Assembly: GCF_030143245.1 (NCBI RefSeq)
Contig: NZ_JARJNS010000004.1
Location: 186,001-250,000 of the forward strand
Direction: 5' to 3'
Origin: Rhabdaerophilum sp. SD176
GTDB taxonomy: Bacteria > Pseudomonadota > Alphaproteobacteria > Rhizobiales > Beijerinckiaceae
DNA: 64,000 nt
Each line of letters starts with the position of its first letter. Position 1 is the first letter of the stretch. Positions 1-64,000 of the stretch are shown here, piece by piece. The notes under the pieces were generated by a model. It was given only the letters and a program-made list of their open reading frames with translations. It was not told the origin of the DNA and made no database searches. A program made the position numbers and the translations under genes.

Positions 1-21
1 ACAGGAAAGCGGGATCGGAAC

Positions 22-1170
22 GTGCCCAGAGATCTGGAGGGAATGCTCGTCGTCGCGGTCGAGCAGGCGGTGGCTGCGCCCTATTGTACCGCGCGCCTCG
101 CGGATGCCGGTGCCCGGGTGATCAAGATCGAGCGCCCGGAAGGCGATTTCGCGCGCGGCTATGATCGCCATGTCAACGGCAACAGCACCTATTTCGTCTG
201 GCTCAACCGCGGCAAGGAATCGATCCGGCTCGATCTCAAGAGCGAGGGTGACAAGGCCCTGCTCGGCACCATGATCGGGCGGGCGGATATCCTCGTGCAG
301 AACCTCGCCCCCGGCGCGATGGATCGGCTCGGCTTTCCTGTGGCTGCGCTCCGCAAACGCCATCCGCGCCTCATCACCTGCGAGATTTCCGGCTATGGCG
401 ATTCCGGGCCCTATCGCGACATGAAGGCCTATGACCTGCTCGTCCAGGCGGAAACCGGCCTCTGCTCGGTGACCGGCAATGCCGACGCCCCGGCCCGCGT
501 CGGGGTCTCCGTCTGCGATCTCGCCGCCGGCATGAATGCCCATGCCGCCATCCTTCAGGCCCTGCTCGCCCGCGAGAAGACGGGGCAGGGCCGGTCGATC
601 AAGGTCTCGCTCTTCGGCGGCATGGCCGACTGGATGAATGTGCCGTATCTCCAGCGCCGTTATGGCGGCTCGATCCCGCCCAGGCCGGGGCTGAAACACC
701 CCTCGATCGCCCCTTATGGTGTGTTTTCCTGCGCCGATGGCGAGATCCTGCTCTCGATCCAGAACGGGCGCGAATGGGCCCGCTTTTGCGCCGAGGTGCT
801 GGGCGATGCCGCGATGGCGAGCGATCCGCGTTACGCCACGATGCCGGCCCGCATCGCCAATCGCGAAAGCCTCGATTCCCGCATCGCCGGCTTCTTCGCG
901 CCCCGGCCCAAGGCCGCGATGGCGAAAAGCCTCTCCGAAGCCGGCATCGCCTTCGGCATGCTCAATACGGTCGATGGCCTGATCGGCCATCCGCAGCTTC
1001 GCACGATCACCTACGACACACCGGAAGGGCCGGTCACGCTGATCGCCCCGGCTGTCGAGACCGATGCCGCCGAACCCGCTTTCGGCCCAGTGCCGGCCAT
1101 CGGCCAGCACGATGACGCCTTGCGGGGAGAATTCGCCCCCGCGCCCATGCCTCAAGGGAGCCTGTCATGA
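22..1170 (+). CDS. CaiB/BaiF family (class III) CoA-transferase
   Basis: 382 aa, the usual length for a single-domain class III CoA-transferase, which moves CoA between carboxylic acids. The N-terminal nucleotide fold reads VEQAVAAPYCTARLADAGARV, then the family signature KIERPEGD around residue 36. The motif KAYDLLVQAETG near residue 135 carries the Asp expected to form the acyl-aspartate anhydride. The start is a GTG preceded by AGGAAAG. The stop overlaps the next ATG (ATGA), so it is translationally coupled to the aldehyde dehydrogenase. It probably activates the acid made by the downstream alcohol/aldehyde oxidation genes; the actual acid is unknown. The operon may begin upstream of the window. 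Confidence 0.9.
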   Translation: MPRDLEGMLVVAVEQAVAAPYCTARLADAGARVIKIERPEGDFARGYDRHVNGNSTYFVWLNRGKESIRLDLKSEGDKALLGTMIGRADILVQNLAPGAMDRLGFPVAALRKRHPRLITCEISGYGDSGPYRDMKAYDLLVQAETGLCSVTGNADAPARVGVSVCDLAAGMNAHAAILQALLAREKTGQGRSIKVSLFGGMADWMNVPYLQRRYGGSIPPRPGLKHPSIAPYGVFSCADGEILLSIQNGREWARFCAEVLGDAAMASDPRYATMPARIANRESLDSRIAGFFAPRPKAAMAKSLSEAGIAFGMLNTVDGLIGHPQLRTITYDTPEGPVTLIAPAVETDAAEPAFGPVPAIGQHDDALRGEFAPAPMPQGSLS

Positions 1171-2630
1171 ACCAGATCCTGCGCAGTGAAGCCGCCAAGG
1201 GCGTCTTCATCAACAATCGCTGGCAGCCCTCGCTGTCGGGCCGGACGATCCCGATGATCGCCCCGGCCGATGGCCAGGCTTTCGCCGCCATCGCTGCCGG
1301 CAATGCCGGAGATATCGATCTCGCGGTGGCCGCCGCCCGCGCTGCCCTCGAGACCGGCGCCTGGGGCCGGCTGACGGCGACGGAGCGCGGCCGCTTGCTG
1401 CTCCGCCTGTCGCGCCTCGTCGATGATCATGCCGAGGAACTGGCCCAGCTCGAGGCGCGGGATACCGGCAAGCCGATGAAACAGGCCCGGGCCGATATCG
1501 TCGCCGTCAGCCGCTATTTCGAATATTACGGCGGCGCGGCGGACAAGATCCATGGCGACACGATCCCCTTCATGGAGGGGTTCCTCGTCAACACGCTGTA
1601 TGAGCCGCTCGGTGTGACAGCCCATATCATCCCGTGGAACTATCCCGGCCAGATGTTCGGGCGCACCGTGGCCCCGGCCCTCGCCATGGGCAATGCCACC
1701 GTCATCAAGCCGGCCGAGGAGGCCTGCCTGGTGCCGTTGCGTCTGGCCGAACTGGCCGCCGAGGCGGGCTTCCCGGAAGGCGCGGTCAATGTCGTTCCGG
1801 GGCTCGGCGAGGAGGCCGGCGCGGCGCTCGCGAACCATCGCGGCATCGATTTCATTTCCTTCACCGGCAGCCCGGAAGTCGGCACGCTGGTCCAGATCGC
1901 GGCCGCGAAGAACCATATCGGCTGCACGCTGGAACTCGGTGGCAAGTCACCGCAGATCATCTTCGGCGATGCCGATCTCGGCGCGGCGGTGCAATCGGTG
2001 GCGGCTGCCGTGGTGCAGAATGCCGGCCAGACCTGCTCGGCCGGCAGCCGCGTGCTGGTGGAACGGCGGATCTGGGATCGCTTCATGGCGGATCTGAAGT
2101 TGCGCTTCGAGCAAATCCGCGCCGGCACCCCGGAAATGGATCTCGATCTCGGCCCGGTGATCAGCGCCGGCCAGAGGAGCCGGATCGGCGCCATGTTGCA
2201 GCGCGCGGAACAGGAGGGCGCGCGCATCCTTGCGCAGGGTGAGATCGCCACCAACAGCCCGGCCGAGGGCTTCTATGTCCGGCCGACTGTCTATCACGAG
2301 GTCAATCCGGTCTCCGAACTCGCCCAGAGGGAAGTGTTCGGCCCGATCCTCGCCGCCATGCCTTTCGACAGCGAGGAGGAGGCGATCCGCCTCGCCAACG
2401 GCACCGAATACGGGCTTGTCGCCGGGGTCTGGTCGGGCGATGGCAGCCGCGCCATCCGCGTCGCGCGGAAGGTCCGGGCCGGCCAGCTTTTCGTCAATGG
2501 GTATGGTGCCGGCGGCGGCATCGAGCTGCCCTTCGGCGGCATGAAGAAATCCGGCCATGGCCGCGAGAAGGGCTTCGAGGCGCTCTATGAATTCGGTGCC
2601 ATGAAGACCCTCGTCATCAAGCACGGCTGA
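1167..2630 (+). CDS. NAD(P)-dependent aldehyde dehydrogenase
   Basis: 487 aa, typical of the ALDH superfamily, which oxidises aldehydes to carboxylates. LELGGKSPQ near residue 255 contains the general-base Glu, and NAGQTCSAGSRV near residue 290 contains the catalytic Cys. PWNYPGQ near residue 157 is part of the cofactor site, and the C-terminal FGGMKKSGHGREKG motif is intact. It overlaps the CoA-transferase by 4 bp. With the alcohol dehydrogenase two genes downstream it would oxidise an alcohol through the aldehyde to an acid for CoA activation; that order is inferred from context. Substrate unknown. Confidence 0.93.
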   Translation: MNQILRSEAAKGVFINNRWQPSLSGRTIPMIAPADGQAFAAIAAGNAGDIDLAVAAARAALETGAWGRLTATERGRLLLRLSRLVDDHAEELAQLEARDTGKPMKQARADIVAVSRYFEYYGGAADKIHGDTIPFMEGFLVNTLYEPLGVTAHIIPWNYPGQMFGRTVAPALAMGNATVIKPAEEACLVPLRLAELAAEAGFPEGAVNVVPGLGEEAGAALANHRGIDFISFTGSPEVGTLVQIAAAKNHIGCTLELGGKSPQIIFGDADLGAAVQSVAAAVVQNAGQTCSAGSRVLVERRIWDRFMADLKLRFEQIRAGTPEMDLDLGPVISAGQRSRIGAMLQRAEQEGARILAQGEIATNSPAEGFYVRPTVYHEVNPVSELAQREVFGPILAAMPFDSEEEAIRLANGTEYGLVAGVWSGDGSRAIRVARKVRAGQLFVNGYGAGGGIELPFGGMKKSGHGREKGFEALYEFGAMKTLVIKHG

Positions 2631-2723
2631 ACGGAAGGGCAGCATGCCGCTGCCCTTCCGCCTCTCGTGAATTCGCAACAAGGCCCCGGGGCTGAACCCG
2701 AGGGCAGACCCAGGGAGGAGACC

Positions 2724-3476
2724 ATGCGTCTCAAAGGCAAGACCGCCCTCGTCACCGGCGCCGGTTCCGGCTTCGGCGAAGGCATCGCCCGGACATTCGC
2801 GCGGGAGGGCGCCCGTGTGGCGATCGTCGATATCAATCTCGATGGCGCGAAGCGCGTCGCGGCATCCATCGGGGCATCGGCAATCGCGGTCGAGGCGGAT
2901 CTGACCTCTGCGGCCCAGACCGAGGCGGCGGTAAAGGCTGCGGCCGAATTCGGCGGCGGGCGCCTCGACATCGTCGTCAACAATGCCGGCTGGAGCCATC
3001 GCAACAAGCCGATGATGGAGGTAACGGAGGAGGAATTCGACCGCGTCTACGCCATCAACGTGAAGGCGATCTTCCATATGAGCCGCGCAATCATCCCGCA
3101 TTACCGCGCGAAGGGCGGTGGCGTGATCATCAATATCGGCTCGACCGCCGGCATCCGCCCGCGCCCGGGGCTGACCTGGTACAATTCCACCAAGGGCGCG
3201 GTGAACCTGCTCTCCCGGTCCATGGCGGTGGAACTCGCGCCGGACCGGATCCGCGTGAATTGCGTTGCCCCGGTCATCGGCGCAACCGGATTGCTGGAGC
3301 AATTCATGGGCATGCCGGACACGCCGGAAAACCGCGCGAAATTCCTCGGCACCATCCCGCTCGGCCGATTCTCCACCCCGGATGACATCGCCAATGCCTG
3401 CCTCTACCTCGCCTCCGACGAAGCCGAATTCATCACCGGCGTCGTGCTTGAGGTCGATGGCGGCCGGACGATCTGA
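2724..3476 (+). CDS. SDR family NAD(P)-dependent oxidoreductase
   Basis: 250 aa classical short-chain dehydrogenase/reductase. TGAGSGFGEG (residues 13-22) is the glycine-rich cofactor loop, NNAG follows near residue 88, and the catalytic Ser...Tyr-x-x-x-Lys is seen as IGSTAG and WYNSTKG near residues 139-156. An Asp (VDINLDG) after beta-strand 2 favours NAD over NADP. The start at 2724 is chosen because GGGAGGAG lies just upstream; the reading frame extends to a GTG at 2667 but that segment looks non-coding. Glucose/3-hydroxyacyl dehydrogenase-like; within this operon it may oxidise a hydroxyacyl intermediate. Confidence 0.9.
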   Translation: MRLKGKTALVTGAGSGFGEGIARTFAREGARVAIVDINLDGAKRVAASIGASAIAVEADLTSAAQTEAAVKAAAEFGGGRLDIVVNNAGWSHRNKPMMEVTEEEFDRVYAINVKAIFHMSRAIIPHYRAKGGGVIINIGSTAGIRPRPGLTWYNSTKGAVNLLSRSMAVELAPDRIRVNCVAPVIGATGLLEQFMGMPDTPENRAKFLGTIPLGRFSTPDDIANACLYLASDEAEFITGVVLEVDGGRTI

Positions 3477-3494
3477 GCGGGAAGGAAACAGGCC

Positions 3495-4628
3495 ATGATG
3501 CGCATCCGCTCCGCCATCCTCCGGCAATCCGGCCTGCCGCGCCCCTATGCCAATTCGCGGCCGCTCTCCATCGAGACGGTCGAACTGGCCCCGCCCGGGC
3601 CCGGCGAGGTGCTGGTGCGCATCGCGGCGGCGGGCGTCTGCCATTCCGATCTCTCGGGCATCAATGGCGACCGGCCGCGCCCGCTGCCGGTGGCGCTTGG
3701 CCACGAGGCTTCGGCCGTGGTCGAGGAGGTCGGCGCCGGTGTGGATGACCTCCGCCGCGGTGACCCCGTGGTGATGAGCTTCGTGCCGACCTGCGGCACC
3801 TGCGCCTTCTGCGCCGAGGGCCGCGCGGCCCTCTGCGAGCCGGGCAATGCCGCCAACGGCGCCGGCACGCTTCTCGGCGGTGGCCGCCGCTTTTCCTGCG
3901 ATGACGGCTCGATCAACCATCATTGTGGTGTCTGCGCCTTCTCGGAATATTCCGTCGTCCATCGCCGCTCGATCGTGAAGATCGGGCCCGAGATCTCGCT
4001 GGTCCATGCCGCCCTGTTCGGCTGCGCGGTGATGACCGGCGTCGGCACGGTGATGAATACCTGCAAGGTCCGGCCGGGCCAGTCCGTCGCGGTGATCGGC
4101 CTTGGCGGCGTCGGCCTGTCGGCCGTGCTCGGCGCGGTGGCCAGCGGGGCCGGCCGCGTGATCGCCATCGATCTCAACCCGGCCAAGCTCGCCATTGCGA
4201 AGGATCTCGGCGCGACCGATGGCTTCCTCGCCGCTGATCCGGATCTCGTGCCGCAGATCCGCGCGCTGACCGGCGGCGGCGTCGACCATGCGATCGAGCT
4301 GGCCGGCGCGGCCCGCGCCTTCGAGACCGCCTATGCCATCACCCGCCGCGGCGGCATGACGGTGACGGGCGGCCTGCCGGCCCCGACCACGCAATTCGCG
4401 GTGCCGGCCGTAAGCCTCGTCGCCGAGGAGCGCATCGTGATGGGCGCCTATATGGGCTCCTGCGTGCCGAGCCGCGATATCCCGCGCTATCTCGCGCTGT
4501 TCCAGGCCGGAAAGCTGCCGGTGGACAAGCTCCTCTCCTCGACCGGGCCTTTGGACGGGATCAACGAGGCTTTCGACCGGCTCGACCGGGGCGAGGTCAT
4601 CCGTCACGTGATCACCATGGCGGCATGA
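3495..4628 (+). CDS. zinc-dependent alcohol dehydrogenase (MDR family)
   Basis: 377 aa, length of class III-like medium-chain dehydrogenases. Catalytic zinc ligands are visible as GVCHSD (Cys) and GHEAS (His); the structural zinc lobe is CGTCAFCAEGRAALC with all four cysteines. The cofactor loop GLGGVGLSAV lies near residue 200, followed by AIDLNPAKL whose Asp indicates NAD. It should oxidise an alcohol (or reduce an aldehyde) and would feed the aldehyde dehydrogenase encoded upstream. Its stop overlaps the next start by ATGA, so the operon is tightly coupled. The substrate cannot be inferred. Confidence 0.92.
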   Translation: MMRIRSAILRQSGLPRPYANSRPLSIETVELAPPGPGEVLVRIAAAGVCHSDLSGINGDRPRPLPVALGHEASAVVEEVGAGVDDLRRGDPVVMSFVPTCGTCAFCAEGRAALCEPGNAANGAGTLLGGGRRFSCDDGSINHHCGVCAFSEYSVVHRRSIVKIGPEISLVHAALFGCAVMTGVGTVMNTCKVRPGQSVAVIGLGGVGLSAVLGAVASGAGRVIAIDLNPAKLAIAKDLGATDGFLAADPDLVPQIRALTGGGVDHAIELAGAARAFETAYAITRRGGMTVTGGLPAPTTQFAVPAVSLVAEERIVMGAYMGSCVPSRDIPRYLALFQAGKLPVDKLLSSTGPLDGINEAFDRLDRGEVIRHVITMAA

Positions 4629-5989
4629 CCGGCATGGAGGGCCCTTCGATCACCGCCGCAATCGCGGCTTTCGCGGCCGATCGCACGCTGCAACCCCCGG
4701 CTTCGGCGCTGGATGTGGCCCGGCTGTCGCTGGTTGACTGGGCCGCCGTCTCCCTTGCCGGCCTCGGCGAACCGGTGGCCACGATCACGCGTGATCTCGT
4801 GTTCGAGGAGGCCGGCGCGGCGCAGGCCACCGTTCTCGGTCTTGGCCTGAAGGTTCCGGCCCGGGCCGCGGCTCTGGCCAACGGCGCGCTTTCGCATGCC
4901 CTTGATTATGACGACACGCATTTCGCCTATGTCGGCCATCCCAGCGTTGCGGTGTTTCCGGCCGCTCTCGCCATGGCGGAACGGCAGGGCGCGAGCGGTG
5001 CGGCCTTCCTCGAGGCGGCTCTGGTCGGCATGGAGGCTGCCTGCCGGATCGGCCATTGGCTCGGCACCCGGCACTACAACCACGGCTTCCATCAGACCGC
5101 GACATCCGGTGCCTTCGGTGCGGCCATGGCGGCGGGGCGCCTGCTCGGCCTCGACGAGGAGCGCCTTCGCCATGCGCTCGGCATCGTCGCCACCCGCGCC
5201 TCCGGGCTGAAATCGCAATTCGGCACCATGGGCAAGCCTTTCAATGCGGGCATTGCTGCAGCGAATGGCGTCGAGGCCGCCTTGCTGGCGGCGCGCGGCT
5301 TCGTCTCGCGGCCCGACGGGCTGGAATGTGGGCAGGGCTTCGCCGAAACCCATGCCGGGGAGGCCGGCTCGACCGAAGCGGCTCTGGCGGGGCTTGGCCG
5401 GGATTTCTGGTTCGAGGCTGTCCAGCACAAATTCCACGCCTGCTGCCACGGCCTCCATGCCAGCCTCGAGGCGCTGATCCGCCTGCGCGACGAGCCGGGC
5501 TTCGACAGGGGCAGGGTCAGTGCCGTGCAGATCCGCGTCAATCCGCGTTGGCTCCGCGTCTGCGACCTGCCGGCCCCGCGAACCGGGCTCGAGGCCAAAT
5601 TCAGCTATCGCCTGACCAGCGCCATGGCTCTAGCCGGGCGCCCGACCGCCGCGCTCGACACCTATTCCGAAGCAAGCTGCGCCGATCCGGAATTGCTGCC
5701 GTTGCGGGATCGCGTCCATGTCGAGGGTGATCCGGCAATCCCTGATACCGCGGCGTCGGTGCAGCTCACCTTCACCGACAACCGCAGCCGCGAGGCATGC
5801 TTCGATCTCGACACGCCGATGGAATTCACCGCCCGCCGCACCCGCATCGAGGGCAAGGTCCGCGCGCTGCTGCCGGCGGACGAGGCGAGGGCGGCGATGG
5901 CCCTTCTCGATGCGCCGGACACCGGAAGCGCCGCCGCCATGGCCGAGGCGCTCGGCGCGGCAGCGATGCGGCTGGGAAATCGCACATGA
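4625..5989 (+). CDS. MmgE/PrpD family protein
   Basis: 454 aa, full length for the MmgE/PrpD family (2-methylcitrate dehydratase, iminodisuccinate epimerase, cis-aconitate decarboxylase). Recognised by the N-terminal helical domain with SHALDYDDTHF near residue 97, GTRHYNHGFHQTATSGAFGAA near residue 143, and KPFNAGIAAANG near residue 205. The family acts on polycarboxylates without an iron-sulfur cluster. Beside a CoA-transferase and an HTD2-type hydratase it suggests a branched dicarboxylate intermediate. It overlaps both neighbours by 4 bp. The specific reaction is not predictable from sequence. Confidence 0.88.
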   Translation: MTGMEGPSITAAIAAFAADRTLQPPASALDVARLSLVDWAAVSLAGLGEPVATITRDLVFEEAGAAQATVLGLGLKVPARAAALANGALSHALDYDDTHFAYVGHPSVAVFPAALAMAERQGASGAAFLEAALVGMEAACRIGHWLGTRHYNHGFHQTATSGAFGAAMAAGRLLGLDEERLRHALGIVATRASGLKSQFGTMGKPFNAGIAAANGVEAALLAARGFVSRPDGLECGQGFAETHAGEAGSTEAALAGLGRDFWFEAVQHKFHACCHGLHASLEALIRLRDEPGFDRGRVSAVQIRVNPRWLRVCDLPAPRTGLEAKFSYRLTSAMALAGRPTAALDTYSEASCADPELLPLRDRVHVEGDPAIPDTAASVQLTFTDNRSREACFDLDTPMEFTARRTRIEGKVRALLPADEARAAMALLDAPDTGSAAAMAEALGAAAMRLGNRT

Positions 5990-6834
5990 GCCTCGATCTT
6001 GACCATCTCCGGCAATGGATCGGCCGCAGCGAGACGCGGGTCGAGACGCTCGCGCCGTTCCCGGCCAATGCGCTGGCGGCGACGCTCGATCGGGCCGATC
6101 CGCCCTACGCGGTCGGCGCAAACCTGCCGCCACTTTGGCACTGGCTGCATTTCCTGCCCGTCAGCCCGCTGGCCGAGGCCGGGCCGGATGGCCACCCCGC
6201 CCGGGGCGGATTCCTGCCGCCGGTGCCGCTGCCCCGGCGCATGTGGGCTGGCAGCCGGCTGATCTTCCTCGCGCCGCTGGTCATCGGCGAGACGGCAACG
6301 CGCGTCTCGACCGTGACGCGCATTGAACACAAGGCCGGCAAGACCGGCGATCTCGTCTTTGTCACCGTCCGGCACGAGATTTCCGGCGCCTCCGGCCCCG
6401 CGATCGAGGAGGAGCACGATATCGTCTATCGCGGCCTGCCGCCGCCGGATGCGCCGCCGCCGAAACCGCTCGCACCGCCGGAAGGAGCGCAATGGTCGTT
6501 CCCGATCCGGCCGGATGCGGTGCTGCTGTTCCGCTATTCGGCACTGACCTTCAATTCGCACCGGATCCATTATGATCTCGATTACGTCACCCGCGAGGAA
6601 GGCTATCCTGGCCTTGTTGTCCACGGGCCGCTGATCGCGACCCTGCTGCTCGACGGGCTGCGCCGGAAATTTCCTGACCGATCGGTCAGGAAATTCAGCT
6701 TCCGCGCCCTCGCGCCCATTTTCCACATCGACCCCTTCGCCGTGCACGGAAAGATTGAAGAGCCGGATAGAACGCAACTCTGGGCGGAGAAATCCGGCCA
6801 GCTCACCATGGATGCCGTCGCCGAGCTTTGCTGA
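5986..6834 (+). CDS. HTD2-type hotdog-fold hydratase (mesaconyl-C4-CoA hydratase-like)
   Basis: 282 aa, double-hotdog architecture: an N-terminal FAS1-type dehydratase half and a C-terminal MaoC-like half. The active-site stretch FNSHRIHYDLDYVTREEGYPGL near residues 187-208 carries the conserved His and Tyr residues, followed by VHGPL. Relatives include mesaconyl-C4-CoA hydratase of the 3-hydroxypropionate cycle and fungal HTD2. The start overlaps the PrpD stop (ATGA). A perfect 28-bp palindrome (6668-6695) lies inside the gene and encodes RKFPDRSVRKF without disturbing the family alignment. Most likely hydrates an enoyl-CoA in the pathway encoded by this operon. Confidence 0.85.
   Translation: MSLDLDHLRQWIGRSETRVETLAPFPANALAATLDRADPPYAVGANLPPLWHWLHFLPVSPLAEAGPDGHPARGGFLPPVPLPRRMWAGSRLIFLAPLVIGETATRVSTVTRIEHKAGKTGDLVFVTVRHEISGASGPAIEEEHDIVYRGLPPPDAPPPKPLAPPEGAQWSFPIRPDAVLLFRYSALTFNSHRIHYDLDYVTREEGYPGLVVHGPLIATLLLDGLRRKFPDRSVRKFSFRALAPIFHIDPFAVHGKIEEPDRTQLWAEKSGQLTMDAVAELC
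6668..6695. repeat. perfect 28-bp palindrome inside the hydratase gene
   Basis: Fourteen base pairs are symmetric about the 6681/6682 junction, with core CCTGACCGATCGGTCAGG and AT-rich ends. The core resembles operators of TetR-family repressors, but no TetR gene is in the window. As RNA it would also form a stem-loop. Function is inferred only. Confidence 0.7.
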
Positions 6835-6855
6835 CCGATCCCCAACCCGGACCTG

Positions 6856-8019
6856 ATGATGATCCCTTCCGCCAACAGCCACCCCGAGATCCGCGAAGCC
6901 GTACGTGCGCTCTGCGCGGAATTTCCGGCCGAATATCACCGGAAGATCGACGAGGCACGCGGCTATCCCGAGGCCTTCGTCGAGGCGCTGACCCGGGCCG
7001 GCTGGATGGCGGCGCTGATCCCTGAGGATTATGGCGGCTCCGGCCTCGGCCTGACCGAGGCGTCGATTATCATGGAGGAGATCAACCGCTCGGGCGGCAA
7101 TTCCGGCGCCTGTCACGGCCAGATGTACAATATGGGCACCCTGCTGCGGCACGGCTCGGAGGCGCAGAAGCGCTTCTACCTGCCGAAAATCGCGGCCGGA
7201 GACCTTCGGCTGCAATCCATGGGTGTGACGGAACCCACGACCGGCACGGATACGACCAGGCTGAAGACAACAGCGGTCCGGAAGGGTGATCGCTATATCG
7301 TCAACGGGCAGAAGGTCTGGATCAGTCGCGTCCAGCATTCCGACCTGATGATCCTGCTGGCCCGCACGACACCGCTCGACGAGGTGAAGAAGAAGAGCGA
7401 GGGCATGTCGATCTTCCTCGTCGACCTCAGGCAGGCCATCGGCAAGGGTCTGGAGGTCCGGCCGATCCCCAACATGGTCAACCACGAGACCAACGAGCTG
7501 TTCTTCGACAATCTCGAGATTCCCGCCGAGAACCTGATCGGCGAGGAGGGCAAGGGGTTCAAATACATCCTCGACGGGCTGAATGCCGAGCGCATCCTGA
7601 TCGCGGCGGAATGCATCGGCGATGGCTATTGGTTCCTCGACAAGGTCACGGCCTATACGAAGGAGCGCATCGTGTTCGGCCGCCCGATCGGCCAGAACCA
7701 GGGCGTGCAATTTCCGATCGCCGAGAGCTATATCGAGGTCGAGGCCGCCAACCTCATGCGCTATGAGGCTTGCCGGCTCTTCGATGCGCACGAGGCCTGC
7801 GGCGCCCAGGCCAACATGGCGAAATATCTCGCTGCCAAGGCGAGCTGGGAAGCCGCCAATGCCTGCATCCAGTTCCATGGCGGCTTCGGCTTTGCCTGCG
7901 AATATGATGTCGAGCGGAAATTCCGCGAAACCCGCCTCTATCAGGTCGCGCCCATCTCGACCAATCTGATCCTGGCCTATATCGCGGAGCATGTGCTCGG
8001 CCTGCCGCGTTCCTTCTGA
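6856..8019 (+). CDS. acyl-CoA dehydrogenase family protein
   Basis: 387 aa, normal length. It has the three-domain acyl-CoA dehydrogenase layout: helical N-terminus with IPEDYGGSGLGL near residue 55, FAD/substrate motif MGVTEPTTGTDT near residue 122, and FGRPIGQNQGVQF plus FHGGFGF in the C-terminal domain. The Glu found in medium-chain enzymes (YxxYEGT) is not there: the equivalent stretch is YQVAPIST. NAERILIA near residue 236 has a Glu at the position used as base by isovaleryl-CoA dehydrogenase. It introduces a double bond into an acyl-CoA, passing electrons to ETF. The gene follows the hydratase by 21 bp and probably precedes it in the reaction order. Confidence 0.92.
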   Translation: MMIPSANSHPEIREAVRALCAEFPAEYHRKIDEARGYPEAFVEALTRAGWMAALIPEDYGGSGLGLTEASIIMEEINRSGGNSGACHGQMYNMGTLLRHGSEAQKRFYLPKIAAGDLRLQSMGVTEPTTGTDTTRLKTTAVRKGDRYIVNGQKVWISRVQHSDLMILLARTTPLDEVKKKSEGMSIFLVDLRQAIGKGLEVRPIPNMVNHETNELFFDNLEIPAENLIGEEGKGFKYILDGLNAERILIAAECIGDGYWFLDKVTAYTKERIVFGRPIGQNQGVQFPIAESYIEVEAANLMRYEACRLFDAHEACGAQANMAKYLAAKASWEAANACIQFHGGFGFACEYDVERKFRETRLYQVAPISTNLILAYIAEHVLGLPRSF

Positions 8020-8049
8020 GGCGGCCGGCCACCAGACGGGGAACGCGCC

Positions 8050-8730
8050 ATGCTCAGTGCCGACGAGGCCATCCTGACCCGGAAATCGATCCGGGCCTTT
8101 CTCGACAAGCCCGTCCCGCGTGAGACGGTGGAAGAGATCCTCGCCGTTGCGGCGCGGGCCCCTTCGGGCACCAACATGCAGCCCTGGCGCGCGACGGTCC
8201 TGACGGGCGCGGCCCGGACGGAATTCTGCCACCGGCTGGAGGCCCTGGCGCTGGAGGGCGAGGCAGGCACCCCGCAATATGCCTATTACCCGCCGGTCTT
8301 CCGCGAGCCCTATCTCACCCGGCGCCGCAAGGTCGGCTATGATCTCTACGCCACGCTGGGCATCCAGAAGGGCGACAAGGCCCGGATGCATGGCCAGCAT
8401 GCGAAGAACTTCACCTTCTTCAACGCGCCGGTCGGGCTGATCTTCACGATTGACGATGATCTCGAACTCGGCTCATGGCTCGATTACGGCATGTTCCTCG
8501 AGAACGTGATGATCGCCGCCCGGGCCCGCGGGCTCGATACCTGCCCGCAGGCGGCCTTCATCACCTATCACCGCGAGATCCGCGACCTGCTCGCCATCCC
8601 GGCCGACCAGCGCATCGTCTGCGGCATGGCGCTCGGCCACCGTGATCCGGAGGCGCCGGAGAACCTGTTCGAGACGCAGCGCGAGCCCGTCTCTGCCTTC
8701 GCGACGTTTCTGGAGACGCTGCCACGATAG
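8050..8730 (+). CDS. nitroreductase family flavoprotein
   Basis: 226 aa FMN-dependent nitroreductase-fold protein. RKSIRAFLDKPVP near residue 12 and APSGTNMQPW near residue 37 are the FMN/phosphate-binding signatures; ALGHRDPEAPEN near the C-terminus completes the site. Members reduce nitro groups, quinones or enals with NAD(P)H. It lies 30 bp after the acyl-CoA dehydrogenase and ends the operon. Its role there could be an ene-reduction or detoxification; neither can be chosen from sequence. Confidence 0.88.
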   Translation: MLSADEAILTRKSIRAFLDKPVPRETVEEILAVAARAPSGTNMQPWRATVLTGAARTEFCHRLEALALEGEAGTPQYAYYPPVFREPYLTRRRKVGYDLYATLGIQKGDKARMHGQHAKNFTFFNAPVGLIFTIDDDLELGSWLDYGMFLENVMIAARARGLDTCPQAAFITYHREIRDLLAIPADQRIVCGMALGHRDPEAPENLFETQREPVSAFATFLETLPR

Positions 8731-8789
8731 GGCAGGGCGGTTCTGCCCCTCACCCTGCGGGAAGCGACGGCGGCTGAGGGGGCACAGCC

Positions 8790-8821
8790 CCGGATTTCCC
8801 CGCCCCGGGAGAAAAATCCGG
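8790..8821. terminator. hairpin downstream of the catabolic operon
   Basis: Arms CCGGATTT (8790-8797) and AAATCCGG (8814-8821) pair perfectly across a 16-nt loop that itself contains CCCCGCCCCGGG. There is no T-run after it, so it is a weak terminator candidate. The surrounding 8731-8944 has no gene. Confidence 0.35.
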
Positions 8822-8853
8822 TGCAGCCGGGCCTCTCTCCTCATTCCGCCACA

Positions 8854-8882
8854 TTGCCCTTGTCGGGGTGCGCTTGTATATC
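8854..8882 (+). promoter_or_regulatory. possible sigma-70-type promoter of lepB
   Basis: TTGCCC (8854-8859) and TATATC (8877-8882) are separated by 17 bp, 63 bp upstream of the lepB start. Plausible as the promoter of the lepB-rnc-era-recO group. Match is by eye only. Confidence 0.35.
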
Positions 8883-8944
8883 CCGGTGCATCAGGTTCTC
8901 GCCGCCACCGGGGTTCTCTCGTGCAACGGCGGAGTTTTCTCGGA

Positions 8945-9721
8945 ATGGCGATGGATAACTTGCAGGAAAAACCCCAGGCCAAGGATACCGGCGGTCTGGG
9001 CGAAACGATCCGCGTGATCATCGAGGCGCTGCTCATCGCGCTGGTGATCCGGACATTCGCCTTCCAGCCCTTCAACATTCCCTCGGGCTCGTTGATCCCG
9101 ACATTGCTGATCGGCGATTATCTCTTCGTCTCGAAATATGCCTATGGCTATTCGAAACATTCCTTCCCCTATTCGATCGCCCCCTTCGAGGGGCGCGTCT
9201 GGGGGGCGGAGCCCAAGCGTGGCGACATCGCGGTGTTCAAGCTGCCGCGGGACGGCGAGACGGATTACATCAAGCGCGTCATCGGCCTGCCGGGTGACCG
9301 CGTGCAGCTGATCAACGGCCTCGTCTACATCAATGGCCAGCCCGTGAAGAAGGAAGCCGACGGCGTCTTCGAGGAGCGGGACCAGTTCGGCCGCGTCCTG
9401 CGGGTGCCGCGCTTCCGCGAGACCTTGCCCAACGGCGTGACCTATCACGTCAACGAGCGTGAGGGGAACCGTTCCTACTGGGACAACACGCCCGAATACC
9501 TCGTGCCGCCCGGTCATTACTTCATGATGGGCGACAACCGCGATAACTCGACCGACAGCCGCGATCAATCCGCGCAAGGCGTCGGCTTCGTGCCCTACGA
9601 GAATTTTGTCGGACGCGCCGAGATGATCTTCTTCTCGATCGAGGAAGGCACCCCGCCCTGGATGATCTGGCGCTGGCCGGGCGAGGCCCGCTGGGGCCGC
9701 ATCTTCCAGAAAATCCGCTGA
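8945..9721 (+). CDS. lepB: signal peptidase I
   Basis: 258 aa. An N-terminal membrane segment (about residues 24-40) is followed by the box B motif PSGSLIPTLLIGDY with the nucleophilic Ser; the usual Met after it is Leu here. Box D DYIKRVIGLPGDRV carries the general-base Lys near residue 118, and box E GDNRDNSTDSR is near residue 197. It removes signal peptides from proteins exported by Sec/Tat, on the outer face of the inner membrane. Start at 8945 (MAMDN); 8951 is an alternative. The stop and the rnc start share one base (TGATG), the conserved alphaproteobacterial lepB-rnc-era-recO order. Confidence 0.96.
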   Translation: MAMDNLQEKPQAKDTGGLGETIRVIIEALLIALVIRTFAFQPFNIPSGSLIPTLLIGDYLFVSKYAYGYSKHSFPYSIAPFEGRVWGAEPKRGDIAVFKLPRDGETDYIKRVIGLPGDRVQLINGLVYINGQPVKKEADGVFEERDQFGRVLRVPRFRETLPNGVTYHVNEREGNRSYWDNTPEYLVPPGHYFMMGDNRDNSTDSRDQSAQGVGFVPYENFVGRAEMIFFSIEEGTPPWMIWRWPGEARWGRIFQKIR

Positions 9722-10449
9722 TGGCGGCGGACGCGCCCTCGCTCGCCGCTCTCCAGCGCCGGCTGGGCTACCGGTTCAGCGATATCGCCCTGCTCGAGGA
9801 GGCGCTGACCCATGTCAGCGGCGCCGGGGCCGGGCGTTCCTACCAGCGGCTGGAATTCCTGGGCGACCGCGTGCTCGGCCTCATCGTCTCGACCATGCTG
9901 TTCGAGGCTTTCCCCGACGCGCCGGAAGGGGAGATGTCGAAGCGGCTTGCCGATCTCGTCCGCAAGGAAAGCTGCGCTGCCGTCGCACGCGAATGGGGCC
10001 TTGGCGATCATCTCCGCATGGGCGAGGGCGAGATCCGTTCGGGCGCGCGCAAGCGGGATGCGATTCTTGGGGATTCCTGCGAGGCGGTGATCGGCGCGGT
10101 CTTCCGCGATGGCGGGCTGGAGGCGGCGGAGCGGCTCGTCCGGGCCTCCTGGACGGCGCGGATGCAGGCGCCGCTTTCGGTGCCGAAGGATGCGAAGACG
10201 TTGCTTCAGGAGATCGTGCAGGCCCGCGGCCTGCCGGTGCCGGCCTACCGGGATGTCGGGCGCAAGGGCCCGGATCACGCGCCGGTCTTCGAAATCGCCG
10301 TGCTGGTCGAGGGCCAGTCCGAAGTAACGGCCACCGGGCCGTCGAAACGTCTGGCCGAACGCGCCGCAGCCGAGCGATGGTTGCGTGCGGCCGGCCTGTG
10401 GCAGGAGGACGGGCCGTCGCGCCCGGATGGATCGAACCAGAATGACTGA
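9721..10449 (+). CDS. rnc: ribonuclease III
   Basis: 242 aa. The signature RLEFLGDRVLGL near residue 45 and GDSCEAVIGAVFRDGG near residue 116 contain the acidic residues that bind magnesium and cut double-stranded RNA. The C-terminal dsRNA-binding domain runs from about residue 160 and ends in KRLAERAAAERWL. It processes rRNA precursors and structured mRNAs. It starts on the last base of the lepB stop and overlaps era by 8 bp, so the three genes are coupled. Confidence 0.97.
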   Translation: MAADAPSLAALQRRLGYRFSDIALLEEALTHVSGAGAGRSYQRLEFLGDRVLGLIVSTMLFEAFPDAPEGEMSKRLADLVRKESCAAVAREWGLGDHLRMGEGEIRSGARKRDAILGDSCEAVIGAVFRDGGLEAAERLVRASWTARMQAPLSVPKDAKTLLQEIVQARGLPVPAYRDVGRKGPDHAPVFEIAVLVEGQSEVTATGPSKRLAERAAAERWLRAAGLWQEDGPSRPDGSNQND

Positions 10450-11368
10450 ACCCGTGACTGATATGCCCACGCGGTGTGGCTTCGTCGCCCTGATCGGCGT
10501 GCCGAATGCCGGCAAGTCGACGTTGCTCAACGCGCTTGTCGGGGCGAAGATCTCCATCGTCAGCCGCAAGGTGCAGACGACGCGCACCCAGATCCGCGGC
10601 ATCGCCATGGCCGGCCGGACGCAGGTGATCTTCGTCGATACGCCCGGCATCTTCGCGCCGAAACGAAGGCTGGAAAAGGCGATGGTCACCTCCGCCTGGG
10701 GCGGGGCTTCGGATGCCGATCGCGTCGGCGTGCTGATCGATGTCACCCATGCCGACCACGATGACGAGGAGGCGCTGCTGGCCCAGCTCGGCGAGGTGCG
10801 GCAGCCGAAATTCCTCATCCTCAACAAGATCGATCTCGTCCCGCACGAGAAGCTGCTGGCCATCACCGCCGCGCTGAACGAGCGGATCGCCTTCGAGGCT
10901 ACGTTCATGGTCTCCGCCCTGCGCGGCCACGGCGTGCCGAAGATCCTCGAATGGCTCGAGGACAAATTGCCGCCGGGGCCCTGGCTTTACCCGGAAGACG
11001 AGATTTCCGATGCGCCGTTGCGCTTCCTCGCGGCCGAGATCACCCGCGAGAAGATTTTCGAGCGGCTCCATGACGAGCTGCCCTACCGCTCCACGGTGGA
11101 AACCGAGAAATGGACGGTGATGAAGAATGGCGATGTCCGCATCGACCAGACGATCTTCGTCGAGCGCGAGAGCCAGCGGAAGATCGTGCTCGGCGAGAAG
11201 GGCCAGACGATCAAGCATATCGGCATGGCTGCCCGAAAGGAGATCGAGGAGGCCGCCGAGACCAAGGTGCATCTCTTCCTTTTCGTGAAGGTGCGCGAGG
11301 ACTGGGCGAACGATCCCGAACGCTATCGCGAGATGGGGCTGGAATTCCCGCGCGAGCCGAAACGCTGA
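10442..11368 (+). CDS. era: GTPase Era, ribosome assembly factor
   Basis: 308 aa. GTPase motifs are visible: G1 GVPNAGKST near residue 19, G3 DTPGIF near residue 67, G4 NKID near residue 130. The C-terminal KH RNA-binding domain is marked by VLGEKGQTIKHIG near residue 255. Era binds the 3' end of 16S rRNA during 30S maturation. The start at 10442 overlaps the rnc stop; an internal ATG at 10463 is the alternative. Part of the lepB-rnc-era-recO block. Confidence 0.97.
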   Translation: MTEPVTDMPTRCGFVALIGVPNAGKSTLLNALVGAKISIVSRKVQTTRTQIRGIAMAGRTQVIFVDTPGIFAPKRRLEKAMVTSAWGGASDADRVGVLIDVTHADHDDEEALLAQLGEVRQPKFLILNKIDLVPHEKLLAITAALNERIAFEATFMVSALRGHGVPKILEWLEDKLPPGPWLYPEDEISDAPLRFLAAEITREKIFERLHDELPYRSTVETEKWTVMKNGDVRIDQTIFVERESQRKIVLGEKGQTIKHIGMAARKEIEEAAETKVHLFLFVKVREDWANDPERYREMGLEFPREPKR

Positions 11369-11413
11369 GCCGCGGGGCGCACGAGAGCCGGGAAAGCCGG
11401 CAGGGAGGCCGCC

Positions 11414-12166
11414 ATGGAATGGCAGGATGAGGGGCTCATCCTTTCCGTGCGCCGCCACGGCGAGCGCGATGTCATTCTCGAGGCGATGACGCGGAGCCAT
11501 GGCCGCCATCTCGGCCTCGTCCGGGGCGGCCGTTCCGCGCGGCAGGCGCCCGGCCTCCAGCCCGGCAACCGCGTCGCGCTCACCTGGCGCGCGCGGCTGG
11601 AGGAGCATCTCGGCCAGTTCACGGCCGAACCGCTGCAAAGCCGTGCCGGGCTCGTCCTGTCCGATCCGCTGGCATTGCATGCGGTCATGCACCTGGCCTC
11701 GCTGCTGCGGCTGATGCCGGAACGGCAGGTCCATGGCGGGCTCTATGAGGCGGCGGATGGCCTGTGCCAGCTGCTGGCTGAACCGCTTCTGCTTGGTGCC
11801 GTGATGGTGAGGTTCGAGGTTAACATCCTCGCCGAGCTGGGATTCGGGCTCGATCTCTCCTGCTGTGCGGCGACAGGCCGCGGCGACGCGCTGACTCATG
11901 TCTCGCCGAAATCCGGCCGGGCTGTTTCTGCCGGGGCTGCGGAACCCTACCGGGACCGGCTGTTGCCGCTCCCCGCTTTCCTGCTCGGCGAGGGGCTGGA
12001 GGAGGCGGATTCACAAGGCATCGACGCGGGCTTCCGGCTCGCCGGCCATTTTCTCGAGCGGCATCTCTTCATTCCGCGTGGGCTGGACCCCACCGCTACG
12101 CGCCAGCCCTTCCTGGCGATTCTGCGAGATCGGCTCGCTATTGCATCAAAAATCTCTAAAATTTGA
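11414..12166 (+). CDS. recO: DNA repair protein RecO
   Basis: 250 aa. The N-terminal OB-fold begins WQDEGLILSVRRHGE and continues with TRSHGRHLGLVRGG, the classic RecO opening. The rest is the helical domain with LLLGAVMVRFEVNILAELGFG near residue 128. One zinc-finger-like Cys pair is not obvious (only CC near residue 155), as in many alphaproteobacteria. RecO helps RecA load on SSB-coated single-stranded DNA in the RecFOR pathway. It starts 45 bp after era. Confidence 0.94.
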   Translation: MEWQDEGLILSVRRHGERDVILEAMTRSHGRHLGLVRGGRSARQAPGLQPGNRVALTWRARLEEHLGQFTAEPLQSRAGLVLSDPLALHAVMHLASLLRLMPERQVHGGLYEAADGLCQLLAEPLLLGAVMVRFEVNILAELGFGLDLSCCAATGRGDALTHVSPKSGRAVSAGAAEPYRDRLLPLPAFLLGEGLEEADSQGIDAGFRLAGHFLERHLFIPRGLDPTATRQPFLAILRDRLAIASKISKI

Positions 12167-12269
12167 TCATTTCACGAAACCGCCTGTTGCCTCCGTTTCC
12201 TACCCATTTGTTTGCATCTCGCTGTTAGGAACGAAAGCCAGAGGGAACAATCCCCGGCAGGCGTACAAG

Positions 12270-13622
12270 ATGTTCAAGTCAATCAACCATTGGGTTGAAA
12301 CGATCAGATCGCGGATCAAGCGTTTCGGCAGGGCCGAAGCCGGCACGTCTGCGGTGATCTTCGCCATGTCCCTCCCGACCATGCTGGCCGTTGGCGGCTT
12401 CGCCACCGACTACGCCTCGATGTCCGGTACCCAGAACCGCCTCCAGCAGATCGTCGATGCGGCCGCGCTCGGCATTGCCCGCGAGATGAGCCTCTCGCCT
12501 GTGACGCAGAGCCGCGCCCAGACGCTGGCCGTACGCTTTGCCGAGGCCAATATTCCGGCCAACATCCCGCACAAGATCGCCATTACCGCCACGCTGATCG
12601 ACAACAATGCAGCCGTCCGCGTCGAGGGCAGCCAGAGATTCTCGACGCCCTTCGGTACGTTCGAGAAGGTGATCGGGGTCAGCAGCATCTCGGCTTCCGC
12701 CACGGCGCGTCCGGCGGGGGTGGCCGAGCAGATGAAGCTGTGTGTGCTCTCCCTCAATGCGTCCAAGACCGGCGGCGTCAACCTGCGGAATGGTTCGACG
12801 CTGACCGCCAATGGTTGCATGATGCATTCCAATTCCACGTCCAAGCAGGCGGTGATGCTGGGTGAGGGATCAAAGCTCAAGGCCACGACCGTTTGTGCCC
12901 GCGGCGGCATCAAGAATATCGGGTCATCGGTCGAGGCGCAGCTCGTGACCGATTGCCCGGAAATGCGGGACCCGTTGGCCAGCAAGCCCGAACCCAAGGC
13001 AGACCTACTCTGCAAGACGCTGCCGAAGAAGATCGCCGGTGGCACCTTCTCCTTCGATCCCGGCACCTATTGCGGCGGGATGCAGATCCATGGCACGGCC
13101 AAGGTCACCTTCAATCCGGGCATCTATATTTTCAAGGATGGGCCGCTCCGGGTCCAGAACACCGCCGAACTGCATGGCAACGGTGTCACGCTGTTCTTCA
13201 CCGGGACCAAATCCTATTTCCGGTTCGAGCATCAGGGCCTGATCAACCTGACTGCTCCCGAGAAGGGCGATACGGCCGGCATGCTGATCTGGGAGGGCAG
13301 CGGCATGATCGAGGAGGTTGCCGCGAAGACCGATCCCCTCACCGGCAGCACAACGTTGGTGAAGATCACCAACCAGAACCGCATTACCTCGGACCGCGCC
13401 AAGGTGCTGACCGGCACGATCTATCTCAGGAAGGGCGCGCTGACGATCGACAGCACGCAGCCCGTGGCCGATCAGTCGCCCTTCACGATCATGGTGGTGG
13501 ACCGGCTCGACCTTTATGACGGCCCGAACCTTGTCCTGAACTCCAACTACCAGAATTCGCCGGTGCCCGTGCCCGTCGGCCTCGGCCCGACCGGCAACCA
13601 GAAACTTTATCTGGAGAAATAG
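12270..13622 (+). CDS. TadG/TadE-like pilus assembly-related protein
   Basis: 450 aa. Residues 15-60 read as a TadE/TadG N-terminus: a basic stretch, a Glu followed by a hydrophobic segment (AGTSAVIFAMSLPTMLAVGG) and then ATDYASMSGTQNRLQQIVDAAAL, the segment that anchors these proteins in the inner membrane. The remainder looks like a beta-strand-rich domain with repeated short strands (for example GTYCGGMQIHGTAKVTFNPG) suggestive of a beta-helix. No other tad pilus genes are nearby, so the pilus link rests on the N-terminus. Start chosen at 12270; the frame is open upstream through recO but that part is a shadow. Confidence 0.75.
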   Translation: MFKSINHWVETIRSRIKRFGRAEAGTSAVIFAMSLPTMLAVGGFATDYASMSGTQNRLQQIVDAAALGIAREMSLSPVTQSRAQTLAVRFAEANIPANIPHKIAITATLIDNNAAVRVEGSQRFSTPFGTFEKVIGVSSISASATARPAGVAEQMKLCVLSLNASKTGGVNLRNGSTLTANGCMMHSNSTSKQAVMLGEGSKLKATTVCARGGIKNIGSSVEAQLVTDCPEMRDPLASKPEPKADLLCKTLPKKIAGGTFSFDPGTYCGGMQIHGTAKVTFNPGIYIFKDGPLRVQNTAELHGNGVTLFFTGTKSYFRFEHQGLINLTAPEKGDTAGMLIWEGSGMIEEVAAKTDPLTGSTTLVKITNQNRITSDRAKVLTGTIYLRKGALTIDSTQPVADQSPFTIMVVDRLDLYDGPNLVLNSNYQNSPVPVPVGLGPTGNQKLYLEK

Positions 13623-13706
13623 CCGCACGCTGGGAGGCGGGGATATCTGCCTTGCCAGCAGGGCAATCCCTTGTGGCGACTCGCATCCTCCGCTAACGCG
13701 GATCGC

Positions 13707-15947
13707 ATGGGAAAACCGGTCGATCCACCGTCATCCGAGGGCGTCGAGTCCATCGCCTTGCGCGAGGCGCTGGAGGAGCGCTACCTCGCCTATGCCCTCT
13801 CGACGATCATGCATCGTGCCCTGCCGGATGCGCGGGACGGGCTGAAACCGGTGCATCGTCGCATCCTCTACGGGATGCACCTGCTGCGGCTCGATCCGGC
13901 CGCCCCGTTCAAGAAGAGCGCGAAGATCGTCGGCGACGTCATGGGTACGTTCCATCCCCATGGCGACCAGGCGATCTACGATGCGCTGGTCCGGCTCGCG
14001 CAGGATTTCTCCTCGCGCTACCCGCTGGTCGATGGCCAGGGCAATTTCGGCAATATCGACGGCGACAGTGCCGCCGCCTATCGCTACACCGAAGCCCGGA
14101 TGACCGAGGTTGCCCGGCTGCTTCTGCAGGGCATCGACGAGGATGGCGTCGCCTTCCGCCCGAATTATGATGGCCAGAACGAGGAGCCGGTCGTCCTGCC
14201 CGGCGCGTTCCCGAATTTGCTGGCCAATGGCGCGCAGGGCATCGCCGTGGGCATGGCGACCTCGATCCCGCCCCATAACGCGGCCGAGCTCTGCGCCGCC
14301 GCCATCGCGCTGATCGATGATCCGCAGGTGAGCCACGAAGCGCTGATGCAGCTGGTGCCCGGGCCGGATTTCCCGACCGGCGGCATTATTGTCGAAGGGC
14401 CGGCCAGCCTAGCGGAAACCGCCCGCACCGGCCGTGGCTCGATCCGCCTGCGCGCGCGCTGGCACAAGGAGGAGACGGGCCGCGGCGGCTATGTCGTGGT
14501 CATCACCGAGATCCCCTATCTCGTCCAGAAGAGCCGGCTGATCGAGAAGATCGCCGAATTGCTCAATGACAAGAAGCTGCCGCTCCTTGCCGATATCCGC
14601 GACGAATCGGCGGAAGATGTTCGCGTTGTCCTCGAGCCGCGCACACGCACGGTCGAGGCCGAACTGATGATGGAGGCGCTGTTCAAGCTCACCGAGCTGG
14701 AAACGCGCTTCTCCGTGAACATGAATGTCCTGATCGACGGCAAGGTGCCGAAGGTTGTCGGCCTCGCCGAAGCGCTGCGCGCCTTCCTGGACCATCGCCG
14801 CGAGGTGCTGCTGCGCCGTTCGCGCTGGCGCCTCGGCAAGATCGAGGCCCGGCTGGAAATCCTCGGCGGGCTGCTGGTCGCCTTCCTCAATCTCGACGAG
14901 GTGATCCGCATCATCCGCGAGGAAGATGAGCCCAAGCCCGTCCTGATGAAGCGCTTCGACCTCACGGACGTGCAGGCCAACGCCATCCTCGATACCCGCC
15001 TGCGCCAGCTGCGCAAGCTCGAGGAAATGGAACTGCGCACCGAGCATGACGAGCTCTCGAAGGAGAAGGCCAGCATCGAGGCGCTGCTCGGCTCCGAGGC
15101 GAAGCAATGGAAGACCGTCCGCTGGGAGATCGGCGAGGTGGCGAAAGCCTTCTCGAAGGATACGCCGCTCGGCCGGCGCCGGACGGATTTCGGGACCGCC
15201 TCGGAAGTGCCGGTCGATGTGACGGAAGCGCTGATCGAGCGCGAGCCGATCACCGTCGTCGTCACGAAGAAGGGCTGGATCCGTGCCCTGAAGGGCCACG
15301 GTGTCGATCTCGCCAACCTGCAATACAAGGGCGATGACGCCTTCGCCTTTGCCTTCCCGACGGAAACCACGGCGAAGGTCCTGCTGCTCGCCAGCGACGG
15401 CAAGGCCTTCACGCTCGATGCCTCGAAACTGCCGGGCGGGCGCGGCTTCGGCGAGCCGATCCGCCTGATGGTCGATCTCGACGCCGAAGCCGAGATTATG
15501 GCGGCCTTCCCCTATGTGCCGGGCCAGAAGCGGATCGTTGTCGCCAAGGATGCGCGCGGTTTCATCGTCGCGGCGGATGATCTCGTTGCCAATACCCGCA
15601 AGGGGCGGCAGGTCATGAATGTCGACGGCGCCCGCCTCTGGCTGGTTGTGCCGGTCGAGGGCGACATGGTCGCGGTCATTGGCGAGAACCGCAAGCTTCT
15701 GGCCTTCCCCTTGTCGGAAATGCCGGAAATGCCGCGCGGGAAGGGCGTCCGGTTGCAGCGCTACAAGGAGGGAGGCCTCGCCGATCTCCGCACCTTCTCC
15801 ATCGAGACCGGGCTGACCTGGCAGGACAGTGCCGGCCGCACTTTCACGCTCAAGGGCGATGACCTGAAGGAATGGCTCGGCCATCGCGCCGAATCCGGCC
15901 GCTTGCCGCCGAAGGGCTTCCCGCGCTCGAACCGCTTCACCGGCTGA
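13707..15947 (+). CDS. parC: DNA topoisomerase IV subunit A
   Basis: 746 aa, the length of alphaproteobacterial ParC and shorter than GyrA. The breakage domain begins [32 protein letters not shown] near residue 125 contains the catalytic Tyr. The C-terminal half has degenerate beta-pinwheel repeats and lacks the GyrA box QRRGGKG. ParC with ParE decatenates sister chromosomes. In the quinolone-resistance region the residue equivalent to GyrA Ser83 is Gln ([10 protein letters not shown]). Start at 13707 (MGKPVD); the open frame upstream to 13671 is less likely. Confidence 0.95.
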
Positions 15948-16058
15948 GGCAGATTCTCGAATTGCAATTCCGCAAACAGAAACGGCGTTTTCCGGCCTTG
16001 ATCCTTGCATGAATGCACCCGATCTAGAGGGCATCAACTTGCAGCAAGGGATTGCCCC

Positions 16059-16628
16059 ATGACGAAAGTCGCGATCGTTTATCATTCCGGCTACGGCCAC
16101 ACCGCCGTTGTCGCCGAGGCCGTGGCCGAAGGCGTGAAGCGGGCCGGCGGCACGCCGGACCTCATCCGTCTCGAAAGCGCCAGCCAGGATTTCGGCCCCG
16201 CCCTCGAGGCTGTCACCGCCGCCGATGCCGTGATCTTTGGCGCCCCGACCTATATGGGCGATGTCTCGGTGCCGCTGCGTGCCTTTTTCGAAGCGTCCTC
16301 CAAGATCTGGATGAGCGGCGGCTGGAAGGACAAGCTGGCGGGCGGCTTCACCAACGGCCTGACCTTCGGCGGCAACAAGGACCACACGATCACCTCGATG
16401 TGGGTCCTCGCCATGCAGCACGGCATGCTCTGGGCGGGCCCCGGTGTGCCACTCGGCAATATGGCCGGCAACTCCACCTCGGCGCCGGAAGCCGCCAACC
16501 GCATCGGCTCGGCCCTCGGCGTGATCACCCAGTCCGACAATGCCGGCCCGGATGTGACGCCGCCGGCCGGCGACAAGGAATTCGCGCGGCTGCTCGGCGA
16601 GCGCATCGCGAAGCTTGCGGCCCGCTGA
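16059..16628 (+). CDS. flavodoxin family protein (WrbA-like)
   Basis: 189 aa flavodoxin-fold protein. VAIVYHSGYGHT at residues 4-15 is the FMN phosphate loop, GAPTYMGDVS near residue 65 contacts the flavin, and GNKDHTITSM near residue 106 resembles the NAD(P)H:quinone reductase WrbA. It probably reduces quinones with NAD(P)H. A single gene, followed by a terminator-like hairpin. The start at 16059 follows an AAGGGA sequence; the upstream open frame is ignored. Confidence 0.88.
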   Translation: MTKVAIVYHSGYGHTAVVAEAVAEGVKRAGGTPDLIRLESASQDFGPALEAVTAADAVIFGAPTYMGDVSVPLRAFFEASSKIWMSGGWKDKLAGGFTNGLTFGGNKDHTITSMWVLAMQHGMLWAGPGVPLGNMAGNSTSAPEAANRIGSALGVITQSDNAGPDVTPPAGDKEFARLLGERIAKLAAR

Positions 16629-16646
16629 TCGGCAGGCCAGACTGAC

Positions 16647-16675
16647 CGGGCGGGGGTCGTCCCCGCCCGTATCTT
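16647..16675 (+). terminator. terminator-like hairpin after the flavodoxin gene
   Basis: Perfect 9-bp arms CGGGCGGGG (16647-16655) and CCCCGCCCG (16661-16669) with a GTCGT loop, followed by TATCTT. Located 18 bp after the flavodoxin stop and just before the next start. Confidence 0.6.
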
Positions 16676-16686
16676 GCCGAGGCTCC

Positions 16687-17349
16687 ATGGAATCCGAAAC
16701 AATCGATCGTCCGCGTCTCCTGTATTTCGCGGATACGATGTGCTCCTGGTGCTACGGCTTCGCGCCAGAAATGCAGATCGTTCTGGAACGGTTCCACCCG
16801 GAACTCGACCTGCTGGCCTTCAGTGGCGGCCTGCGCCCCTTCAACACCGAGCCCGTCTCGGACAGCATGCGCGCCATGCTCACCGAGACCTATGGCCGGA
16901 TCGGGCAGCTCACCGGCCAGCCCTTCGGGACCTGCCCCTCGCTCACGCCCGGCTTTGTCTATGACAGCGAGCCCGCTTCCCGGGCCGTGGTGACGATGCG
17001 CACCATGGCGCCGGGCGATGACTACGCCTTCATGCTGGCGATCCAGCGCGCCTTCTATGCGGATGGCGAGGATATCACCCGGCCGGACGTGCTGGCCCGC
17101 CATGCCGCCGCTTTCGGCGTGCCCGAGGAGGCCTTCCTCGAAACCTTCTCGAGCGAGGCCATCCGCCAGGCGACGATGGCGGATTTCCAGGTCGCGCAGC
17201 AATTCGGAATTGACGGCTTCCCGACGCTGATCCTCCATCGCCAGCGCAGCACCGGCGACAATGCGCTGATGATGGTCAGCCAGGGTTATGCCAGGGCCGA
17301 CGATATAACCGAGCGCCTGCGTGCCGCGCTCGAGGCGGAAATCGGCTGA
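16687..17349 (+). CDS. DsbA family thioredoxin-fold protein (FrnE-like)
   Basis: 220 aa, no signal peptide, so cytoplasmic. The redox motif CSWC lies at residues 19-22 in ADTMCSWCYGF, and the cis-Pro loop is GIDGFPTLIL near residue 178, both features of the DsbA/FrnE/2-hydroxychromene-carboxylate isomerase branch. Likely a disulfide oxidoreductase or isomerase acting on an unknown cytosolic partner. Start at 16687; the open frame begins earlier but in the 3' end of the upstream gene. It converges on bpt. Confidence 0.87.
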   Translation: MESETIDRPRLLYFADTMCSWCYGFAPEMQIVLERFHPELDLLAFSGGLRPFNTEPVSDSMRAMLTETYGRIGQLTGQPFGTCPSLTPGFVYDSEPASRAVVTMRTMAPGDDYAFMLAIQRAFYADGEDITRPDVLARHAAAFGVPEEAFLETFSSEAIRQATMADFQVAQQFGIDGFPTLILHRQRSTGDNALMMVSQGYARADDITERLRAALEAEIG

Positions 17350-17376
17350 GCGGAGGGAGTGCGGGGACGACCGGGC

Positions 17377-18126
17377 TCAGCAGCCGGGCTGTTTCTCCAC
17401 CCGTTCCCAGGCGAGCATGCCGAGGCGCTCCTGCGGCAGGAAGCGGGCCTTGTAATCCATCTTCCGTGAACCCTCGACCCAGTAGCCGAGATAAAGGTAG
17501 GGCAGCCCGAATGCCTTGGTCTTGGCGATATGGTCGAGGATCAGGAAGGTCCCGAGCGAGCGGTCCGTCAGGTCGGGATCGTAGAAGGAGTAGACCATCG
17601 ACAGCCCGTCCGAGAGGATGTCGGTCAGTACCACGCCGACCAGCTCGTCACTGCCGGCCCGGCCCGTCGCCGGCTTGCGGTATTCCACCAGCCGGGTTTC
17701 GACATGGCTGTCCTCGATCATGGCGGCATAATCGAGCACGCTCATATCGACCATGCCGCCATCGGCATGGCGGGCATCAAGATAGCGGCGGAACAGCCCG
17801 TATTGCTCGGCCGTCGGCTGGGCGGAGATCATTCGGGCGCCGAGATCGGCATTCCGCGCGAGAATGCGGCGGAAACTGCGGTTCGTCTCGAATTCACCGA
17901 CCAGCACCCGCACGGAAATGCAGGCCCGGCAGGATTCGCAGGCGGGCCGATAGGCGATCGACTGGCTGCGACGGAAGCCGCCCTGCGTCAGGATTTCGTT
18001 GAGCTGGAAGGCTCGCTTGCCGACAAGATGGGTGAAGACCTTCCGTTCCTGCCGATCGGGAAGATACGGGCAGGGGGAGGGCGAGGTCAGAAAGAATTGC
18101 GGCGTGTCGCGCGGCTGTTCCGTCAT
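17377..18126 (-). CDS. bpt: aspartate/glutamate leucyltransferase Bpt
   Basis: 249 aa. The N-terminal cysteine-rich arginyltransferase motif is [14 protein letters not shown] near residues 61-74, and the C-terminal acyltransferase region contains [16 protein letters not shown] and YLYLGYWV. Bpt adds Leu from Leu-tRNA to N-terminal Asp or Glu, marking proteins for ClpAP degradation in the N-degron pathway. Transcribed alone; the adjacent plus-strand gene ends 27 bp away. Confidence 0.95.
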
Positions 18127-18225
18127 CGGCTTCGAAATTCGGCAAGGCCGTCATCATTGGCCAAGCCGGCCCGCTCGGCAAGGGGGGCTCAACGTGCATC
18201 CCCGCGACAAAATGCGGGCATGCGC

Positions 18226-19479
18226 TCAGCCGCCCGGCAGCACGGCGCCGTTCGCGTCGATCCGCCGGATCACATAGCCCTGCGCCTCGAGCTGGCGGAG
18301 AAGGTCCTCGGCATGCGCGGCATCGCGCGTTTCCACCGTGACATCGAGCGAGACGCCCTTGGCCGGTACCGAGAGAAAGGTCCGGCGATGCGTGACCTCG
18401 AGGATATTCGCACCGAGTTCGCCGAGCCGCGTCGCTACCCGGCCGAGAAAGCCCGGCCGGTCCTCGCCGGTCAGGCGGAAGGAAATGATCCGCTCGCGCC
18501 GTTCCAGCTCCCGCACCATGATCGAAGCGAGAATCCGCGCATCGATATTGCCCCCGCACAGGACGAGGCCGACGCGCTGGCCGCGGAACCTTTCCGGCTG
18601 GTGGAGCAGGGCGGCGAGCCCGCTTGCCCCGGCGCCCTCGGCCATCGAGCGCTGATGCGTGGCAAAGGCGTCGACCGCCCGCTCGACCGCGCTTTCCGGC
18701 ACGATCATCGTTTCCGCGACCAGCGCCCGGATGATCGGCAGCGTCAGCGCGCCGACATTCTTCACCGCGATGCCTTCGGCCAAGGTCGGGCCACCAATCG
18801 GGTGGCTCTCGCCCTTCAGCGCATTGTGGAACGAGGCATAGCTCTCGACCTCGACGCCGATCACCGCGATATCCGGCCGCAGGGCGTGGAAGGCCACGGC
18901 ATTGCCGGCAATCAGCCCGCCGCCACCCATCGGGATCACCACGGCATCGAGCCCGGGCTGGTCCTCCAGCATTTCGAGCGCGATCGTGCCCTGGCCGGCG
19001 ATCACATCGGGATCGTCATAGGGATGGACGAGGACCGGCCCCTCCTCGGCGATGATCTGCTGCACCCGGTTCTGGCTCTCGGCGAGAGTGGTGCCGTCAA
19101 GGATCACGCGGGCACCGAACCGCGCCGTGTTCTCCACCTTCACGAAGGGCGTGCCGACGGGCATCACGATTGTTGCCGGGATGCCAAGCCTCTGCGCGTG
19201 ATAGGCCACGGCCTGCGCGTGGTTGCCGGCCGACATGGCGATCACGCCGGCCTTGCGGGCGGCAGGGTCAAGCCGCGACAGCTTCACGAAGGCGCCGCGT
19301 TCCTTGAAAGCACCGGTCACCTGCATGTTCTCGAACTTGACGAAGCATTCGGCCCCGGTGATTGCCGAAAGCCGCGGCGCCGGCAGGAAGGGCGTCCGGA
19401 TCACCTGCCCCCGCAGCAGCTCGGCGGCCGCGTTGATCTCATCAAGGCTGACCGCGAAGGCCGGGCTGGCGGACATCAT
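18226..19479 (-). CDS. ilvA: threonine ammonia-lyase (threonine deaminase)
   Basis: 417 aa. The PLP Lys lies in VTGAFKERGA near residue 49, the phosphate loop in GGGGLIAG near residue 175, and a C-terminal ACT domain (about residues 330-405) begins ISFRLTGEDRPGFLG. The enzyme makes 2-oxobutanoate from threonine for isoleucine synthesis. A single ACT domain resembles the shorter IlvA/TdcB-type enzymes. The start at 19479 (MMSAS) is preferred over 19518 because AAGGAAAG lies about 10 nt upstream. Not in an operon with other ilv genes. Confidence 0.92.
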   Translation of the reverse strand: MMSASPAFAVSLDEINAAAELLRGQVIRTPFLPAPRLSAITGAECFVKFENMQVTGAFKERGAFVKLSRLDPAARKAGVIAMSAGNHAQAVAYHAQRLGIPATIVMPVGTPFVKVENTARFGARVILDGTTLAESQNRVQQIIAEEGPVLVHPYDDPDVIAGQGTIALEMLEDQPGLDAVVIPMGGGGLIAGNAVAFHALRPDIAVIGVEVESYASFHNALKGESHPIGGPTLAEGIAVKNVGALTLPIIRALVAETMIVPESAVERAVDAFATHQRSMAEGAGASGLAALLHQPERFRGQRVGLVLCGGNIDARILASIMVRELERRERIISFRLTGEDRPGFLGRVATRLGELGANILEVTHRRTFLSVPAKGVSLDVTVETRDAAHAEDLLRQLEAQGYVIRRIDANGAVLPGG

Positions 19480-19521
19480 GGGATTGGCTTTCCTTCTCTT
19501 GTCCGGGAAATGATACAAACG

Positions 19522-19539
19522 CCTGACCGGGCGGTCGGG
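19522..19539 (-). terminator. short inverted repeat after the permease gene
   Basis: On the minus strand CCCGACC-GCCC-GGTCAGG folds with one mismatch and is followed by CGTTTGT. It lies directly after the permease stop and could end the hemB-permease transcript. It shares the CCTGACC..GGTC core seen at 6668 and 54415. Confidence 0.4.
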
Positions 19540-20940
19540 CTACACTTTCCGCATCGGCCCTTCAGCAAACCCGAAAAAACCGCCGGGCTTGAGGATCAGG
19601 GCCAGCGTCAGCAGGACGAAGCTCGCCAGTTCCCAAAGCGCGATATCCATCAGGGCGGACCAGCCGATCTGGAACAAGCCGATCACCAGCCCGCCGAGAA
19701 CGGCACCGCCAATCGAGCCGATACCGCCAAGGATGGCGGCGATCAAGCCCGTCAGTCCCATCATTGTCCCACCGGAAAAGTGGATTCCACCATAATTCAG
19801 CGCAATCGTAGCGCCGGCCAATCCCGCAAGGGCGATCGCGAGCATGGCAGTCCGGGCCAGCAGGGCCTCCGGATCAACCCCGCACAGGCGCGCCGCTTCG
19901 GGATCATCGGCGCTGGCCCGCCACGCCCGGCCGAAGGCGGTCCGCTTCATCAGCCACAGCACGGCGAGGATCGCCGACGCATTGACCAGGGCCATGACCA
20001 GCAGGCGCGGATGGAGGATCACGTCAAAGCTGCCGGAAACAGCCACAACCATGCCTTCGGCATGGGCGGGCGGAAGCCACATCGTGCCGGCCCCTTGGCT
20101 GAGGCGCAACGCTTCCTGCATCGCCACCACCAGGCCAATTCCCGCCACCAGCACCGGTTGTCCGACGCCGGCCGCCGCACCGGGCCGGGTGAGGGGCCAG
20201 AGCAGGCCCCGGCCGAGCACAAGCCCGGCCAGCCCGCACAGGGTTACCGCCAGCGCGCCGGCCAGCACCGGCACCAGCGGCGAACCCGCCAGGGTGAACC
20301 CGCCTGGCCCAAGTCCGGAGAGCGCCAGCGCCGCCAGCGTGGTCATGATGCCGCCAAAGGCGAGAAACTCGCCGAGCGCGAGGTTGATCCGCCCGATCAG
20401 CCCGTAGATCAGCGCGGTTGACAGCGCCAGCAGGGCGAGGATGCCGAGCCGGGGCAGGCCGCCGATCAGATGCTGCAGCGCCAGCGCAAGCGGCCGCGTC
20501 AGCTCGATCGCTTCGCCGGGATGCCGCGGTGGCCCGGGATCGGCCTCGACCGCGAATTGTGTCTCGAGCCAGCGGTTGCGCAGGATGTAGAGCGTCGATT
20601 CCCCCAGGCCGACCCCGTCGATCAGGACGGCGGACAGGTCCCGACGGGCGGCTGAATAGCCGATCCCGCCGAAACGGCAGGTCAGCAGATGCGGGCGGTT
20701 GGCCTCGTCGCCGGTCCGGAAGGTGACATGGACGGCATTGCCGGGGCTGCTCTCGGTGTCGAGAACCGTGATTCCTTCATCCTGCGGGTAGAGGGCCGGC
20801 AGCAGCATCCGGCAGAGGCGGGCCTGCTCGGCATCCGCCCCGGGGCCGCCGGCCAGGAACAGCGGCACCGTGATGATCGCAAGGGCCAGGATCGGGGCAA
20901 CGAGAATCCAGAGTTCCGGTCGCCGGCGCAGCAAGGCCAT
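19540..20940 (-). CDS. LivH-type branched-chain amino acid ABC transporter permease, orphan
   Basis: 466 aa, longer than the usual ~290-aa LivH. After one N-terminal membrane segment (about residues 10-30) comes a ~120-residue non-membrane stretch, then eight or so membrane segments with the LivH signature GLIGRINLALGEFLAFGG near residue 185, and a C-terminal ILGGIGSIGGAVLGG. Permeases of this type form the channel for branched-chain amino acids or amides. No ATPase or binding protein is adjacent; the gene sits 3 bp after hemB on the same strand. The periplasmic-looking insertion is unusual. Substrate unknown. Confidence 0.85.
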   Translation of the reverse strand: MALLRRRPELWILVAPILALAIITVPLFLAGGPGADAEQARLCRMLLPALYPQDEGITVLDTESSPGNAVHVTFRTGDEANRPHLLTCRFGGIGYSAARRDLSAVLIDGVGLGESTLYILRNRWLETQFAVEADPGPPRHPGEAIELTRPLALALQHLIGGLPRLGILALLALSTALIYGLIGRINLALGEFLAFGGIMTTLAALALSGLGPGGFTLAGSPLVPVLAGALAVTLCGLAGLVLGRGLLWPLTRPGAAAGVGQPVLVAGIGLVVAMQEALRLSQGAGTMWLPPAHAEGMVVAVSGSFDVILHPRLLVMALVNASAILAVLWLMKRTAFGRAWRASADDPEAARLCGVDPEALLARTAMLAIALAGLAGATIALNYGGIHFSGGTMMGLTGLIAAILGGIGSIGGAVLGGLVIGLFQIGWSALMDIALWELASFVLLTLALILKPGGFFGFAEGPMRKV

Positions 20941-20943
20941 TGG

Positions 20944-21987
<1,044 letters not shown>

Positions 21988-22098
21988 TTAAGGAGGCGCC
22001 GATCCAAAGGGAAGCGTTTTGCACGGGCCATGGGCATTGACGCTCCGCCATGCGCGCTCTACCCCCGCGAGCAGGCGAGGATGCCAGGGGAGGGTTCC

Positions 22099-23142
22099 AT
22101 GAGCGATATTCTCATCGAACAGCGGGGCGTGCTGGGGCTGATCACGCTCAACCGGCCGCAGGCGCTCAATGCGCTCAACGATGCTATGGTCGATGGCCTA
22201 CAGGCGGCCCTGCTCGACTTCCGCGACGATCCGGCCATCCGCCATGTCGCGATCCGCGGCGCCGGTGGCAAGGCCTTCTGCGCCGGCGGCGATATCCGCC
22301 TCATGCATGAATACGGGCAGACCGGGCGCCATGCTGTCGCGCTGGATTTCTGGGCGCGGGAATACCGGCTCAATGCCTTCATCAAGCGGTTCCCCAAGCC
22401 CTATATCGCCCTGGTCGACGGGATCGTGATGGGCGGAGGCGTCGGCGTCTCGCTCCATGGCAGCCACCGTTTCGCGGGGCCGAACTATCTCTTCGCCATG
22501 CCGGAAGTCGGCATCGGCTTCTTCCCCGATGTCGGCGCGACCCATGCCCTGCCGCGCCTGCCGGGCGCTTTCGGCATGTATCTCGCATTGACCGGCGCCC
22601 GCTTGCGCAGGGGGGACGCGCTCGCCCTCGGCCTCGCCACCCATGCCGTGCGTGGCGGCGCGGAAGAGGACATCCTCGACGCGCTCGCGGCCGGGGAGGC
22701 GGTCGATTCCATCGCCGCCCGCTTTGCCGAGGCGGCCGGCGAGACGCCGGTTTTCGACCGCGCCGGCGAGATCAACCGGTTGTTCTCGGGCGCTGATCTC
22801 CCTGCGATCATGGACGGGCTGGCCGCCGCCGCACCGGAATCGCCCTTCGCGGCGGAACTGGTGGCGGGCATGGCGAAACGCTCGCCCACCTCGATGGCGA
22901 TCGCCATGGAGCAGATCCGCCGCGGGGCCAGCCTCGATTTCGAGGCCGCGATGGTGCTGGAATTCCGCATCGTCAGCCGGATCGTGCATGGCCACGATTT
23001 TTACGAAGGTGTCCGGGCGCTGATCATCGACAAGGACAACCGCCCGCAATGGCGGCCGGATAGTATTGCCGGGCTTGATCCTGCCGCGATTGCCGCGCAT
23101 TTTCAGCCGCTGGACGAGGATCTGCGCTTTGCTGAAGACTGA
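22099..23142 (+). CDS. 3-hydroxyisobutyryl-CoA hydrolase (enoyl-CoA hydratase/isomerase family)
   Basis: 347 aa, the length of 3-hydroxyisobutyryl-CoA hydrolases and longer than simple crotonases. NRPQALNAL, FCAGGDIRLM near residue 57 and VMGGGVGVSLHG near residue 113 form the oxyanion hole; PEVGIGFFPDVG near residue 135 carries the hydrolase-type Glu and Asp. It frees 3-hydroxyisobutyrate in valine catabolism. The start at 22099 follows a strong GGGGAGGG. The flanking genes are not valine genes. Confidence 0.9.
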   Translation: MSDILIEQRGVLGLITLNRPQALNALNDAMVDGLQAALLDFRDDPAIRHVAIRGAGGKAFCAGGDIRLMHEYGQTGRHAVALDFWAREYRLNAFIKRFPKPYIALVDGIVMGGGVGVSLHGSHRFAGPNYLFAMPEVGIGFFPDVGATHALPRLPGAFGMYLALTGARLRRGDALALGLATHAVRGGAEEDILDALAAGEAVDSIAARFAEAAGETPVFDRAGEINRLFSGADLPAIMDGLAAAAPESPFAAELVAGMAKRSPTSMAIAMEQIRRGASLDFEAAMVLEFRIVSRIVHGHDFYEGVRALIIDKDNRPQWRPDSIAGLDPAAIAAHFQPLDEDLRFAED

Positions 23143-23173
23143 ATTGGGGCGGATACGGTCCGGCCGGTTGTCA

Positions 23174-23656
23174 ATGCTGCTCCGCCGCAAGCCGTCGCGC
23201 CGCGAGGAACGGCGCGCGCAGGATATGGTGATCGAGCCCGGCAGTCGGGACGAACCGCCCATCGGCGCCGAATTTGACAATCCCGGCATCCGCTGGGACC
23301 TGATGTATGTGCTGTTCCTCCGGCTGACAGCCGCGATCTGGCTCGTCAAGGGCATTGCCTTCTGGGCGCTGGTCCTCGGGCTCGGTGATATCGCGCTGAA
23401 TGACGAAAGCCGGATCCGGCAGGTCATCATTATCGGGTTTGCGCTGGTCGATTGTGTCGCCGCGATCGGCCTTTGGCTGGTGGCGCCCTGGGGGAAGAGC
23501 CTCTGGGTTTTTGCCGTGGTGGCCGAGATCGCCCTCGGCCTCACGGGCTTCGGCAATGCCGTGGGGATGACCTCGGCCTCGGGCGCCGGACTTGCGCTGT
23601 TCTTTTATTTCATCCTCGCCTTTGCCGTGCGCAAGCGCAGGCTGGGCCTCTTCTGA
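23174..23656 (+). CDS. DUF6163-like small membrane protein
   Basis: 160 aa. A basic N-terminal tail of about 45 residues is followed by four hydrophobic segments (about residues 45-70, 85-105, 108-128 and 132-152) and ends with the basic KRRLGLF. It resembles the DUF6163 family of Hyphomicrobiales, often found next to ldtR; family assignment is from memory of that context. Function unknown. The start is uncertain: 23174 or the in-frame ATG at 23225. Confidence 0.65.
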   Translation: MLLRRKPSRREERRAQDMVIEPGSRDEPPIGAEFDNPGIRWDLMYVLFLRLTAAIWLVKGIAFWALVLGLGDIALNDESRIRQVIIIGFALVDCVAAIGLWLVAPWGKSLWVFAVVAEIALGLTGFGNAVGMTSASGAGLALFFYFILAFAVRKRRLGLF

Positions 23657-23917
23657 GCGATATCGCCCGGTTGGGCATGCTCCTGTCGGCCTTCTTCATA
23701 GCAACGTGAATCGCCTTCTGAATCTCGGTAAACAGAATTTTAGATTCACGATTCAAAAATACTAAGACTTTCTCAGTTCAATCTTCTGTTCACTCCAATA
23801 TCTAAACATCAAATTTACGCTGGAATTTAAACTCATTTTCATCCGAACACCCTATGTTGATGCCATAAGACGAGGACGGGCTGAAGCACGCCTCAAGACA
23901 AACAGGGGTAGTGAGTC
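23657..23917 (+). promoter_or_regulatory. AT-rich upstream region of ldtR
   Basis: No gene. Roughly 23700-23870 is much more AT-rich than the rest of the window. It contains an inverted repeat CGTGAATC (23705-23712) / GATTCACG (23743-23750) around TTTTAGATTC. It very likely holds the ldtR promoter and regulator sites, since MarR-family proteins often bind palindromes in their own upstream region. No clear -35/-10 pair was chosen. Confidence 0.5.
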
Positions 23918-24430
23918 ATGAACAACGCGAATGTTGCGCGTATTGTCGAACAGAAGCCCGACGGCGCGCCGGCCGTCCGCGGTCTTTACCTGGAGTCCCT
24001 TGCGCTGGTGGAACGTCTTCACCGCCGGTTGCTCGACGTGATCAAGGACGAGTTCGATCGTCGTGGTCGCGCCGATGTCAACAGTGTGCAGGCGTTGCTG
24101 CTTTATAATATCGGCGACAATGATGTCACGGCGAGCGAGCTGCGCACCCGTGGTTACTATCTCGGCTCGAACGTCTCGTACAATGTCAAGAAGCTCGTCG
24201 AGCTGGGCTATCTTTCGCATCAGCGCAGCCGCGTCGATCGCCGTTCGGTCCGCATCCGTCTCGCCCCGAAGGGCAAGGAAGTGCATGCCATCGTGGCCGA
24301 GCTTTACGAAAAGCATGTCCGCACCGTCGAGCAGATCGGCGGCATCTCGGCCGGCGAGTTCGAGACGCTCAACCAGGCGCTCATCCGCCTCGACCGGTTC
24401 TGGACCGACCAGATCCGCTACCGTCTTTGA
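23918..24430 (+). CDS. ldtR: MarR-family transcriptional regulator LdtR
   Basis: 170 aa winged-helix regulator. The helix-turn-helix and wing cover about residues 45-110 (NDVTASELRTRGYYLGSNVS and then RSRVDRRSVRIRLA). The sequence closely matches LdtR of rhizobia and Liberibacter, a regulator of the L,D-transpeptidase gene ldtP; here that gene lies 380 bp downstream on the same strand, supporting the name. An AT-rich leader precedes it. The last ten codons are duplicated downstream (24461-24492) in another frame. Confidence 0.92.
   Translation: MNNANVARIVEQKPDGAPAVRGLYLESLALVERLHRRLLDVIKDEFDRRGRADVNSVQALLLYNIGDNDVTASELRTRGYYLGSNVSYNVKKLVELGYLSHQRSRVDRRSVRIRLAPKGKEVHAIVAELYEKHVRTVEQIGGISAGEFETLNQALIRLDRFWTDQIRYRL
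24399..24423 (+). repeat. 25-bp direct repeat, copy 1 (3' end of ldtR)
   Basis: Identical to 24461-24485. This copy encodes the last residues WTDQIRYR of LdtR and its stop follows at 24428. Confidence 0.9.
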
Positions 24431-24435
24431 TCCTT

Positions 24436-24457
24436 CCGCGAAGCCTCGGCTTCGCGG
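24436..24457. repeat. 22-bp hairpin between the two ldtR tail copies
   Basis: CCGCGAAGCC-TC-GGCTTCGCGG, arms of 10 bp, lies between the ldtR stop and the second tail copy. It has no T-run, so it is not a clear terminator; it may be a small palindromic insert. Confidence 0.65.
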
Positions 24458-24460
24458 TGC

Positions 24461-24492
24461 TCTGGACCGACCAGATCCGCTACCGGCTCTGA
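24461..24492 (+). pseudogene. duplicated ldtR 3' end (copy 2)
   Basis: 25 bp identical to copy 1 and 30 of 32 bp overall. The two differences (CGT/CGG and CTT/CTC) are synonymous, so this fragment also encodes WTDQIRYRL plus a stop. The offset from copy 1 is 62 bp, so it is not in the same frame as ldtR. Looks like the remnant of an earlier gene end or of a partial duplication. Confidence 0.7.
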
Positions 24493-24547
24493 CGTCTGCC
24501 TCCGGACGATTCCCGCGTCGGGCCCAAAGACCCGACCGGACCCCTGG

Positions 24548-24572
24548 AAGCCCGCCCCAAAGGCGGGCTTTC
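24548..24572 (+). terminator. rho-independent terminator of ldtR
   Basis: AAGCCCGCC-CCAAA-GGCGGGCTT (24548-24570) followed by TCGT. A good GC stem with a short loop. The rest of 24573-24811 holds no gene and must include the ldtP promoter; no clear box was found. Confidence 0.7.
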
Positions 24573-24811
24573 GTGCGTTGGCGCACCCCCTGGGGCGATG
24601 AAATGTGATAACGTCCGCGTGAACTGGGTGGATTCGGCACGAATGCCACATTTTCGCCGGATCGGACGCGCTTCCGATAGTTCCGGAGCGACACGTCGTG
24701 GGGTTTGCAGGCCTGGCCTGCGCCGGCGGCATGGCGTTGATACGCTTGGTTAAGTATGTGGGATTACAGGCTTGTGCCGAATGGGCCGGCCTGACGAGGT
24801 TGATGGGGCAG

Positions 24812-26119
24812 ATGATGCAGCAGGACAAGTCTTCGACCATGGTCTCCTTCGGGCTGGACCGCCGCCGCTTTCTTTTCGGCACGGCGGGCCTCGTCGGGGC
24901 CGGTCTGGCCGGACCCGCCATCGCTCAGCAGAGCGGGATGGTCGGCGGCCAGGCGGAATGGGCGCAGAGCTATGATTCCGGCGGCCAGCAGACCCGCACG
25001 ATCCTGACGCCGCACCCGATCCTCAGCCCGGCGACGACTGCCGCTACCGAAGGCGCTGTCCGCGTCTATCAGGACATTGTCGCGAAGGGCGGCCTCCCGC
25101 CGCTTCCTTCTGCCGTGCGGCTCAAGCTGGGCACGCGCCATCCGAATGTGCAGGCCCTGCGCCAGCGGCTGATCGAGCTTGGCGATCTCTCGCCGAATGT
25201 CGGCACCGGCGCGGTGTTTGATTCCTATGTCGATGCTGCGGTGAAGCGCTACCAGGCCCGTCATGGCCTGACGCCGACCGGCGTTGTCGGTGCCCAGACC
25301 TTCGCCGCGCTCAACACGCCGGCGGAGATCCGACTGAAGCAGCTCGAGGTCAACCTGCAGCGCCTGCGCTCCTATAACGGCAACCTCGGCTCGCGCTTCG
25401 TCATCACCAACATTCCCGCTGCCTATGTCGAGACGGTGGAGAACGGTCAGGTTGCGACGCGCCATGTCGCAGGTGTCGGCAAGATCGACCGCCAGTCGCC
25501 GATCATGAATGCGCGGATCCTGAACGTGAATTTCAACCCGTTCTGGACCGTGCCGGCCTCGATCATCCGCAAGGACCTGATCCCGCTGATGCGGAAGAAC
25601 CCGAACTATCTCACCGAGCAGAAGATCCGCATCTACAACCGCCAGGGCCAGGAAATCCAGCCAGCGGCGGTGAACTGGAATTCGGACGAGGCCACCAACT
25701 ACATGTTCCGCCAGGATCCCGGTGGCGAGTTCAACAGCCTCGGCTTCGTGCGCATCAACATCGCCAATCCGCATGGCGTCTACATGCATGACACGCCGGC
25801 CAAGGGCATTTTCGGCGACGATTACCGCTTCGTCTCCTCGGGCTGCGTCCGCGTGCAGAACGTGCGCGACTACATTTACTGGATCCTCCAGGACAACCCG
25901 CAATGGACGCGTGAGGCCATCGACGCGGCCATGCGGTCGGGCCAGCGCATCGATGCCACCCCGCGGGAGCCGATCCCGGTCTACTGGGTCTACATCACCG
26001 CATGGGGTACGCCGGAAGGTGTCATCCAGTTCCGCGATGACATCTACGGCAAGGACGGTGTCGGCCCCGGCGCCGTGACCGAGGCCCTGCGCGAGGGTGA
26101 CGACCGCCCGGTTGAATGA
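24812..26119 (+). CDS. ldtP: L,D-transpeptidase LdtP, exported
   Basis: About 435 aa. A twin-arginine type signal (DRRRFLFG at residues 16-23, then a hydrophobic stretch ending PAIAQ) is followed by a peptidoglycan-binding domain (about 95-170) and a YkuD transpeptidase domain (about 185-365) with YMHDTP and the catalytic Cys in SSGCVRV near residue 345. It forms 3-3 peptide cross-links or anchors proteins to peptidoglycan. LdtR upstream is its likely regulator. Start uncertain: in-frame ATGs at 24812, 24815 and 24839, with open frame further upstream to 24698. Confidence 0.9.
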   Translation: MMQQDKSSTMVSFGLDRRRFLFGTAGLVGAGLAGPAIAQQSGMVGGQAEWAQSYDSGGQQTRTILTPHPILSPATTAATEGAVRVYQDIVAKGGLPPLPSAVRLKLGTRHPNVQALRQRLIELGDLSPNVGTGAVFDSYVDAAVKRYQARHGLTPTGVVGAQTFAALNTPAEIRLKQLEVNLQRLRSYNGNLGSRFVITNIPAAYVETVENGQVATRHVAGVGKIDRQSPIMNARILNVNFNPFWTVPASIIRKDLIPLMRKNPNYLTEQKIRIYNRQGQEIQPAAVNWNSDEATNYMFRQDPGGEFNSLGFVRINIANPHGVYMHDTPAKGIFGDDYRFVSSGCVRVQNVRDYIYWILQDNPQWTREAIDAAMRSGQRIDATPREPIPVYWVYITAWGTPEGVIQFRDDIYGKDGVGPGAVTEALREGDDRPVE

Positions 26120-26159
26120 GCGGTTGCCGCCTGCGGCAAGGGCATGCTAGCCCTAGCCC

Positions 26160-27110
26160 ATGAGCCCATTGCCTGTTTCCCATGACGATATCCGTGCTGC
26201 CCATGCGCGGATCCGCTCCCATATCCGCCAGACCCCGGTGATCGAATTGCCGCGCGGCGCGCTGGGCGGGGATTTCACGCCTGTCCTGAAATTCGAGCAC
26301 AGCCAGCTTTCCGGCTCCTTCAAGGCCCGCGGCGCATTCAATTCGCTGCTCTCGATGGCGGTGCCGGAATCCGGCGTTGCTGCTGCCTCCGGCGGCAATC
26401 ACGGCGCGGCGGTGGCGTTTGCGGCCAGGGCGCTCGGCATTCCCGCGCGCATCTTCGTGCCCGAAATCTCGCCGGCGCCGAAAATCGCGGCCATCCGCCG
26501 CTACGGCGCCGAGGTCGTGATCGGCGGTGCGCAATATGACGATGCCCAGGCCGCCTGTGACCTCTATGTCGCCGAGACCGGCGCGCTGAAGATCCATCCC
26601 TTCTCCGCGCCGGCCACCATTGCCGGGCAGGGCACGCTCGGGCTGGAATGGGCCGACCAGGCCGAACTTGACGAAGTGGTGATTGCCGTGGGCGGCGGCG
26701 GCCTCGTCTCCGGTGCGGCGGCCTGGTTCCATGGGACCGATGTGAAGGTGATCGGCGTCGAGCCGGAAGGGTCGCGCGCGCTCGATGCCGCGCTGCAGGC
26801 CGGCGGCCCGGTCGAGGTGAAGGTTCAGTCGGTTGCGGCCGATTCGCTGGGTGCGCGGAATGTCGGGCCGCTGGTCCATGAGATCTGCGCCGCGGGCGTC
26901 CACACGGTCGCGCTGGTATCGGACGCGGCGATTCTCTCGGCGATCCGCACCGCCTGGCAGGATTTCCACCAGATGCTCGAACCCGGCGGCGCGGCCGCGC
27001 TCGGTGCTGTCCTTTCGGGCGCATACCGGCCTGAACCGGGTGCGCGGGTCGGGATCCTGTTCTGTGGCGGCAATGTCGACCTGCATCGCGCGGCGGAATG
27101 GGCGGCCTGA
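26160..27110 (+). CDS. PLP-dependent threonine/serine dehydratase-like enzyme
   Basis: 316 aa fold-type II PLP enzyme. The PLP Lys is in SGSFKARGA near residue 53, SGGNHGAAVAFAA near residue 78 is the substrate loop, and VGGGGLVSG near residue 178 binds the phosphate. It lacks the ACT domain of ilvA, so it may be a catabolic threonine/serine dehydratase or a serine racemase-like protein. It begins 41 bp after ldtP and ends 121 bp before glyA, whose product interconverts serine and glycine. Confidence 0.87.
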   Translation: MSPLPVSHDDIRAAHARIRSHIRQTPVIELPRGALGGDFTPVLKFEHSQLSGSFKARGAFNSLLSMAVPESGVAAASGGNHGAAVAFAARALGIPARIFVPEISPAPKIAAIRRYGAEVVIGGAQYDDAQAACDLYVAETGALKIHPFSAPATIAGQGTLGLEWADQAELDEVVIAVGGGGLVSGAAAWFHGTDVKVIGVEPEGSRALDAALQAGGPVEVKVQSVAADSLGARNVGPLVHEICAAGVHTVALVSDAAILSAIRTAWQDFHQMLEPGGAAALGAVLSGAYRPEPGARVGILFCGGNVDLHRAAEWAA

Positions 27111-27230
27111 GCCGTCCCGAAGGGCGTTTTTGACGCGCCAGCCATGCGGGCAAGAACCTTGCCCGGGTGGTGGTGTTGCGATAAACCGCAGCCTCGCTTG
27201 CTGGCCACCCCTCGAGAAGCAGGACATCCC

Positions 27231-28526
27231 ATGACCGCTGCCACCGCCCCGATCCGCTCGAATTCCTTTTTCTCCGCGGGCCTGGCCGATGCCGATCCCG
27301 AGATCGCGAAGGCTGTCCAGCTGGAACTCGGCCGCCAGCGCGACGAGATCGAGCTGATCGCCTCGGAGAACATCGTCAGCCGCGCCGTGCTCGAGGCGCA
27401 GGGCTCGGTTCTCACGAACAAATATGCCGAGGGCTATCCCGGCAAGCGCTATTACGGCGGCTGCCAGTTCGTCGATATCGCCGAGGAACTCGCGATTTCC
27501 CGCGCCAAGAAGCTCTTCGGCTGCGATTTCGCCAATGTCCAGCCCAATTCCGGCAGCCAGGCCAACCAGGGCGTCTTCATGGCGCTGATGAAGCCGGGCG
27601 ATACCTTCATGGGCCTGAACCTCGCCGCCGGCGGCCATCTCACCCATGGCGCCCCGGTCAATATGAGCGGCAAGTGGTTCAACGTCGTCTCCTATAATGT
27701 CCATCCGGAAACCCACCTGATCGACATGGAGGAGGTCGAGCGCCTCGCCCTCGAGCACAAGCCCCGGATCATCATCGCCGGCGGCTCGGCCTATTCCCGC
27801 CACTGGGATTTCGAGAATTTCCGCCGCATCGCCGATCTCGTCGGCGCCTATTTCATGGTCGATATCGCCCATTTCGCCGGGCTCGTGGCGGGCGGGGCGC
27901 ATCCCTCGCCCTTCCCGCATGCGCATGTCGTCACCACCACCACGCACAAGACCCTGCGCGGCCCGCGCGGCGGCATGATCCTGACGAATGATCCGGACCT
28001 CGCCAAGAAGTTCAACTCGGCGATCTTCCCCGGCCTGCAGGGCGGCCCGCTGATGCATGTCATTGCTGCCAAGGCCGTCGCCTTCCACGAGGCGCTGCAG
28101 CCGGAATTCAAGACCTATGCCCACCAGGTCGTGGCCAATGCCAAGGCGCTGGCGGAAGGCCTGAAGACGCGCGGCTTCGCCATCGTCGCCGGCGGCACCG
28201 ACAACCACCTCATGCTGGTGGACCTGCGGCCCAAGAAGGTGACAGGGACGATGGCCGAGAAGGCGCTCGGCCGCGCCCATATCACCTGCAACAAGAACGG
28301 CATTCCCTTCGACCCGGAAAAGCCGATGGTCACCTCGGGCATCCGCCTCGGCACCCCGGCCGCGACGTCGCGAGGCTTCGGCGTGGCGGAGTTCCAGCAG
28401 GTGGCGCAGCTGATCGGCGAGGTGATCGACGGGCTCGCGAAGAACGGCGAGGAAGGCAACCACGCCATCGAGGACAGCGTTAAGACGCGCGTTCATGCGC
28501 TGACCGCCCGCTTCCCGATCTACTGA
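27231..28526 (+). CDS. glyA: serine hydroxymethyltransferase
   Basis: 431 aa. IASENIVS near residue 44, [10 protein letters not shown] near residue 68 and the PLP-binding Lys in [14 protein letters not shown] near residue 238 identify GlyA. It makes glycine and 5,10-methylene-tetrahydrofolate from serine. The start at 27231 (MTAATAP) fits the family; the open frame upstream to 27144 does not. Followed by nrdR after 43 bp, a common arrangement in alphaproteobacteria. Confidence 0.97.
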
Positions 28527-28569
28527 GCGGCCTCCCGCCCGCCGGCTGGCCTGAACGGAGGGCGCCCTC

Positions 28570-29064
28570 ATGCGTTGCCCCTATTGCGGATCGCTCGACA
28601 CGCAGGTGAAGGACAGCCGGCCGACGGAGGATTCCTCCGCCATCCGCCGGCGGCGCGTCTGCCCCGATTGCGGCGGCCGCTTCACCACATTCGAGCGCGT
28701 GCAGTTGCGCGAACTGACGGTGGTGAAGCGCTCGGGCCGCCGCACGCCGTTCGACCGCGACAAGCTGGCCCGCTCCATCGAGGTGGCCCTGCGCAAGCGG
28801 CCGGTCGAGCCGGAGCGCGTCGAGCGGCTGATCAACGGCGTCGTCCGCCAGCTCGAAAGCCAGGGTGAGGGCGAGATCACCTCGGAAGAGATCGGCTCGC
28901 TGGTCATGGAGGCGCTCAAGGCGCTCGATGACGTGGCCTATGTGCGCTTCGCCTCGGTCTACCGCAACTTCACCGAAGCGCGGGAATTCAGCGCGCTGCT
29001 GGACGAGATTTCCGGCGATGGCCGCGAGGCTGCGGTCGACGAGGCCGGCGGGGAGCGGGACTGA
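28570..29064 (+). CDS. nrdR: transcriptional repressor NrdR
   Basis: 164 aa. A zinc ribbon with CPYC at residues 3-6 and CPDC near residue 31, then an ATP-cone domain (about 46-136) starting [18 protein letters not shown]. NrdR senses ATP/dATP and represses ribonucleotide reductase genes. The stop shares one base with the ribD start (TGATG), so the riboflavin genes are coupled to it. Confidence 0.97.
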
Positions 29065-30827
29065 TGAGCGCCTCGTCCCGCGACGAGGCCTTCATGCGCG
29101 CCGCGCTTGCCCTTGCCCGGCGCGGCCTCGGCACCACGGCGCCCAATCCGGCCGTTGCAGCCCTTGTCGTTGATGAGACGCGCGAGCCTCCCGTCATGCT
29201 CGGCCGTGGCGTCACGGCGCCCAGCGGCCGCCCCCATGCCGAGGATCTCGCGCTCCGGCAAGCGGGAGAGGCGGCGCGGGGGGCCACGCTCTATGTCACG
29301 CTCGAACCCTGTTCGCGTCGCTCGACGCGCTATTTCGGGCCGGCCTGCACCGATCTGATCCTCTCCCATGGCCTTGCCCGCGTCGTCATCGCCGCGCGCG
29401 ATCCCTCGCCTTTTGCCGCCGACGAGGGCACGACCCGGCTGAAGGAGGCCGGCCTTGCCGTCACCGAGGGCGTCCTCGAGCCGGAGGCCGCCGCGCTCAA
29501 TGCCGGCCACGTCCTGCGTGTACAGAAGAACCGGCCCTTCCTGCGCATCAAGCTCGCCGAGACGGCGGATGGCTTTGCCGCGACAGCCGATCGCCGCCCC
29601 ATTGCCATTACGGGCGAGGCCGCCCGCGCCTTTGTCCATCGCCTCCGCGCCGATTGCGATGCCATCATCACCGGCATCGGAACCGTGCAGGCCGATGATC
29701 CGATGCTCGATGTGCGCCTGCCCGGCATGGCCGGCTTTTCCCCGCTCCGGGTCATCCTCGACAGCCATGGCCGGATCACGCCCGACCGGCGGATGCTCGC
29801 CGATGCCGGCCGGGTACCGGTGCTGATCGCTACGCTCGACCCCGCCTCCCTGCGTGCCCGGCTCGGAGACCGCCCGGGCGTCGAGCTTCTCGGCATGCCG
29901 GCGGATCGTGGCCGGGTTGACCTTGCCGCCCTGCTCGGGGCGCTCGCAGCCCGGGGCATCACCCGCGCCATGGTCGAGGCCGGCCCGACCCTTGCCGATG
30001 CCTTCGCCGCGTCGGGCTTCTGCGATAAATTCGTCCGGCTCACGGGGCCCCACCCGGCGGGCAATGGCCTGCAGGCCATCGGGCCGGGTCTTGCCGGATG
30101 GCTACGCTATGCCGATCTCTGCGAGGAACGCGCTCTCGACCGCGATCACGCGCGGGTCTATGCCGGCCGGCGCGCCCATCATGAAGGACAGATGATGTTT
30201 ACTGGGATTGTCACCGATATCGGCGAGATCATCGCGGCGGAAGGCGAGGGCAAGCTGCGCCGTTTCCGCATCGGCTCGGCCTATGATCCGGCCACGATCG
30301 CGATCGGCGCCTCGATCGCCTGTTCCGGCATCTGCCTGACCGTGGTGGCGAGGGGCGAGTCGGAAGGCCGGCGCTGGTTCGACGTGGAGACCGCAGCCGA
30401 GACACTGCGCCTCACCGCAGCCGGGCAATGGCAGGTCGGCACGAGGCTCAATCTTGAACGGGCGATGCGCCTTGGCGACGAGCTTGGCGGCCATCTCGTG
30501 ACCGGCCACGTCGATGCCCTGGCCGAAATCGTCACCCGCGAGGATGTGACGCCGGACGAGGCGAACTGGGGCGCAACGGCCCGCTTCACCTTGCGCGTCC
30601 CGGCGCCGCTGCACCGCTTCATCGCGGCCAAGGGCTCGGTGACGCTCGACGGCGTATCGCTCACGGTCAACAGCGTCGAGGAGGATCGCTTCACCGTGCT
30701 GCTGATCCCGCACACGCTCAAGGTCACCACCTGGGGCGCAAGGCAGGCCGGTGACAAGGTCCATCTCGAGGTGGACATGATGGCGCGCTACGCTGCCCGC
30801 CTGGCCGAGACGCTGAAACAGGGCTGA
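29064..30827 (+). CDS. ribD: RibD-RibE fusion: pyrimidine deaminase/reductase plus riboflavin synthase
   Basis: 587 aa in one uninterrupted frame. Residues 1-145 are the deaminase domain (zinc site PHAED at 57-61; EPC at 81-83 and C95), 150-360 the reductase domain ([11 protein letters not shown], then [12 protein letters not shown]), and 377-587 a complete riboflavin synthase with two lumazine-binding halves ([11 protein letters not shown] start, [10 protein letters not shown], then [11 protein letters not shown]). Usually ribD and ribE are adjacent separate genes. An AAGGA at 30184-30188 stands 6 nt before an in-frame ATG at 30195, so free RibE could also be made from an internal start. The product catalyses three steps from the GTP cyclohydrolase II product to riboflavin. 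In the deaminase, 11 residues separate the zinc cysteines instead of the usual 8. Confidence 0.9.
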
Positions 30828-30845
30828 GCCGGTCCGTCGGGGCTC

Positions 30846-30899
30846 TAACCCCTCACCCGCTCGCTTTCGCTCGCGACCTTTCCCCGTGGGGGAGAGGTG
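30846..30899. repeat. interspersed-repeat-like intergenic hairpin
   Basis: Contains ACCTTTCCCC-GT-GGGGGAGAGGT (30876-30898), and is preceded by a pyrimidine-rich CCCCTCACCC and a CGCTTTCGCTCGCG stretch. The composition resembles a dispersed intergenic repeat of alphaproteobacteria. The 30828-31152 gap otherwise holds no gene. Confidence 0.45.
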
Positions 30900-30940
30900 G
30901 GCGCGCGCTGGTGCAACGGCGTATCAGGAAGGCGCCCTGC

Positions 30941-31027
30941 CGTCATGCCCGCCCTTGGGGCGGGCATCCACGACTTCGCGGTTCTTCTGCAAAGTCAAGG
31001 ATGGCCGGGCCAGGCCCGGCCATGACG
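30941..31027. repeat. 87-bp palindromic interspersed repeat
   Basis: The ends are inverted (CGTCATG at 30941-30947 and CATGACG at 31021-31027). Between them are two hairpins, GCCCGCCC-TTGG-GGCGGGC and GCCGGGCC-AG-GCCCGGC, and the text GCATCCACGACTT. This matches the design of a widely dispersed intergenic element in Hyphomicrobiales genomes. It separates the ribD-ribE fusion from ribH. Only one copy is in this window. Confidence 0.65.
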
Positions 31028-31152
31028 GGGGAGGGCAGAGTGGAGTGGGGCAAGCCCCGCTCTTCCGCCCGCGCATGCGGCCAATTCGCATCCGGGCCTT
31101 GCGCCGCCGCGCCGCCCGCTCTATCCCCGCTGCTCGATACAGGAGTTTCCCG

Positions 31153-31632
31153 ATGGCCGAGGCCACACGCGAGGCCCTTCCGCTGGTGGATGCGACAGGC
31201 GCGCATTTCATCATCGTCGAGGGGCGGTTCTATGACAGTCTCAACGACCAGTTGATCGCCGGCGCCGTGGCCGCCTTCGCAGCCTCCGGCGCGACGAGCG
31301 AGGTCGTTACCGTGCCGGGCGCGCTCGAAATCCCCGTGGCGATCGAGATCCTGCGCCAGCAGGCGGAATCCGGCCGCCGCAAGGCCGATGGCTTCGTGGC
31401 GCTTGGCGTGGTCATCCGGGGTGAGACCACCCATTACGAGATCGTCTCGAACGAAAGCGCGCGCGAACTCATCGCACTCGCCACGCGCCATCGCCTCGCT
31501 TTCGGCAACGGTATCCTGACGGTTGAAAACATGGCGCAGGCCGAGGCGCGGGCCAATCCGTCCCGGGGCGACAAGGGCGGTGATGCCGCCCGCGCCGCTC
31601 TCGCGCTCTATGCGCTGAAGCGGAGCGCCTGA
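31153..31632 (+). CDS. ribH: 6,7-dimethyl-8-ribityllumazine synthase
   Basis: 159 aa. [14 protein letters not shown] near residue 24, [12 protein letters not shown] near residue 54 and [14 protein letters not shown] near residue 85 form the active site, with the His at the subunit interface. It condenses 3,4-dihydroxy-2-butanone 4-phosphate with the ribityl pyrimidine to make lumazine, the substrate of RibE. The start at 31153 follows AGGAG; the open frame upstream runs through repeat sequence. It is two bases from nusB. Confidence 0.96.
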
Positions 31633-31633
31633 C

Positions 31634-32143
31634 ATGGCGGGCGAGAAACCAGACCGTCCGCGCCGGGCCCCGGTCTCACGCGGGGAGCTCCGCTCTGCCG
31701 CCCGGCTGGCGGCCGTTCAGGCGCTCTACCAGATGGAAATCGCCGCCAAGGGGCTGAACGAGGTTTTCGCCGAGTTCGAGAGCTTCTGGATGGGCCGCGA
31801 GATCGAGGGCGACCAGTACAAGCCGGCCGAGAGCAAGCTCTTCCGCGCCATTGTCGAGGGCGTGCTGGGCGAGCAGATCGGGATTGACCGCAAGGTCGAT
31901 GAGTTGCTGGCCGATGGCTGGCCGCTCAAGCGGATCGAGGCGATCATGCGCGCGGTGCTCCGCGCCGGCGCCTACGAACTGATGCACCGGCCGGACACGC
32001 CGGTGCGGGTGGCGATCTCGGAATATGTTGATATCGCCTCCGCCTTCCTCGAGCGGGACGAGGTGGGCATGATCAATGCCGTCCTCGACCGGCTCGCCAA
32101 GGAAGCGCGTGCCGAGGAATTGGCACGGCCGGCCCGCAGCTGA
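31634..32143 (+). CDS. nusB: transcription antitermination factor NusB
   Basis: 169 aa all-helical protein. AARLAAVQALYQME near residue 22 and ILRAGAYEL-like VLRAGAYELMHRPD near residue 109, followed by ISEYVDIASAFLERDEVGMINAVLDRLA, are diagnostic. NusB with S10 supports antitermination at rRNA operons. It lies 1 bp after ribH and 21 bp before thiL, the conserved ribH-nusB-thiL order. Confidence 0.96.
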   Translation: MAGEKPDRPRRAPVSRGELRSAARLAAVQALYQMEIAAKGLNEVFAEFESFWMGREIEGDQYKPAESKLFRAIVEGVLGEQIGIDRKVDELLADGWPLKRIEAIMRAVLRAGAYELMHRPDTPVRVAISEYVDIASAFLERDEVGMINAVLDRLAKEARAEELARPARS

Positions 32144-32164
32144 CCGGGCGCGAGGGGAGGGAGC

Positions 32165-33148
32165 ATGCGCGAGACCCTGCCCGAATTCGAGATGATCGCC
32201 CGGCTCTTCGCCCCGATGGCGGGCGAGGGCGGGCTTGGCCTGCTGGATGATTGCGCGCGGCTGACGCCCACCCCCGGGCATGACCTCGTGCTCACCAAGG
32301 ACGTCCTTGTCGAGAATGTCCATTATTTCGCGGAAGATCCGCCGGCGGAGATCGCCCGCAAGGCCCTGCGCACCAATCTCTCCGACCTTGCCGCCAAGGG
32401 CGCGCGGCCTGTCGGCTTCCTGCTTGGCCTCGGCCGGTCGCCGGCGCTCGATGCGGACTGGCTGACCGCCTTCGCCGCCGGCCTTGCCGAGGATTCGCGC
32501 CTCTGGGGCTGCCCTTTGCTGGGCGGCGATACGGTGCGGACCGGCCAGCCCTTCCTCTCCGTCACGGCTTTCGGCGAGGTTCCGGCCGGGCGTATGGTCT
32601 TGCGGCAGGCCGGCGAGCCCGGTGACGCGCTTTATGTCTCCGGCACGATTGGCGATGCCGCGCTGGGCCTCCATCTGCGCCTGAAGCCGGAATCGCCGGC
32701 CGTGCAAGGCCTTGCGCAGCCCCACCGCGCCTTCCTGCTCGACCGATATCTCCGGCCGCAGCCCCGGCTCGCGCTTGTCCCTGTCCTGCTCGCCCATGCC
32801 CGCGCCGCGATGGATATCTCCGACGGGCTGGTCGGCGATGCCGACAAGCTCGCCTTCCGGCTCGGGCGTGACATGGCCGTCGAGGCCGTGCCGCTCTCCC
32901 CTGCTGCGCGGGCGCTGGTCGCGGCCGATCCGGCCCTGCTGGACCTCGCTCTGACCGGCGGCGACGACTACGAGATCCTCGCGGCCGTTCCGCCGGAAAA
33001 AGCCGGGGCTTTCGAGCGGGATGCCTTGCAATGCGGTGTTCCGGTCGTCAAGATCGGAGCGTTGCTTCGCGAGGGTTCGGGCGCTGTCTGGCGCATGGGG
33101 ACCGGCCTGGAGAGAGGCTTCCCCCGCCGGTCCTTTGCGCATTTCTAG
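32165..33148 (+). CDS. thiL: thiamine-monophosphate kinase
   Basis: 327 aa. LLDDCARL near residue 27, KDVLVENVHY near residue 45 and NLSDLAAKGARP near residue 72 belong to the PurM-like N-terminal domain; GGDTVRT near residue 121, DISDGLVGDADKLA near residue 218 and TGGDDYEIL near residue 264 to the ATP and metal sites. It phosphorylates thiamine monophosphate to the diphosphate cofactor. Follows nusB by 21 bp. Confidence 0.96.
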   Translation: MRETLPEFEMIARLFAPMAGEGGLGLLDDCARLTPTPGHDLVLTKDVLVENVHYFAEDPPAEIARKALRTNLSDLAAKGARPVGFLLGLGRSPALDADWLTAFAAGLAEDSRLWGCPLLGGDTVRTGQPFLSVTAFGEVPAGRMVLRQAGEPGDALYVSGTIGDAALGLHLRLKPESPAVQGLAQPHRAFLLDRYLRPQPRLALVPVLLAHARAAMDISDGLVGDADKLAFRLGRDMAVEAVPLSPAARALVAADPALLDLALTGGDDYEILAAVPPEKAGAFERDALQCGVPVVKIGALLREGSGAVWRMGTGLERGFPRRSFAHF

Positions 33149-33193
33149 CTCGCTGGCACGTCGGCCCCGCCCGCCTGCCAGCCGGAGTTCCCC

Positions 33194-34387
33194 ATGATCG
33201 TCGACGACAACCTTGCCCGCCGCAACGCCCTGATCCTGGCCTTCGCCATGGCGCTCGCCGGCGCGAATGCCTCGGTTGTGATCGCGACCGGCACCCTTGT
33301 CGGCCGGATGCTTGCGCCCTCGCCGGAATGGGCGACGGCGCCGATCACCACCTTCGTCATCGGCACCGCGCTGATGACCATGCCGGCGGCCAGCCTGATG
33401 CGGCGGATCGGCCGGCGCGATGCCTATCGCCTTGGCGCGCTGCTCGGCGTGCTGGCGGGCCTGCTCTCGGCCTGGTCAGTCCATTCCGGCTCGTTCTGGA
33501 CCTTCATGGCCTCCACCGCGCTGTGCGGGGCCTATCAGGCTTTCGTCATCTCCTACCGGTTCGGCGCGGCCGACAATGCCACCCCGGCCTTCCGCCCCAA
33601 GGCGATTTCGTATGTCACGCTCGGCGGGCTGGCCTCGGCGATTGTCGGCCCGCAGCTCGTCATCCACACGAAGGATCTGATTCCGCCCTTCACCTTCCTC
33701 GCCTCCTATCTCGGGCAGGCGGCGGTGGCGGGGCTCGCCATCCTCGTGCTTGGCCTGTTCGACGGTCCACCGCCGAAGATCGATACGAGCCCGGCGGGCG
33801 AGGCCCGGCCGGTCCGCGAGATCCTCCGGTCGACGCGCCTGCGCGTGGCCATCTTCTGCGGTGCCGTGGCCCAGGCGCTGATGAACCTGATCATGACGGC
33901 GACTCCGCTGGCCATGCTGGGCTGCAACCATACCGACACGGATTCCACCCTCGCCATCCAGTGGCATATCGTGGCGATGTATCTGCCCGGGCTCTTCACC
34001 GGCGCGCTCATTATCCGGTTCGGTGTCTATCCGATCCTGATGATCGGCCTTGCGCTGCTCGCCGGCTGCGGGATCGTCGCGCTGGCGGGGATCAGCGTCT
34101 CCCATTTCTTCCTGGCGCTGATCCTGCTCGGCCTCGGCTGGAACCTGGCCTTTGTCGGTGCCACGACGCTGGTTGTCGACGGCCTGCGCCCGGCCGAGCG
34201 CACCCGCATCCAGGGCATCAACGACATGATCATCTTCGCCACCACGGCCTTTGCCTCGCTGATGGCCGGCAAGATTCTGGCCTGGTTCGGCTGGGCCACG
34301 CTCAACGTGACCATCTTCCCCTTCGTGGTGGGCGCGGGGCTGCTGGTCCTCTGGCTGATGCGCCAGCCCCAGCCCCGCGCCTCGTGA
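33194..34387 (+). CDS. MFS transporter
   Basis: 397 aa with about 12 hydrophobic segments. The loop between segments 2 and 3 reads RRIGRRDAYRLG near residue 60, the MFS motif A variant. A charged central loop at about 193-215 separates the two halves. Substrate cannot be inferred. It follows thiL by 45 bp and could be cotranscribed with it. Confidence 0.87.
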   Translation: MIVDDNLARRNALILAFAMALAGANASVVIATGTLVGRMLAPSPEWATAPITTFVIGTALMTMPAASLMRRIGRRDAYRLGALLGVLAGLLSAWSVHSGSFWTFMASTALCGAYQAFVISYRFGAADNATPAFRPKAISYVTLGGLASAIVGPQLVIHTKDLIPPFTFLASYLGQAAVAGLAILVLGLFDGPPPKIDTSPAGEARPVREILRSTRLRVAIFCGAVAQALMNLIMTATPLAMLGCNHTDTDSTLAIQWHIVAMYLPGLFTGALIIRFGVYPILMIGLALLAGCGIVALAGISVSHFFLALILLGLGWNLAFVGATTLVVDGLRPAERTRIQGINDMIIFATTAFASLMAGKILAWFGWATLNVTIFPFVVGAGLLVLWLMRQPQPRAS

Positions 34388-34394
34388 GCGGGGC

Positions 34395-34628
34395 TCAGCG
34401 ATAGGGATCGCAATAGGTGATCACGCAGCGCCGGGCGCCTGGCCGGCGGATGCATTCGCGCAGGGCGCGGTTCGCGGCGGCGGCGCGGGTCGGGTAGCGC
34501 GTGCTCCATCCCCGTGTCGTGCCGTTGCCGCGCGCCTCGCAGCCCCAGGCCGAGGCCTCGGGCGCGGAAGCAAGGAAGGCGGTGCTTGCGATCAGGGCGG
34601 CACCGGCTGCAATCATCAGTTTTTTCAT
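34395..34628 (-). CDS. small secreted cysteine-containing protein (DUF4189-like)
   Basis: 77 aa. A clear signal peptide (KKLMIAAGAALIASTAFLA, cleavage near SAPEASA) leaves a mature part of about 50 residues with four cysteines at 30, 59, 68 and 73, enough for two disulfides. The pattern WGCEARGNG ... RALRECIRR is reminiscent of DUF4189-type exported domains. Function unknown. It is a single gene; a GAAG sequence precedes the ATG. Confidence 0.72.
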   Translation of the reverse strand: MKKLMIAAGAALIASTAFLASAPEASAWGCEARGNGTTRGWSTRYPTRAAAANRALRECIRRPGARRCVITYCDPYR

Positions 34629-34869
34629 GGACTTCCCCCGTCTGCCGCGCCAGCCGCGGCGCCCCCAGCGTGAGCCGATGCCCCGCCTTGGTCAAGCGGG
34701 ATGCCAACCGCCCCTGTCAAAGCATGGGACGACGGGGGCGGCAGCGAAAGTCGGCATGGATTCATCGTGAAAGCTTTGCTAACACCGCCGGGATCAGCAG
34801 GCAGGGGCAGGGAGGCCGGTTGCCGCGGGCTGATGACATCGGATCGAGTGCAGAAAAAAGAGTAAACCC

Positions 34870-37002
34870 ATGACAGCTCTTCTCGCGATCATCGCGCTTG
34901 GCGCCCTCTCCATCGTCTATGCCATCATCACGATCAATTCGGTGATGGCACAGGATGCGGGCAATCAACGGATGCAGGAAATTGCCGGCAATATTGCCGA
35001 AGGCGCCAGCGCCTATCTCAAGCGGCAATACAATACCATCGCCCTCGTCGGCATTGTGATCTTTGCAGCGGCCTGGGCCCTGCTCGGCTGGCAGGTGGCG
35101 ATCGGCTTCGCCATCGGTGCCATCCTGTCCGGTCTCGCCGGCTTCATCGGCATGAACGTGTCGGTCCGCGCGAATGTCCGCACGGCGCAGGCGGCGATGC
35201 AGAGCCTCGCCAGCGGCCTTGACATCGCCTTCAAGGCGGGCGCCGTCACCGGCATGCTCGTGGCCGGTCTCGCGCTGCTGGGCGTCGCTGTCTATTACAC
35301 GGTCCTGACGCAGTTGCTTGGCCTGGCTCCTGCCAGCCGCACCGTGATCGACGCGCTGGTCGCGCTCGGCTTCGGCGCCTCGCTCATCTCGATCTTCGCC
35401 CGTCTCGGCGGCGGCATCTTCACCAAGGGTGCGGATGTGGGCGCTGACCTTGTCGGCAAGGTCGAGGCCGGCATCCCGGAAGATGACCCGCGCAACCCGG
35501 CCGTGATCGCCGACAATGTGGGCGACAATGTCGGCGATTGCGCCGGCATGGCGGCCGACCTGTTCGAGACCTATGCGGTGACGCTCGTCGCCACGATGGT
35601 TCTCGCCGCGATCTTCTTCGGCACGCAGGCCTCGCTTGGCGCGGCCATGCTCTACCCGATGGCGATCGGCGCCGCCTGCATCCTCACCTCGATCATCGGC
35701 ACCTATTTCGTGAAGCTCGGTGCCAATGGCTCGATCATGGGTGCGCTCTACAAGGGCCTCATCGCCACCGGTGTCCTGTCGGTCATCGGCCTCGGTGCGG
35801 CCACCTCGCTGACGATCGGCTGGGGTCCGATCGGCACCGTTGCGGGGCAGGTTATCACCGGCAAGGCGCTCTTCATCTGCGGGCTGATCGGCCTCGCGGT
35901 GACAGCCCTGATCGTCTGGATCACCGAATACTACACCGCCACCGGCAAGCGCCCGGTCGTCTCCATCGCCCAGGCTTCGGTGACCGGGCATGGCACCAAC
36001 GTCATCCAGGGCCTCGCGGTCAGCCTGGAATCGACCGCCCTGCCGACCCTCGTGATCGTCGGCGGCGTGATCTCGACCTACCAGTTCGCCGGCCTGTTCG
36101 GCACGGCCATCGCCACGGCCACCATGCTCGGCCTCGCCGGCATGATCGTGGCGCTCGATGCCTTCGGCCCGGTGACGGACAATGCCGGCGGCATTGCCGA
36201 AATGGCAGGCCTGCCCAAGGAAGTCCGCAAGTCGACCGACGCGCTCGATGCTGTCGGCAACACGACCAAGGCGGTCACCAAGGGCTATGCGATCGGCTCG
36301 GCCGGTCTCGGCGCACTCGTGCTCTTCGCCGCCTACAGCGAGGATCTCAAGTTCTTCGTCGCCAATGCCGACAAGTATCCCTATTTCAAGGGCGTCGCGA
36401 TCGACTTCTCGCTCTCCAACCCCTACGTGGTGGTCGGCTTGCTGCTCGGGGGCCTCATCCCGTTCCTGTTCGGCGGCATTGCCATGACGGCGGTCGGCCG
36501 GGCGGCCGGCGACGTGGTCATGGAAGTCCGCCGCCAGTTCCGGGAAAATCCCGGCATCATGGCCGGCACCTCGAAGCCGGACCATGCCCGCGCCGTCGAC
36601 ATGCTGACCAAGGCCGCCATCCGCGAGATGGTGGTGCCCTCGCTGCTGCCGGTGCTCTCGCCGGTGGTGCTCTACTTCGCGATCCTCGCGCTTGCGGGCA
36701 AGTCGGCGGCCTTCTCGGCCGTGGGCGCCATGCTGCTCGGTGTCATTGTCACCGGCCTCTTCGTCGCCATCTCGATGACCTCGGGCGGCGGCGCCTGGGA
36801 CAATGCGAAGAAGTCCTTCGAGGATGGCTTCGTGGACAAGGACGGCGTTCGCCACCTCAAGGGCTCCGATGCCCACAAGGCCTCGGTGACCGGCGATACC
36901 GTCGGCGATCCCTACAAGGATACGGCCGGTCCGGCTGTCAACCCGGCGATCAAGATCACCAACATCGTGGCCCTGCTGCTCCTGGCGATCCTCGCCCATT
37001 GA
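34870..37002 (+). CDS. hppA: membrane-bound proton-translocating pyrophosphatase
   Basis: 710 aa with about 16 membrane segments. The pyrophosphate site [20 protein letters not shown] near residue 191 and [18 protein letters not shown] near residue 217 are intact. Lys in [10 protein letters not shown] near residue 467 marks the potassium-independent subclass, where potassium-dependent enzymes have Ala. It pumps protons across the inner membrane using pyrophosphate. Single gene followed by a strong terminator. Confidence 0.96.
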
Positions 37003-37057
37003 GGCATGAACCGCGGACGGGCGCTCCGGCGCCCGTCCTTCCGGTGCACACCAACAG

Positions 37058-37086
37058 AAAACCCCGCGAGGCATCGCGGGGTTTTT
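37058..37086. terminator. bidirectional terminator between hppA and bamE
   Basis: AAAACCCCGCGA-GGCA-TCGCGGGGTTTT followed by another T. The stem has T-rich flanks on both strands, so it can end hppA and the convergent bamE. Confidence 0.9.
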
Positions 37087-37120
37087 GGTTCCGGTGTGGG
37101 TCCCGGCGGTGAAGTCGGGG

Positions 37121-37591
37121 TCAGACCGAAGGTGCGCCGATCCGGCGGAACAGGCTCGAGATGAAGCTGTTCTCGACACCGCCGGTCGGTGTGGTGCGCG
37201 AGATGAAGTCGAAGACCTTGCCATCCTTCAGACCGTAATTGGCAACGCGCTCGACCCGGTTGTTCTTGTCGAGATAGACCGCAACAACGCGCTGGTCGGT
37301 GATTTTCTCGTTCATGAACTGGAAGCGCTGGCTGACCTTCTGCGAGATGTAATAATAGGTCTGCCCGCCGACGGTGGAGGTGGTCGAGGGCGTGCCAAGC
37401 ACGAGGATGACCTGCTCTGCCGAGGAGCCCGGCCGGATCTGGTCCAGCGCCTTCTCGTCCAGCACGAACCCGCGCACCCCGGGGCTCTGGTCAGAAAGGC
37501 AGCCGCCGAGCAGGGTCGCGGCAAGCGCGATTCCGCTCAGGCGAAGCGCGATGGAACGGGCGCGGGGCTGGGCTTTCGTCACGACTCTCAC
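37121..37591 (-). CDS. bamE: outer membrane protein assembly factor BamE (lipoprotein)
   Basis: 156 aa. The signal peptide ends in the lipobox LLGGC with Cys31, so it is lipidated. The SmpA/OmlA domain contains IRPGSSAEQVILVLGTPSTT near residue 51 and YYYISQKV near residue 80. BamE supports the Bam complex that inserts outer membrane beta-barrels. The 190 bp to the next gene holds its promoter; both genes are divergent. Confidence 0.93.
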   Translation of the reverse strand: MRVVTKAQPRARSIALRLSGIALAATLLGGCLSDQSPGVRGFVLDEKALDQIRPGSSAEQVILVLGTPSTTSTVGGQTYYYISQKVSQRFQFMNEKITDQRVVAVYLDKNNRVERVANYGLKDGKVFDFISRTTPTGGVENSFISSLFRRIGAPSV

Positions 37592-37779
37592 TCCACGATC
37601 ACGGCCTCTGGGGCCTGTTGGTGCCCCTTTCGGGCACGAGCGAATTGCACCGTTTCCGGAACGCCGCTATGGATGCCCAAATTCATGAACAAACACAATC
37701 GACTTCCGCAAGCCTGCCCGGAAGACGCGGCAAAATTCCCGGCCGGTCCCCGGTTTGACAGCCTGAAAGAACGCCCTCG

Positions 37780-38301
37780 ATGATCCGACTTCCGTTCTTC
37801 ACGCCGCGTGAATCTCCCATCGCGGCCCTCTATGGCGATATCGTGGCCGCCTCGCGCGCGCCCGAGGCCTTTCGCCATTTCGGCGTCGCCGATGATTTCG
37901 AGGGCCGCTTCGAGCGGCTTGTCATCGTCGCCACCCTCGTGCTGCGCCGCCTCCGCGCGCTCGGTGGCGAGGCCGAGCCCCTGGCGCAGGCGTTGGTCGA
38001 CCGCCTTTTCGAGGATCTCGATGATGGTCTCCGCCGCGCCGGCGTGAGCGATCTTGCCGTCGGCAAGCGTGTGAAGAAGCTGGCCCAGGGCTTCTATGGC
38101 CGTGCCGAGGCCTATACCGCCGCGCTCGAGACCGGCGAGGGCGCCCTGCGCGAGGTGTTGGCGCGTAACCTGCTGTCGGGCCGTGTTGCCCCGGCAGAGA
38201 TCCATGCTGGCCTTCTGGCCGAGATCGACGCCTGGCGTCGCCGCCTCGACGCCGCCGATCTGGGCACGCTGCTCGCCGGCACCACCCTGAGCGGAGATTG
38301 A
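37780..38301 (+). CDS. ubiquinol-cytochrome c chaperone family protein
   Basis: 173 aa helical protein. FEGRFERLVIVATLVLRRLR near residue 42 and GVSDLAVGKRVKKLAQGFYGR near residue 88 match the alphaproteobacterial CBP3/UPF0174-like family, relatives of which assist assembly of the cytochrome bc1 complex in mitochondria. A direct role in this organism is inferred. The DUF177 gene starts 3 bp after its stop. Confidence 0.85.
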   Translation: MIRLPFFTPRESPIAALYGDIVAASRAPEAFRHFGVADDFEGRFERLVIVATLVLRRLRALGGEAEPLAQALVDRLFEDLDDGLRRAGVSDLAVGKRVKKLAQGFYGRAEAYTAALETGEGALREVLARNLLSGRVAPAEIHAGLLAEIDAWRRRLDAADLGTLLAGTTLSGD

Positions 38302-38303
38302 GC

Positions 38304-38846
38304 ATGGCCGCACGGAAATCCCTCGACCTGCCGTTTTCCCATCCCGTCCCTGTCGCGACCTTGCATGGCGAGACGCATCTCGTCCTGCGTCCGGACGAGA
38401 CGGCCCGCGCCCGCATTGCGGCGATGCTGGGCCTCCATGCGGTCGATGCTTTCGAGGCGGTTCTCGCCATCACGCAGGCCAATAACGGCCGTGTTGATAT
38501 CGAGGGCACGCTGAAAGCCCGGGTCCAGCCGGTTTGTGTCGTCTCGCTCGACCCGTTTCCCCAGGAGATCGAGGCGCCAGTCGCCATCCAGTTCGCTCCC
38601 GAAGGGCTTATCGAGCGGATGACCAAACGGGCTGCCGAGGAGGAGAACGAGGATTTCGAGCCACCGGACCTGATCGTCGACGGGCAGATCGATTTCGGCG
38701 CCGTCGTGGTTGAATTCCTTGCCCTCGAACTGGATCCCTATCCCCGCAAGCCCGGCGCCGCTTTTGCCGGTGGCGATCCCGAACCGGCCCGCCAGTCGCC
38801 CTTCGAGGCGCTGCTCGCGCTCAAACTGAAGGACGGCGAGGAGTGA
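38304..38846 (+). CDS. DUF177 (YceD-like) domain protein
   Basis: 180 aa. The motif TLKARVQPVCVVSLDPFPQEIE near residue 71, with a single conserved Cys, and VDGQIDFGAVVVEFLALELDPYPR near residue 127 are typical of DUF177, thought to take part in 23S rRNA or ribosomal protein metabolism. Placement before plsX is conserved in many bacteria, although rpmF, often between them, is missing here. ATG at 38304 is preferred to the TTG at 38298 because of GGAG at 38293. Confidence 0.87.
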   Translation: MAARKSLDLPFSHPVPVATLHGETHLVLRPDETARARIAAMLGLHAVDAFEAVLAITQANNGRVDIEGTLKARVQPVCVVSLDPFPQEIEAPVAIQFAPEGLIERMTKRAAEEENEDFEPPDLIVDGQIDFGAVVVEFLALELDPYPRKPGAAFAGGDPEPARQSPFEALLALKLKDGEE

Positions 38847-39007
38847 GTTGGCGCGTTCGGCGCGAAAAGGCGAGGGTTCGGCCCCGATTTTGCCCTTTTC
38901 GGCTTGCACCGCTCGATGAGTAATTCTATGCCGACACACCCCCGCCTGCCGGCAGACGACATCCGGGAGACCGCGACGCCTGTCGCATTCGGAGGCTCTA
39001 TTCATCC

Positions 39008-40141
39008 ATGAGTGACGCGGCTTCGGTTCAGGTCAGGATCTCGCTCGACGCGATGGGCGGGGACCATGGCCCCTCGGTGGTCATTCCCGGCGCGGCCAAG
39101 GCGCTGGAACGCCACCCCGACACGTTTTTCCTGCTGTTCGGGCGCGAGGCCGAGATCCGCGCCGAGCTGGCGAAGTTTCCGGCCCTCGCGGCCCGCTCGA
39201 GCGTCCATCACAGCGATATCGCCATCGCGATGGACGACAAGCCCTCGCAGGCCTTGCGTCAGGGGCGCTACAAATCCTCGATGTGGCAGGCGATCGACGC
39301 GGTGAAGAAGGGCGAGGCGCAGGTCTGCGTTTCCGCCGGCAATACCGGCGCGCTGATGGTCATGTCGCGATTCTGCCTGAAGATGATGCCGGGGATCGAC
39401 CGCCCCGCCATTGCCTGCATGTGGCCGACCGCGCGCGGCGAATCCATCGTCCTCGATGTCGGGGCCTCGATCGGGGCCGAAGCCGAGAACCTCGTCGACA
39501 TGGCGATCATGGGATCGGCCATGGCACGGATCGTCTTCGATATCGACCGCCCGACGGTCGGCCTGCTGAATGTCGGGGTCGAGGAGGTCAAGGGCCTCGA
39601 ACAGGTGAAGGAGGCCGGCCGCATCCTGCGCGAGGCCAACCTGCCCAACCTCGAATATCGCGGCTTTGTCGAGGGCGACGATATTGGCAAGGGCACCACT
39701 GATGTGGTGGTGACCGAAGGCTTCGCCGGCAATATCGCCCTGAAGACTGCCGAGGGCACGGCCAAGCAGATCGGGGAATATCTCCGTGGCGCCATCCAGC
39801 GCTCGCTCCTCGCCAAGATCGGCTATGTCTTCGCGCGTGGCGCTTTCCGGGCGCTCCGGCACAAGATGGATCCGCGCCGCGTCAATGGCGGCGTGTTCCT
39901 CGGGCTTGATGGAATTGTGGTGAAAAGTCATGGCGGCACCGATGCCCTCGGCTTTGCCAGCGCCATCGATGTGGCCTACGACATGGTGAAATACGAACTG
40001 CTTTCGAAAATCTCCCATGCGCTTGCGGATCGCGGCGAGTGGGTGCTGCCCGGTGCTTCCTCGGCGATGGTCGAGGCTGCCGAGGGGGAGGCTCAATCCG
40101 CCCCGGATTCATCCGGGAGCCATCGGACGGAAGGCCAGTAA
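39008..40141 (+). CDS. plsX: phosphate acyltransferase PlsX
   Basis: 377 aa. [15 protein letters not shown] near residue 12 is the family signature; [11 protein letters not shown] near residue 108 and [25 protein letters not shown] near residue 220 are the active site. It converts acyl-ACP to acyl phosphate for phospholipid synthesis. The stop and the fabH start share one base (TAATG), indicating translational coupling. Confidence 0.96.
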
Positions 40142-41112
40142 TGCGTCGTACGCGAATCATCGGCACGGGCAGCTACCTGCCGGCCAACCGGGTGACCAAC
40201 GCGGATCTCGCGCGGAAGGTCGACACGTCGGATGAGTGGATCACCCAGCGCACCGGCATCCGCGCCCGGCACATTGCGGCCGAGGGCGAGACCACGAGCC
40301 AGCTCGCCACCGAAGCCGCCCGCCGCGCCCTTGATGCCGCCGGGATCGCCGCCAGCGAGATCGACCTCATCGTCCTGGCCACGGCCACGCCGGATTACAC
40401 CTTCCCCGCCACGGCGACGCAGGTCCAGGCCAATCTCGGCATCACCCATGGCGCGGCATTCGATGTTGCCGCTGTCTGCTCGGGGTTCGTCTTCGCGCTG
40501 ACAACGGCGGAGAAATTCGTCACTTCCGGCGCGGCGAAGCGCGCGCTCGTCATCGGCGCCGAGACCTTCTCGCGCATCCTCGACTGGAATGACCGGACCA
40601 CCTGCGTCCTCTTCGGGGACGGTGCCGGCGCGGTTGTCATCGAAGGCTACGAGGCCGCCGGAACCATGGCGGATCAGGGAATCCTGACTACGCATCTGCG
40701 CTCCGATGGCCGCCACCGCGAGAAGCTCTATGTCGATGGCGGCCCCTCGACCAACCAGCTTGCCGGCCATCTGCGCATGGAGGGCCGCGAGGTCTTCAAG
40801 CATGCGGTCGGGATGATCACCGATGTCATCGTCGATGCCTTCGCCGCCACAGGCTTCTCGGCCGGGACGATCGACTGGTTCGTGCCCCATCAGGCCAATG
40901 CCCGCATCATCACCGCCAGCGCCGAGAAGCTCGACATCCCGCTCGACAAGGTGGTGATGACCGTGCAGGACCATGGCAACACCTCGGCGGCCTCGATTCC
41001 GCTGGCGCTCGACACGGCCGTCCGGGACGGGCGGATCCGGAAAGGGCATGTCGTGCTGATCGAGGCCATGGGCGGCGGCTTCACCTGGGGCTCGGCACTT
41101 TTCCGGCTTTAG
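40141..41112 (+). CDS. fabH: beta-ketoacyl-ACP synthase III
   Basis: 323 aa. The catalytic triad is Cys in AAVCSGFVF near residue 113, His in PHQANARI near residue 250 and Asn in GNTSAASIP near residue 280. It condenses acetyl-CoA with malonyl-ACP to start fatty acid synthesis. The C-terminal [11 protein letters not shown] is intact. Coupled to plsX. Confidence 0.97.
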
Positions 41113-41225
41113 TCCGGGCGGCTTCCGGCCAAGTCGATTGACCGGGATGCATCAAAGGCCTAAGCTCGTAAGTGCTTGAGTTAAATTCAATTATCACGAT
41201 TTAAGTTTTCACGGGGATCAAGCCT
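41113..41225 (+). promoter_or_regulatory. AT-rich leader of ihfA
   Basis: 41175-41215 is markedly AT-rich (TTGAGTTAAATTCAATTATC). A promoter for the ihfA-MerR pair is expected here; no single -35/-10 pair stands out. Confidence 0.4.
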
Positions 41226-41537
41226 ATGGCCAACCAGACCATCACCCGGGCCGACCTTTGCGAGGCCGTGTATCAGAAGCTGGGCCTGAGCCGTGCCGAA
41301 TCGTCCGATCTGGTCGAGGCTGTCCTGCGCGAGATCAGCGACACGCTCGCCAAGGGAGAGACGGTGAAGCTCTCCTCCTTCGGCTCGTTCATCGTCCGCG
41401 AGAAGGGCGAGCGGATCGGGCGCAACCCGAAGACCGGCGTCGAGGTGCCGATCACGCCGCGCCGTGTGCTGGTCTTCAAGCCGTCCAACGTGATGAAGGC
41501 CCGGATCAACGGGCTCGAAACGGCTGACGAGGATTGA
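41226..41537 (+). CDS. ihfA: integration host factor subunit alpha
   Basis: 103 aa HU-family protein. [19 protein letters not shown] at the start, [17 protein letters not shown] near residue 44 and [14 protein letters not shown] near residue 60, with the Pro of the DNA-intercalating arm in the last, fit IHF alpha. With IHF beta it bends DNA at specific sites. The MerR gene follows after 23 bp, a conserved alphaproteobacterial pair. Confidence 0.95.
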
Positions 41538-41560
41538 TCCGACGGTAAGGCGAGGCGGGC

Positions 41561-42352
41561 ATGGACAAGGCACCGGACGCTTACCGGACGATCAGCGAGG
41601 TCGCCGACGATCTCGATCTGCCGCAGCATGTGCTGCGGTTCTGGGAAACCCGATTCAGCCAGATCAAGCCGCTCAAGCGCGGCGGGGGCCGGCGCTACTA
41701 TCGCCCGGATGATGTCGAGCTGCTCAAGGGCATCCGCCACCTGCTCTACAAGGAAGGCTACACGATCAAGGGTGTCCAGCGCATCCTGAAGGAGCAGGGC
41801 GCCCGAGCGGTGCAGGTCTTCGCCCGCGGGCTGGCCGAGGCCGAATCCGCACCTTTGCCGCCGCCGCCGGTCGAGGCGACACCCCCGGCTCCGCCTGCGC
41901 CGGCCGTGATCCAGCGACCGGCAACGACGCTCGAGATGCCGGTCGAGATCCAGGTTTTCGCGCCACCTCCGCCGCCGGCCCCGCCTGTTCTCGTGCCTGC
42001 CATCGAGGCGGCTGCCGCGCCCCCGGTTCCGGATGCGCCGAACCCGGCGCTCGAGAACTGGCGGCCGGAACCGGAGGAGGAACCGGCCGATTCGGGCATC
42101 GCCATCACGCTGGAACAAGGGCCGGCCCCGCCGCCCCCCCCGCAGGTCTCGATGTTCCGCGGCGGTCTGGCGCGCGGCGAGGGCGTCATGCCGGCTCCGC
42201 CGCCAGCACGCCCGGCTTTCCCTGTCGAGCGCGACAGCGCGCCTGAGGGCATCTCGGCTTCCGCCCGTGAGGCCATGCGTTATGCGCTGGATGAACTGGT
42301 GGCCTGTCGCTCGATGATCGACCGGGTTCTGGCGCGCCGCCAGCCGGTATGA
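41561..42352 (+). CDS. MerR family transcriptional regulator
   Basis: 263 aa. Residues 8-75 form the MerR winged helix ([20 protein letters not shown], then [20 protein letters not shown]). After it comes a long Pro/Ala-rich linker (about residues 95-210) with runs of PPPP, and a short C-terminal helix ([19 protein letters not shown]). There is no clear metal-binding Cys, so the signal is unknown. Usual partner of ihfA. Confidence 0.9.
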
Positions 42353-42365
42353 TCGCAGCGCCCGG

Positions 42366-44753
42366 TCAAGGGACCGGGTTGTCGATGAGCCCACGCTTCT
42401 GCAGCGCCCTGCGGATCAAACCGCGGAAGGGCTCGAACCGGAAGGTTACCTGGCGGGCGCCACGGGGCAGCACCACCGCCCGGAAAATGCCGTTGGCGCG
42501 CAGGATCTTGGCGGGCATGCCGTCCACTTCGGCGAACCACCAGGGATGCCAGACATCATTGAGCACCAGAACGCCGCCACGCGGGGCTTCCACGGCAACG
42601 TCGATCGCTGCATGGCCATACCGGGTGATGCTGGCAGTCCCGCCCGTTCCCCGCCGGGGCAGCGGCAGGGCCGAGTGTTCGACGTAGACAACGTTCCGGA
42701 AGTCGGTGGAAGGCCACTCGCCGGACCGGATCAACCGGTCCTGGTCGATCGGTTGCGCCTCCGGCACAATCATCACGCGGGGCAGCGTTTCCGGATTCTC
42801 GTAGATATAGCCATCCTTCGTCCGCGCAACCGGGCTCGGAGGCGCCTGGGCCAGCGAGGGATCGATCTTCTCGATCGGGACACTGGTCACGATCCAGCGC
42901 AGCCCGAGCAGATTGCTGATGGGTGCGCGGTATCCCGGCATCAGGGCCGAGAAACGGCGCTGGTCCCAGCCGGCCACATGGTCGCGGGCACCGGTGGCCT
43001 GCGCATAATGGGCCACCCGGAGCGGGTTATAGCCAAGCACATGTTCGATACCGTGGATCAGGCCGATATTGGGCCATTCGAAGCCCAGCCCGGCCAGTTC
43101 CACCCGATCGCGCCGCTCGCCATCGCGCACGATATTCGCCTTCAGCCAGGCCAGGGTCTCGTTGTCGCTGTCCGGCCGCACGGCGCTGTAGACTGCAGGC
43201 TCCAGGCCTGTGGAATCATTGGGTCGGAGATTCCAGCGGAGATCGGCTGTGACAGCGAGGGCCAACAGGCCAGCCACGAGCATCGGCCGCGCCCGCGCCT
43301 GATGCCGGGCGAGGGCGAGGATGCTCGCTGCCGCCACCAGCCAGCCGGAGGCCACAAGGAGCTCGGGCACAGCCTGCCCGAGCTTCCCCAGCCAGAAGGC
43401 CATGGCCAGCCCGCCCGTCAGCGCCAGCCCGGCCAAGCCGATCCAGAGGCACACCACGCCCGTTGGAAGCGGACCCGGTCCACTCTTGAGCACGCGGTCA
43501 AGGCCGAACCCCGCCAGGAGGGCGCCGACAGCCCCGACCAGGAACAGCGAATCGGCCGGTCGTCGGAAGAGATCGACCCCGGGCAGCAGATGATAGGCCA
43601 TCGAATAGACCGGCGTATGGCGCCCCAGCGCATAGGCGATCATCAGGCCGAAAAGGATCGGCAGGGCGATCATCCGCGCGCGGTAGGCTTCCCGGCAGGC
43701 CATCCATGCGAGGATGCCGGCCAAAGGCAGCAGGCCCATATAGACATTGGCCATGTTCCTGGCCACGTTGGACATGACGATGAAGGGCCAGTGGACGCTG
43801 GGTGCGCCCCAGAACTCCTCGGCCGGCCCGATCGTTCCGAACAGGTTGGCGACCACCAAGGTCAACAGGTTGGTGGGATGCAGCGAGCCGATATAGGCCT
43901 GTTCGAGCGCGATCTGGGCCCGGTTCGAGCTGTCGGCAAAGCCAAGCACCATCAACAGGGGAAGGGTGATGAGCACGCCACCCGTCGCCGCGCCGGCAGC
44001 CAGGGGCCGCAGGCTGGCCCTGAGGCGCGGCAGCCGGCCGGGGCCGGCCACGAGATGCGCAAGGACGATGCCTGCAAGGCAGACGAGGCCGAGATAGGCC
44101 ACCTGGTCCGGTCCGAGCACCATCAGCCCGGCAAAGAGCCCGGCCAGGGCGCCGAACCGTGCCGAGGACAGCCGCAGCGCCCGGTCGAGCATCCAGAAGG
44201 CCCAGGGGAAATAGGCGAGGCTGAGCACCTGTCCGATATGCTGGATCCGCCAGCCTGCGCTGCCACCGAAGGCGAAGGCAAGCGCCGCGACCACAGCCGC
44301 CGCCGGGTGCCAGCGCCGGTCCCGCGCGAAGCCGAGAATGGCCAGCGCGCCGAAGACCAGTGACCCGAGCGCCACGCCATCGACCATGGCGAAACTGGGA
44401 TCGGGCGTCAGGAAGGCCAGCAGCAGGAAGCCGGGATTGAAGATCAGCGATTGCGGATCGGCGATCTGCGGATGGCCGGAGAACACGTAGGGCGCCCAGA
44501 ACGGGCTCTCGCCGGAATGGATCGAGCGGGCAAGAAACGCAGCCTGGGCCTGGAAATGCGCCTTGCCATCCCAGGGCAGGGTGACCGCCCCGGACAGCCA
44601 CGGCCAGGCGAGAAACAGGGCCGAGGCGAGCACGAGGGCCAGTGCCACCAGCCATTCCCGACCGCGCGTCTGGAGCATGGGCTGATGGCTTGCAGGGCTG
44701 ATGTCCCGCAGGCCGGGTTCAGCCCGCATTCGGCGCTGAAGGCGCTGGAGCAT
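42366..44753 (-). CDS. large polytopic membrane protein, YfhO/glycosyltransferase-like
   Basis: 795 aa. About 12 membrane segments in residues 30-520 start LVALALVLASALFLAWPW; the first loop has WDGKAHFQAQAAFLA and SGHPQIADPQSL near residue 93, the acidic/His pattern of GT-C-like YfhO-family proteins. A soluble C-terminal domain (about 540-795) ends with a beta-sandwich-like part. Such proteins transfer sugars from lipid carriers to cell-surface polymers. Start could also be at the internal ATG of residue 26. Target unknown. Confidence 0.78.
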   Translation of the reverse strand: MLQRLQRRMRAEPGLRDISPASHQPMLQTRGREWLVALALVLASALFLAWPWLSGAVTLPWDGKAHFQAQAAFLARSIHSGESPFWAPYVFSGHPQIADPQSLIFNPGFLLLAFLTPDPSFAMVDGVALGSLVFGALAILGFARDRRWHPAAAVVAALAFAFGGSAGWRIQHIGQVLSLAYFPWAFWMLDRALRLSSARFGALAGLFAGLMVLGPDQVAYLGLVCLAGIVLAHLVAGPGRLPRLRASLRPLAAGAATGGVLITLPLLMVLGFADSSNRAQIALEQAYIGSLHPTNLLTLVVANLFGTIGPAEEFWGAPSVHWPFIVMSNVARNMANVYMGLLPLAGILAWMACREAYRARMIALPILFGLMIAYALGRHTPVYSMAYHLLPGVDLFRRPADSLFLVGAVGALLAGFGLDRVLKSGPGPLPTGVVCLWIGLAGLALTGGLAMAFWLGKLGQAVPELLVASGWLVAAASILALARHQARARPMLVAGLLALAVTADLRWNLRPNDSTGLEPAVYSAVRPDSDNETLAWLKANIVRDGERRDRVELAGLGFEWPNIGLIHGIEHVLGYNPLRVAHYAQATGARDHVAGWDQRRFSALMPGYRAPISNLLGLRWIVTSVPIEKIDPSLAQAPPSPVARTKDGYIYENPETLPRVMIVPEAQPIDQDRLIRSGEWPSTDFRNVVYVEHSALPLPRRGTGGTASITRYGHAAIDVAVEAPRGGVLVLNDVWHPWWFAEVDGMPAKILRANGIFRAVVLPRGARQVTFRFEPFRGLIRRALQKRGLIDNPVP

Positions 44754-44785
44754 GGTCGCCTCCCGGGGGCGACTAGCCGGAAAGG

Positions 44786-45907
44786 CTAGCCGTTGACCGG
44801 AGCATGGGCGACCATCGCATCGAAATCGATGAAATGGCCCGCCCGGTCGCGCTTGGAGGCGAGATAGCGGATGTTTTCCGCCGTCGGCCGGCCATAGGCG
44901 CGGTTATCCGCCACAACCTCAAGGCCTGCGGCCTTCAGCGCGCCGATCTTTTCGGGATTGTTGGTCATCACGCGGACCGAGGTGACGCCGAGCTGCTTCA
45001 GCATCACCGCTGCGAAATCGAAGCGGCGCTGGTCGAGGCCGAAGCCGAGAACCTCGTCCGCATCGTAGGTATCCCAGCCCTGGCTCTGCAGCTTGTAGGC
45101 GCGCATCTTGTTGGCGATGCCGTTCCCGCGGCCTTCCTGGTCGAGATAGAGCAGGATCCCGCCATCGCTCTCCGCCATTTTCTGGACGGTCCCGCGAAGC
45201 TGGTCGCCGCAATCGCATTTCAGCGAGCCGAAGAGATCGCCCGTCAGGCAGGCCGAATGCATGCGGATGGCCACCGGCTTCGACAGGTCGGGCTTGCCGA
45301 CGATGATCGCCACCTGGTCGCGCAGGCCTTCGCCGCCGCGGAACACCACAAACTCCGTTTCCGCTGCGAATTCGAGCGGCACCGGCGCCCGGCCGACGAT
45401 TTTCGTCGCCCGGACCTGGCTGGCGCGGTACTCCCGCAATTCGGCCGCGGTGACGCGGGCAACGCCGCCATTCACCGCCTCGATGGCCATCGGAACCGCG
45501 TAGACGGCCGGCGTGACAAGAGCGAGGCGCGCCAGTTCGAGGGCAGCCTCGTCCAGCGCGACCACCGGCGCCACGGGCGCATCGATGCGGCCGTCGATCT
45601 TGAGCGCCAGCATCTCCGCCCGTTCCGCGTTGGGAACCGGGAAGGAGACGACACCCGGCTGGGTGCGCTCGAGCCCGAGGCGGCGCAGGCGCGCTGCCGG
45701 CAGGACGAGGCGCGGGCGGCCCGGTGCCAGCCGGTCGAGCGCGACGGCCACGGCCGCCTCGAGCGATTCCACATTCAGCGCGAGCAGCGCTTCGCCGCCC
45801 TCGATGATCGCAACCGGCCGGCCTGCGCGGTACTCCGCGAGGGCACGATCGACGGCCCGCTCTCCGGCGGTGTCGAAAAGGCCGAGAATTTCACTGACGT
45901 CACCCAT
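44786..45907 (-). CDS. ribA: GTP cyclohydrolase II with degenerate N-terminal domain
   Basis: 373 aa. The C-terminal half (about 175-365) is GTP cyclohydrolase II: zinc cysteines in CLTGDLFGSLKCDCGDQLR, then YLDQEGRGNGIANK, DQRRFDF and MTNNPEKIGAL. The N-terminal ~165 residues resemble a DHBP-synthase domain in layout but lack its acidic motif, so that activity is unlikely. The enzyme opens GTP to the diaminopyrimidine used for riboflavin. It is not in the main rib operon and is divergent from a second RibD-type reductase, so it may serve riboflavin, a side pathway, or both. Confidence 0.88.
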   Translation of the reverse strand: MGDVSEILGLFDTAGERAVDRALAEYRAGRPVAIIEGGEALLALNVESLEAAVAVALDRLAPGRPRLVLPAARLRRLGLERTQPGVVSFPVPNAERAEMLALKIDGRIDAPVAPVVALDEAALELARLALVTPAVYAVPMAIEAVNGGVARVTAAELREYRASQVRATKIVGRAPVPLEFAAETEFVVFRGGEGLRDQVAIIVGKPDLSKPVAIRMHSACLTGDLFGSLKCDCGDQLRGTVQKMAESDGGILLYLDQEGRGNGIANKMRAYKLQSQGWDTYDADEVLGFGLDQRRFDFAAVMLKQLGVTSVRVMTNNPEKIGALKAAGLEVVADNRAYGRPTAENIRYLASKRDRAGHFIDFDAMVAHAPVNG

Positions 45908-46085
45908 TTACGCCTCTTTCGTCCATGTTTACGGTCATTTCGGCTGGGTTATTCCGCCGGATGGACACCGTATCGTTAAGGTCCATATCTCTATGGGGCT
46001 CGCAAGATGAACGGCTGATGTCTGATTTCATTCCGCTCCGTTCAGGCGTGAAACCCGCTCATGCCGTCGCCCTGCAAGGACTCCG
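45908..46085. promoter_or_regulatory. divergent intergenic region between ribA and the RibD-like gene
   Basis: 178 bp without a gene; two opposing promoters must lie here. TATCGTTAAGGTCC around 45970 is AT-richer than its surroundings. No FMN riboswitch fold was recognised. Confidence 0.35.
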
Positions 46086-46808
46086 ATGCCCCCCGAATCC
46101 GCGACCCTTTTCCAGGCTTTCCGGCGTGTTTCTGCCGAAAGGCCTTTCATCGTGGCCCAGTTGGGCCAATCGCTTGATGGCAGGATCGCCACCCGGACGG
46201 GCGACAGCCGGTACATAGGGTCGGCCCCTTCGCTTGACCACCTGCACCGCATCCGTGCCCATGTCGATGCCGTCATTGTGGGAATCGGTACCGTGCTGGC
46301 GGATGACCCGCAGCTCAATGTGCGCCGTTGCGAAGGGCCGAATCCGGCCCGCATCGTGATCGATGCCCGCGGAAAGCTGCCCGCTGCGGCCAAATGCCTC
46401 GCCGGGCACGACAATGTCCGGCGGATCGTCTTCCGTGATGCCGGCGCCCGGGGCGAGCCGCTGCCGGGCGAGGTCGAGATCATCCGGCTCGCCACCGATG
46501 CGCGCGGCCATTTCCGCATGCCGGACCTTGCGCGCGCGCTGGCCGATCTCGGTTTCGACAAGGTGCTGATCGAGGGCGGGGCGGGCATCATCTCGCGCGC
46601 CATTGATGCCCGGATTGTCGATCGCCTTCATCTCATGGTCTCCGCGATCATCCTCGGTTCAGGGCAGGCCGGCCTCGAACTCGCGCCGATCGACCGGATC
46701 AGCCAGGCGATCCGCCCTCATGTCGAGGTGGTTTCGCTCGGCGCTGGCGATGTGCTATTCGATTGCGACTTGACACGCGCATCACATTCCGGAGAGCGGC
46801 ATGAGTAA
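46086..46808 (+). CDS. stand-alone RibD-type reductase
   Basis: 240 aa. Only the reductase (RibD C-terminal, DHFR-like) domain is present: VAQLGQSLDGRIAT near residue 24, VDAVIVGIGTVLADDPQLNV near residue 61, ARIVIDARGKLP near residue 88, and VLIEGGAGIISRA near residue 161. There is no deaminase domain. It should reduce a ribosyl or related pyrimidine with NADPH. Main riboflavin synthesis already has RibD at 29064, so this second copy hints at another pathway. Overlaps the cytochrome b561 gene by 8 bp. Confidence 0.88.
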   Translation: MPPESATLFQAFRRVSAERPFIVAQLGQSLDGRIATRTGDSRYIGSAPSLDHLHRIRAHVDAVIVGIGTVLADDPQLNVRRCEGPNPARIVIDARGKLPAAAKCLAGHDNVRRIVFRDAGARGEPLPGEVEIIRLATDARGHFRMPDLARALADLGFDKVLIEGGAGIISRAIDARIVDRLHLMVSAIILGSGQAGLELAPIDRISQAIRPHVEVVSLGAGDVLFDCDLTRASHSGERHE

Positions 46809-47352
46809 GGCATCCTCGCGGCCCATCAGCTATTCCGGCGGGCAGAAGCTGCTCCACTGGGTCATCGCCCTCATGCTGCTGACCTTGATCCCGGTCGGGA
46901 TCTACATGGTGCAACGCGGCGCGGCGACCAATTTCGACGCCGTGACCAACCAGCTCTACACGGCGCACAAGACATTCGGCTTCCTCGCCCTGCTGCTGAT
47001 CGTGCTCCGGATCGCGGTGCGGATCCGCAAGGGCGCGCCGGCGCCGGAGCCCGGTCTGGCGCGGATTCAGGTCATCGCGGCGGAATCAACGCATGGCCTG
47101 CTCTACCTGCTGATGGTCCTGGTCCCGGTTCTCGGCTGGCTCGGCGTTTCGGCCTATGGCGCGACAGGGCTGCTCGGTGGCTTCTCCCTGCCGTCTCTGC
47201 TGGGCAAGGACACGGTACTCGGCGAGACCATCCTGAAATATCACGGCTATGCCGCGATCGCGATGGCCGGGTTCATCGCGATGCATGTCGGTGCGGCCCT
47301 GTTCCACCGCCTCGTGCTGAAGGACGGTGTCCTTCGGCGCATGCTGCCCTGA
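46801..47352 (+). CDS. cytochrome b561
   Basis: 183 aa with four membrane helices. Heme-ligand candidates are His in KLLHWVIAL near residue 19, YTAHKTFGF near residue 56, and the two in YHGYAAIAMAGFIAMHVGAA near residues 148-164. Such proteins move electrons between quinone and a periplasmic or cytosolic partner. It overlaps the RibD-like gene by 8 bp, suggesting a linked redox role. Confidence 0.92.
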   Translation: MSKASSRPISYSGGQKLLHWVIALMLLTLIPVGIYMVQRGAATNFDAVTNQLYTAHKTFGFLALLLIVLRIAVRIRKGAPAPEPGLARIQVIAAESTHGLLYLLMVLVPVLGWLGVSAYGATGLLGGFSLPSLLGKDTVLGETILKYHGYAAIAMAGFIAMHVGAALFHRLVLKDGVLRRMLP

Positions 47353-47383
47353 GGGCAGCCGCGCCTCCGGCAACGCGGATGCC

Positions 47384-48241
47384 TCAGGCTGGAAGCGTCG
47401 CGAAAATGTCGGTATGCCCGGTCATCATGCGGCTGCCTTTCTGGTCGCACATGGCGTCGCGGTAGAACAGCCAGTCGGCTAGGCCCTTGTCGACGATGAA
47501 ACCGGTTTCCTCGACCGCCTTGGCAATCCCCTTCAGAAGTTCCCGGACAAGCTCCGCATCTGAAGGCTTCAGGATCCACGGAGAATCGCCCGTATCGACC
47601 GCATAGCCCTCGTGCCGCAGGGCCGCGACGAGTGCAGCCGCGGCCTCTGGCCCGGCGGCAGGCCCGAAGCCCTTGTCGCGGCGCTGGTGCATGGCAAAGG
47701 CGCGTGTCACCCCGAAATCGAACGGATGCTCGGGGATGAACTGGTCCTGGCCGTTATAGGTCAGCACCGTATAGAAAGCCGAGCCCGCCGCCTTGAGGGC
47801 CGAGGCGAAGCGCTTCATCCACGCCTCGGAGATCAGGTCGAACAGCGCCGAGGCCGTCACGAGATCCGGCTTGCCGGCCAGCACCGTATCCAGATCGCGG
47901 TTGAGATCGACAACGCGGAACTTCACGCCGATCGTCGCCTCTCCCTTGACGAGAACGAGATCATCGCCGATGGCGCGCGCCTCGTCGGCCCAGCCGGACA
48001 GCACTTTCGCGGCGGTCTCGAGCAGCCCGGCATCGTAATCGACCAGGGTCCATTCCTGCCGGTTGCCGAGCAGCGGCGCGGTGGCGCGCAGGTTAGAGCC
48101 CGTGCCGGAGCCGAGATCGACGATGCGCGTCACATCCTGCCCGGCGAACCGGGTTCCGACCCGGCCGGCGAGCTCGGCATTGCGCGAACGATGGTCGGCC
48201 GGCTCGCGCAGGGCAAGCCAGTCAGCGGAGAAGCCGCTCAT
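47384..48241 (-). CDS. class I SAM-dependent methyltransferase
   Basis: 285 aa. Motif I VDLGSGTGSNLRATA lies near residue 42 and the acidic end of strand 2 is in WTLVDYDAGLL. C-terminal residues ending MMTGHTDIFATLPA have no recognised extra domain. The start at 48241 overlaps the glycosyltransferase stop (ATGA), so it is the last gene of a four-gene minus-strand operon. Substrate unknown; a small glycoside of a pterin-like compound is a hypothesis from context. Confidence 0.85.
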   Translation of the reverse strand: MSGFSADWLALREPADHRSRNAELAGRVGTRFAGQDVTRIVDLGSGTGSNLRATAPLLGNRQEWTLVDYDAGLLETAAKVLSGWADEARAIGDDLVLVKGEATIGVKFRVVDLNRDLDTVLAGKPDLVTASALFDLISEAWMKRFASALKAAGSAFYTVLTYNGQDQFIPEHPFDFGVTRAFAMHQRRDKGFGPAAGPEAAAALVAALRHEGYAVDTGDSPWILKPSDAELVRELLKGIAKAVEETGFIVDKGLADWLFYRDAMCDQKGSRMMTGHTDIFATLPA

Positions 48242-49302
48242 GCGGAAACCTTTCTGGACGTGAGGAAGGGGGCAACCGCCCCGGCAATGATGCGGGCCGT
48301 ATCCGCCCAATCGGGGAGTAACTGCCCGGCGCGATAGGCCTCGTCGGCCAGCCGCGCCCGCAGGGCAGGGTCGGCCATGGCCTGTTCGAGCGCGCCCTGC
48401 AGGGCCCCGGCATCACCCGGAGGCACCTTGAGGCCGGCACCCTCGGGCACGGTATCGCTGGCCGCGCCGCCGGTGGTGGTGACAATAGGCAGTCCGCGCT
48501 GCATCGCCTCGCCGAGCACCATGCCATAGCCCTCGAAGAGCGAGGACATCACAAAGAGATCCGCCTTCTCGTAGAGCGTATCGAGATCGCGTTCGCGGAC
48601 TGCGCCGAGCAGCTGGATCCGGTCAGCGAGGCCCGCCTGGCTGATCTGCTGCTGAAGCGCGTTGACGGTGTCGAGCGCATGGGCAGCTCCGACAATGCGC
48701 AGGTGCCAGCCCCGTTTCTTCAGCCCGGACAGCGCCTCGACCAGCACGGCATAGCCCTTGCGGGGCACGATCGAGCCCACCGCAAGGAGGTTCAGCGCCG
48801 CGTCGCCCGAGCCGGTCGCGCGCGGCTTTCGCGCCGTGCCGGGCATGGCGACCGTCATCTTGCCGGCGGGCACGGCGAAATCCCCCTCGAGGATTTTCGC
48901 CGTCAGCGGCGAGGTCACGACCACATGATCCGCCAGGCTCAGCGCCGTTGCTTCCGAGGCGTGGAGCGCCTGGGCGCGCGCTGCGGAAATGCCGTTTTCC
49001 AGCGCCAGTGGGTGATGGCACAGGGCGATGATCGGCCGGTTGAACGCGCGGATCAGCCCGGCCGGCATCGCGCCATAGGCCAGACCGTCGATCAGCAGCG
49101 GGCAACCGGGCGGCAGCCCCTGCACGATGGCCGCGCAATCGGCGAGATCCGCCTCGGTGGCCATCGGGAATGAACCGGGCAGGGCGACATGCATCGCCTG
49201 CACGCCGTGTTCGGGCAGCAGCCGGATGACCGCGCGGTCATAGCCATAACCGCCCGTGGGCAGGTTCAGGTCGCCGGGGATCAGGAAGGCGATGTCACTC
49301 AT
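48238..49302 (-). CDS. glycosyltransferase family 4 protein
   Basis: 354 aa GT-B fold enzyme. The N-terminal domain opens IAFLIPGDLNLPTGGYGYDRAV; the C-terminal domain has VGSIVPRKGYAVLVEAL near residue 193 and the donor-site Glu in SSLFEGYGMVLGEAMQRGLPIV near residue 255. It should transfer a sugar from a nucleotide donor. Its position between a methyltransferase (4-bp overlap) and the PTPS-like gene (10-bp gap) suggests a small-molecule acceptor rather than a polysaccharide. Confidence 0.9.
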   Translation of the reverse strand: MSDIAFLIPGDLNLPTGGYGYDRAVIRLLPEHGVQAMHVALPGSFPMATEADLADCAAIVQGLPPGCPLLIDGLAYGAMPAGLIRAFNRPIIALCHHPLALENGISAARAQALHASEATALSLADHVVVTSPLTAKILEGDFAVPAGKMTVAMPGTARKPRATGSGDAALNLLAVGSIVPRKGYAVLVEALSGLKKRGWHLRIVGAAHALDTVNALQQQISQAGLADRIQLLGAVRERDLDTLYEKADLFVMSSLFEGYGMVLGEAMQRGLPIVTTTGGAASDTVPEGAGLKVPPGDAGALQGALEQAMADPALRARLADEAYRAGQLLPDWADTARIIAGAVAPFLTSRKVSA

Positions 49303-49312
49303 TGGCCGGGCA

Positions 49313-49714
49313 TCAGGTCAGCGGACCCTCGAACCAGGCGCGCGCGAGATCGGTCTCGTGCAGGGTGACGCGGATCTTCGTCAGGCCCTTGCCATCCTCG
49401 CCCAGCGCGCCGGATTTCGCGGCCTTGGCCATCTCGCCGAAAATATGATGGGCGAGGAATTCCGTCGTCGTCAGCACACCCTTGAACTGCGGCAGCGTAT
49501 CGAGATTCTGGTATTTCAGCGGCTTCAGAACCGCCGCCAGCGTATCGAGCGCCGCGCCGATATCAACGACGACATTCTGTTTCGTCATCGTCTCGCGGAA
49601 AAAGGCGACATCCACAACGAAGGTCGCGCCGTGCATGTTCTGGGCAGGCCCGAAGAACGGGTCAGGCAGCGAATGGCCGATCATGATGCGATCGCGGACT
49701 TCAACGGCAAACAT
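49313..49714 (-). CDS. 6-pyruvoyltetrahydropterin synthase/QueD-like protein with altered active site
   Basis: 133 aa T-fold protein. Family marks are His14 (MIGHSLPD), His28 (QNMHGATF), LTTTEFLAHH and the C-terminal HETDLARAWFEGP. Two usual features are missing: the HGH zinc motif is HGA at 28-30, and there is no Cys anywhere in the protein, so the catalytic Cys of QueD/PTPS is absent. It is therefore neither an ordinary QueD nor PTPS. Ten bases separate it from each neighbour in the operon. Confidence 0.85.
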   Translation of the reverse strand: MFAVEVRDRIMIGHSLPDPFFGPAQNMHGATFVVDVAFFRETMTKQNVVVDIGAALDTLAAVLKPLKYQNLDTLPQFKGVLTTTEFLAHHIFGEMAKAAKSGALGEDGKGLTKIRVTLHETDLARAWFEGPLT

Positions 49715-49724
49715 CGGTCTTTCC

Positions 49725-50702
49725 TCAATAACGGATCAGCGTGGCAAGCCCCGGGGCATCCGCCGCCAGCAGGCGGGGAATGGCCGGAGCCAGGTCGGGG
49801 AAGGGGAGGGTTTCGGTAATCAACGCATCCAGCCTGTCATCGGCCAATAAGCGCAGGGCCGCCTGAAGGCGCGATGAATAGGTCCAGCCACGCGCGGCAT
49901 GCCCGGGCGAGACCGTGCCGACCTGCGACGAGACGAGGCTCACGCGCCCGGCATGGAACAGGCCGCCCAGCGGCGCCTGGACCGGCTTCGCCCCGTACCA
50001 GGACAGCTCGATCACCCGCGCCTCGGGCCCTGCCGCGCCGATGGCCGTGGCAAGCCCGGCCGCGCTGGCGCTCGTATGGAACACGATATCGGCCCCCTTG
50101 GGCGCATGGTCCGGCATCGCGAAATGCGCGCCGAGATGGCCGGCAATGTCGGCCCGCAGCGGGTTGAGATCGACCAGAGTCACCTCGGTGCCGGGCATCC
50201 GCGCGGCAAGGGCGGTCACGAGCAGGCCGACCAGCCCGCCGCCTACCACCACGACGCGGTCCGCCGCCGAAACGCCGGAATCCCAGATTGCGTTCAGCGC
50301 GGTTTCCATGTTTGCGGCCAAAGCCGCCCGGTGCGAAGGCAGGAAATCCGGCACGGGGTTCAGCCACGAGGCGGCGCAGACGAAACGATCCTGATGCGGA
50401 TGCAGCACGAAGACCCGCTTGCCGATCCATTCCGCCGGCCCATCTTCCACCACGCCGATGGCGCAATAGCCGTATTTCACGGGGAAGGGAAAATCGCCCT
50501 CCTGCAGCGGGCAGCGCATGCGGGCCTGCTCTTCCGGCGGCACGAGGCCGGAGGCGACCAGCCGTTCCGTCCCGCGGGACAGGGCGGTGAATTCCGTCCG
50601 CACCAGCGCCTCGCCGGGCTGCAGTGCCGGCAAGGGCAGGATGCGGCGCTCGGCCGTCATCGGCGCGGTGTAGAAGAGGGCGGAGGAAGATGGCCGGGAC
50701 AT
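49725..50702 (-). CDS. medium-chain dehydrogenase, BchC-like, lacking zinc ligands
   Basis: 325 aa. The glycine-rich loop VVVGGGLVGLLVTALA near residue 153 and the Asp in TLVDLNPLRA bind NAD(P). The usual GHE and Cys zinc motifs are replaced (YGYCAIGVVEDG), as in BchC-type and other non-zinc MDR enzymes. TALSRGTERLVASG near residue 38 matches this subgroup. First gene of the PTPS-like, glycosyltransferase and methyltransferase operon. The start at 50702 is a choice; 50735 is open. Confidence 0.82.
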   Translation of the reverse strand: MSRPSSSALFYTAPMTAERRILPLPALQPGEALVRTEFTALSRGTERLVASGLVPPEEQARMRCPLQEGDFPFPVKYGYCAIGVVEDGPAEWIGKRVFVLHPHQDRFVCAASWLNPVPDFLPSHRAALAANMETALNAIWDSGVSAADRVVVVGGGLVGLLVTALAARMPGTEVTLVDLNPLRADIAGHLGAHFAMPDHAPKGADIVFHTSASAAGLATAIGAAGPEARVIELSWYGAKPVQAPLGGLFHAGRVSLVSSQVGTVSPGHAARGWTYSSRLQAALRLLADDRLDALITETLPFPDLAPAIPRLLAADAPGLATLIRY

Positions 50703-50843
50703 GAGAGTTCTGGTTTGCTTTCGTTCAGCTTCCATCCGCGATATCGCACGGACAGACAGTCCGACCGAGCCATTTCATGCAAAGGTGCATGTGGCAAGGC
50801 CGGATGCGAAAGAGCAGACGTAACGCGAAAGGCCTCGCTGACC

Positions 50844-52634
50844 ATGCCCCCGGAGACGAATGCGCCCCGCATCGCCATCCCCCTCACGCCGACCGGCACC
50901 CAGAGCGCGGAGGCTTTGACCTATCGCCGCGTGATTGTCGGCGGCCTGAATGTCGCGCTTTATGTCGCGCTGCTCTATTGGGCCGGCTCGATCCTCGGCG
51001 CCGGCGGCTGGAGCGTCGTCGATATCCTGCTCTTCATCTGCATGGTCTTCGGGACGCCCTGGGCGGTGCTCGGCTTCTGGAATGCCGTGCTCGGCCTCTG
51101 GCTGCTTCATGGCCGACGTGATCCCATGCGCGAAGTGGCCCCCTTCGCCGATCTGCCCGATCCGGAGATGCCGGTCACCCTGAAGACCGCGATTTTCATG
51201 ACCCTCCGCAACGAGGACCCCGCCCGCGCCCTGCACCGGATGAAGCTGATCAAGGCCGAACTCGATGCCACCCCGGCGGCGGATCGATTCGCCTATTTCC
51301 TCCTCTCCGACACCAACCGCGAGGATGTCGCCGCCGAGGAAGAGGCCGGGTTTGCCCGTTGGAAGGAAGAGGCAGGGCCGGACGCCCCGATCACCTATCG
51401 CCGCCGGCAGGAGAATACCGGCTTCAAGGCCGGCAATGTCCGCGATTTCCTCGAGACATGGGGCGCGGATTTCGACCTGATGCTGCCGCTCGATGCCGAC
51501 AGCCTGATGGATGCGCGCACCATTCTGCATCATGTCCGGATCATGCAGGCCAACCCCAAGCTCGGCATCCTGCAGAGCCTCGTCGTCGGCATGCCGTCGA
51601 AATCGGCCTTCGCCCGCATCTTCCAGTTCGGGATGCGTCAGGGCATGCGCGCCTATACGATGGGACAGGCCTGGTGGGTGGGCGAATGCGGCCCGTTCTG
51701 GGGCCATAACGCACTGGCCCGCATCGCCCCCTTCCGAGACGAATGCCACCTGCCCGTGCTGCTGGGCAAGCCGCCCTTCGGCGGGCATATCCTCAGCCAT
51801 GACCAGGTGGAAGCCACGCTGATGCGCCGTGCCGGCTACGAGGTCCGGGTCATGCCGGAAGAGGGCGGTTCCTGGGAGGAAAACCCGCCGACCCTGCTCG
51901 AATTCATGAAGCGCAATACCCGCTGGTGCCAGGGCAACCTGCAGTACTTCAAGCTCCTCGACCTGCCGGGCCTCTATGCCGTCAGCCGCTTCCAGCTGAT
52001 CTGGGCCATCCTGATGTTCCTCGGCATTCCCGCCTGGACGCTGATGCTGCCGCTGGCCGCGCTGAAGCCCTTCGATGGCGAGAGCCTCGCGCTGTTCCCC
52101 GTCGCCTCGGCGCTGACGCTCTATATCCTGTTCACGGTCATGAACCTGATGCCGAAAATCGCCGGGCTGATCGACATCATGCTCACTCCGGGCGGTACGG
52201 CGCGCTATGGCGGCACCGGCAAATTCCTCTTCGCCGGCATCACCGAGATCCTTTTCGCCTGGGTCCTCGGCGCTGCGGACACGTTCAAGACCACGATCTT
52301 CATTCTCGGCCTGCTGATCGGCAAATCGGTTACCTGGGGTGGTCAGGCGCGCGATGCCCATGGCGTGCCGTGGGATATCGCGGCCTCCAACCTCTGGCCG
52401 CAGACGCTGTTCGGCTTCGTGGTGGTCGGGCTCATGGCTGTCACCTCGATCGAATTCGCGCTCTGGTCGCTGCCGCTGACCTTCGGCTTCCTCGTGGCCA
52501 TTCCCTTCGCGGTCTGGAGCGCCGATCCCGGACTTGGCGAGACCCTGACCCGCAAGGGCCTCTATGCCATTCCCGAGGAAATCGAGAAGCCCGAAATCGT
52601 CCTGAAGGCCCAGAGCCAGGGGAGCGCCGCGTGA
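50844..52634 (+). CDS. opgH: glucan biosynthesis glucosyltransferase OpgH (MdoH)
   Basis: 596 aa, shorter than the enterobacterial enzyme. Membrane helices flank a cytosolic GT2 domain (about 95-350) with DADSLM near residue 221, ECGPFWGHNALARI near residue 281, HDQVEATLMRRAG and RNTRWCQGN. It polymerises UDP-glucose to beta-1,2 glucan and exports it to the periplasm. The partner opgG is not in the window. The next gene starts within its stop (GTGA), so it is coupled to an FkbM methyltransferase. Confidence 0.92.
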   Translation: MPPETNAPRIAIPLTPTGTQSAEALTYRRVIVGGLNVALYVALLYWAGSILGAGGWSVVDILLFICMVFGTPWAVLGFWNAVLGLWLLHGRRDPMREVAPFADLPDPEMPVTLKTAIFMTLRNEDPARALHRMKLIKAELDATPAADRFAYFLLSDTNREDVAAEEEAGFARWKEEAGPDAPITYRRRQENTGFKAGNVRDFLETWGADFDLMLPLDADSLMDARTILHHVRIMQANPKLGILQSLVVGMPSKSAFARIFQFGMRQGMRAYTMGQAWWVGECGPFWGHNALARIAPFRDECHLPVLLGKPPFGGHILSHDQVEATLMRRAGYEVRVMPEEGGSWEENPPTLLEFMKRNTRWCQGNLQYFKLLDLPGLYAVSRFQLIWAILMFLGIPAWTLMLPLAALKPFDGESLALFPVASALTLYILFTVMNLMPKIAGLIDIMLTPGGTARYGGTGKFLFAGITEILFAWVLGAADTFKTTIFILGLLIGKSVTWGGQARDAHGVPWDIAASNLWPQTLFGFVVVGLMAVTSIEFALWSLPLTFGFLVAIPFAVWSADPGLGETLTRKGLYAIPEEIEKPEIVLKAQSQGSAA

Positions 52635-53401
52635 GCCTGCCTCCGGAACAGATTTCCGCCCTTTCCACACGCTGGCCGGGCCTCCGCCGCTCCTTCGAGG
52701 TCTATTACGGTGACGCCCCGCGCGACGCGGCGATGGACGCGCTCTATGCCCGCTTCGTGAAGCCGGGCGGCCTTGCCTTCGATATCGGCAGCCATGTGGG
52801 CGACAGGATCGGCGCCTTCCGCCGCGTCGGCGCCCGTGTCGTCGCGCTCGAACCGCAGCCGGATTGCGCGGCGGCCATCCGCGAGATCTATCGCGCGGAC
52901 GAAGGGGTTGCCCTTGTCGAGGCGGCCTGCGGGCCTGAGCCCGGCCGGCTGACCCTGCATGTCAATTCCGCCAACCCCACCGTCACCACGGCCTCGACGG
53001 ATTTCGTGAAGGCGGCTGATGGCGCCGAGGGCTGGGAGGGGCAGGTCTGGGACCGCGCCATCGAGGTCCCGGTGACGACGCTCGACAACCTGATCGCGGC
53101 GCATGGCATGCCGGATTTCGTGAAAATCGATGTCGAGGGCTTCGAAGCCGATGTCCTTTCGGGGTTGACCCACCCCGTCCGGGCCCTGTCGTTCGAATTC
53201 ACGACGATCCAGCGCGATATTGCCGGCAAGTGCATTGCGCTTCTGGCCGCGCTCCGGCCCTACCGCTTCAACATCGCGCTCGGCGAGAGCCAGCAGCTTC
53301 ATTTCGACGAGCCCATTTCCGCCGGCGACATGGCTGCCCATATCCTGTCCTTGCCGCATGCGGCCAATTCGGGGGATGTCTATGCGACATTTCGTGGCTG
53401 A
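52631..53401 (+). CDS. FkbM family methyltransferase
   Basis: 256 aa with GTG start overlapping the opgH stop. SAM motif I is FDIGSHVGDRIGAFRR near residue 45, ALEPQPDCAAAI follows, and FVKIDVEGFEADVLSGL near residue 160 is the FkbM signature. These enzymes O-methylate sugars or small molecules. Coupling to opgH suggests the glucan or a precursor as target, an inference. The next gene begins inside its end. Confidence 0.9.
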   Translation: MSLPPEQISALSTRWPGLRRSFEVYYGDAPRDAAMDALYARFVKPGGLAFDIGSHVGDRIGAFRRVGARVVALEPQPDCAAAIREIYRADEGVALVEAACGPEPGRLTLHVNSANPTVTTASTDFVKAADGAEGWEGQVWDRAIEVPVTTLDNLIAAHGMPDFVKIDVEGFEADVLSGLTHPVRALSFEFTTIQRDIAGKCIALLAALRPYRFNIALGESQQLHFDEPISAGDMAAHILSLPHAANSGDVYATFRG

Positions 53402-54398
53402 ACCCGGGCGCCTGCTGCCGGCCCTGCTGCTGACCCTGGGGGTTTTCATGTGCTCGTCCGAAATCAGTCAGGCCCAGAATGCCGGGGCGCCCGACCAGAC
53501 CGTCCTCGGCGCCCATAACAAGAAGCCACCGAGCCTGACGGTGAAGGTCGAGAACCATTCCGAGCCGGAAGTCTGCGCCGAGAAGGACAATATCGACATC
53601 CGGTTCATCAATCCGGAGGTTCGCAGCTTCCGCGTGCAGGCCGTCCACCCGGCCTATATCGCCACGCTGAAAGAAGATCTCGCCCTGCCGGATTTCACCG
53701 ATTGCGACATGTCCGGTGATCCCGTCTTCAACCCCGGCCAGCCGCGGCAGGTCACGCTCTACGAAACGCCGTGGATCTCGATTGTCGGGCAGGTCTATCC
53801 GAGCTTCTGGCGGCCGGCTGACGTGCCGGTGCGCGTGGGCGACCGCGTTGAGAACGGCCTCCACCTCATCCAGGTCTACCAGCGCATCGGCCAGCGCATG
53901 GAAGAGATGCTGGTCGTCTATCCGCCGGACGGCTACTGGCGTGCCCGGCCCCTGCCGCCGGCCCATATGGGCTGGACCGCCTATGGCTCCAGCTTCATGA
54001 TCGGGCCGGTGACGATGGAGGGCCGCCCGGTCGTGGCGCTGAAGGAGATCCGCTTCGATCCCGAGACCATGACCTTCCATTTCCCCTTCCGCGATGGCGG
54101 CGAGGGCAGCCTGAAGCTCGACAAGCTCGACAAGGATCATATCAGCCTCGAGGTCCGGCTCTCCGGCAACCTGCCGAAGGACAAGCCCTTCGCGGCCCTC
54201 CGCTCGATGTATGTGACCGACATCAACAATGATGTCTCGCGCGTCGCCTTCCGTCAGGCCGGCAAGACCCGCTGGGGCGAGGAGCATGTGCTCGACTACA
54301 AGGGCGGTGAGGCGAACGAGTTCTGGGCCGGCCGTTACTGGCCGTCGCGGCACAACATGTCTTCTCCGGACATGACCTTCTCGCGCTTCGGGAAATAG
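53382..54398 (+). CDS. exported protein of unknown function
   Basis: 338 aa. A signal peptide (GRLLPALLLTLGVFMC, then ISQAQ) precedes a soluble mature protein rich in beta-strand-like segments with WISIVGQVYPSFWRPADV near residue 127. No known enzyme motif is seen. Two Cys after the signal (EVCAEKD and TDCDMSG) could form a disulfide. It overlaps the FkbM gene by 20 bp and has GGGGGA in front of its ATG, so the three genes opgH-fkbM-this are one operon. Perhaps periplasmic and involved with the glucan; no direct evidence. Confidence 0.8.
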   Translation: MRHFVAEPGRLLPALLLTLGVFMCSSEISQAQNAGAPDQTVLGAHNKKPPSLTVKVENHSEPEVCAEKDNIDIRFINPEVRSFRVQAVHPAYIATLKEDLALPDFTDCDMSGDPVFNPGQPRQVTLYETPWISIVGQVYPSFWRPADVPVRVGDRVENGLHLIQVYQRIGQRMEEMLVVYPPDGYWRARPLPPAHMGWTAYGSSFMIGPVTMEGRPVVALKEIRFDPETMTFHFPFRDGGEGSLKLDKLDKDHISLEVRLSGNLPKDKPFAALRSMYVTDINNDVSRVAFRQAGKTRWGEEHVLDYKGGEANEFWAGRYWPSRHNMSSPDMTFSRFGK

Positions 54399-54414
54399 GC
54401 CGGAACGCATCACG

Positions 54415-54446
54415 ACAAGGCCTGACCACTCGGTCAGGCCTTGTCT
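54415..54446. terminator. terminator after the opgH operon
   Basis: Fourteen-bp arms GACAAGGCCTGACC and GGTCAGGCCTTGTC around ACTC. Followed by TTAT. As the next gene is convergent it may serve both. The CCTGACC..GGTCAGG core is shared with 6668-6695. Confidence 0.8.
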
Positions 54447-54465
54447 TATGGATGGGACAAGGCTC

Positions 54466-55269
54466 TCACGCCGCGAGCAGGACGCTCCGCATCGAGATCG
54501 AGCCGAGATCGAAGCCCTCCGCGAAGAAGCTCGGTTTGTCCGCCTCCTCGGCGGCGCCGAGCGTGTAGAGCAGCGGCAGGAAATGCTCGATCGTCGGATG
54601 GGCGATCCGCGTCAACGGATCGCGTGGGTCGATCTCCGCCAAAGCCGCATAATCGCGGCGCTCGATAGCCGAGGCAATGCGCCCGTCGAATTCCCGCGCC
54701 CAGTCAAACGCATCGACGCCATAGCGCATCGCGGGCAGGTTGTGCACCGCATTGCCGGACCCGACGATCAGCACGCCCTTGCGGCGCAGGGCGCGCAGGT
54801 CCCGCGCCAGGGCCATATGGTCCTTCAGCGGCCGCGAGAGATCGAGCGAGAGCTGGTAGACCGGCACGTCGGCTTTCGGGAACATGCGCAGCAAGACGCA
54901 CCAGGCACCATGGTCGAGACCCCATTCGAGATCAGCCTCGGCATGATGGTCGCGCAGGAGTTCCAGCGTGGCCGCCGCCGCATCCGGCGCGCCGGGCGCG
55001 GGATACTGCGCCTCGTGCAGGGCGCGCGGGAAGCCGCCGAAATCATGGATCGTGCGCGGCTTGCGGCCGATATGCACGAGGCTGACGCCACGCGTCATCC
55101 AATGGGCGGAAATCACGAGGATGGCCGTGGGGGCGGGCAGGCTTGCGCCCATCTCGCCCCAGGCTTTCGAGAACGCGCTGTCCTCGATGGCATGCATCGG
55201 CGAGCCATGGCCGATGAACAGAACCGGCATGGCCGGCGTTTCGGGGAGGGAAGAAAGGGTGAGTGTCAT
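54466..55269 (-). CDS. ygiD: 4,5-DOPA dioxygenase extradiol family protein (YgiD-like)
   Basis: 267 aa LigB-fold ring-opening dioxygenase. Metal ligands are His in FIGHGSPMHA near residue 20 and SAHWMTRG near residue 55, with GSGNAVHNLPA near residue 167. Homologs open catechol rings of DOPA-like compounds, though the natural substrate is often unknown. Single gene, possibly cotranscribed with 55301-56077. Confidence 0.9.
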   Translation of the reverse strand: MTLTLSSLPETPAMPVLFIGHGSPMHAIEDSAFSKAWGEMGASLPAPTAILVISAHWMTRGVSLVHIGRKPRTIHDFGGFPRALHEAQYPAPGAPDAAAATLELLRDHHAEADLEWGLDHGAWCVLLRMFPKADVPVYQLSLDLSRPLKDHMALARDLRALRRKGVLIVGSGNAVHNLPAMRYGVDAFDWAREFDGRIASAIERRDYAALAEIDPRDPLTRIAHPTIEHFLPLLYTLGAAEEADKPSFFAEGFDLGSISMRSVLLAA

Positions 55270-55300
55270 CCCCCCAAGATAGTTTGCGTTACAGCAAAAA

Positions 55301-56077
55301 TCACCGGCCGATCATCACCTGAATTGCCGGTTTCGTTGGCAAATTTGCACGCGAGTAGACCGCGCTGTCGCTGGCCAGCGGTTCGACCGGGTAACGCGTT
55401 CCGATATGCGAGAGAAAGCGCTGCAGCGAATATTCTGTGATGAAATGCATCGGGAGCACCACTTTCGGCTGCAATTGCGTGATCACCTCGACAATCCCGT
55501 CGAGATCCAGCGTCCAGGAGCCATCCACGGCCGCCATCAGGATATCGACCTGACCGATCGCCTTGAGATGGTCCGGCGTCAGCGTGTGATGGAGATGGCC
55601 GAGATGCGCGATGCACAGGCCGCCAACCTCGAAGATGAAGATCGAATTGCCGGAGAATTCGGTCGCGCCGCCATCGCGGATGTTCGTGGGCACATTGCGG
55701 ACGCGCATGTCGCGTTCCTGGATATCGAAGGACGGCGTGCGCCCCTGATGCGCCCAGCCGCGCAGGACATGGCGGATCGCCGGGTCTGGCCGGTAGGTGA
55801 AGTGGCTCGAATGGGCGTGGTTCATCGTTGCGATGGTCGGCAGGAAAGGGGGCCGGAAGTAATCACTGTAATCGGTCGCCGCCGTCACGCCCTGCGGGCT
55901 CTCGATCGTGAAGGTGGAATGGCCGACATAGGTGATCCGCACTTCGCCGTTCTGGAGCGCCGCGAGGGAAATGGGCGTGCCATCCGGCGTGCGGGCGATG
56001 GGGCCGAGGCAGGCTTCGGCAAGGGCGGGCAGGGCCGAGACCAGCAGCCAGGCGGCAAAAACGAGAGGGCGCAGCAT
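55301..56077 (-). CDS. exported metallo-beta-lactamase-fold hydrolase
   Basis: 258 aa. A signal peptide (VFAAWLLVSALPALAEA) is followed by an MBL domain: YVGHSTFTIESPQGV near residue 49, MNHAHSSHFT near residue 85 in the place of HxHxDH, and IAHLGHLHHTL near residue 155. The absence of the usual Asp in the second motif is odd (Ser-Ser-His). It resembles UlaG-like L-ascorbate-6-phosphate lactonases in layout. Function unknown. It starts 139 bp before the divergent aminotransferase. Confidence 0.82.
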   Translation of the reverse strand: MLRPLVFAAWLLVSALPALAEACLGPIARTPDGTPISLAALQNGEVRITYVGHSTFTIESPQGVTAATDYSDYFRPPFLPTIATMNHAHSSHFTYRPDPAIRHVLRGWAHQGRTPSFDIQERDMRVRNVPTNIRDGGATEFSGNSIFIFEVGGLCIAHLGHLHHTLTPDHLKAIGQVDILMAAVDGSWTLDLDGIVEVITQLQPKVVLPMHFITEYSLQRFLSHIGTRYPVEPLASDSAVYSRANLPTKPAIQVMIGR

Positions 56078-56215
56078 GGGACGTCTCCTTCTCTATCCAT
56101 CGAACATGGCATGGACGCGCGTTCCGTCAATGCGGCATGGCATGCAAGTGCGAAGCCAGCCCTTGCACCGCCGCCATGGCCGGCTAAGGTCGCCGGGATT
56201 TACCGAGGATCCTCC

Positions 56216-57391
56216 GTGACAAAGCTCGCCTACCGCCTCAACCCGCGCCTGCTCGCGGTCGATTCTCCCCCGATTCCCGAGGCGCAGGGCTGGCGCCGCG
56301 ACTATGACGGCCGCCATGGTCCGATGATCGACCTGTCGCAGGCCGTGCCCGGCGAGCCGCCGCCCGCCGCGATGCTCGAGCGCCTCGCCGCGGCGGCCGG
56401 CGAGGCCGATTGCACGCGCTACGGCCCGATCCTCGGCGATGTTGAACTGCGCGAGGCCTATGCAGCGGAGACGGGCGCGCTTTATGGCGCCTCGCTCCCG
56501 GTGGAATCGGTTGCGATCACCGCCGGCTGCAATGAAGCCTTCATGGTCGCCGTGATGGCGATTGCCGGCGCCGGCGATGCCGTCATGCTGCCCACGCCCT
56601 GGTATTTCAACCACAAGATGGCGCTGGACATGCTCGGCATCGAGGCCTTGTCCTTGCCCTGCCGTCCCGAGGCCGGCTTCGTGCCGGATGTGGCGGAGGC
56701 CGCGGCGCGGATCACGTCCGCCACCCGGGCCATCATGCTCGTCACGCCGAACAACCCGACCGGCGCCATCTACCCGCCGGCCACCATCGCGGCCTTCGCC
56801 GAACTGGCGCGGATGCGCGGGCTGGCCCTCATCCTCGACGAGACCTACCGTGATTTCCTGCCCGCCGGCAGTGGCCGCCCGCATGACCTGCTGGCCGATT
56901 CTTCCTGGGGGGATGTGGCGATCCAGCTTTATTCCTTCTCGAAGGCCTATGCCGTGCCCGGCCATCGGCTCGGGGCCATGGCCGCCGCGCCGGAAACCAT
57001 GGCCGAGATCGCCAAGGTGCTGGATACAATGCAGATCTGCCCGGCCCGGCCGGCCCAGCGGGTCGTGGCCTGGGCCATCGAGGGCCTGCGGAGCTGGCGC
57101 CATGGCCAGCGCGATGATCTCGTCCGCCGCGCTGCAGCCTGCCGGGCCGCCTTCGCGCCCCTGCCGGGCTGGCGGCTCGATTCCCTCGGCGCCTATTTCG
57201 CCTTCGCCGCCCATCCGTTCCCGGGCATGCCGGCGCGGGAGGCGGCGCGCAAGCTGGCGCTGGAATCCGGCGTGCTCGCCCTGCCGGGCCCCTATTTCGG
57301 GCCGGGGCAGGAAACCCATCTCCGCATCGCCTTCGCCAATGTCGGAGCGGAGCGGCTGGCCGAACTCGGCACAAGGCTGGCGAGGGCCTGA
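56216..57391 (+). CDS. class I/II PLP-dependent aminotransferase
   Basis: 391 aa. Asn in VTPNNPTGAI near residue 183, Asp in LDETYRDF near residue 208, the PLP Lys in SFSKAYAVPGHRLG near residue 242 and the Arg in LRIAFANV near the end are the fold-type I signature. GTG start with GAGGA before it; no ATG fits better. Amino donor and acceptor unknown. It converges on the VOC gene (7 bp apart). Confidence 0.92.
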   Translation: MTKLAYRLNPRLLAVDSPPIPEAQGWRRDYDGRHGPMIDLSQAVPGEPPPAAMLERLAAAAGEADCTRYGPILGDVELREAYAAETGALYGASLPVESVAITAGCNEAFMVAVMAIAGAGDAVMLPTPWYFNHKMALDMLGIEALSLPCRPEAGFVPDVAEAAARITSATRAIMLVTPNNPTGAIYPPATIAAFAELARMRGLALILDETYRDFLPAGSGRPHDLLADSSWGDVAIQLYSFSKAYAVPGHRLGAMAAAPETMAEIAKVLDTMQICPARPAQRVVAWAIEGLRSWRHGQRDDLVRRAAACRAAFAPLPGWRLDSLGAYFAFAAHPFPGMPAREAARKLALESGVLALPGPYFGPGQETHLRIAFANVGAERLAELGTRLARA

Positions 57392-57397
57392 GCGAAC

Positions 57398-58390
57398 TCA
57401 GTCCTTCTTCACCGGCGGCGTGCCATGGGTGTGGAAGGTCTCGATCGTCTTCAGCCCCCAGGCCTGGCCCTTCTTCCGGTCGGCCTCGGTCCAGACGATC
57501 GGCTCCCAGTCCGGCGCGAGGATGAGCCGCGCCCCGGCATTGGCCAGCTCGACGCGGTTGCCCGCCGGCTCCCAGACATAGAGGAAGAACGTGCCCTGGA
57601 TCGCGTGCTTGTGCGGCCCCGTCTCGATATGGACGCCGTTCTCGAGGAAGATATCCGCCGCGCGCAGGATGTCCTCGCGCTGGTCGGTGGCATAGGTCAC
57701 ATGGTGCAGGCGCCCCGTGCCGCCGCCATGCTCCTCGGTGCAGGCGAGATCATAGGTCTTGTTGTTGATCGTGAACCAGCAGCCGCCGATCCGGCCATTG
57801 TCGAGCTGGATTATTTCGGTGACGCGGCTGCCGAGGCAGGTTTCCATGAAACGTCGGAACTCGCGCACATCGCTCGCCAGCAGGTTGAGATGGTCGAGCC
57901 GGCGCGGGCAGGCGCCCCGGCCGTGATAGCGCTGGGCGATATTCTTCAGCGCCGCCTTCTGGCCCGCCGGCGGCGCATAGCGGTTCGTATCATAGTAGAT
58001 CTCGAACACATGGCCGAACGGATCCTCGAACCGGAAGGCCCGGCCATGGCCGAGGTCGCCCTTGGTCCAGCCGTGAACCTTGAAGCCGCTCGCCTCGATC
58101 GTGGCGACGCGGCGCTGCAATGCGGCCTCCGAGCTGGCGCGGTAGGCGACATGCCCGATGCCGGTCGTGTCATGGCGCGTCAGCTTGAGGCTGTGGAATT
58201 CGTAATCGTCAAAGGCCCGGAGATAGGCGGAACGCTCGTCCTCCGCCGTGAGGGTCAGGCCGTAGATCTCGGTGAAGAAGCGCAGGCTCTCCGCGTAGCG
58301 ATCGGTATACATCTCGACATGGGCGAGATGCGCGATATCGTGGCAGGGCTCGGTCAGGGACATGGGCTTGGGCTTCCTCGGAGCGGGCAT
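57398..58390 (-). CDS. VOC family extradiol (catechol 2,3-dioxygenase-like) dioxygenase
   Basis: 330 aa with two vicinal-oxygen-chelate domains. The C-terminal domain has the metal ligands His (RRLDHLNLLAS near residue 165), His (RLHHVTYATD near residue 231) and Glu (NRVELANAG near residue 283), the two-His-one-Glu iron site of type I extradiol enzymes. It would cut a catechol ring next to a hydroxyl. Divergently paired with galD-galB-galC, so its product may enter that pathway. Start 58390 has AGAAGG in front; 58363 is an alternative. Confidence 0.87.
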   Translation of the reverse strand: MPAPRKPKPMSLTEPCHDIAHLAHVEMYTDRYAESLRFFTEIYGLTLTAEDERSAYLRAFDDYEFHSLKLTRHDTTGIGHVAYRASSEAALQRRVATIEASGFKVHGWTKGDLGHGRAFRFEDPFGHVFEIYYDTNRYAPPAGQKAALKNIAQRYHGRGACPRRLDHLNLLASDVREFRRFMETCLGSRVTEIIQLDNGRIGGCWFTINNKTYDLACTEEHGGGTGRLHHVTYATDQREDILRAADIFLENGVHIETGPHKHAIQGTFFLYVWEPAGNRVELANAGARLILAPDWEPIVWTEADRKKGQAWGLKTIETFHTHGTPPVKKD

Positions 58391-58652
58391 TCGGCCTTCT
58401 GGTCGTGTGCAGGATGCGGGCGCCTCGCTGCTGAATCAAATTGGATTTTCGCGTCTATTGATGAAGGCTTTGCATGGGTTGGCCGTCGGCCTCGAAACCG
58501 GAGGCGGCCGGGAAGGGCTTTGAATGCAGCTCATCAATCCGTGCAAAACGATCATTTGATTCATCAAACCGGGCGGAGCATCTGTCTCGGTCAAGAAGGA
58601 CAGCCGGCATGGCTCTGGCCGGTCTGGTCCCCCAGGGAAACGGGAAGCCAAA
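58391..58652. promoter_or_regulatory. divergent promoter region of the ring-cleavage genes
   Basis: 262 bp between opposing genes. The 14-bp inverted repeat TTTGATTCATCAAA lies at 58555-58568, and a half-site ATCAAA at 58435-58440 may be a second operator. Both point to a regulator not encoded in the window. No gene is present. Confidence 0.5.
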
Positions 58653-59759
58653 ATGCTCCGGGGCGTTCGATGCATGATGATGCGGGGCGGCACCTCGAAA
58701 GGGGCCTATTTCCTCGCCGAGGACCTTCCCGCCGAGCCTGCCGCGCGGGATGCGCTGCTTCTAAGCCTGATGGGTTCGCCCGATCCGCGTCAGGTTGACG
58801 GGCTGGGCGGCGCGCATCCGTTGACCTCGAAAGTCGCCATCGTCTCCCGCTCGGTGGAGCCCGGCTGTGACATCGATTTCCTGTTCGCGCAGGTCGGCGT
58901 CGACAAGCCGATGGTCGATACAACCCCGAATTGCGGCAACATCCTTGCCGGCGTGGTGCCCTTCGCGATCGAGCGCGGCCTCATACCGGCCTGCCATCCC
59001 GAGACGCGGGTGAAGGTGCGCACGCTCAATACCGGCACGATCGCCGAGATCCTCGTCGAAACACCCGGCGGCGTGGTGAACTATCTCGGCGAGGCCCGGA
59101 TCGACGGCGCGCCCGGCACGGCGGCACCGATCGCGATCGATTTCCTTGATGCGGAAGGCTCGGTCTGCGGCAAGCTTCTCCCCACGGGTAACGTGGTCGA
59201 TATCATCCGCGGCGTGCCCTGCACGCTGATCGACAACGGCATGCCCGTCATCGTGATGCGCGCGGCCGATCTCGGCCGGACCGGGCAAGAACCGCGCGAC
59301 CAGCTCGACAAGGATGCCGAACTCAAGGCCCGGATCGAGGCGATCCGGCTCGAGGCCGGCCCCTTGATGAATCTCGGCGATGTCTCGGGCAAGGTCGTGC
59401 CGAAAATCGCCCTCGTCGCGCCGCCCGTGGCGGGCGGTCACATCCTGACCCGCAGCTTCATCCCGCATGAATGCCATGCATCGATTGGTGTTTTTGCGGC
59501 CGTCACGGTGGCGACGGCAGCCGTTCTCCCCGGCTCGCCGGCCGCTGCCGTGGCACGGATGCCCTCCGGCCGCATCCGGACCCTCTCGGTCGAGCATCCG
59601 ACCGGCGAATTCTCTGTCCGCCTCGAAGTCGACGGGACCGAGGCGGCCCCGGTGGTCACGCGCGCTGGCCTCCTGCGCACCGCACGGAAGCTGTTCGACG
59701 GTATTGCCTTCGCCCGCCAGCCCGCCGAGGCCGGCACCATCCACCACGCTGCCGAATGA
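58653..59759 (+). CDS. galD: 4-oxalomesaconate tautomerase (PrpF family)
   Basis: 368 aa. MMRGGTSKGAYFLAEDLP at residues 8-25 and DTTPNCGNILAGVVPFA near residue 89 are the PrpF family marks, with one catalytic Cys in the latter. GalD isomerises keto to enol 4-oxalomesaconate in the gallate and protocatechuate 4,5-cleavage routes. Assigned from the following galB and galC, because PrpF alone would be ambiguous with an aconitate isomerase. Confidence 0.88.
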   Translation: MLRGVRCMMMRGGTSKGAYFLAEDLPAEPAARDALLLSLMGSPDPRQVDGLGGAHPLTSKVAIVSRSVEPGCDIDFLFAQVGVDKPMVDTTPNCGNILAGVVPFAIERGLIPACHPETRVKVRTLNTGTIAEILVETPGGVVNYLGEARIDGAPGTAAPIAIDFLDAEGSVCGKLLPTGNVVDIIRGVPCTLIDNGMPVIVMRAADLGRTGQEPRDQLDKDAELKARIEAIRLEAGPLMNLGDVSGKVVPKIALVAPPVAGGHILTRSFIPHECHASIGVFAAVTVATAAVLPGSPAAAVARMPSGRIRTLSVEHPTGEFSVRLEVDGTEAAPVVTRAGLLRTARKLFDGIAFARQPAEAGTIHHAAE

Positions 59760-59773
59760 TCGGGACCCAACGT

Positions 59774-60499
59774 ATGAGTGCATCCACCAAGACCGGCCTT
59801 GTCGTCACCGCCCATCCGGGGGATTTCGTCTGGCGGGCCGGGGGCGCCATCGCGCTTCATGTCGCGAAAGGCTACCGGGTGAAGATCGCCTGCCTCTCCT
59901 ATGGCGAGCGCGGCGAAAGCCAGTTCGCCTGGAAGAAGGCAGGGGTCAGCCTTGCCGAGGTCAAGGCCCAGCGCCGCGACGAGGCGGAGCGTGCCGCCAC
60001 GATCCTCGGGGCGGAGATCGAGTTTTTCGACGCGGGAGATTACCCCCTGCGCGGCACCGAGGCGATCATCGACCGGCTCGTTGACATCAACCACGAGCTC
60101 AAGCCGAGCTTCATCCTCACGCACAGCCTCGAGGATCCCTACAATATCGACCATCCCGAGGCGACGCGGCTGGCCCAGGAAGCGCGCATCATCGCACAGG
60201 CAGCCGGGCACAAGCCGGATCCGGACCGCGCCTATGCCGCGCCTCCGGTCTTCCTGTTCGAGCCGCATCAGCCCGAGCAATGCAATTTCAAGCCGAATGT
60301 CATCCTCAACATCGATGACGTCTGGGAGACGAAGCGCAGGGCCTTCGAGGTCCTGGCGGCGCAGAAGCATCTCTGGGAATATTACACCCGTGTCGCGCTC
60401 AATCGCGGCATGCAGGGCGGGCGCAATTCCGGCCGCGCCATGACCTATGGCGAGGCCTATCAGCGTCTCTTCCCGCAGGCGCTGGAGGAACTCGCATGA
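59774..60499 (+). CDS. galB: 4-oxalomesaconate hydratase (PIG-L family)
   Basis: 241 aa. [20 protein letters not shown] near residue 9 is the PIG-L metal-site start (Pseudomonas GalB has the same context), then LSYGERGES near residue 42 and [19 protein letters not shown] near residue 117. It hydrates 4-oxalomesaconate to 4-carboxy-4-hydroxy-2-oxoadipate. Start 59774 aligns with the family; ATG at 59756, overlapping the galD stop, is possible. Overlaps galC by 4 bp. Confidence 0.9.
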
Positions 60500-61188
60500 A
60501 AACCGTCGTCGTCACCCGGGTCGAGCGGGCGGAGCCCTCGGCCATCGAGCGCCTTGCCGGCCTCGGCGTCTCCACCACCCATGAGGCGATGGGCCGGATC
60601 GGCCTGATGCAGCCCTATATGCGGCCGATCTATCCCGGTGCCGCCATTGCCGGCAGTGCCATCACGGTTCTCGCCCAGCCGGGCGACAACTGGATGTTGC
60701 ATGTCGCGGTCGAGCAATGCCGGCCGGGCGACGTGCTCGTTGTTGCCGTGACGGCGCCGTCGACCGATGGCTATTTCGGCGATCTCCTCGCCACCTCCCT
60801 CAAGGCGCGCGGCGTGCAGGGGCTGATCATCGATGCCGGCGTGCGCGATGTCCGCACCCTGACCGAGATGGGTTTCCCGGTCTGGTCGAAGGCCATTTCC
60901 GCCAAGGGCACGGTGAAGGCCACGCTCGGCGCGGTGAATGTGCCGGTTGTCTGTGCCGGTGCGCTGGTCCATGCGGGCGATGTCATTGTCGCGGATGATG
61001 ATGGCGTCGTCGTCGTGCCCCGGGCCGATGCCGCGCGCATCGCTGAACTCGGCGCGAAACGCGAGGCCAACGAAACCGAGAAGCGCCAGCGCCTCGCCTC
61101 GGGTGAGCTCGGTCTCGACATGTATGCCATGCGCGAGGGCCTCGCCAAGGCTGGCTTGCGCTATGTCGAGACGCTGGACGAAGCGTGA
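60496..61188 (+). CDS. galC: 4-carboxy-4-hydroxy-2-oxoadipate aldolase/oxaloacetate decarboxylase
   Basis: 230 aa RraA-fold class II aldolase. [16 protein letters not shown] near residue 95 and [19 protein letters not shown] near residue 115 hold the metal and substrate residues. It splits the adduct to pyruvate and oxaloacetate, the end of the gal route. ATGA overlap with galB. Last gene before the tRNA. Confidence 0.92.
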
Positions 61189-61231
61189 TCCGACCGGTTT
61201 GAGGTTCCCCCCGCCCGTCCGGACGATGCCG

Positions 61232-61255
61232 CGAGCCGTGCACCGAGCCGTGCAC
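61232..61255 (+). repeat. two tandem copies of a 12-bp unit
   Basis: CGAGCCGTGCAC is repeated exactly at 61232-61243 and 61244-61255, between galC and the tRNA. No function is evident. Confidence 0.85.
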
Positions 61256-61307
61256 AGGGCACGCTTCCGGAGATCGGAAACAAGCTTGTATTCGATGGCG
61301 GGTAAGA

Positions 61308-61385
61308 TGGTCGGAGTGGCGGGATTCGAACCCACGACCCCTAGTCCCCCAGACTAGTGCGCTAACCAGGCTGCGCTACACTCCG
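61308..61385 (-). tRNA. tRNA-Pro (GGG)
   Basis: A full cloverleaf on the minus strand: acceptor CGGAGTG/CACTCCG, D-stem GCGC/GCGC, anticodon stem CTAGT/ACTAG with loop CTGGGGG (anticodon GGG), T-arm GTGGG-TTCGAAT-CCCGC. The CCA end is encoded. It reads proline codons CCC and CCU. Confidence 0.96.
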
Positions 61386-61544
61386 ACGAGCCCCGGCTTA
61401 TAGGGGGTCCTGCCGGGGCTGGCAATGTCTTTTGCCGGTCCGTCTCCGGGTTCGGAAAGCGGGCGCCTGGAACGGGCCGCGGCACGGCAGGTTAGCCGGA
61501 AAATTCATGATTTTGCGCTAGGCGGATCGGCCGGGAGGCTGCCC

Positions 61545-62762
61545 ATGCGCATCGTGCTGGTTCTGGATACGGCGTTCGTCAATGGCGGACAGGCGAAGGT
61601 CGCGCTCGATTCGGCGCTCGGGCTGAAGGCGCTCGGGCACGAGCCGGTCGTCTTCGCGGCGGTGGGCCCGGCGGCAGCGGAACTGGAGGCAGCCGGAATC
61701 CCGGTCCATGTGCTGGGCCAGAGCGAGCTGATCAAGGATTGCTCGGCCCTGCGCGCGGCCTGGCGGGGCATTCACAACGAAACCGCCGCCGAGGCGCTCG
61801 AGGCGCTGCTGGCTGCGCAGCCGCTCGGCGACACGGTGATCCACGTTCATGGCTGGGCGAAGGCGCTGTCCTCGTCGATTGCCGGTCCGATCCGGAAATC
61901 CGGGCTGCCGGCGCTCTACACGATGCACGAATATTTCCTGCTCTGCCCGAATGGCGGCTTCTACAACTATGTCCAGCATCGGCACTGCACCTTGAAGCCG
62001 CTCTCGGCGGCATGCCTCGCCACGGCCTGCGATTCGCGCTCCCGTCTCCACAAGGCCTGGCGGGTGGTCCGGACTACGGCCATGAAGCATGTCCACCATT
62101 TGCCTGAGGCCCTGCCGGATATCGTCTATTTCCACGGCTACCAGCGGGATGTGATCGCGCCGCACCTGCCGGCCGGAACCCGCCTGCACGAGGTCGCCAA
62201 CCCGATCGAGGCCGAAAATCTCGGCCCCAAGCCCGATCCGGCCTCGGGCGAGATCATCTATCTCGGCCGCCTGTCGACGGAGAAGGGCATCTTCGTTTTT
62301 GCTGAAGCCGCACGGATTGCCGGCATCACACCGGTTTTTGTGGGCGACGGGCCGCTGGCTGGCGAGCTGCGCCGCCGCTATCCCGAGGCGCGGCTGGTCG
62401 GCTGGCAGGATGCAGCCGGGGTCCGCCGCCACCTCCGGGCGGCGCGGGCGCTCGTCTTCCCCTCGCTCTGGCACGAGGGCCAGCCGCTGACCGTCCTCGA
62501 AGCGCTCGCACTCGGAACGCCGGTTATCGCCGCGGATGGCTGCGCCGCCCGGGACAGCGTCATCGATGGCGAGAACGGATTGTGGTTCCGGCAGGCCGAC
62601 CCCGCTGACCTGGCGCGGGCCCTGGCGGCCCTGTCGGATGATGGCACCGTGAGGCGGCTTTCCGAAGGGGCCTACCGCCGGTACTGGGCGGATCCCTACA
62701 GCCTCGAACGGCATTGTCGCCGGCTCGAGGAGGTCTATGCCGGGCTCATCGCCCGCAAGTAG
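61545..62762 (+). CDS. glycosyltransferase family 4 protein
   Basis: 405 aa GT-B enzyme. VLDTAFVNGGQAKVALD at the start, YTMHEYFLLCPNGGFYNY near residue 125, YLGRLSTEKGIFVFAEAA near residue 239 and the donor-site EGQPLTVLEALALGTPVI near residue 313. The start at 61545 follows GGGAGG. Probably adds a sugar to a cell-surface polysaccharide, as an O-antigen-ligase-like gene follows convergently. Confidence 0.92.
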   Translation: MRIVLVLDTAFVNGGQAKVALDSALGLKALGHEPVVFAAVGPAAAELEAAGIPVHVLGQSELIKDCSALRAAWRGIHNETAAEALEALLAAQPLGDTVIHVHGWAKALSSSIAGPIRKSGLPALYTMHEYFLLCPNGGFYNYVQHRHCTLKPLSAACLATACDSRSRLHKAWRVVRTTAMKHVHHLPEALPDIVYFHGYQRDVIAPHLPAGTRLHEVANPIEAENLGPKPDPASGEIIYLGRLSTEKGIFVFAEAARIAGITPVFVGDGPLAGELRRRYPEARLVGWQDAAGVRRHLRAARALVFPSLWHEGQPLTVLEALALGTPVIAADGCAARDSVIDGENGLWFRQADPADLARALAALSDDGTVRRLSEGAYRRYWADPYSLERHCRRLEEVYAGLIARK

Positions 62763-62768
62763 CCGCCG

Positions 62769-63995
62769 CTATTCGGCCGGCTGCGGCTGAAGCGGCGGGG
62801 CCGTGGAGGGGCGGATGCGGTCCCGGGCGCTCGCATAGGCGAGATGCGCATAGAAGCGATACTCGTCCAGCCACCGGCGTGAGGCCGCGGCCAGCCCCCA
62901 GCTGAGGCCATAGATCATGAAGAGATGGCGCCAGCGGTCGGTGTCGATCTGGAAGTTCTGCACGAGGTGCGGGATGAGGCCGGCGAAAATCACCACGGCA
63001 TAGGGCTGGAACGGCGTGCGCAGCAGGACCGTCCGCCACGAGATCAACAAGGTGGAGATGATGAAGGCCAGGAAAGTGATGCCACCGAGCCAGCCATAGG
63101 AAGCGAAGGCCATCAGGTAGGTATTGTGCGGGTTCTCGGGATAGTAGAGCCAGAATCGGTTCGGGCCGTGCCCCAAAGGACGCGACAGCAGGTCGGGCAG
63201 TGAGCGGAGCTGGTTGCCGAAACGCCCGGACGGGCCGGAATCATAGTCCTTCTGGAGAGTGAACCGGTCGGCGAAGACCTCGGCGATCTGGTCGACCGAG
63301 AGGATCGCGGCGAAGCCGATAGCGAGCGCGAAGAACCCGGCAAGAGTCAGCAAGGTCAGTCGCGCGCGAAACTGGTCGTTGCGGGCGGTCACGAACATCA
63401 GCCCCAGAAGCACCGCCGTCCCGATCACCATCGCGGCCCAGGACCCGCGCGAATAGGTCAGGAACAGGCCGAGCAGGATCGGCCCCAGCAAAGCCACGCG
63501 CAGCAGCCGCAAGCGCGGTTCACGTAGGAAGTCATGGATGAGGAACAGCGCCGGCAGGACAAGAAACGAGCCCAGCACGTTCGGGTCGCGGAACGTGCCG
63601 GAGACGCGCCCTTCATGCATGGTGAAGAACGCGCCGAGGCCGGCAATGTTGAGATAGCCGATGATCCCGGCCAGCGAGGCCACGCTCGCGCCGGCCAGCA
63701 GGCCCCATTTGATGGCCTCGAGGCGCTGGATCGCGTTCTGGTTCATCGCCATGCAGAAGAAGGCGGCCGTTGTCGCGACAAAGCAGGTGCCGATGATGAA
63801 GTCACGGCTTTCGGCAAAGTCGAGATGCGGCTGCAGCGCGATCAGGCCGGCGATATTGAACACCATGAGGAAGAGCAGGAGCGGGGCATTCCGCCGGTCG
63901 AAGCGCAGGCCCATCAGCGCGAACAGCCCGACAGTGGCGATGCTCGTGAGGTTGTAGGCAATGTCGAAGATGACGAAGGCCCCGGTGAACACCAT
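62769..63995 (-). CDS. O-antigen ligase-like membrane protein, possibly incomplete at the window edge
   Basis: 408 aa in the window with about 10 hydrophobic segments. The long periplasmic-type loop with RSLPDLLSRPLGHGPNRFW and NPHNTYLMAFASYGWLGG near residue 285 is the Wzy_C signature of O-antigen ligases and polymerases. The ATG at 63995 is five bases from the edge, so an upstream start cannot be excluded. It would join polysaccharide units to a lipid or polymer. Confidence 0.85.
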   Translation of the reverse strand: MVFTGAFVIFDIAYNLTSIATVGLFALMGLRFDRRNAPLLLFLMVFNIAGLIALQPHLDFAESRDFIIGTCFVATTAAFFCMAMNQNAIQRLEAIKWGLLAGASVASLAGIIGYLNIAGLGAFFTMHEGRVSGTFRDPNVLGSFLVLPALFLIHDFLREPRLRLLRVALLGPILLGLFLTYSRGSWAAMVIGTAVLLGLMFVTARNDQFRARLTLLTLAGFFALAIGFAAILSVDQIAEVFADRFTLQKDYDSGPSGRFGNQLRSLPDLLSRPLGHGPNRFWLYYPENPHNTYLMAFASYGWLGGITFLAFIISTLLISWRTVLLRTPFQPYAVVIFAGLIPHLVQNFQIDTDRWRHLFMIYGLSWGLAAASRRWLDEYRFYAHLAYASARDRIRPSTAPPLQPQPAE

Positions 63996-64000
63996 CAGCG

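Follow-up and report, generated by a model that had tools for sequence, protein, structure and literature searches.

The 64,000 nucleotides of Rhabdaerophilum sp. SD176 analysed here (the window) raise the question why genes for a GTP cyclohydrolase II and a stand-alone RibD-type reductase lie next to those for a PTPS-like protein, a glycosyltransferase and a methyltransferase, and whether their products act on one and the same compound. We propose, with a probability of about 0.55, that most of an as yet undescribed biosynthetic pathway is encoded here, leading to a pterin-like (2-amino-4-oxo-pyrimidine) compound that carries a methyl group and a sugar and would be finished at the membrane.

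The core of the locus is an operon on the reverse strand, in which the genes for an MDR-type dehydrogenase (49725..50735, with an internal ATG at 50702 that may be the start), a PTPS-like T-fold protein of the SCO6650/3d7j type (49313..49714), a GT4 glycosyltransferase (48238..49302) and a class I SAM methyltransferase (47384..48241, ATG at 48241) follow each other with two gaps of 10 bp and a final 4-bp overlap. The reductase (46086..46808) and a cytochrome b561 (46801..47352) are encoded on the forward strand by genes overlapping by 8 bp, and the cyclohydrolase (44786..45907) on the reverse strand. Pfam and NCBIfam scans and the ORF coordinates bear out the genes, positions, gaps and overlap listed in the initial annotation, the cluster boundaries of which are too narrow, as adjoining membrane genes were missed. 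Divergent from the operon lies the gene for an OpgH/MdoH-like membrane glycosyltransferase (50844..52634, forward strand), followed on the same strand by an FkbM-type methyltransferase (52631..53401) and a probably secreted protein (53382..54398; signal-like N-terminus by eye, start uncertain and frame analysed from 53298), and on the other side a large membrane protein (42366..44753, reverse strand) shows a marginal resemblance to YfhO (14.8 bits, cut-off 28.5).

The PTPS-like protein meets the PTPS domain model PF01242 (72.5 bits vs 22.4), misses the QueD equivalog model (30.2 vs 89.25) and is free of cysteine, as had been claimed. It thus shares the T-fold family with QueD and PTPS (COG0720; PTPS-I, II and III), but its Asp-His pair is altered and it lacks the motifs CxxxHGH, CxxxxxHGH and ExxHGH which passages of PMC5041015 give for the PTPS subfamilies; the same passages term the function of PTPS-V unclear. 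Among 120 sequences of its type, which include the 80 loci described below and count some genomes twice, the position of the catalytic Cys (aligned to that of 1b66) is Ala in 119 and Gly in one, and the HGH zinc motif is always HGA, the third zinc His being lost; HGA is also found in 30 rows gathered without a pattern search. Invariant in all 120 are H14, S15, Q25, H28, G29, A30, D51, D72, E85 and E120, the last of which, positioned by eye, we take to be the pterin-anchoring glutamate of PTPS and QueD. Among solved structures, SCO6650 of Streptomyces coelicolor (PDB 3d7j) comes closest, with E 3.6e-54 over 131 profile positions; it has the HGA and NY changes in common with the protein of the window and is entered as an uncharacterized protein. 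Its structure paper reportedly describes a protein that has neither zinc nor a catalytic triad and shows no PTPS activity, and in the PMC literature, outside the coverage of which subscription journals mostly fall, we found no description of a pathway for it.

The dehydrogenase (motif SRGTE) had been called BchC-like, a label that overstates a distant resemblance (TIGR01202, 38.8 bits against a cut-off of 291.25), the solved relatives of the GT4 protein include MshA-like and PimB-like enzymes, and the predicted structure of the methyltransferase (pLDDT 97.1) matches generic class I methyltransferases only, giving no specific functional hint from the PDB. The methyltransferase alignment comprises 27 of 93 methyltransferase loci and the window's own, over-long-looking frames being left out.

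For the cyclohydrolase, the Pfam match (GTP_cyclohydro2) is confined to residues 171–333 and the residues before 171 have no Pfam match, so that the N-terminus described before as degenerate is indeed unusual by Pfam; it is nevertheless normal for its subfamily, because the NCBIfam model PRK08815 covers residues 13–369 and is passed with 498.1 bits (cut-off 464). Of 45 sequences retained by a length filter, at least 95% keep the zinc cysteines C220, C231 and C233 and the active-site Y271, residues that were also aligned to 2bz0. The reductase has a RibD_C domain and no deaminase domain according to Pfam, and its best solved relatives, 2azn and 6p8c, are named phosphoribosylaminouracil or ribosylaminopyrimidinone phosphate reductases. 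It stays below the cut-offs of both TIGR01508 (archaeal-type, 101.7 vs 186.45 bits) and TIGR00326 (bacterial RibD, 103.0 vs 156.35 bits); the family models therefore do not distinguish the two types, and the name DARPP reductase would describe only what the protein probably works like. In the cytochrome b561, H19, H56, H98, H148, H162 and H169 are conserved.

The initial annotation had put forward co-occurrence across the order as the way to check its idea, and this co-occurrence was largely found. Of 150 genomes from the order, 39 carry the PTPS-like and the dehydrogenase gene together and none carries only one of them; these two core genes are spread patchily over 25 of 89 genera. The stand-alone reductase was found in 31 of the 39 PTPS-positive genomes and in 1 of the 111 others, the cyclohydrolase II in 21 against 3 (E<=1e-60) and the OpgH-like gene in 32 against 2, counts on which Fisher tests ignore shared ancestry. 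The cut-offs for the reductase set (32) and the OpgH-like set (34) were placed post hoc in gaps between E-values (1.0e-43 then 2.1e-25, and 6.9e-146 then 1.0e-95, respectively). The internal control was a group of 27 genomes in which all OpgH paralogues are of the ordinary kind (E 1e-96 to 1e-80); 4 of these are PTPS-positive. In eight genomes the reductase and/or the cyclohydrolase lie far from the core and yet co-occur with it, and four of the 39 contain neither at these thresholds. A further genome was dropped from the unlinked cases because of a contig break, its reductase contig ending in a GT4 and a methyltransferase gene (L139).

The association of the GT4 and the methyltransferase was measured by neighbourhood only, for which we used the best 80 of at least 585 matches. 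As these loci were found by the patterns FGPAQx(L/M/K)HG and EVRD(H/R)IMI they favour close relatives and carriers of those motifs, and as some are short contigs, absences among them are overcounted. Near the PTPS-like gene of these best 80 loci we found the methyltransferase in 76, the GT4 in 72, the dehydrogenase in 71, the reductase in 45, the b561 in 42 and the cyclohydrolase in 33. The operon recurs in other Alphaproteobacteria, with Methylosinus trichosporium OB3b among the strains that have the cluster, in genomes from beyond that class, in one named gammaproteobacterium and in members of the Actinomycetota, and is present, whole or partial, on plasmids of Streptomyces, Microbacterium, Arthrobacter and Thiodictyon (12 neighbourhoods taken from 20 plasmid matches). 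Outside Alphaproteobacteria the dehydrogenase, GT4 and methyltransferase genes adjoin the PTPS-like gene in all 11 PTPS-positive genomes, and the cyclohydrolase and reductase genes stand beside the core there and in Actinomycetota, too. Co-occurrence and conservation in two phyla thus lend strong support to the assumption of the initial annotation that these genes work as one unit. In seven loci (L107, L125, L130, L178, L183, L184 and L187) cyclohydrolase and reductase are joined by a creatininase-type gene. The protein from L187 passes the creatininase Pfam model (208.2 vs 31.3 bits); for that from a Streptomyces locus (L112) the top model is MftE of mycofactocin biosynthesis (141 bits, cut-off 172), and the ArfB deformylase model gives 37 bits against a cut-off of 180.

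We infer the chemistry and the product from the protein families, for which a glycosylated, methylated pterin is plausible. In a first step the GTP cyclohydrolase II, judging from its conserved residues, would open GTP to 2,5-diamino-6-ribosylaminopyrimidinone 5'-phosphate, and in some relatives the adjoining creatininase-type protein may take off the formyl group. The RibD-type reductase would then convert the ribosyl into a ribityl chain without earlier deamination, so that the 2-amino group would be retained, just as it is in archaea and fungi. In the third step the dehydrogenase may oxidise a hydroxyl group, and the PTPS-like protein, from which the usual zinc site is absent, may grip the aminopyrimidine via its conserved glutamate and catalyse a ring or side-chain step. 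The GT4 protein would add a sugar and the methyltransferase a methyl group, and finally membrane proteins, to go by the recurrent neighbours, could attach or export the product, here with the OpgH-like protein and elsewhere with a CDP-alcohol phosphatidyltransferase and a flippase-like protein. The order of the third to fifth steps is guesswork, and the cytochrome b561 weakly suggests that the product is redox active.

The same membrane neighbours could be read differently, namely that the core decorates a glucan or glycolipid, with the PTPS-like protein binding a nucleotide or another ring and no pterin being made. Among the best 80 of the at least 585 matches the OpgH-like gene lies beside the cluster in 52 loci, an FkbM-type methyltransferase near it in 35 and a relative of the secreted protein in 25, and a relative of the large membrane protein recurs near the cyclohydrolase gene in 14; other loci have the CDP-alcohol phosphatidyltransferase instead, often with the flippase-like gene, and sulfatase-superfamily genes are recurrent neighbours as well. 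A cluster-type CDP-alcohol phosphatidyltransferase was not found in the host genome. The OpgH-like protein passes PRK05454.2-1 (504.4 vs 419 bits) and PRK05454.2-5 (480.9 vs 328 bits) and narrowly misses its top-scoring model PRK05454.2-6 (864.6 vs 884 bits). Ordinary OPG synthesis is disfavoured for it, because PF04349 (OpgG) has no match anywhere in the host genome, although among 14 control genomes only E. coli had one. An OpgG-like gene family, the one scanned member of which is a clear MdoG, adjoins six clusters outside Alphaproteobacteria, which still speaks for some link to a glucan. The OpgH-like gene can also work alone, as the core is absent from two genomes of a single genus that have it. 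Against mere decoration stand the reductase and cyclohydrolase genes, which co-occur with the core even where unlinked, and the invariant E120, if it is the pterin anchor as we assume, so that we regard this reading as rather unlikely.

A second alternative is that cyclohydrolase and reductase serve riboflavin biosynthesis, as a back-up or the sole cyclohydrolase II, and that the core is a separate unit which lies nearby by chance. A riboflavin gene is indeed located about 15 kb away, as noted before, with the riboflavin synthase, recognised by its MFTG motif, starting at about 30195. The cyclohydrolase domain of the genome's RibBA is degenerate and without the zinc cysteines, so that of two PF00925 matches only the one in the cluster is intact, and 18 of the 39 PTPS-positive genomes have no cluster-type cyclohydrolase at E<=1e-60. 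On the other hand, 21 of the 24 carriers of this cyclohydrolase are PTPS-positive, 126 of the 150 genomes of the order do without it at the same threshold, the reductase has no deaminase domain, and both genes accompany the core beyond the class. The genome also has two creatininase-family genes elsewhere, one of them possibly a formamidase of the rhizobial BrbF type (PMC9478397). No FMN riboswitch was found in the window at the gathering threshold or over 44700–52800 at E<=0.1, which weighs little because the window's riboflavin synthase gene has none either. We therefore consider a riboflavin role improbable; the separation from riboflavin claimed earlier is likely, as presence follows the PTPS-like gene, and falls short of proof because of the degenerate RibBA. 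Inherited synteny without any functional link is very improbable, for although long synteny around the cluster is common to many loci, the two core genes are patchy yet identical in distribution, and the association persists where genes are unlinked and recurs in Actinomycetota and a gammaproteobacterium.

Taking the pterin-like pathway as the preferred reading, its beginning can be compared with known systems. The trio of cyclohydrolase, creatininase-type protein and reductase in the seven loci resembles the archaeal and fungal riboflavin route (GTP cyclohydrolase, the formamidase ArfB and the reductase ArfC), which in archaea keeps the 2-amino group, with rhizobial BrbF as a further point of comparison, but here the trio comes with a glycosyltransferase, the PTPS-like protein and, in most cases, a methyltransferase, and the scanned creatininase-type protein is below the ArfB cut-off. 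Pterin glycosides are known from cyanobacteria (cyanopterin, which is also methylated) and Chlorobium (tepidopterin and limipterin); their pathways begin at GTP cyclohydrolase I, whereas the window has a GTP cyclohydrolase II and a reductase of the ribityl-forming type. The toxoflavin pathway likewise uses GTP cyclohydrolase II and an enzyme of RibD type at its start, but is not known to us to involve a PTPS-like protein, a GT4 or genes for membrane proteins.

If the proposed pathway is correct, at least two bacterial phyla share a route that starts at GTP and yields a pterin-like compound other than folate, biopterin, queuosine or riboflavin, the PTPS homologue SCO6650 gains a role, and annotations as '6-carboxytetrahydropterin synthase' in such clusters are misnomers. 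The neighbouring genes for membrane glucans or lipids hint at a molecule that is redox active or absorbs light and sits at the surface or in the membrane. A bolder version, doubtful as a whole, would be a widespread membrane-anchored conjugate of a methylated pterin or ribityl-aminopyrimidine glycoside. It would start from cyclohydrolase II, not cyclohydrolase I, owe its shape to a PTPS-like enzyme devoid of the usual zinc site, be placed on a phospholipid in clusters with the CDP-alcohol phosphatidyltransferase or on a glucan in those with the OpgH-like gene, be exported, and exchange electrons with the quinone pool via b561.

Some minor observations concern the neighbours. The secreted protein has no Pfam or NCBIfam match and its model (pLDDT 77.0) no PDB match at E<=0.001, its alignment comprising 19 of 25 loci and the window's own without over-long-looking frames; for the sulfatase-like proteins and the CDP-alcohol phosphatidyltransferases from relatives no close solved structure was found. 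An Rfam match to IRES_Bip below the gathering score was taken as chance. Pairwise distances, calculated without a control comparison and therefore given no weight here, rank-correlate at 0.56–0.68 between core proteins and at only 0.14 between b561 and the OpgH-like protein.

Coordinates and family matches bear out the seven genes from which the initial annotation had proposed a pathway leading from GTP to a methylated, glycosylated pterin-like compound. The core operon lies on the minus strand and starts with the MDR-type (BchC-like) dehydrogenase (49725-50735), followed after 10 bp by the PTPS-like gene (49313-49714), after another 10 bp by the GT4 glycosyltransferase (48238-49302) and, overlapping the latter by 4 bp, by the methyltransferase (47384-48241). 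Convergent with this operon, the plus strand carries the RibD_C-type reductase (46086-46808), whose gene shares 8 bp with that of a cytochrome b561 (46801-47352); beyond this pair, seen from the core, follows the GTP cyclohydrolase II (44786-45907, minus strand). An OpgH-like gene starts just past the dehydrogenase and runs divergently from the core operon, with an FkbM methyltransferase and then a probably secreted protein encoded downstream of it. The sole Rfam match within the window at the gathering threshold is a minus-strand tRNA gene (61311-61385).

Five cluster proteins were searched in 150 genomes of the order Rhizobiales. The PTPS-like protein was found in 39 genomes (E ≤ 1e-6) spread over 25 of 89 genera, and the dehydrogenase (E ≤ 1e-40) in the identical set. 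The reductase is present in 44 genomes (E ≤ 1e-20), 32 of them at E ≤ 1e-40, and 31 of these 32 carry the PTPS-like gene, the exception (G123) being a 56% complete genome. The same is true for 21 of the 24 genomes with the cyclohydrolase (E ≤ 1e-60), the other three all belonging to one genus. The co-occurrence expected in the initial annotation largely holds for these four genes. OpgH-like proteins were detected in 61 genomes (E ≤ 1e-80), 34 of them above a clear gap, and 32 of the 34 have the PTPS-like gene. As only 4 of the 27 genomes with nothing but ordinary OpgH paralogues do so (counted from the search lists), the co-occurrence is a property of the cluster's own OpgH type. Fisher values range from 4e-12 to 6e-37, uncorrected for kinship. 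In eight genomes (G065, G142, G100, G070, G106, G019, G132 and G101) the reductase and/or the cyclohydrolase is encoded at a distance from the core, or else on a different long contig, but is still present together with it; of the eight unlinked stretches (L137, L138, L140-L145) seven contain b561 and four a YfhO-like gene. At the thresholds used, 4 of the 39 genomes have neither reductase nor cyclohydrolase. Two genomes of one genus carry the OpgH-like gene without the core, and in one of them (G111, L149:10824-11483) a dehydrogenase fragment overlaps a reductase fragment beside it, resembling the scar of a cluster deletion.

The PTPS-like protein shows 92% identity to its counterpart from Rhabdaerophilum calidifontis, and its family aligns over the full length with SCO6650 (3d7j, E 3.6e-54), the structure of which has been solved. 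SCO6650 reportedly binds no zinc and has no PTPS activity. Alignment with true PTPS and QueD is weak: in contrast to these, the family has Ala instead of the catalytic Cys and HGA instead of the HGH zinc motif, the Asp of the Asp-His pair is retained in only 3 of 120 sequences, and the His is replaced by Tyr in 109 and by Met, Phe or Leu in 11. However, H14, S15, Q25, H28, G29, A30, D51, D72, E85 and E120 are invariant in all 120 sequences, and this conservation suggests a protein with an active site of its own and not a dead enzyme. PMC5041015 calls the function of PTPS-V, to which this family may belong, unclear. Among the other enzymes, the cyclohydrolase has both its zinc cysteines and its tyrosine intact. 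The best solved relatives of the reductase are 2azn (named phosphoribosylaminouracil reductase) and 6p8c (named 2,5-diamino-6-ribosylaminopyrimidinone phosphate reductase), two kinds that the family models do not tell apart; 2azn is an archaeal enzyme whose substrate is the 2,5-diamino compound. The GT4 protein most resembles Tll1590 and, after it, MshA-like and PimB-like enzymes, the dehydrogenase has weak solved relatives including polyol dehydrogenases (best E 1.7e-5), and the methyltransferase model has a confident class I fold without a telling structural match.

Cyclohydrolase and stand-alone reductase, joined in seven loci by a creatininase-type gene, recall the first steps of the archaeal/fungal riboflavin route, which leaves the 2-amino group in place. 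The scanned creatininase-type protein falls below the cut-off for ArfB, the formamidase of the archaeal route, and elsewhere the window's genome encodes a separate GCH I and two creatininase-family proteins. By analogy, the core enzymes would act on a 2-amino-4-oxopyrimidine, with oxidation by the dehydrogenase, a ring or side-chain step by the PTPS-like protein, and glycosylation and methylation. The initial annotation held this route to be distinct from riboflavin, but the cluster's cyclohydrolase could also feed riboflavin, as the GTP cyclohydrolase II domain of the genome's own RibBA (L129, G000:C18:448982-449425) is degenerate, lacking zinc cysteines and QEGR motif, and riboflavin therefore probably starts from another enzyme there. 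No FMN riboswitch was found at the cluster, which is undecisive since the riboflavin synthase gene in the window also has none. In the four genomes without reductase and cyclohydrolase the riboflavin pathway, which runs through compounds of the same kind, may supply the substrate. In kind, the cluster would belong among pteridine or diaminopyrimidine pathways; no description of it was found in the literature searched, and PMC9478397 has riboflavin as its subject.

The accompanying membrane genes occur in two architectures and point to a product destined for the membrane or the space beyond it. Pooling 109 loci (the 80 best of at least 585 PTPS-like matches, 11 from outside the class, nine each from further genomes and from plasmids, with Thiodictyon excluded), a strong OpgH-like protein (at least 400 bits) without CDP-alcohol phosphatidyltransferase was found in 51 and the opposite combination in 26, while one locus had both and 31 had neither. 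Among the 11 from outside the class, four combine the CDP-alcohol gene with a weaker OpgH-like match and are tallied with the 26. The second type is commonly accompanied by a flippase-like protein (PF03706), FkbM and a member of the sulfatase superfamily. One gene family recurs in six loci outside the class, and its single scanned member is a clear MdoG/OpgG. A genome-wide search found no OpgG in the window's genome, and its four CDP-alcohol phosphatidyltransferases are all unlike the cluster type. Another family near the CDP-alcohol gene (L181:12044-12805, with relatives in L130, L179, L182 and L183) has a YceI-like scanned member; YceI is frequently paired with cytochrome b561.

Within the stored DNA of those best 80 matches the methyltransferase is present in 76, GT4 in 72, the dehydrogenase in 71, OpgH-like in 52, the reductase in 45, b561 in 42, FkbM in 35 and the cyclohydrolase in 33. 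Across the phylum, the PTPS-like gene was found in 27 of 398 genomes. Eleven of these 27 belong to other classes, and in them dehydrogenase, GT4, methyltransferase and CDP-alcohol phosphatidyltransferase each occur in 11 of 11, flippase-like protein and reductase each in ten, the creatininase-type gene in five, the cyclohydrolase in four and b561 in none. From 20 plasmid matches 12 were examined, and ten carry the whole or partial operon (two Streptomyces, Microbacterium, Arthrobacter, Thiodictyon, Agrobacterium, Methylosinus, Palleronia, a Rhodobacteraceae strain and Peteryoungia). The other two, both from Streptomyces (L117 and L124), have the PTPS-like gene without the rest of the operon and in a different context, with MEKHLA-domain, cupin and MBL-fold hydrolase genes nearby. 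Two loci from genomes placed in the same order as the window, L130 (G037) and L131 (G038), show a Streptomyces-like layout with CDP-alcohol phosphatidyltransferase and flippase-like genes, L130 also with the creatininase-type gene, perhaps as a result of horizontal transfer.
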